From the NCBI GenBank assembly GCA_910592005.1, contig CAJVPP010000862.1, positions 1 to 25,267 of the forward strand: 25,267 nt of DNA, given 5' to 3'. A program made the translations under genes and the position numbers. Under the pieces are notes generated by a model. That model made no database searches, was not told where the DNA came from, and saw nothing but the letters and a program-made list of their open reading frames with translations. Below, piece after piece: positions 1 through 25,267 of the stretch. The stretch comes from Funneliformis mosseae. Lineage: Eukaryota; Glomeromycota; Glomeromycetes; Glomerales; Glomeraceae. Numbering within the stretch: the stretch's first letter is position 1; the number at the start of each line of letters is the position of its first letter.

Positions 1-1488
1 TATATTAATAAATATTTTTTAATTAAACTTAAAAAATTTAAGTTTTATATTGAGCCAAAAAGCGTTCGGAGACTTTTGGCGGGGGTCTGTATTATCTCTG
101 TTATTAAAAAAAAGCTCTCATAATATTTCGTCAGCTGAAAAGGTGTCTAAATTGACTACGTTAACCATTGTACTAACTTTTATATTTTTTATAAGTTATT
201 AAGTAAATGGTACCGAGACTTGCTAATAAAGTAAAATGTTTTGAATTAGAAAGTAAAATTTTCTTTACATATACTGAGCCATAATCAAAATATGTTTAAA
301 TTTATCGAGACACCTATGTATCGTAAACTTTATTATTAACTTTTTTAAATTCAAAAATGAGTTTTATGATTTAAATAATGTTAAATAAAAGAATATGACT
401 AGAATTTTTTTAAGAATATTGATCTTCTGTTACACATTCTCTAATTTTTTTTAAATATTCTAAACTGATATATGATTAATTTTCTTCCTAGAATTTATAA
501 TTTATTTATTCCATGTTGCAATGAATAAATAATACTAAGTTGTAAATTATAATCTTTTATTTTGAATTTCAATAGATTTATTTTTTGTCTAAACTATATT
601 TCGAATTTTTCGGTTTGATTATATCCGAATATAAAATATATATTGGCAAATTTTGTATCCGTATTTTAAATTGAACAAAATCCAAGGTCGAATTCGGTTT
701 CCAACCTCTATTATTGATATATTAATACGTCTTTTGTTCCTTCATAATACATACTTTCATACTGGAATCAATAATCAATATTATAAATACGTAAACTTTG
801 TGTAATAGTTATTAATGAAAATCAGAGATATCACGGCATCCGTTGTGATCCCTAATGATATCAGCGATTACCGATAAATAACTAATATCTTTCATGTCAT
901 GGTTACTAACGCTCATGAATAAATAATTGACGTTAATAGACCTTGTGTGACAATAAAATTCGCGTGTTCAAAATACAGAAAAGCAACGAAAAATTAGCTT
1001 AATATTTTTAAAATTTCCGAAAAGGTACATACATGAACATCAACAAGAGTTGATATCTACAAACATTTCAAGAATCTCAAAATTCAAAAAACATCACCGA
1101 CAAAGATCACACTTTTTGTAAAAAACTTACACAACGTATAGTAAATCGAATTTTTACATAAATTTTAAGCCATAGACTTTAACAGTTCCCGTTTTCTTAG
1201 TTATATATTATACACCAAAGACTTGCTTGGGCCAATTTACAGATTAATAAAATAATGACATAATTTGAATTAAAAACCATTTTTTTTGACTAAAGAAGGT
1301 GAAGGCAAAGTCGATCACGTGAATAAATTTTGGCCAACGGTGAATTTTTGTACCCTGTATACGATTAAAAAATGTTTTTGTTTTTGAGAAAATTAAAATT
1401 GTCATATTAAATGGTTAGAATAATGTATTGCTAATGAATATTTCAATTATTTTGAATATCTGGACTTCCAAAATTTTAACTAATAAGA
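1..1488. other. AT-rich intergenic DNA, no gene seen
   Basis: No reading frame of convincing length or protein-like composition is visible on either strand. Around 600-705 there is a slightly GC-richer patch with two direct copies of a TCGAATT...CGGTTT motif, ending in GGTTTCCAACCTCTA. This may be the worn end of a small non-autonomous transposon, but no paired inverted end was found. The stretch leads into the decayed kinase that starts near 1489. Confidence 0.6.
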
Positions 1489-2329
1489 AATGATGCATTT
1501 GGATATGTTAAGCGTGTTCATTGAAAAAAATCTGATTGTTCTTTTGTGTTAAAATTTTTAATAATGAAATCAATTTTAACGAAATTATAAAGAGGTAATA
1601 ATATTATACCTATTTAAATTAATTTGCATTATGCTATAAGAATTACATAAAGAAGTTTTTCCAAGAGCATTGGAATCAACATTTGGACTGGTTCATCTAA
1701 ATATTATAAGTATTTATGGATCACAAGGAAGAAACCGGTAAATTTTAGATGTATAATGTAAAGATTTTTAATAATAAGATTTTTTTTTTAATTCAAATTA
1801 TTTTCACACAAGCATATGCAATAAAAAGATACTCATTAATTTTGGAATTTGCCGATAGTGGCAAATTAAATACATATATATTAAAATGCTATTTTAATAA
1901 CTTGATTAGAATGACAAATCTTAACTAGTTTCGCAGCTGGCAAGTGCTGTAGTATTTTTGCATCCATGGTATATTGTTCATCGTGATCTGGTTATAATTA
2001 TCTTTTGTAACGTTATTTTTCAACTTAATTTATTATGGTTCTTTAAATAATTAATATATGAAAATTAAGCATGCAAATAATATACTAATACATCAGAAAG
2101 CCATTAAATTAGCTGACTTTGGTTTATCACTAAAAGTCACAGACATTTCAAGAAATGAGTTAAATTTATAAGGAACTAAAAAATTTAAATTGTCGAGTAA
2201 ACTAGGTAACAGGAACTGTTGAAGCGTCCGAAACGTTATTCACTAATTATGCATCATAAAATTGTTCTAAAAGAAATGCTTTTCTAAGTTAAAAATGTAT
2301 CTAAAAAATATATAATATAGTTAAAATTA

Positions 2330-2811
2330 GGGATGCTAATGGTCACGGTCATGACCGGTCATAACCGTGACCGATATCGGTCGGTCAAAGGCTTCTAACC
2401 GACCGATTCTGACCGATTTTTTTTATTTCTCTTGCTTGAAAAGTGCAATTTTGAACATAATTTTTTTGACAATCTAAGCAAATAAGACAAATAGGACATG
2501 CGTTCAAACGAAATTCCATTTTTTGTAATATATATTAGTAAAATATTGTTTATTTTATTGTGTAAATATAAAACACGTGTTACACTAATAATAAATATAA
2601 CGTGGTATTGATACCGACAACCCGACAACTCGACAAATACCCGGCATCAAATTTGCCGAGTGTCCCGCATATTTTTAATTTTTCTGTAAGCCAAAACTGC
2701 TCAATTATATATTACCATTAACTGTCGGTCACTGGTCAGTTAAAATCGGTCAGTTAACCGGTCAGTCGGTCAAAGGCCTTCGACCGACCGTTGGCCGACA
2801 TTTACCATCCC
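2330..2811. mobile_element. MITE-like element with GGGATG ends and TA target duplication
   Basis: The left end begins GGGATGCTAATGGTC and the right end closes GACATTTACCATCCC, an imperfect inverted pair (GGGATG at both tips). Both sub-terminal regions are packed with GGTC/GACC-type motifs such as CGGTCGGTCAAAGGC, present in inverted orientation at the two ends. TA lies directly outside each end (2328-2329 and 2812-2813). That fits Tc1/mariner-type insertion, although other families also use TA. No transposase frame is present, and a 77-codon minus-strand open frame inside is chance. It sits within the decayed kinase and within a TAGNTAAAA tandem tract. Confidence 0.75.
2614..2667. repeat. Internal copy of a CCGACAACCCGA / GTGTCCCG repeat
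   Basis: This segment carries CCGACAACCCGACAACTCG, then CCCGGCATCAAATTTGCCG, then AGTGTCCCG. The same order of motifs (tandem GGGTT(C/G)TCG octamers, a GCCG...TTTGCCG arm and a GTGTCCCG flank) makes up the foldback element at 23017-23156. It is inferred to be a worn, truncated relative captured inside the MITE. Confidence 0.5.
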
Positions 2812-2872
2812 TAGCTAAAATAGCTAAAATCATACTAGTTAAAATAGCTTAGCTAAAATAGTTAAAAATTGA
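2812..2872. repeat. Degenerate tandem TAGCTAAAA repeat
   Basis: About five imperfect copies of TAGCTAAAA or TAGTTAAAA follow the MITE directly. A further copy (TAGTTAAAA) sits on its left side at 2318-2326. The MITE therefore appears to have inserted into this short tandem tract at a TA step. Confidence 0.6.
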
Positions 2873-3289
2873 ATAATTAAAATTTAAATTTATTTCCATG
2901 TTTGATAAAAAAAATTTTCACACAAAAAGCGAATTTTTAATAAAAAGTTATATCGCGTAACATAACTTTTATTCACTGTTAAGAATATTAATTTTACGAT
3001 GAAAAATGTTTCTATGTAAACGTTATTGTTACACTTGATCCTAAAATTTCATTAGTTATAGTCGCGGCGTGACAGACAAACCTTGCATGATTTCAAGTGG
3101 ATCGGAAAAAATCCTTTGCTAACGCTTCGGACAATAATCTGATATTTATAGTATTGGAGTTTTGATGTGGCAAATTTCAAATGGAAAAAGACCATTTTGT
3201 GAAGAACATATTGAATTTGATATGAAAATATTGATCTTAAGAATACTTAATGGAGATAGAGAAACAATCATCAGTGGTAATCCTATGGG

Positions 3290-3392
3290 TGTCGTCTAAA
3301 ATCCCGAAACCCATAATCCCGAATGCTAAAATCCCAAATGCCATAAACCCGACAGACAAGTACAAAATCCCGACTAGTATAAAATCTCGACA
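3290..3392. repeat. Dispersed AAAATCCCGA-type repeat
   Basis: The segment opens TGTCGTCTAAAATCCCG. It continues with several spaced variants of AAAATCCCGA, CATAATCCCGA, AAAATCCCAA, ATAAACCCGA and AAAATCTCGA. The period is loose (about 12-20 bases) and the GC content is locally higher than in the flanks. It abuts the C-lobe remnant of the kinase and supplies that frame's stop codon. It looks like the end of a transposable element, but no inverted partner was found. Confidence 0.55.
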
Positions 3393-3542
3393 TCAAAAAA
3401 TTATTGCTACGTGACATTAGCTAACTTGATAGTCATATAAATAACGAACAAATAAAATTAACTTTTTTTTGCTTCATTTTCTTTTGAATTTTTTTTAAAT
3501 TATTAAAATATGGATGAAAAAAATGACATTTATATAACTTTA

Positions 3543-6500
3543 TCATGGTTCTTTTTTTACATTTGATTCATCATTATCTGCACTTTCATACACTACTCTT
3601 TTATAATCTCTAAATCTGTATAATCTTCCTACAATATTACTAAGTATACATAAACAGGATGACATAAGTGTTAATAAAGGTATTGCATCATAATATACCA
3701 CTTTTTTAAAATATATAAACTATTGGATTTATTAAATTAATAGTTAATTATAAATATATTAATGATAATCAAAATAAAATAAAAAAATTAAATACCTGAA
3801 TAATTAATTGAGGTATATCTTCAAATAAGATATTAAAGCAAGATCCCCAAAATATTCGATTTAATGCTTCTTTAGAAAATGTAGCATTAAATATATCAAA
3901 CCCTCCAATAATTACTTTAGATTCAAGTATTGTTAATAATTCAACCTCAGATCCTGCTAATACTGTGAACACGTCTACAACCTTTTTATTCTCTCTTGAC
4001 CATTCAAAAAATTCTCTCATTTTTTCTTCCTTTTTAATAATGACAAATGCAATTATTACACTTATGATAAATGGACCTATCGTAAATAAAATGCTAAAAG
4101 AAATTATTGTTAATATTTTTCATTTCATTTAATTTAGCTGCATACATACATTTTTACCTTGGGATATATAATGCTTCAATATTTTTGGCTTTTGTAATAA
4201 TAAAAGTAATATCCATGATGACATCAAAAATGATGATACCAAGTTGAAATATTACAGTATTTTTTGCCTAAATATCAATAAAAGGTTATTTGTAAATAAG
4301 GATATTGTTCCTTTCAATCGAATATAAAATTCATGATATTTACGTCAGCATTTTTACGTTTGGCGTAAAAGAAAAAACAAATCAATACTAATGTGATTGC
4401 AAATATTCCAAGGAGAGCTGATCCATAAGTTTTCCGCCAATTAGCTATTTTATGTTCAGGATTTAAAGTTATAAATATATTTAGCTTTATTTGAAAGAAT
4501 CTCCATACCAGTAAACTACTACTATTATATGATAATTTTAAAAATTGAATTCTTACGGAGAGTTTTATATCCATAATCCTCATCTAAATAACTGGTTGAT
4601 TCACCTGAGGCGATAACAGTGATAGGTTTATTCTTAATCAAACTATCTAAATCCATAATTGCCAAACTAACTGATCTTTCTTGTTCAGTCTCCATTTTTT
4701 TAATGTCAATGGATAAAAAGATTTGTTTTTGAGAAACTGAAGTATCGATTTCAAATCCTTCATTGGTAGTTATGCGATTAGGATTGACGGGAATTGCATC
4801 AGCTAATTCTCGTTTTAATTTCATAAGAAAAACTTCGCGATCGGCTTCATAAAGAAAATAAGAAGTTCCTTCTGGAGTCAATCGAACTTGTCCCATAACG
4901 TCATCTGAACTAATTTCAGTTTCAGTTTCTATTTGAAAATGGTTAAGTGCGTTCTAACAGTAATGAAATAAAATCGAAATAAGAGAAAATAAAACATACG
5001 TGTTGTAGTAAACGACCATACATGGTCGTTTACACCATAGAGAGGCTCTTGGTAAATTTTGTCTTTTACAGAATTATTATCAATTGAAACATAATATCTT
5101 CTGCCAGGTTGATTGAATGTGGATTTAAGTATTGCAACTTTAATAGTAGTATCATCACCATAAGATACATATCTGCCGTTGATTCCCGAAGTGGTTTGAC
5201 GTATATTACCATCGTCTTGAAAAATTGTAATGTTACCGTTTGATAATTCAACTTTGTTATAATATTTAATATTGAGGAACTCTAAATCAGATGGAATCAT
5301 GTCATCAATACTTGGAGTCGTGGAAGCGATATGGAAATTATTATATCCATGATCTAGAACATATTAATTTAAATATTAACATTAATGTTACAATGTTTAC
5401 AATATTTGAAATTTTCTAAAGTCACTTACCTCGATCCTCATTAAATTTATGCAATTCCGTGGTGATCAAAGCCCATCTTGGCTTTTCTCCGACTCGAGCA
5501 AGCACAAAAGTATTATTTCTCAGAATAGTGCTACCAGCAATAACGTTTGACTCGACAATGTTTGGAAGATTCCAAGAATAAACTTCACCATCATCATTAA
5601 AAACATAACCATAAACTATAGTTATATTATCAACACTTCCTATTCCACTTAATAAATAACCTCCATATGGTAATAATTGAACAGCATAATACTCAATTAA
5701 TGGATTCGTTTGAATCTTCAATGGTTTAAAATTATATGCGGTTCCACATGAAAGAAAATCAAATTTAAAATAAATGGTTTCTTTAACCGCACCAATTGTA
5801 TATTCTCCTGTTACTATACAGACTTGCCCAATTCCTACATAAGAAACATCGCAATTAATGTCAGTAAACTTTAAACCATGGATTGTAGTTTGATAAAGAA
5901 CAGCTGGTTCTCGTTCAGTCTCTTTGTCGTACTCTAAGATTAATATGTATAATCCTTCCTGAGGAATAATAGAAGTAACTTCGGAATCCGTGGAATTTGC
6001 GTAGACAATTGCGTATCTACCATCCACCATTGGAATGGCTGTTAACATAAGGCTAAGAGATTCTTTAAAATTTAAGATATCTTGCACAAGAAATAAGATA
6101 TTTCCGTCTCCAGTTCTTTATCAAAAATAAATAAAATATTGTAAAATTATTTTTCATAATTAATTTTAATTAATACTAAAATATTTATATGATACATTAC
6201 ACTTCGTATCGCTCGAAGCCAAAGTCAGAAGTATTTGTAATTGGTATTACACGGAGAAACCCTTTGTAAGAATTGTAATTTACAAAAATTCCAGCTTGAT
6301 CAGGCAACCATTGATTAGTGACAACATCTACATAGGTAGATTTAAATGTAGTGTTACTAAGAAAAAGGAAAGTGAATTAATAATGCTGTAAGGTTAATGA
6401 TTTAATAGTAATTTGATTTATCTAACCCGTAAATATTTCCATTTAAATCAATGACCATTGCCTTTTCAATGTAAGTGAAAGGATCATTTAGATCCGCGGC

Positions 6501-6905
6501 CTCCGCATAAGTAACTAACAAAAATTTGCTTCTTATAGGATAAATTTTAATAGGACTCCCAATTCCATAAACTTCGTTTGTTAAACAAAAGTTAAAATCT
6601 TGAATATCTAATTTAATGTCAATTGGTACAACCTTCCCATCAGGATAAATCGTGCGAAGTGACAAGTATTTATCCAACCAAAGTAAACCTTCTTCAGAAG
6701 GGATCGATAAATCGGGACGAATTATGCGGAGGATTATCTTGTTATCACTGTAATTAATAATATCAAATATAGTGGGTGTACTCTTGCTGGCGTTCACAGT
6801 TGGTATGTCATAATACGTAAAATAATTTTGCGTTGTTATTGGTAAAATAGCAAACGAAATAATTGTAAAGATCGTGAAAATAAATATATAATCATTAAAC
6901 TTCAT
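3543..6905 (-). CDS. Large secreted-ectodomain, multi-pass membrane protein (nine exons)
   Basis: The spliced model is complement(join(3543..3719,3796..4093,4158..4267,4344..4444,4557..4928,5000..5353,5430..6115,6201..6356,6427..6905)), 2733 nt, 910 residues. All eight introns are GT-AG, 64-112 bases long, and every junction keeps frame. Residues 1-25 (MKFNDYIFIFTIFTIISFA onward) form a signal peptide. Residues ~26-685 are extracellular, beta-rich, with repeated GG/DG turns and NNTF-type glycosylation sites, possibly propeller-like (inference). Residues ~690-711 form a strong membrane segment (LLGIFAITLVLICFFFYAKR). Further hydrophobic segments lie at ~721-741, 754-772, ~833-852 and ~860-882, with a charged loop (MREFFEWSRENKKVV) between the third and fourth. 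The C-terminus is polar and acidic (YESADNDESN). The FEDIPQLIIQ block and the layout recall a large uncharacterised Rhizophagus membrane-protein family. No catalytic motif was seen, so the role (surface sensing or adhesion) is unknown. The start codon is chosen because it opens the signal peptide and lies 76 bases from a TATA-like motif. Confidence 0.85.
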
Positions 6906-6981
6906 TTTGGGAAAATTTTGAAATTATTTAAACTTCATTAAAACGATAATAGTAAATAAAAAAAAAACTGAGACAATAATT

Positions 6982-6991
6982 GGGTATTTAA
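6982..6991 (-). promoter_or_regulatory. TATA-like TTAAATACCC upstream of the 910-residue gene
   Basis: On the minus strand TTAAATACCC lies 76 bases before the ATG at 6905. The 76 bases between are AT-rich and contain no other ATG in good context apart from a TAATGAAG followed closely by a stop. A similar TAAATAC(A)CC motif precedes the other two intact genes. Confidence 0.45.
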
Positions 6992-8196
6992 TCTTATTCC
7001 GTTCTAATGAAGCTCCAAATTTATGTTGCTTTAAAATTGATATATTATTACTTATTTTGAAGTACAATTTTAGTTGACTTAAAATTCAATAAGATTTAAC
7101 TTTCTTTGTAAAACTTACTGTTTTAGTTGCATTATCTAGAATATTTTTTTCATATCGAGATTATCTAATCAGTACCGCATAAGATCAGATGGAAATTTGT
7201 ACTCGCGTACAATGTGATCCAATTTACCAAAAAATATTATATTTTAAAAAAATAAGTTACACAAAATCCTTTTTTTGTTCTTTTATAATAAAGTTTTCGT
7301 TTCTTTTTTTAAAAAAAAAAATAAAAAAATCAAAATTATTTATTTAAAAAAAGTTCTTTAGTTATGTCAGTAAACATGATTAAAAAGTTATCACGGAAGA
7401 GATCAATGACACCTCCAACATTCACAAAATTTCATACCATGTTGAAGACGAAGATTTTTATATTTTCTGCATCAGTTGTTTGGGGACTAAGAATCACAAC
7501 TTTTCGAAAATTAATCTAATTTAGCTTATTTATTGTTTTGAAAGTCGAAATTAATTATTTATATTGTTAAACTATTCTACATTTAATAACCAATTTTATT
7601 ATGCGATACAGCCTAAAATGTTTGTCAAATATATATATATTAATATATTATTTTCATTTACTGCGCAATGTTTCAAATTGTTTAAAGTCGTACGGAAAAA
7701 TAGTTAAGGTTTCGGAAAACACCCTAATTCCATTTGGAGAAAGTCAAGGATTTTAATGCTTAAGACAAAATTTTCGAAATTTAACCAAATTGATTTGTAT
7801 TGCTAAACTTTCGTGTAAAATAGTCTAATAAAAAAGTAATGTAATTGAAATTTTATGCATACCAATTATAACAATAGCCAAGGTTTCATATGAATATATA
7901 TTATAAAAAAATACTGAATATATACAATAATTAAAGTTTCATGTAAATAGAATATCGGACTTAGAAAGAGCTTCGGACATTATTCTGAATAATGAATAAA
8001 CTTACGCGTATTTTTCTTCAAAATTAAAATTCTATTTGAATTAATTAAGTTAGACCTCAAATTTTGCCTGGGTATAAATCAGGATTTTCAAAGGGGAATT
8101 CTATTTTTGAGGGGGGTAATTAAAAAATCTCATTTAATATCAAAAATTTTGATGCGCTTTTCACCCGTTAAAATATATTTGTTACCGTCGAAACTA
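6992..8196. other. AT-rich intergenic stretch, no convincing gene
   Basis: It contains homopolymer A/T runs, an (AT)n tract near 7629-7650 and short CGAAA-type motifs. The only small frame worth noting is 7364-7519 (+). The right margin (8150-8196, CACCCGTT...CCGTCGAAAC) appears to be the left flank of a dispersed CGAAAC repeat, into which the 8197-8800 element inserted. Confidence 0.5.
7364..7519 (+). CDS. Small open frame, 51 codons, doubtful
   Basis: An ATG frame of 51 residues opens MSVNMIKKLSRKRSMTPPTF and ends TTFRKLI. It has a basic N-terminal third and a short hydrophobic stretch (IFIFSASVVWGL). No family is recognised. There is no visible promoter and no signal peptide in proper position. 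Composition is more varied than neighbouring noise, but length alone does not support it. It could equally be a fragment of an old transposase. Confidence 0.15.
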   Translation: MSVNMIKKLSRKRSMTPPTFTKFHTMLKTKIFIFSASVVWGLRITTFRKLI

Positions 8197-8800
8197 GTTC
8201 TCGAAACGTCGAGTCGACCCAGTTGTTTGACCCGACTCGAATTTTTTCTCGAGTCGGGACTATCGTTTTTATGACACGAGTCCTAATTCAAAAAAAAGGG
8301 TCAGGGTCACGTTTTTGCTTGACCCGGATGATCAAGCACGCTAGACTTTTTTTTTGTTTTACGTTACACGACTTTAATTTGTAACATATCGACGTTACAG
8401 AAAAACTTTTTCTAGAAAACGAAAAGCATTGCGGAGTAAACAAACAAAAAAAAAAATTTATTGATTATTTAACATTAACTAATACATTTTTTTATAAAGC
8501 AACAAGTATTCCAGTAAACGAATTTTTCTGGCGGAACCGATCTGATATCAACCAAAAGATATAACCTTAAAGCTAATACAACTCGCCTGTAAGTTCTTGA
8601 AATCCTGATTGAAAAAAAGGTATTAGGATTAATGCTCACAGAAAAAACAAATTTAAAAATAAATAAACTTTACATGATACTTTTTTTGTTTTCGCATTAA
8701 TATTACTTGAAAATTCGAGTCGAAATGATCGGATTCGGGTTCTGTAATTATTAACGGGTTCGAGTTCGAATATGCCATAAACCCGACCCTTACGGAGCAC
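8197..8800. mobile_element. 604-bp non-autonomous element flanked by TA, rich in CGAGTCGGG motifs
   Basis: Left end GTTCTCGAAACGTCGAGTCG and right end ACGGAGCAC show short imperfect inverted tips (GTTCTC versus GTGCTC). TA lies on both outer sides (8195-8196, 8801-8802). Both sub-terminal regions carry GACCCGACTCGAA / TTCGAGTCG(A)-type words in opposite orientations. The left arm also holds a hairpin, CCCGACTCGA...CTCGAGTCGGG (8231-8260). There is no coding frame inside. Its flanks (CCGTCGAAAC on the left, ATCGAAACTTTTGCC on the right) read as two halves of one dispersed repeat, so it inserted into an older element. Confidence 0.55.
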
Positions 8801-8802
8801 TA

Positions 8803-8915
8803 ATCGAAACTTTTGCCGCCCTCGAAACTTTCGCGTTTCTTATAAAAATTTGACAAAACGTTAAGTTTCGGTTTCGTATTTTCGACATCTGCCGAAACCT
8901 CAGGGATTTTCCAGG
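8803..8915. repeat. Dispersed CGAAACTTT(C)GCC repeat, copy A
   Basis: Shared with 11600-11764: TCGAAACTTTTGCCGCC, then CGAAACTTTCGCG, then an AAATTTG(A/G)CAAAACG block, then CCGAAACCTCAGGGATTT followed by CCAGG. The same block order in both copies shows common descent. No coding potential is visible. Confidence 0.65.
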
Positions 8916-9740
8916 AAAAATGATTAATTATATACTACTCAAATGTTGTCTGGACAAATTGTTCACGTAAAAATTGTCTTCTCTGGCCAATTTTTCTTTA
9001 TAAAAAATTAGTATATATTCGATGGGAGATCGTTCTTTTTATTATTATATTCAAAAACTTTCATTTTATTACGATTATTATTCTTTTATTCATATATAAA
9101 TTATTTATCTTTTTATCTTTTGTTTTTTTGTTCTTAGTTTTAATTAATTAGCATTATTTTAACATACTATAATAAAGGAGGATCGGTATTATGGTAAAAA
9201 AAAAAAAAAATTAGTGATTTTATTAGTTCGAACGGATTTTTGGGCCTTTGACAAGATTTCCTTTTTCTCAAAAAATCTCCTTTTTAGGCAATATGAGTAA
9301 CGCCAACGACTGGCCATTATTATATAACTTATTACTGAGGGATCAAATAAAGGTTGTTTAAATATTCTTTTTTTTTTTTTTTTTTGTTTGAAAGGCGGCA
9401 CATGATGAAATTGTTTTTTTTTTCTAATATTATGTTGATTATTTATTTAATTAATAATAAATTAACTAATTCATAATTATTGATTAATAATTTTGTTTGA
9501 TTTATGATTATATTGGTTAGAGGAGATAACTTGATTGCGGCACCCTCGGCTCATCATGGCGGCGCAGTCAAGCGCGTGACGAAAATTTCTTTTTATTATT
9601 GTTTATATTGTTTATTACTAACAATTCTACCCGATGATGCTCACGGTTCAAGGACAATAAGTCTCCGGTATCTTAAAAATCGCGATTATTATTAGTAATA
9701 TTTAAATAAATTGAAAAAAAGTAAAAAAAAATGATAATAA
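8916..9740. other. Intergenic, low complexity with two small GC-richer patches
   Basis: Mostly poly-T/poly-A and AT-rich DNA, including a T18-19 run near 9367-9385. Two GC-richer patches stand out: 9535-9585 (GATTGCGGCACCCTCGGCTC through a GCGGCGCAGTC motif to AAGCGCGTGACG) and 9629-9670 (CCCGATGATGCTCACGGTTC). They lie in a 63-codon plus-strand open frame (9504-9695) with no family resemblance, which I read as a transposon remnant and not a gene. A TGGTTAGAGG word near 9514 and GGTTCAAGGAC near 9646 recall pol III boxes but are far apart. Confidence 0.4.
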
Positions 9741-9742
9741 TA

Positions 9743-10080
9743 AAAAAGAACGGGGAGGGGGACGAATAAAAAAAAAATAAAAAAAAAGAATGAGGGAGGG
9801 GGAGGGAGACGAATAAAAAAAATTAAAGTAAAAGATCGCGGGGGATAAAAAAATTAAAAAAGGAATTAAAAAGATCGCGGGGTAAAAAATATAATTAAAA
9901 AAAAAATTAAAAAATTAAAAGATAAAAATAAATAGATCGCGAGGGCAAATATAATAAAAAAAAATTAAAAAAAAATTTAAAAAATTAATAAGATCGTGGG
10001 GGGTAAAAAATATAATAAAAAAATTTAAAAAATTAAATTAAAAACAAAAAGATCGTGGGGGTGATAAAAATAAAAAAAAA
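9743..10080. repeat. Purine-rich degenerate minisatellite, core AGATCG(C/T)GGGGG
   Basis: At least five units of about 40-60 bases each open with AGATCGCGGGGG, AGATCGTGGGGG or a close variant (near 9834, 9872, 9932, 9990 and 10049). An A-rich filler (TAAAAAATATAATTAAAA type) follows each one. Related GGGGAGGGGGACGAAT blocks precede them at 9751-9810. One strand is almost purely purine for more than 300 bases. Nothing coding is present. Confidence 0.75.
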
Positions 10081-10092
10081 AAAATATATATA

Positions 10093-10443
10093 ATCAAATC
10101 TTTAAGTAAAGAAGCATTCACTGTTGACAAATTCACGATAAAAGAATATGAGAGATTAGAAACAAAAGCATCTGAACTATTAGCTTTATCTAGACACTAC
10201 AAACAAATAATCAAACATTCTTATAAATGCAATAATTCCAAATATCAATCATTTTATTTATAACTAAATATCAAAAAAGCAGAACGAATTTCGGAAACGT
10301 AGATCACCGACGTTGAAGCAATTATTAATTTTTATTAAATTATTTTACATCATACATCTAATAATAAATCCTTCTAGCTTACCTTTTCATTTGTTTATCA
10401 AAAGAACTAAAAGAACTGAGCGCAAAACTAGACTGTATGTTTA
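10093..10443 (+). pseudogene. Fragment of an unrecognised coding sequence
   Basis: An ATG-less frame of 56 codons (10093-10263) reads protein-like: SLSKEAFTVDKFTIKEYERL, then ETKASELLALSRHYKQIIKH. It is charged and probably helical. About 130 bases on, another short frame ends SKELKELSAKLDCMFNMK and stops at 10443. It has the same helical, coiled-coil-like flavour, so the two may be exons or broken pieces of one gene. No start codon, promoter or family match is seen. The upstream side is the minisatellite, which may have replaced the 5' part. Confidence 0.35.
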
Positions 10444-11599
10444 ATATGAAGTAATAATTACGACAAACTTATTGGTAAATTTATTAAAAACAAACGAAAT
10501 AATGAGAGTCAGAGCTGAAATATTTTTAAGGTATGAAATGAAGACTGAAATGATTTGTTAAGTAAATTAAGCTTTTTTTAAATCGCAAAATTATTTCGGC
10601 AAAATTGATCACGTGAAAAATACTTTAGGACCAATAAAACTATGACGGTAAAAGATCTACGATTTACCACTCAATAAATTTATGTAAAGTTCATAACTAA
10701 ACTTTATTCGAGTAAAGCTATAATTAAAAAATCGTTTTCTTTCGTTTCTGACTAAATATTTCAAACAATTAATTTATTTTAGTTAATTAATATAAATATT
10801 TAAACTATATTTAAACTATTTTTTTTACCTTTGAAACCTGTTGTATTAGGAATGTGTAAAAGAATCGTAAAATAACAATTAAAAAAATGGTAAACATAAT
10901 TATCGCACGGCTCCTCTATTTGACCAATATTTTTTATAATATACAATAACTAACCTTTATTGTATTTCTCGGTATTTTGTTTGCGCAAGTATCTATTGTA
11001 AGTTTTCAATATTTGGGGAAAAAATCATTTAGCAATTACAAAGATGAAATGATATATTTTGATATTAATTTTCGATGGGATTTTATAGATTTATTATAAT
11101 TTCGAATGATACCGCGAAACCAAAATTTGCAAAATTTGACTGTTTTTAACATGTTGGATTGTAATACAATATAGAAGATCTTAAATAATCTTTATTCTTA
11201 TTTTTTATTCAAAGATGAAGATTCAATTGAAAAGCTTTAGTGAAATACTAAGGCGGCATATGCTGCATGATTTGCTGTATTCTAGCAAAAAGAATTACAA
11301 TTTCTGGATGAAAATAAATACTGCTAAATTAGGAAAATGTTTTCAGAATAATACATTATTTATGAAACAAGAAAATAATAATTAAAAAATTGGGATATAG
11401 TTGGAATTAATGAAGAACTTTAAAGATTACATATTTTTTTGCATTTTTTTTTCATTCTTATAATATAACGATATAAATCTAATAATAATAAAGTATTATT
11501 TTTTTTTCGAACATTAAGATGCTTATTAGTATTTATAAATTTAGTTTTATATAATTAAAATTTCAAATTAATATCAATGGTTTTAATTAGGTTTTCATC
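10444..11599. other. AT-rich intergenic stretch
   Basis: Nothing firm is seen apart from the small frame at 11215-11385. There are poly-T runs and no repeat of recognisable type until the CGAAAC repeat begins near 11600. Confidence 0.5.
11215..11385 (+). CDS. Small open frame, 56 codons, doubtful
   Basis: ATG to TAA without interruption: MKIQLKSFSEILRRHMLHDL at the start, NYNFWMKINTAKLGKCFQNN in the middle, ending KQENNN. Composition (many charged residues, W, C, H) is more protein-like than most noise frames here. No signal peptide, no splice signals that extend it, and no recognised family. It may be a surviving piece of a longer decayed gene. Confidence 0.25.
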   Translation: MKIQLKSFSEILRRHMLHDLLYSSKKNYNFWMKINTAKLGKCFQNNTLFMKQENNN

Positions 11600-11764
11600 T
11601 ATCAAAAATTTTCCCCCCTATCATAATATTTATCAGTCGAAACTTTTACCACCTGTCAAAAATTTTGCCACCCGTCGAAACTTTCGCGGTTTTGACTTTT
11701 AAAAAAAAATTTGGCAAAACGTCAAAACTAGTTTCACCCGTCGAAACCTCAGGGATTTACCAGG
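11600..11764. repeat. Dispersed CGAAACTTT(C)GCC repeat, copy B
   Basis: The longer partner of 8803-8915. It holds CAGTCGAAACTTTTACCACC, then TTTTGCCACCCGTCG, then AAACTTTCGCGG, then TTTGGCAAAACGTC, then CCGTCGAAACCTCAGGGATT followed by CCAGG. It adds extra ACCCGTCGAAAC-type units missing from copy A, as if built from a short repeated cassette. Confidence 0.65.
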
Positions 11765-12239
11765 CAACCTTACAACAAAAGACGCTCAATCCTGCATCGA
11801 ATTACCTTATTTTCTAGATCAATGCAAAAATGATAAGGTTATGTAGAGCCGACTTGAAAGATCGCGAATCAATTTATGTTAAGGATTTTTTCTTACCTTT
11901 TATTACAGTTATCTAACTAAACATCGAAAATTCCTAAAAAAAAAAAAAAGATATTAAAAAACCTAACCTTCTATTCAGGTGATCTTAATAAGATGCCGTT
12001 CTTAGCTGGAATGTTTAAAGTGGCGTAAGCGTGTTAATATTTTTATAAATTTTAAATATATTTTAAAAATAAAAAAATAACATTTCTTCTTTAATATTCA
12101 AAAGAAGCATAACATCAGATTGTGGGAATTTGCTTCGAGCGTTTCTCATCATAGGATTAGCTTCCGGAGCATATTCCTTCATGAAAAACGTTTTCGAAGT
12201 ATTTCTGATTGAAAGAAATACTCCTCCTTAAGCAGTTTA
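11765..12239. other. AT-rich stretch leading into the transposase remnant
   Basis: No gene of its own is seen. The last ~120 bases (from about 12120) are less AT-rich and may be the eroded N-terminal half of the Tc1 transposase, but no motif could be read with confidence. Confidence 0.4.
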
Positions 12240-12475
12240 ATATGAATCCGAGTCATATTATTATATTATAAATCGAGCAGCACTATAAAGGTAACATAGA
12301 TTGGATCTTGCAAAAAGATAATGATCCAAAGCATTGATCAAAAATCGCGAAAAAATGAAAGGAAGAAAATGGCATTGAGGTACTTTCTTGACCATCAATG
12401 TCTCTAGACTAAAACCCTATAGAAACGTTTAGAGGTTAATGAAAATTAATATACAAAAAAAAAATTCGATCAATT
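12240..12475 (+). pseudogene. Tc1/mariner transposase remnant, DD34E type
   Basis: In one frame from 12302 the sequence reads WILQKDNDPKH, then SKIAKK, KEENGIEVLS, PSMS, NPIE, separated by stop codons. This is the second half of the Tc1 catalytic core. The aspartate of DNDPKH (codon at 12317) and the glutamate of NPIE (codon at 12422) have 34 residues between them, the DD34E spacing of Tc1. There are stops after PKH, after IAKK, before PSMS, before NPIE and after FRG. At least two fall where the family has tryptophan (TGG to TGA). It cannot make active transposase. Upstream, in frame, YKGNID precedes the W. The first catalytic aspartate region and terminal repeats were not identified. Confidence 0.8.
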
Positions 12476-13281
12476 ACGGGCTATGGCTTTATCAATAAAG
12501 GTTATTTATAAATTATTAATAAATGTACAATACAAAGATCAATAAAGAATTTCGTAAAAGTGATAAAAAAATAAATTCAATAACAAATATTATTGATTTA
12601 ATCTAAAATTTTAAAACTTCCATCACCGATTAATCCAATAAATGGAAATAAATTGTTATATGACAAAGCAAAAGTAAAACCTTCTCTCACTCAAAGTAAA
12701 CGGAAAAGGGAGTAAATTATGTATGACGGTTAGGTTTAGGTTTATAAATATTTTTTATATTTTTTCAGAAAAATAAATTCGTTAGTACTTGCGCGCCAAA
12801 AAATCATTTAAGGAGTCCATATTTGATAATTGATCTACATTCCAATTTCTAAATGTAATATTTTTTCAAATACTCATTAATCAAAAACTTTAATTCAGTC
12901 CGTCGAACCAAATTCACTTTTAATTACAATAACAACCAAACCGATATGGAGACACGAGAAAGGGTAATTCCTTTATTAAAACGGAACTCTAGATATGAAG
13001 TCATATTTGTCATCTTGGACACTATTTCGTCGTTCTTTAAATAATGTCGATCCATAATCGTTTGTAGATTTACAATCATGTGACTTTATACGTCATTACT
13101 AGAATTTAGAAGATTCTTTAAAAAAAAAAATTGCAACGTTATACGATGGAAAATTGGGAATATGCATATATATGCAGAAAAAATTAATTCTGTTAACAGA
13201 TAGATGAGCAAAAAAGATATTATTTTATTATACATTATATTACAAGTGATGTGATGTTATTTGAACGAATAAACGTAATTA
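12476..13281. other. Intergenic, no clear gene
   Basis: AT-rich, with one 33-codon plus frame (12946-13044, opening METRERVIPLLKRNSRYEVI), too short to call. A GGTTAGGTTTAGG word near 12728 is not repeated and is not telomeric. Downstream of the methyltransferase stop the minus strand has no obvious AATAAA. Confidence 0.45.
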
Positions 13282-14250
13282 TTATTTCTTTTTTTTTTGT
13301 GCATAAATCCTATGTACTTTAACATATGTTTGATTTACTTCCACTTCTTTAGCTATAATATCAAACATTTCTTCAAATGATGATTGTGAAATACCCATGT
13401 ATTCATTCATACCAATACATGTATGAGCATTTCTGAAGATTTTGAAAGCCTGCAAAGAATGCAAAACCATTTAATAGGTTGTTCACAAAAGGAAATAATG
13501 GAAATATGTTTAGATACTTACCACTGCACCCAAATTACTTCCCCAAAGTGGAGCGATTGTTTCATTTATAATAACTTCGCTTTCTAATTCTCCTGTGGCT
13601 TCAAGAAAACCTTTCAGACATGGCTTGATATTTAAATTTATTCCTTTTGAAATAAAACGTTTCTTCGTTGCATCCAACAATCTTTTCATTGTGGGGCCAA
13701 CATTTTTAAAGTCGTAAGCTCCTTCCATTAGCTACGAAATAATAATAATTTTTTTTTAGCTTTATTAATTTTTTTTTATTAAAGAAAGAAACACCAGAAA
13801 CATACATACTTCTATCCAACCATTGCTCTTTACGCAGCGTAACATGTCTTTGATTATGATTGGCCAATCAGATTCTTTCCATGCCATAAACATATTTTCT
13901 TGAAAAACAAAATCAAAAGTGTTATCGAAGAATGGGAGTCCATGAAGGGCATTGCATTGAATGAATCCAAGGTTTTTAGGGCGTAATTCTTCATTAAACA
14001 TTATGGAAATGTCGACTCCAACAAATGTACAATTTGAATATTCGCAACTCATATCAAAGAGCCATCCTCCAGAACCGCATCCTACATCAAGTACTCGAAG
14101 GCCGCCAGCTTTAAATTTTTTTTTTAAAGGCGTATTGAAATTGTTTCCTTTCCAAATGAACTTTGAAACATGATGTTGCATCCTTAATCTATTAGCTTCA
14201 TCCGCGCTATTTGGAAAAAGGTAATCTGGTTCGTTTTCACATTTCTCCAT
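13282..14250 (-). CDS. SAM-dependent class I methyltransferase (three exons)
   Basis: The model is complement(join(13282..13449,13522..13731,13810..14250)), 819 nt, 272 residues. Both introns (72 and 78 bases) are GT-AG, phase 0, with GTAAGT and GTATGT donors. Motif I, VLDVGCGSGG (residues 53-62), binds the S-adenosylmethionine methionine/ribose part. FVGVDIS (76-82) ends strand 2 with the ribose-binding acid. FIQCNALHGLPFFDNTFDFV (96-115) holds the adenine-contact and motif II region. RCVKSNGWIELMEG is the motif III strand and spans the first splice, which supports it. The C-terminal part (GPTMKRLLDATKKRFISKGI, then QKKKK at the end) is of the Glomeromycotina type of this methyltransferase. 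Substrate is unknown. No signal peptide, so probably cytosolic or nuclear. The start ATG is the first in frame, and upstream is a run of A/T. The reading frame is intact. Confidence 0.9.
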
Positions 14251-14365
14251 GGTTGAGGCGCGTTTATTTATTTATTTTATTTTTTTTTAAAAAAAAATTT
14301 CGTGTGAAAGGTAAAAAAAAAAACTAAGATGTTTTTTTTTTCTTTTAAAAAAAATTCTAGAGGAT

Positions 14366-14378
14366 GCGGTATTTATTA
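14366..14378 (-). promoter_or_regulatory. TATA-like TAATAAATACCGC upstream of the methyltransferase
   Basis: On the minus strand TAATAAATACCGC lies about 115 bases before the ATG at 14250. Homopolymer A/T tracts and an ACGCGCC word sit between them. It resembles the motifs at 6982-6991 and 23336-23343. Confidence 0.35.
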
Positions 14379-14379
14379 A

Positions 14380-16690
14380 TTCATTTTTTTATTTTTTTTA
14401 TCACAAGATCGTCTCATATAAAACCTAAAGCGGAAACGAACAGAATTAAATAAGCATGATTATTTGTTTATATTACAAAATTTCCGAAAATGCGATTAGT
14501 ATACACATATATATAATTTTAAATGCAATTAGATTTGCTGCGCAATCACGAATTATTTCCAGGTGTATCAATTTTTTAATTTATGCAACAAGTGATCACC
14601 GATACACGGATTAATTTTCAAATATATCCTTTTTTTTCTTGTGTGAGAATTTAATTTTACCAAAAGTAGAAAATAAATCAGAAAATTCATTTCAATTTCT
14701 GCATTTTATCTCGGCTATATCGATTAATACCAATTTACGCAATCAATTAATCAAACATTTCAAATAGAAAAGCAAGTTTTATTTAATAAAAGATTCCAGC
14801 TGCATATTTGTTTTTTTTTTAAAAAAAAAAAATCACATGAATCGGGTTATATTAACATACGCAGTTACCGGCGAGTTCCGATCTCGCCGAAATTTACCGA
14901 AACGTCACAAATTATTACGCCACCACTTAACATCTAGAAAAAATTTTTTGTTCGCACGCACCATCTAATTTGCAAACTGTTCAAGGTAAATTCCGTGGAT
15001 TCAAACTGGTATTCAAATGATGTTTGTGACCCCGTGATCATTTTGCCCATGGAATTGAGCGAATTGAGCCCATCTATAAGTAGATTGTTCTGTACATGCA
15101 TGTAAAAGCATTTAATGTAAATTATATGCAAAGCAAAACTATCTGTATGCAAAAGATTGTTCAAATACTTTGTCATTACAGTTGAATTATACGTCAAATT
15201 ATATCAATTCATGATTTGTATTAATTGGTAATATATTGACTAATCATGAATACATGTGATATATTTTGTACTTTGATATCATTTCACGAGAAATTCGAAA
15301 ACTATGACAGAAAAATTGTAAAAACCGGACGACGAAATTTTTTCTTTTTTTAAGAAAAAAATAGTTTTTCACGCGACGCAGCAAATCAAATCTAAGAATT
15401 TTTAAAAATTTCAACGAGAACTTTTTTTTTTTTTCAAAGATAAATAATAAAATTTTTTTTCGTTACATAAAGAATTTTCTTTGCAGAGCATTCTAAAGGT
15501 TGGCTCAGAGCAGAGCTTTTTTTCAAATATGTCAAAGTTTAGATCAGCAGAACAATATAAAATGTAATATTTTAGCGTTATTGTTATGTTTATTGTTTAC
15601 GTTTGGTGTATCTATTTATTTATACATCGAATCGGAATCCGCCAATGCGAAACGTCCAAAAAGTCAGACATTATGTTCTTTTGTTCTCTAGACATGCTTG
15701 CTCTCTAGAAACATTGTTCTCGTATTGATAGTTCTTTGATTTCTTATTTGTATCTCTTACATAATAAATGTATAAAGTGCCAACGTCGATCCATATATAC
15801 CATCTGGATTTGACGACTATAAAATTCTTTGCACCAATAAAATTTGCAACATGCAAACTCTGTTCTACTCACTAAACCACAATTGGTTTTATCAATGGCA
15901 TTAATAAAGACAACAAGTTATTTAGTTCTGAACTTAATGATTTCAAATACGATCGACATCAAATTACTTAAATTATCATTTGCTTATGCCACATTAAATA
16001 TTTGTACTAAAAATAAAAAAATTTCTCTGATTTGGGGCGACCATAGAACTAAGATGAATGAGATTGGTTCAAGGTGATTATGAAAAAAATTTGAAAATTA
16101 TATAATTAAATTTTTACTAAATCAACTCCAAACAATTATATTTTTTATGAAAAAAATCCAAGATTGATTAAAGGACATTGTAATTAAATCAAATAAACCG
16201 TTAGCCTCATTTAGAATTTAATGGTCGATTTTAATTGGACTTATTTTAAACATTAGAAAATAAATAAATATGATATTAAACTTACTGCATTATATGTACG
16301 CGTAGGATAATTGCGTTAGAACGAGAATTCTTTAATCCTTAACTAGATATTCGAATATCTGGGTAACTTCGTTCATCTCAAAATCCTTTAATTACAAAAC
16401 AAAAAGTCCTATCTATGTCCAAGTCGTGATCTTAAAAATAAAAGTTATTAATATTTAAAGACTGAAACTCACAATTTAAATCCCATAAAGTTTAATTTGA
16501 AACTGAAACTTAAAAAGTTAAAAAATTTGAAAATTCATCGAGGTAAAAAAGTTAGAATTAAAACGTCAAGAAAAAAAATTGAGGAAAAAATGAGAGATTT
16601 TAGTACCACACAGATCAAACAATTAATGAACGTCGCACAAAAATAAATTTATTTAAATCAATTTTATAGCATGCATTAATCATCGTTGTT
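14380..16690. other. Long intergenic stretch with a small GC hairpin
   Basis: No supported gene. A perfect 7-bp inverted repeat CGGCGAG...CTCGCCG sits at 14869-14889 inside a GC-richer patch ending AACGTCAC. Between 14934 and 15197 both strands have open frames of 60-87 codons, and neither resembles a family. Frames at 15500-15691 and 15844-16077 (+) and 15671-15856 (-) overlap or crowd each other and look like chance. Confidence 0.45.
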
Positions 16691-16693
16691 TTT

Positions 16694-16777
16694 GGCGTTG
16701 GGGCGCAAGGTAAGTATTTATTTTTTTAAAAAAATATAACCACCTTCCGCGCCCTTTTTTCGGTGTCGGGGCGCAGC
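16694..16777. repeat. Paired GG(C/T)GT(T/C)GGGGCGCA words with an inverted arm
   Basis: GGCGTTGGGGCGCA (16694-16707) and GGTGTCGGGGCGCA (16762-16775) are direct near-copies 68 bases apart. Between them GGGCGCAAGGT (16701-16711) can pair with ACCTTCCGCGCCC (16742-16754) around an A/T-rich loop. These are strong GC islands in AT-rich DNA, and they look like an end of a degraded element. Confidence 0.5.
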
Positions 16778-16944
16778 GTCGAATCAGTAAACATTGATTT
16801 TTTTTCCTTATATATTAAACTACTGTCCATTTAAGCTAATTGCATAAGACATTTGCGTCAAGCATAAAATTTATAAAAATGACAGAAACGTCTAATCTAT
16901 ATTTGGAAATAGTTCTAACCATATGATAAACCTTTCCTCTTTTA

Positions 16945-17450
16945 TTTTGCTAAAACGTTGATCCAATATACGATGCAAAATCTGATCAAAATTTTGAATA
17001 ACTTTTAGATAATTCTCCTAATATTACTGGAACTATCACATCTACCAGACGTTTTTCTGGCAACACTATATAATCATATAAATTTTATTAATCATTATTA
17101 TTTAACGTTATTGAAAATATTAATAATACATTTTTAACATATTTAGATATACCAGCAACGACGTCTTCTCTTAGACCTTAAAAATTTCTACAGCTATATT
17201 GTTCACATTCATCATAAAAAAAAGAGAACAAACCACTTTATAAGAGTACGCCAGCGCTAGTAACGTCATTTTTTCATTTAGTAAATATTGTTGCGATATA
17301 TTAATATAAGGAATTATACCATAAAACTTTCTGTTGATTAGTCGCTGCTTCAATCCTTTTCAATAATCCAAAGTCTGCTAGTTTCATAACACCTTTGAAT
17401 GCAATTAAGTAATGATGTATTAATTATACGGGCACTATCCATCATTTCCT
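16945..17450 (-). pseudogene. Second decayed Ser/Thr protein kinase (C-terminal half)
   Basis: Read on the minus strand from 17450 down. DSARII and LIHHYLIAFKGVMKLADFGL (NILIH-type catalytic-loop end through the DFG motif, DFG near 17364-17381) come first. KRIEAATNQQK follows, then a one-base frameshift into KFYGIIPYINISQQYLLNEK (activation segment and P+1 loop). Another shift gives DVTSAGVLL, a stop, SGLF. GLREDVVAGISKYVK starts at 17177. Last, LKVIQNFDQILHRILDQRF at 17008 resembles the C-terminal tail typical of these kinases. The first lobe and HRDL are not seen. Several frameshifts and stops make it non-functional. It is the same family as the plus-strand remnant at 1489-3299, but clearly a different copy. 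Confidence 0.8.
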
Positions 17451-17649
17451 ACGAGTAATTTTTAAGTATAACGTCATCATAATATTAATGAAAAATAAAA
17501 AACTAAGTCAGTAATAAATATAAAAACCTTATTATGTACAATTATATCTTGATTTGAAGATATCCAACATCCAACTAATCAACTGTATCATGATTCTTAA
17601 GGAAAGAATTTCAAAAAACCAGATCCCATTGTCCATAAAATGTTATCGA

Positions 17650-17815
17650 AAATGTCCGGGTGCATGTGGAAAATGTCCGGAAAATGTCAAAATCGTCCGG
17701 AAAGTGTACCAAAACAAGGTGGATTCCGGACATCGCGTGATGTCTTGATATTGTCCGGAATTTATACCGAAACATGGTGGATTCCGGACATGATCTGGAT
17801 ACTACGGACAAATTC
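17650..17815. repeat. TCCGGA-rich tandem block
   Basis: Two near-copies of a ~39-bp unit occur at 17695-17733 and 17753-17791. Each starts GTCCGGAA, runs through ACC(A/G)AAACA(A/T)GGTGG and ends ATTCCGGACAT, so each unit is itself bounded by GTCCGGA/TCCGGAC in inverted orientation. Further AATGTCCGG words lie upstream from 17652, and TACGGACAAATTCC lies downstream. Overlapping 64-73-codon frames on both strands are by-products of this structure. Confidence 0.7.
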
Positions 17816-17829
17816 CAGAATTTTCTTTT

Positions 17830-18190
17830 CATAGGGTAGTTAAGGTATGATTTATTCTGACGACCCTTAATACTATCATAATATCATCGATACACGCTTG
17901 CTTTCCATATGAGAGATTGTTATCCCGATCTATAATCTAATTATCGCGAAAAGTAGAACAATAAGCTAGTGAAACGCTTATGCAATTCACTCATATTTAT
18001 CTATCTATTTATTTATTTATTTATTTATTTATTTATTGCAAAAACTAAAAAAAATCAAAAAAAAAAACGCTTTTGAAAATATTTGGTCATATAATGGATT
18101 CGAATATTAATGTTACACAAAGAAAATTTAAAGAAAATAATGTTACACATGATCTATAAACCAACATTTAAGAATAAAATTTATTTATAC
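17830..18190. other. AT-rich stretch, no gene
   Basis: Nothing is seen except the TTTA microsatellite at 18001-18038 and poly-A near 18050-18067. Confidence 0.5.
18001..18038. repeat. (ATTT)n microsatellite
   Basis: A run of about nine TATT/ATTT units, with one or two CTAT variants at the left edge. Confidence 0.9.
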
Positions 18191-18194
18191 ATAT

Positions 18195-18625
18195 TACCCG
18201 CTTACTAATTGTTCGCCCGTAATGTTTCATATTGATATTTTACCGGATTCACTATCGGAGTTGAATTTTCCGTGAATATATCAACATGACGCAATTACCG
18301 TGATATATAAAACGAAAATCGTACCGCAAAATATTTAATATATTTTATTTAATAAGCTTGATATAGAAAAAAGCAACATCGGAGCCTTTTCTTTACTACT
18401 ATTATTGAAAGGCTTATTAATTGGTAAATCATGTGATTCAAGATTTGTAATTTGAAAAGTTTGTAATGGTTTCTTATTGTAATCTTGAATTTGTTGCACA
18501 GGAATAAATTTCTTTTTCAATGTCAATGTTTTTGGATGTTTTAGGTTGTAAACATGGATTGTTTAAAAGTTCACGAGCAGTATTAAATTTTAAGTTTTCA
18601 TTGATTTCATTTTTAAGAATAAGAT
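18195..18625 (-). pseudogene. Decayed gene fragment, possibly a kinase tail
   Basis: Minus strand. Frame one reads NLKFNTARELLNNPCLQPKT and SKNID. After a single extra A in an A5 run (18529-18533 as T5 on +) the text continues in another frame: LKKKFIPVQQIQDYNKKPLQ, then TFQITNLESHDLPINK, then SSKEKAPMLLF. Removing the frame change would give a continuous protein-like stretch of about 90 residues. TARELLNNPCLQPKT resembles the (R)xTAxELLxHP(W/F) end of a protein kinase fold, but this is weak. Lower down, VDIFTENSTPIVNPVKYQYE also reads protein-like, ending at 18200 or so. No start or promoter is seen. Confidence 0.45.
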
Positions 18626-18866
18626 TAAAAAAACAATTTAAAAAAAAAAATTGTAAAAAAGATTATTTATTGATGTAAAAAAACAGTATTTTTACGTCAC
18701 AATAACATGTGACTTATATAATTCATGTGATTTTTCTTATCAAAGGCGTTAGTAATCGGGAAATAACTAATACATAATACTGTCCTGTTACAGGAAATTA
18801 ACCAAAATAATTGATACACACAGAAATAATTAACATACGTTATACAAGGAGCAATCGAAAGAAGTC

Positions 18867-19071
18867 TCGTAACGCCCAACATTATTAATTAACCCGTTTA
18901 CTGTAATAGCAATCCCGGTTACGACCCAATCCAATGCCAGTTGTTTGAGTTGAGTTGTGATCGGATGAAGGTGGTTGTCACTAATACGAGTCTGATATCG
19001 CCTAGGCCGGAGGGTATCAACTTGGTGTCTGGAATCACCGCTACATCGTTCTCAGTTTCAATCACAACTCA
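18867..19071. ncRNA. GC-enriched, self-complementary block; possible structured RNA or element
   Basis: This block is much less AT-rich than its surroundings. It holds nested inverted repeats. TCGTAAC (18867-18873) pairs with GTTACGA (18918-18924). TGAGTTGTGAT (18951-18961) pairs perfectly with ATCACAACTCA (19061-19071). Inside that 99-base loop, TGATA...CCT...AGG...TATCA (about 18992-19019) can form a smaller hairpin. On the minus strand two overlapping frames stay open here. One reads NDVAVIPDTKLIPSGLGDIR then LVLVTTTFIRSQ, and the other SDNHLHPITTQLKQLALDWV. It may be a transposon end, an LTR piece, a structured RNA or an old coding fragment. I cannot decide between these. Confidence 0.35.
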
Positions 19072-19079
19072 TCGTTGAT

Positions 19080-19980
19080 TTAACTTAATTCTCCTTATTA
19101 TTAAAAAAATTTTGTTGCAATCAATTTTATTATTTTATTTTCTTTTCAAATAATTAATTAATTATATTGGAGCTTTATCTAGACATGTCGACGCGTTATT
19201 TTTTGGAATAATAAGATTCAAAGCAATCACATAAGTTATTGTCAATTCAAGATTTATATCTTTTAACATAAGAAAGACAACGATAAACTTGCCGTCTTTT
19301 CACACTTATAGCATTTCCATTTTAACACCTTCAAAATAATTTAATTTCTTTACCTTCATAATCTTTATTTACTTCCTCCACCGACTTTCCTTATATTTAT
19401 CACCTTAATATCCATTTGAAATTCTATCTAGCTGTGGTTTTATTTCAAAATATTTCATAATTCAATATAATTATTTTGTATTACCGTCCTGAATTCTGAG
19501 TGAATTATAGATTCAACTCATTTGAGATATCAATAATTGGAAAGTATTACTTGCTGAACAGATGACAGTACGACCGAATATATGAGACCTTAGTTGAATA
19601 TGGATAAAAATAGTTCATGCGAGAGAGCAAGGTTACGTATTAGAATTCGTTCTTCTCTCTAAATCTTCTCTTAAATGAACGCAAAGTAATTTCCAACATC
19701 AGTAGATAAAAAGACAGTGAGGGGTAATCGAAAATACAAATATATCACGTGAAATTTTTCAAAAATAAATTTTATCTTGTATATTACTGTACATTTTCTT
19801 GGGCTATATTATATTATCAATTTCTTTATTAGTGAATCCAACACAAAAAGACCGGTACGCATGATGTGAATTCATAATGCGGCATCTTAAAGCGTAAGCG
19901 CTATCTATAGAGATTAATTTTGAACTATTAGAAGCTCTAATAATCCAAATGAAAGGCGAGCTTTTAATGATTTATAAATA
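19080..19980. other. AT-rich intergenic stretch
   Basis: No gene, repeat or inverted structure worth naming. A slightly GC-richer stretch (19840-19910) contains CGGTACGCATGATG and AAGCGTAAGCGC words but no frame. Confidence 0.45.
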
Positions 19981-19990
19981 ATTTGATGGA

Positions 19991-20312
19991 AATTTCTTTG
20001 GAACTTTGTAAAGAAATTGGAATAAGAAAGGCGATAACTCCAATGGCAATAAGTAATCGTTTTGAAGAATTAAGAATAAACAATAAATTTTTTTAAAAAA
20101 ATTTATAAAATGTATATTTTACGTTGACTTAAATTTAATTTTTATCCAGGGTATTACGGATCAAAAGGGTAATCATTATGAAGTATTTTTTTATTTAATA
20201 ATCTTTCTAAGGCAAACGGTTTTTATAAGTATTGGTTCCTAAAACTGCATTACATTTGATTTCTCAGGATAAGGACGATATAAAATTTGAAGCAGCTATT
20301 GGAGTAGCTTAA
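19991..20312 (+). pseudogene. Remnants of an unrecognised gene
   Basis: A plus-strand frame reads MEISLELCKEIGIRKAITPM, then AISNRFEELRINNKFF, and stops near 20095. After an AT-rich gap with a plausible acceptor (TTTATCCAG at about 20143-20151) another frame reads GITDQKGNHYEVFFYL. A different frame from 20232 gives LVPKTALHLISQDKDDIKFE followed by AAIGVA and a TAA at 20312. The pieces are protein-like but not jointly in frame, and no family is recognised. It is likely a decayed gene with at least one frameshift. Confidence 0.3.
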
Positions 20313-21940
20313 CGTTAAATAAATATTTTTATTCATTTTTCTTTTTAAAATTTTACTTTACATATTTTGCTTTTAGAGAATTTCTTTTAATAAAAACAAA
20401 ATGAACAAAATACTAATTTTAATGATTCAATTTGTGCGTCAATAGAGAATTTTTTTCTAGAAAATGATTGGTAGATCTGCCTATAATTCACCTATACATT
20501 TTGTGTCACTACCCAGTGTACATGAAAATTTAAATTAACGTGACACCCTGAGCTTCGTCGTCCCATATAATTATTTCACTCAGTGCATTCTTTGATTAAA
20601 AGAATTTTATTTTGTTATACAATCCCTTGAAAAATAATCCGCGATCGTTGGTATAGCAATGTCATCATGTATCACAGGTTTAAGTCCAAAAGTTATTATG
20701 TATTAATAAAAGATTTCTATCATGTGATTTTGTATCATGCCGTTTTCTGTGCTAAATTATTGTTCTTTATATACGAGATAGCATCGAATTTTCTATTGTA
20801 AATTAAGGAGCGTATTAATGTAATGCGGTCATATTTCACCAAGATTTGATTTCAAGGTCAATCATTAGACCCAAATCTTTAATTACAACTTATAAAATGT
20901 GCAAAGCAAGTAAAGACGAAAAATTCAAACCGATCAATCTGACCTATGCATCATCATTATCATAGATTTAACGAAACAAATGTATTTCCAAATAATAAAA
21001 GAAAGAGAATGTTGTAACGCTTCAGCTTAATTCTAGAAAATTGTCATCATGTTGCTAATCTTTATTTTCGGTTTTGTAGATGTTCAACGCTAAAGCGCAT
21101 CCTTTCTGTATCGTGATCGTGACGTTTAATCAACGCAGTAAGACCTGATTTCAGCAAACAAATTTGGCGCGATCCACAATGAATCTTAGTGGTAAGAAAA
21201 TATTGTATTGCTTATCTCTAGAGTTTGTGCGAATTACATAATTTCAGAGAATTCATTTGCGGAAAATAATCATTTATAGTCTCTACGGGTAGGGAGTGAT
21301 ATAGATAGACGAAAATTTTGTAGATTTGAGTGTGATAACTTATTTCGGAAATTTGATGTTTTATAGAAAACTATGTGATAATAGGGATAGAAATAAATTA
21401 GTTGTAGATTATGTGAAAGAAACGAATAAATTGCATGACGCATGAACTTTCAAGATTCGCATACTCTCTCCCTTGAAATAAATGTCTTATGTTTCTCTTG
21501 CTCCGAAGGGTAAAAAACGATATATTTTCGAAAAGTCAAAATCGAATCATAGAGTTTCGACTTTGCCATTTGCCAAGTGGTTATGAATTAGCCTAGTGGG
21601 AAAATAGGAAAAAATTTTGGACCAAACCGATACAAGAACGGACCGGTCCAAAAGGACTGACTTATGGAACCAATCCAACCTTATTCACAAAGGTATTTTA
21701 CTTTTTAAGAGTATAAAAATTCTTTAATTAGATTTACATTATAAATTTATTAAAATTTGTTAAAAAATTTTAACCTTTACCATTTTATTCAAGAACTTCA
21801 TAACAAATTTAATTTAATTTTTAATTTTAAACTATAACAAGGTAACAAATTTATCTATAATTAATTTGTTATGCATATCAACTTTTTTACTATCATCGGA
21901 ATATACTTTAAACTACCAAAAGGAGATAATTTTTTACATT
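20313..21940. other. Intergenic stretch with small inverted repeats
   Basis: GTGTCAC (20503-20509) pairs with GTGACAC (20540-20546). TTTTGGACC (21615-21623) pairs with GGTCCAAAA (21645-21653) around a GGACCGGTCC palindrome. The latter lies in a patch rich in GGACC/GGTCC words and is probably a transposon relic. A tiny ATG followed by GTAAGAAA (21180-21200) could be a first exon, but its only continuation stops after 14 codons. Confidence 0.4.
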
Positions 21941-21950
21941 AAATATAATG

Positions 21951-22150
21951 TTTCATGATGATCTCATTGATTATATCACCGATCCGATTATGTAATTTAA
22001 TTTATCATCGGAACCTTAATAATTATAAAATTATTTTATCAGATCCGAGCGACCAAAGATTTCATGAATATTTTTTCTAAATATTAAGTAATGAACAAAA
22101 CATTAGGATAAGATTTCGTTCGAAATACAAATATAGATTCGAATATTCAA
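21951..22150. repeat. Diverged dispersed repeat, copy 1
   Basis: Shares with 22746-22990, in the same order: TTTCATGATGATCTC, a TCATCGG(A)...CCTTAA block, a GAGCGACCAAA / AAGCGATCAAAA block, and GTTCGAAATACAAATATAG / GTTCGAAATTCAAGTAGAG. Identity is low between these anchors, so the copies are old. Confidence 0.5.
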
Positions 22151-22740
22151 AAATGTAACAGTCAGTGACTTCCATAATTATTGTACCACCATTTAAATTA
22201 GAGCAAAATTTAATTAACATACAAGTCTTCCTTTATAAAGGGAAAAATTAAAGATGAAATTCCCCTGAAAATCATATTTGGTAAAATTCCCCCTTTCTAT
22301 TGCAAAGGTCCCATATGATCTATATGATCTGTAACATCATATTATATTATCAAAATAAATTTAAAATTTTATAATTCTTGAAATATATTTTTAATTCAAA
22401 CATTCTAACTGATAAATTGATTGATTTCTTTTCCTGAATGATTTATTCATTCTTAAATCAAATAAAATCATTTATTGTAAAATTTTATCAATCTGATTTA
22501 ACTTTTAGAAAAAATCTTACCAATTTGCATGATTAACATGAACTAACGGAATATTTCCGAATTGAATTTTTATATCCGAATCATCCAAATTTTTTAGCCA
22601 ACAATAATTGAATTATCGATAAAATTATTTCGTTTTATTGTCATCATTGTATCTGGGTTTTAATTTATAGATTAATAAATGATGTATGAACAAATAAAAT
22701 CGAAGGTTCAATAAATTTAATAAATTTGTATCGGTATCCG
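22150..22740. other. AT-rich intergenic stretch
   Basis: Nothing beyond AT-rich filler and a pair of TTCCGAATTGAATTTT / TATCCGAATCATCC words near 22555-22585. Confidence 0.45.
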
Positions 22741-22745
22741 TAAGA

Positions 22746-22990
22746 CATTTCATGATGATCTCTTATTTGGCTTATATAACACAAAGATCGTCGTTTCAGA
22801 AAATTTTATTCGGTCATCAGACCCTTAAAAATTATCCCGGTGGGTTTGCCAAGCGATCAAAATACTTATCAGAATAAGATACTAACATAAAGTAAGTACT
22901 CAAATATTTTTCAAAATATTTTGAGAGAGTTCGGAATATGTTTTCCGTTCGAAATTCAAGTAGAGATTTCAATCGAATAAATTTATCACA
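22746..22990. repeat. Diverged dispersed repeat, copy 2
   Basis: Partner of 21951-22150, about 800 bases away in the same orientation. It is somewhat longer because of an extra AAAATTATCCCGGTGGG segment before the AAGCGATCAAAA anchor. Confidence 0.5.
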
Positions 22991-23016
22991 TATGTACAGT
23001 AATTTTACATATCAAA

Positions 23017-23156
23017 TTACAGCAAATTTCATAAGTTACAGAACACCTGGTAAAATTTTTGCCGAGAAGTCCGGGTTCTCGGGTTCTCGGGTTGTCGGGT
23101 TCTCGGCAACCGAGAACCCGGCAAAAATTTACCAGGTGTCCCGAAATTTGCTGTAA
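23017..23156. mobile_element. Foldback (long inverted repeat) element with CGGGTTCT tandem core
   Basis: Two stacked inverted arms surround a short centre. The outer arm TTACAGCAAATTTC (23017-23030) pairs perfectly with GAAATTTGCTGTAA (23143-23156). The inner arm ACACCTGGTAAAA followed by TTTTTGCCG (23043-23064) pairs with CGGCAAAAA followed by TTTACCAGGTGT (23119-23139), with a one-base difference. The centre is CGGGTTCT repeated about four times (one unit CGGGTTGT), followed by GGCAACCGAGAACC, which can fold back on it. Open frames of 72-73 codons here on both strands are artefacts of the palindrome. It lies about 180 bases upstream of the secreted-peptide gene's TATA box. Confidence 0.75.
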
Positions 23157-23335
23157 AGAAAAAAAAACAGCTGACAAATTTCTTGCCACATATGAATATT
23201 GAAACAATGTCGCTGTCTCAATATCAATAATTAAGATTTACCAATCTATACGGTTGAAACAAAATTTTTTAAGTTTAAAATTTTTAATGTTTCGCAAAGT
23301 CTCGGTTCGTAAAAATCTTTTGCCTTCTAATTTCG

Positions 23336-23343
23336 TATAAATA
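23336..23343 (+). promoter_or_regulatory. TATA box (TATAAATA) of the secreted-peptide gene
   Basis: CGTATAAATACACCC lies 217 bases before the ATG at 23560. The stretch between is C/A/T-rich (CACCGTCACTACC and similar) with few G, typical of a transcribed leader. The TATA is flanked by the CACCC extension seen in the other two promoters. Confidence 0.55.
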
Positions 23344-23559
23344 CACCCAAGACCTTAACCAGGAAAAAAAAAAAAAATTAAATAAAATAAATAATTCAAA
23401 CTATCACTTCACAATCCTTGATTAACAACATTAACACCGTCACTACCTTATATCTATTCACACTCTTTGATCACTCAGAATCTAAAAATTTTCCGTTCTG
23501 GTCAACTGAAAATTTAAGACATCAAATTTTTTCTAATTTTTTTATTTATTTTTAACAAA

Positions 23560-23873
23560 ATGAAAACTTTTATCTGGTTTGCCGTTATCTTTTGCATCAT
23601 TTATGGAATGATGATTAACGCATTACCCATCGAGGAGGGAGATGAAGGTTAAGATCAATTTCTTTACATTGTTTGAAAATATTCCAATTTCTTGCATTAT
23701 ATTTAATACATGATGATACTTGATTTGTAGTTCACCTTCTTGAGAAGCGTTGTAGTTTTTTCTCAAGGTTGATCGGTGACTGTGACAATCCCGGAGCAGT
23801 TTGTGCGTCTGACATGGATTGCGGTGATTTGGAATGTCTCCCAGCCGGGACTGGACCTCATCGTTGTCAATAA
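23560..23873 (+). CDS. Small secreted cysteine-rich pre-pro-peptide (two exons)
   Basis: The model is join(23560..23647,23731..23873), 231 nt, 76 residues. The intron is 83 bases, GT-AG, and the frame is kept (codon G|TT). Residues 1 to about 21 (MKTFIWFAVIFCIIYGMMIN, then A) form a signal peptide. Residues 22-34 are an acidic propeptide (LPIEEGDE...). KR at 35-36 is a Kex2-type cleavage site immediately before Cys37. The mature part has six cysteines: C37, C47, C54, C60, C65, C75, spaced C-x9-C-x6-C-x5-C-x4-C-x9-C, and ends RCQ. Six cysteines with even number and tight spacing suggest three disulfides, perhaps knottin-like (inference). Its role is unknown. Secreted cysteine-rich peptides of this layout are candidate symbiosis or signalling effectors in fungi. 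Leader, TATA box and AATAAA are all in place, so it is probably expressed. The second exon is GC-richer than its surroundings, as expected of selected coding sequence. Confidence 0.88.
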
Positions 23874-23920
23874 ATATTTGCAAATACCGGAGATGTATTT
23901 TCACACTGTTCGTTTAGTTG

Positions 23921-23926
23921 AATAAA
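23921..23926 (+). terminator. AATAAA polyadenylation signal
   Basis: AATAAA lies 48 bases after the TAA of the secreted-peptide gene, in a T-rich context. This is a plausible 3' processing signal. Confidence 0.5.
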
Positions 23927-23929
23927 TTT

Positions 23930-24434
23930 TTCATACGTAAACTATACGAATTCAATACGAAAATGTTAATAGAACTTAAATTATACATTGGGGTGGGGAA
24001 AATACATTTGATAAATAATAAATAGCATTAAATTTCATTAAATAATTTCAATCACGCGAGTGTAAATAATTGTCATATATGAAATAAACATTTATTGTCT
24101 TAGAAAAAAAGATGTTTTTTTGATTTCATATTTTTAATGTTTCCTAAAATGCATAAATATTATTTATTTAAAATGGTTGCTCTTAAATTTCTTCTTTATG
24201 ACGGTTTCAATATGTTTAGGCGTCAACTGACTATTTACTTCACCCTTCATGATGAGTAAACACTACTCTTTCTTTTACATGCATGAAGGTGTACAATATC
24301 ATTCTGAAAGAAAACAAGTTTTGAACTTGCACTTCATTTATTAGTTTTAATGAATTTATGGTCAAAATTTTTAATTTAATGTTTTATTTATAAGTTATTA
24401 AACTAATATCGCTACATTAGAAAGATTAATATAA
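23930..24434. other. AT-rich stretch, one imperfect hairpin
   Basis: No gene. CACCCTTCATG (24241-24251) can pair with CATGAAGGTG (24282-24291), with one bulge. Confidence 0.4.
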
Positions 24435-24837
24435 GGCCGGGCAAAAAAATTTTTTAGATTCTCGTGACCCGACCGCCTCAATTTTTACAAAAACTCGTGA
24501 TTTTTTTTTTATAGTAAAATTTTTATCACGTGACTTTATATAATGAAAAAATCGTAATAGCATATATACTTTATTATAAAAAATTTTAACATATATTTTC
24601 GTGATTTTTTGTTATTTGAAATTTGATATTCTTAGCACGTTTTTTTTTTGTCAGAAACTGTCAATAACACTCACTACAATAATAATAATATCCTTCATTT
24701 ACCTTACTATTTGCGTAATACAAAACATAATATAAAATACATATAAAAAAAATTATATATATAAAAAAAAAGCCGGGTGACCGTGTCAATTTTAAAATTT
24801 TATGTTCACGAGAATCTAAAAATTTTTTTGCCCGGCC
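24435..24837. mobile_element. 403-bp MITE with ~31-bp terminal inverted repeats and TAA duplication
   Basis: Both ends read inward GGCCGGGCAAAAAAATTTTT followed by AGATTCTCGTGA, differing by one T. TAA flanks both sides (24432-24434, 24838-24840). A three-base TWA target and GGCC ends fit the PIF/Harbinger type (family assignment is inference). The inside is AT-rich with GTGACCCG and GGGTGACCG near the two ends and no transposase frame. The 85-codon minus frame overlapping the right end is not credible as a gene. Confidence 0.85.
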
Positions 24838-24840
24838 TAA

Positions 24841-25267
24841 AATGCAGGCAAGATCACACAATAACAAATTTACATCATTACCATATCGGCTTTTGTTAAA
24901 GACGTAAATTAAAAACACGAGCTGCTATAATTATAATGATTAAAATTTAGACTTACACATTAGAAAATTTCACGAATATAAAGTTAAAAAAAACAAAATT
25001 ATTATTTTTATATAATATTGTAATAATTGTAATAATCGAATTGGGTATTTTTTTCCAACAGATAAATAATTAAAGGTTTACCTGATCGTAGCAGAATGTG
25101 TTATGTTAGCATTTCTAAGTTGATATTTTAGTCGTTTGCTATTAAAATAAGATCCAAGATGAAGAAATTCTAGTGAACTGAACGTGATTTTAATAGCAAA
25201 TTTCCAATTGATTTTCTCAAAAATTTAACCTGTTTCTTGAAGTATAAGTATCATTCTCTGTCCATAA
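24841..25267. other. AT-rich window end
   Basis: No gene. The only structure is the perfect inverted repeat at 25135-25200. Confidence 0.45.
25135..25200. repeat. Perfect 14-bp inverted repeat
   Basis: TTTGCTATTAAAAT (25135-25148) and ATTTTAATAGCAAA (25187-25200) are exact reverse complements, separated by 38 bases containing GATCCAAGATGAAG. It could be the two ends of a tiny element or a hairpin in a transcript that continues past the window. Confidence 0.65.

Follow-up and report, generated by a model that had tools for sequence, protein, structure and literature searches.

We conclude that Funneliformis mosseae probably possesses a genuine, lineage-restricted gene for a small cysteine-rich secreted protein (SCR, a class defined below), whose Kex2-released peptide functions extracellularly, at the root or hyphal interface. 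The gene has two exons and lies on the forward strand at positions 23560-23873 of the window, by which we mean the whole 25,267-nt stretch of DNA that was analysed. The gene itself is in all likelihood real, and its product, already annotated, is a secreted protein of a kind that is ordinary for arbuscular mycorrhizal (AM) fungi. The first-pass annotation had proposed a secreted, Kex2-processed disulfide peptide of the effector or peptide-signal type; the anatomy supports the first part of this proposal well, and the effector or signal role is one that we infer. It had also looked to Glomeromycotina for relatives, in keeping with the F. mosseae label of the database protein.

Translation places the ATG at 23560 and the stop codon, TAA, at 23871-23873, and the extent of the gene and its single intron at 23648-23730, both claimed beforehand from the letters, proved exact to the base. 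Exon 1 (23560-23647, 88 nt) encodes the signal sequence MKTFIWFAVIFCIIYGMMINA and the start of a propeptide. Exon 2 (23731-23873, 143 nt, stop included) opens with the end of the propeptide, VHLLEKR (23731-23750), the first codon of which is split by the intron, and continues with a mature peptide of 40 residues (23751-23870). The intron is 83 nt long (GTTAAG...TTGTAG) and carries in-frame stops, and the frame is thus open when spliced and closed when unspliced; the same junction is implied by the database protein described below. The donor GTTAAG is unlike the commonest fungal donor form, and this counts against the gene model. As for flanking signals, the gene had been credited with its own TATA box, and TATAAATA is indeed present at 23336-23343, starting 224 bases upstream of the ATG, but it is weak evidence because the window holds 17 such words, both strands combined. 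A bacterial promoter scan of the window was set aside as uninformative for a fungal gene. An AATAAA at 23921-23926 is a possible polyadenylation signal, and further such words start at 23869, 24017 and 24083.

The expectation that a gene this small would easily be missed by annotation fails here, for the identical spliced protein of 76 residues is already a database entry (NCBI/UniRef; 8154_t:CDS of F. mosseae). In numbering it follows 8153_t:CDS, a three-exon methyltransferase gene on the reverse strand of the window (13282-14250) that is closely related to genes of other Funneliformis species, and its naming style is common to entries from several AM fungal genera among the matches of a search with the methyltransferase. 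For one published set of AM fungal assemblies, genes were called by GeneMark-ES with protein alignments as a guide (PMC10512289), and we infer that the entry comes from that set or from a similar one. It is probably itself a gene prediction, second to ours, and therefore does not amount to independent proof of the gene. A spore RNA-seq set of F. mosseae exists (SRR5279405), which PMC8786786 describes as low in quality.

We searched for relatives of the peptide in several ways. When the whole precursor was compared with 5.8 billion proteins by a word-based search, the sole match was its own entry; this search requires a shared five-residue word, so that relatives below an estimated identity of roughly 45%, or unannotated ones, could escape it. 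Pfam and NCBIfam profiles gave nothing at E values up to 10, and a sequence search of the PDB returned two chance matches (E 1.7 and 2.2). Within the organism's own genome, an assembly of 82 Mb in 4154 contigs, protein and DNA queries found no paralogue besides the peptide locus at the sensitivity used. As a control, a search with the neighbouring 8153_t:CDS recovered 16 proteins at E values up to 1e-30, including those of F. geosporum (84% identity) and F. caledonium (60%), and hence proteins of both species are present in the database searched. Because the neighbour finds two other Funneliformis species while the peptide goes unmatched, the peptide is species-restricted, or fast-evolving, or unannotated in its relatives. 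Species labels here are uncertain, since an isolate called F. caledonius groups with F. mosseae by rDNA (PMC10512289). The portions consulted of the literature on F. mosseae effectors and its genome make no mention of the gene, and other papers may discuss it.

The composition of the locus resembles that of a coding sequence. GC content is 0.375 and 0.483 in the two exons, 0.229 in the intron, 0.235 and 0.255 in the flanks and 0.277 in the window as a whole; for two coding stretches nearby the values are 0.36 and 0.34. At third codon positions the peptide gene has a GC content of 0.42 versus 0.32 and 0.23 in those stretches; its codon make-up therefore differs from theirs, which counts against the gene. 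We also enumerated all one- and two-exon models having a hydrophobic start, a KR or RR site and an even number of cysteines, at least six, after that site. The real window yielded one such model, and none was found in 600 third-order Markov sequences of equal length. When one more filter was added and the random sequences were matched to the locus in composition (GC 0.39), some model with six or more cysteines appeared in 15 of 300 sequences, and in none of the 300 did cysteine make up 15% or more of the mature part. These figures are a guide only, because the criteria were fixed after the gene had been seen, and on them a chance origin of the gene model is unlikely. That the frame arose by chance, or that the model is wrong and never expressed, is highly improbable: the unusual donor, the common TATA word and the 15 six-cysteine models among random sequences speak for it, and against it stand the empty controls (0 of 600, and 0 of 300 at the higher cysteine content), the coding-like composition and a separate gene prediction that gives the identical protein.

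The 76-residue precursor comprises a hydrophobic N-terminus ending in INA, a propeptide of 15 residues and the 40-residue peptide. The hydrophobic core of the signal sequence has a mean Kyte-Doolittle value of 3.12, an AlphaFold2 model of the precursor has an N-terminal helix at residues 2-21, and by eye we placed signal cleavage after A21 and saw no second hydrophobic segment in the precursor. The propeptide, LPIEEGDEVHLLEKR, is acidic and ends in LLEKR directly before the first mature cysteine, and thus supplies a KR site after the signal sequence, as in Kex2-processed precursors. Seven of the 76 residues are cysteines (9%), one of them inside the signal sequence; the other six fall within the 40 residues of the mature peptide, at positions 1, 11, 18, 24, 29 and 39, in the spacing C-x9-C-x6-C-x5-C-x4-C-x9-CQ that had been claimed for it. 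The mature peptide has a mass of 4.16 kDa, a pI of 4.17 and, with two basic and six acidic residues, a net charge of -4.2 at pH 7.

A protease able to act on this site is indicated by a kexin-like locus elsewhere in the genome (L005; G000:C1619, about 5120-5467). A profile search found the P domain (PF01483) over its cut-off there, in two pieces at one place, and frames read by eye add an S8-protease-like exon and a C-terminal hydrophobic segment. ORFs of at least 200 amino acids were not found at this locus.

From these features a course of events can be proposed. Judged from its hydrophobicity, the N-terminal signal sequence would direct the precursor into the secretory pathway, where the acidic propeptide probably aids folding in the ER. 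The fungus's own Kex2 would then cut after KR in the late Golgi, and the released peptide of 40 residues would be held by three disulfides, perhaps around a small core, a knottin-like beta-hairpin formed by the last 29 residues. The acidic peptide most likely acts extracellularly, as a small effector in the apoplast or a ligand facing the host, and not as a membrane-active antimicrobial. Its pI and net charge argue against a cationic membrane-active peptide and make a host-facing ligand or inhibitor the likelier role; a host-facing function would follow by analogy.

The strongest alternative, which we regard as somewhat unlikely, is that the peptide is a secreted disulfide peptide serving the fungus itself or its neighbours in the soil, whether as an endogenous signal, as a protein of the hyphal surface or by antagonising microbes, and is not aimed at the plant. 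The same precursor anatomy would fit such a peptide equally, yet its pI and net charge are unlike those of cationic membrane-active peptides, and an endogenous signal would be expected to be conserved, which the protein search did not bear out. In favour of action against neighbours, knottin-like and other fungal secreted folds have been discussed as possible anti-microbe weapons (PMC9632046). We also counted against the favoured reading that the R. irregularis SCRs are reported to form no expression clusters in the survey of PMC5293756. A bolder version of the host-facing reading holds that the peptide is a species-specific symbiosis signal or effector, a Kex2-released variant knottin with a longer first loop, that has a part in determining which hosts F. 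mosseae is compatible with; this we consider distinctly unlikely.

The peptide gene sits between two inverted-repeat elements. Upstream is a foldback element (23017-23156) with perfect outer arms of 14 nt, which ends about 180 bases before the TATA word; counting the element itself, 24 pieces of the genome match it, some of them on both strands at one place. Downstream is a MITE-like element (24429-24843) with terminal inverted repeats of about 26 nt; at least 79 matching pieces occur in the genome (40 of 85 candidates were scored), and the seven best near-full-length copies besides itself are 89-94% identical. In Fusarium, MITEs are reportedly found in effector promoters (PMC3599309), and a parallel for the peptide gene was suggested. 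We rejected the transposon link as evidence for an effector because there is no background rate against which to judge it and because a third inverted-repeat element lies in the same window, at about 2.34-2.8 kb. This third element (about 2341-2790) is inside remnants of a protein kinase gene with broken frames (1600-3290; phrases such as DIYSIGVLMWQISNGKRPF, the kinase reading being by eye). On the reverse strand at 3769-6905, a set of ORFs resembles, by eye, one multi-exon gene that begins in a signal-like way and has a hydrophobic segment close to its end; none of the three of these ORFs that were scanned reached a Pfam cut-off.

The position between two repeated elements also bears on a further alternative, that the gene is young, having arisen recently from non-coding DNA, and that its product is translated and secreted with its function not yet settled. 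A single locus found in its own genome, the want of any homologue among the 5.8 billion proteins at word-based sensitivity and a third-position GC unlike that of two neighbours are consistent with such an origin. We nevertheless judge it very unlikely, as the exon GC is high relative to the flanks and a signal sequence, a Kex2 site and six cysteines came together in none of the 600 random sequences.

A lineage-restricted secreted peptide, the reading that we favour, would join a large company. AM fungi have hundreds of predicted secreted proteins, most of them without known function; in R. irregularis, 688 of 872 lack a Pfam domain (PMC5293756). Taken alone, the peptide is one orphan among many. 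It is also compact and chemically accessible, with 40 residues and three possible disulfides, and it can be synthesised and tested on roots.

Three known systems invite comparison. The first is that of the Kex2-processed repeat proteins (KEPs), such as the SP7 group and the alpha-pheromone precursors (PMC6339444, PMC5293756), which resemble the peptide in having a signal sequence followed by a KR site. By definition a KEP yields four or more fragments when cleaved in silico (PMC6339444), whereas the peptide lacks repeats and its one KR site gives two fragments after the signal sequence, and we therefore rejected this assignment.

The second is that of the AM fungal SCRs, defined as proteins of fewer than 200 amino acids that contain two or more cysteines and no less than 3% cysteine, with a SignalP signal peptide and no transmembrane domain (PMC5293756). 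With 76 amino acids and seven cysteines (9%), the precursor falls within the size and cysteine limits; it is likewise short, cysteine-rich and probably secreted. According to the same survey, SCRs account for 141 of the 872 secreted proteins of R. irregularis and for 625 of the 2633 of Gigaspora rosea; in neither set do they fall into sequence families, and 772 of the 872 R. irregularis secreted proteins are unique. The peptide differs in coming from another genus, with no sequence relation shown, and in its single Kex2 site abutting the first mature cysteine, a feature that the consulted portions of PMC5293756 do not describe for SCRs.

The third is that of the knottins, or inhibitor cystine knot (ICK) peptides, whose threaded disulfides join C1-C4, C2-C5 and C3-C6. 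The first-pass annotation had not recognised the spacing as that of a named family, but part of the spacing is familiar: of the loops 9-6-5-4-9, the first lies outside both the consensus CX3-7CX3-8CX0-7CX1-4CX4-13C (PMC4942781) and the wider CX2-7CX3-10CX0-7CX1-17CX4-19C (PMC6889267), and loops 2-5 lie inside both. Among all spacings of equal total length, 2.9% place loops 2-5 within the narrower consensus, and in 11% at least four of the loops, whichever they are, fall within it. Structure prediction, which had been proposed as a check, gave poor models. AlphaFold2 runs without an alignment reached mean pLDDT values, both of low confidence, of 65.0 for the mature peptide (41.8 to 65.0 over five models) and 60.9 for the precursor. 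In the precursor model, strands lie at 16-20 and 27-31 of the mature residues, and the strand at 35-39 of the mature model is absent; a search of PDB structures with the mature-peptide model gave no significant match. Given the low confidence of both models and their conflict over the last strand, we do not rely on the knottin-like hint. The first loop, at nine residues versus 3-7 or 2-7, and the absence of a sequence match set the peptide apart from the knottins, which include known or suggested fungal effectors such as Avr9 and MLP124266/AvrP4 (PMC9632046, PMC6889267). It resembles them in its six cysteines, in its loops 2-5 and, in the low-confidence mature model, in its strands near cysteines 3, 5 and 6.
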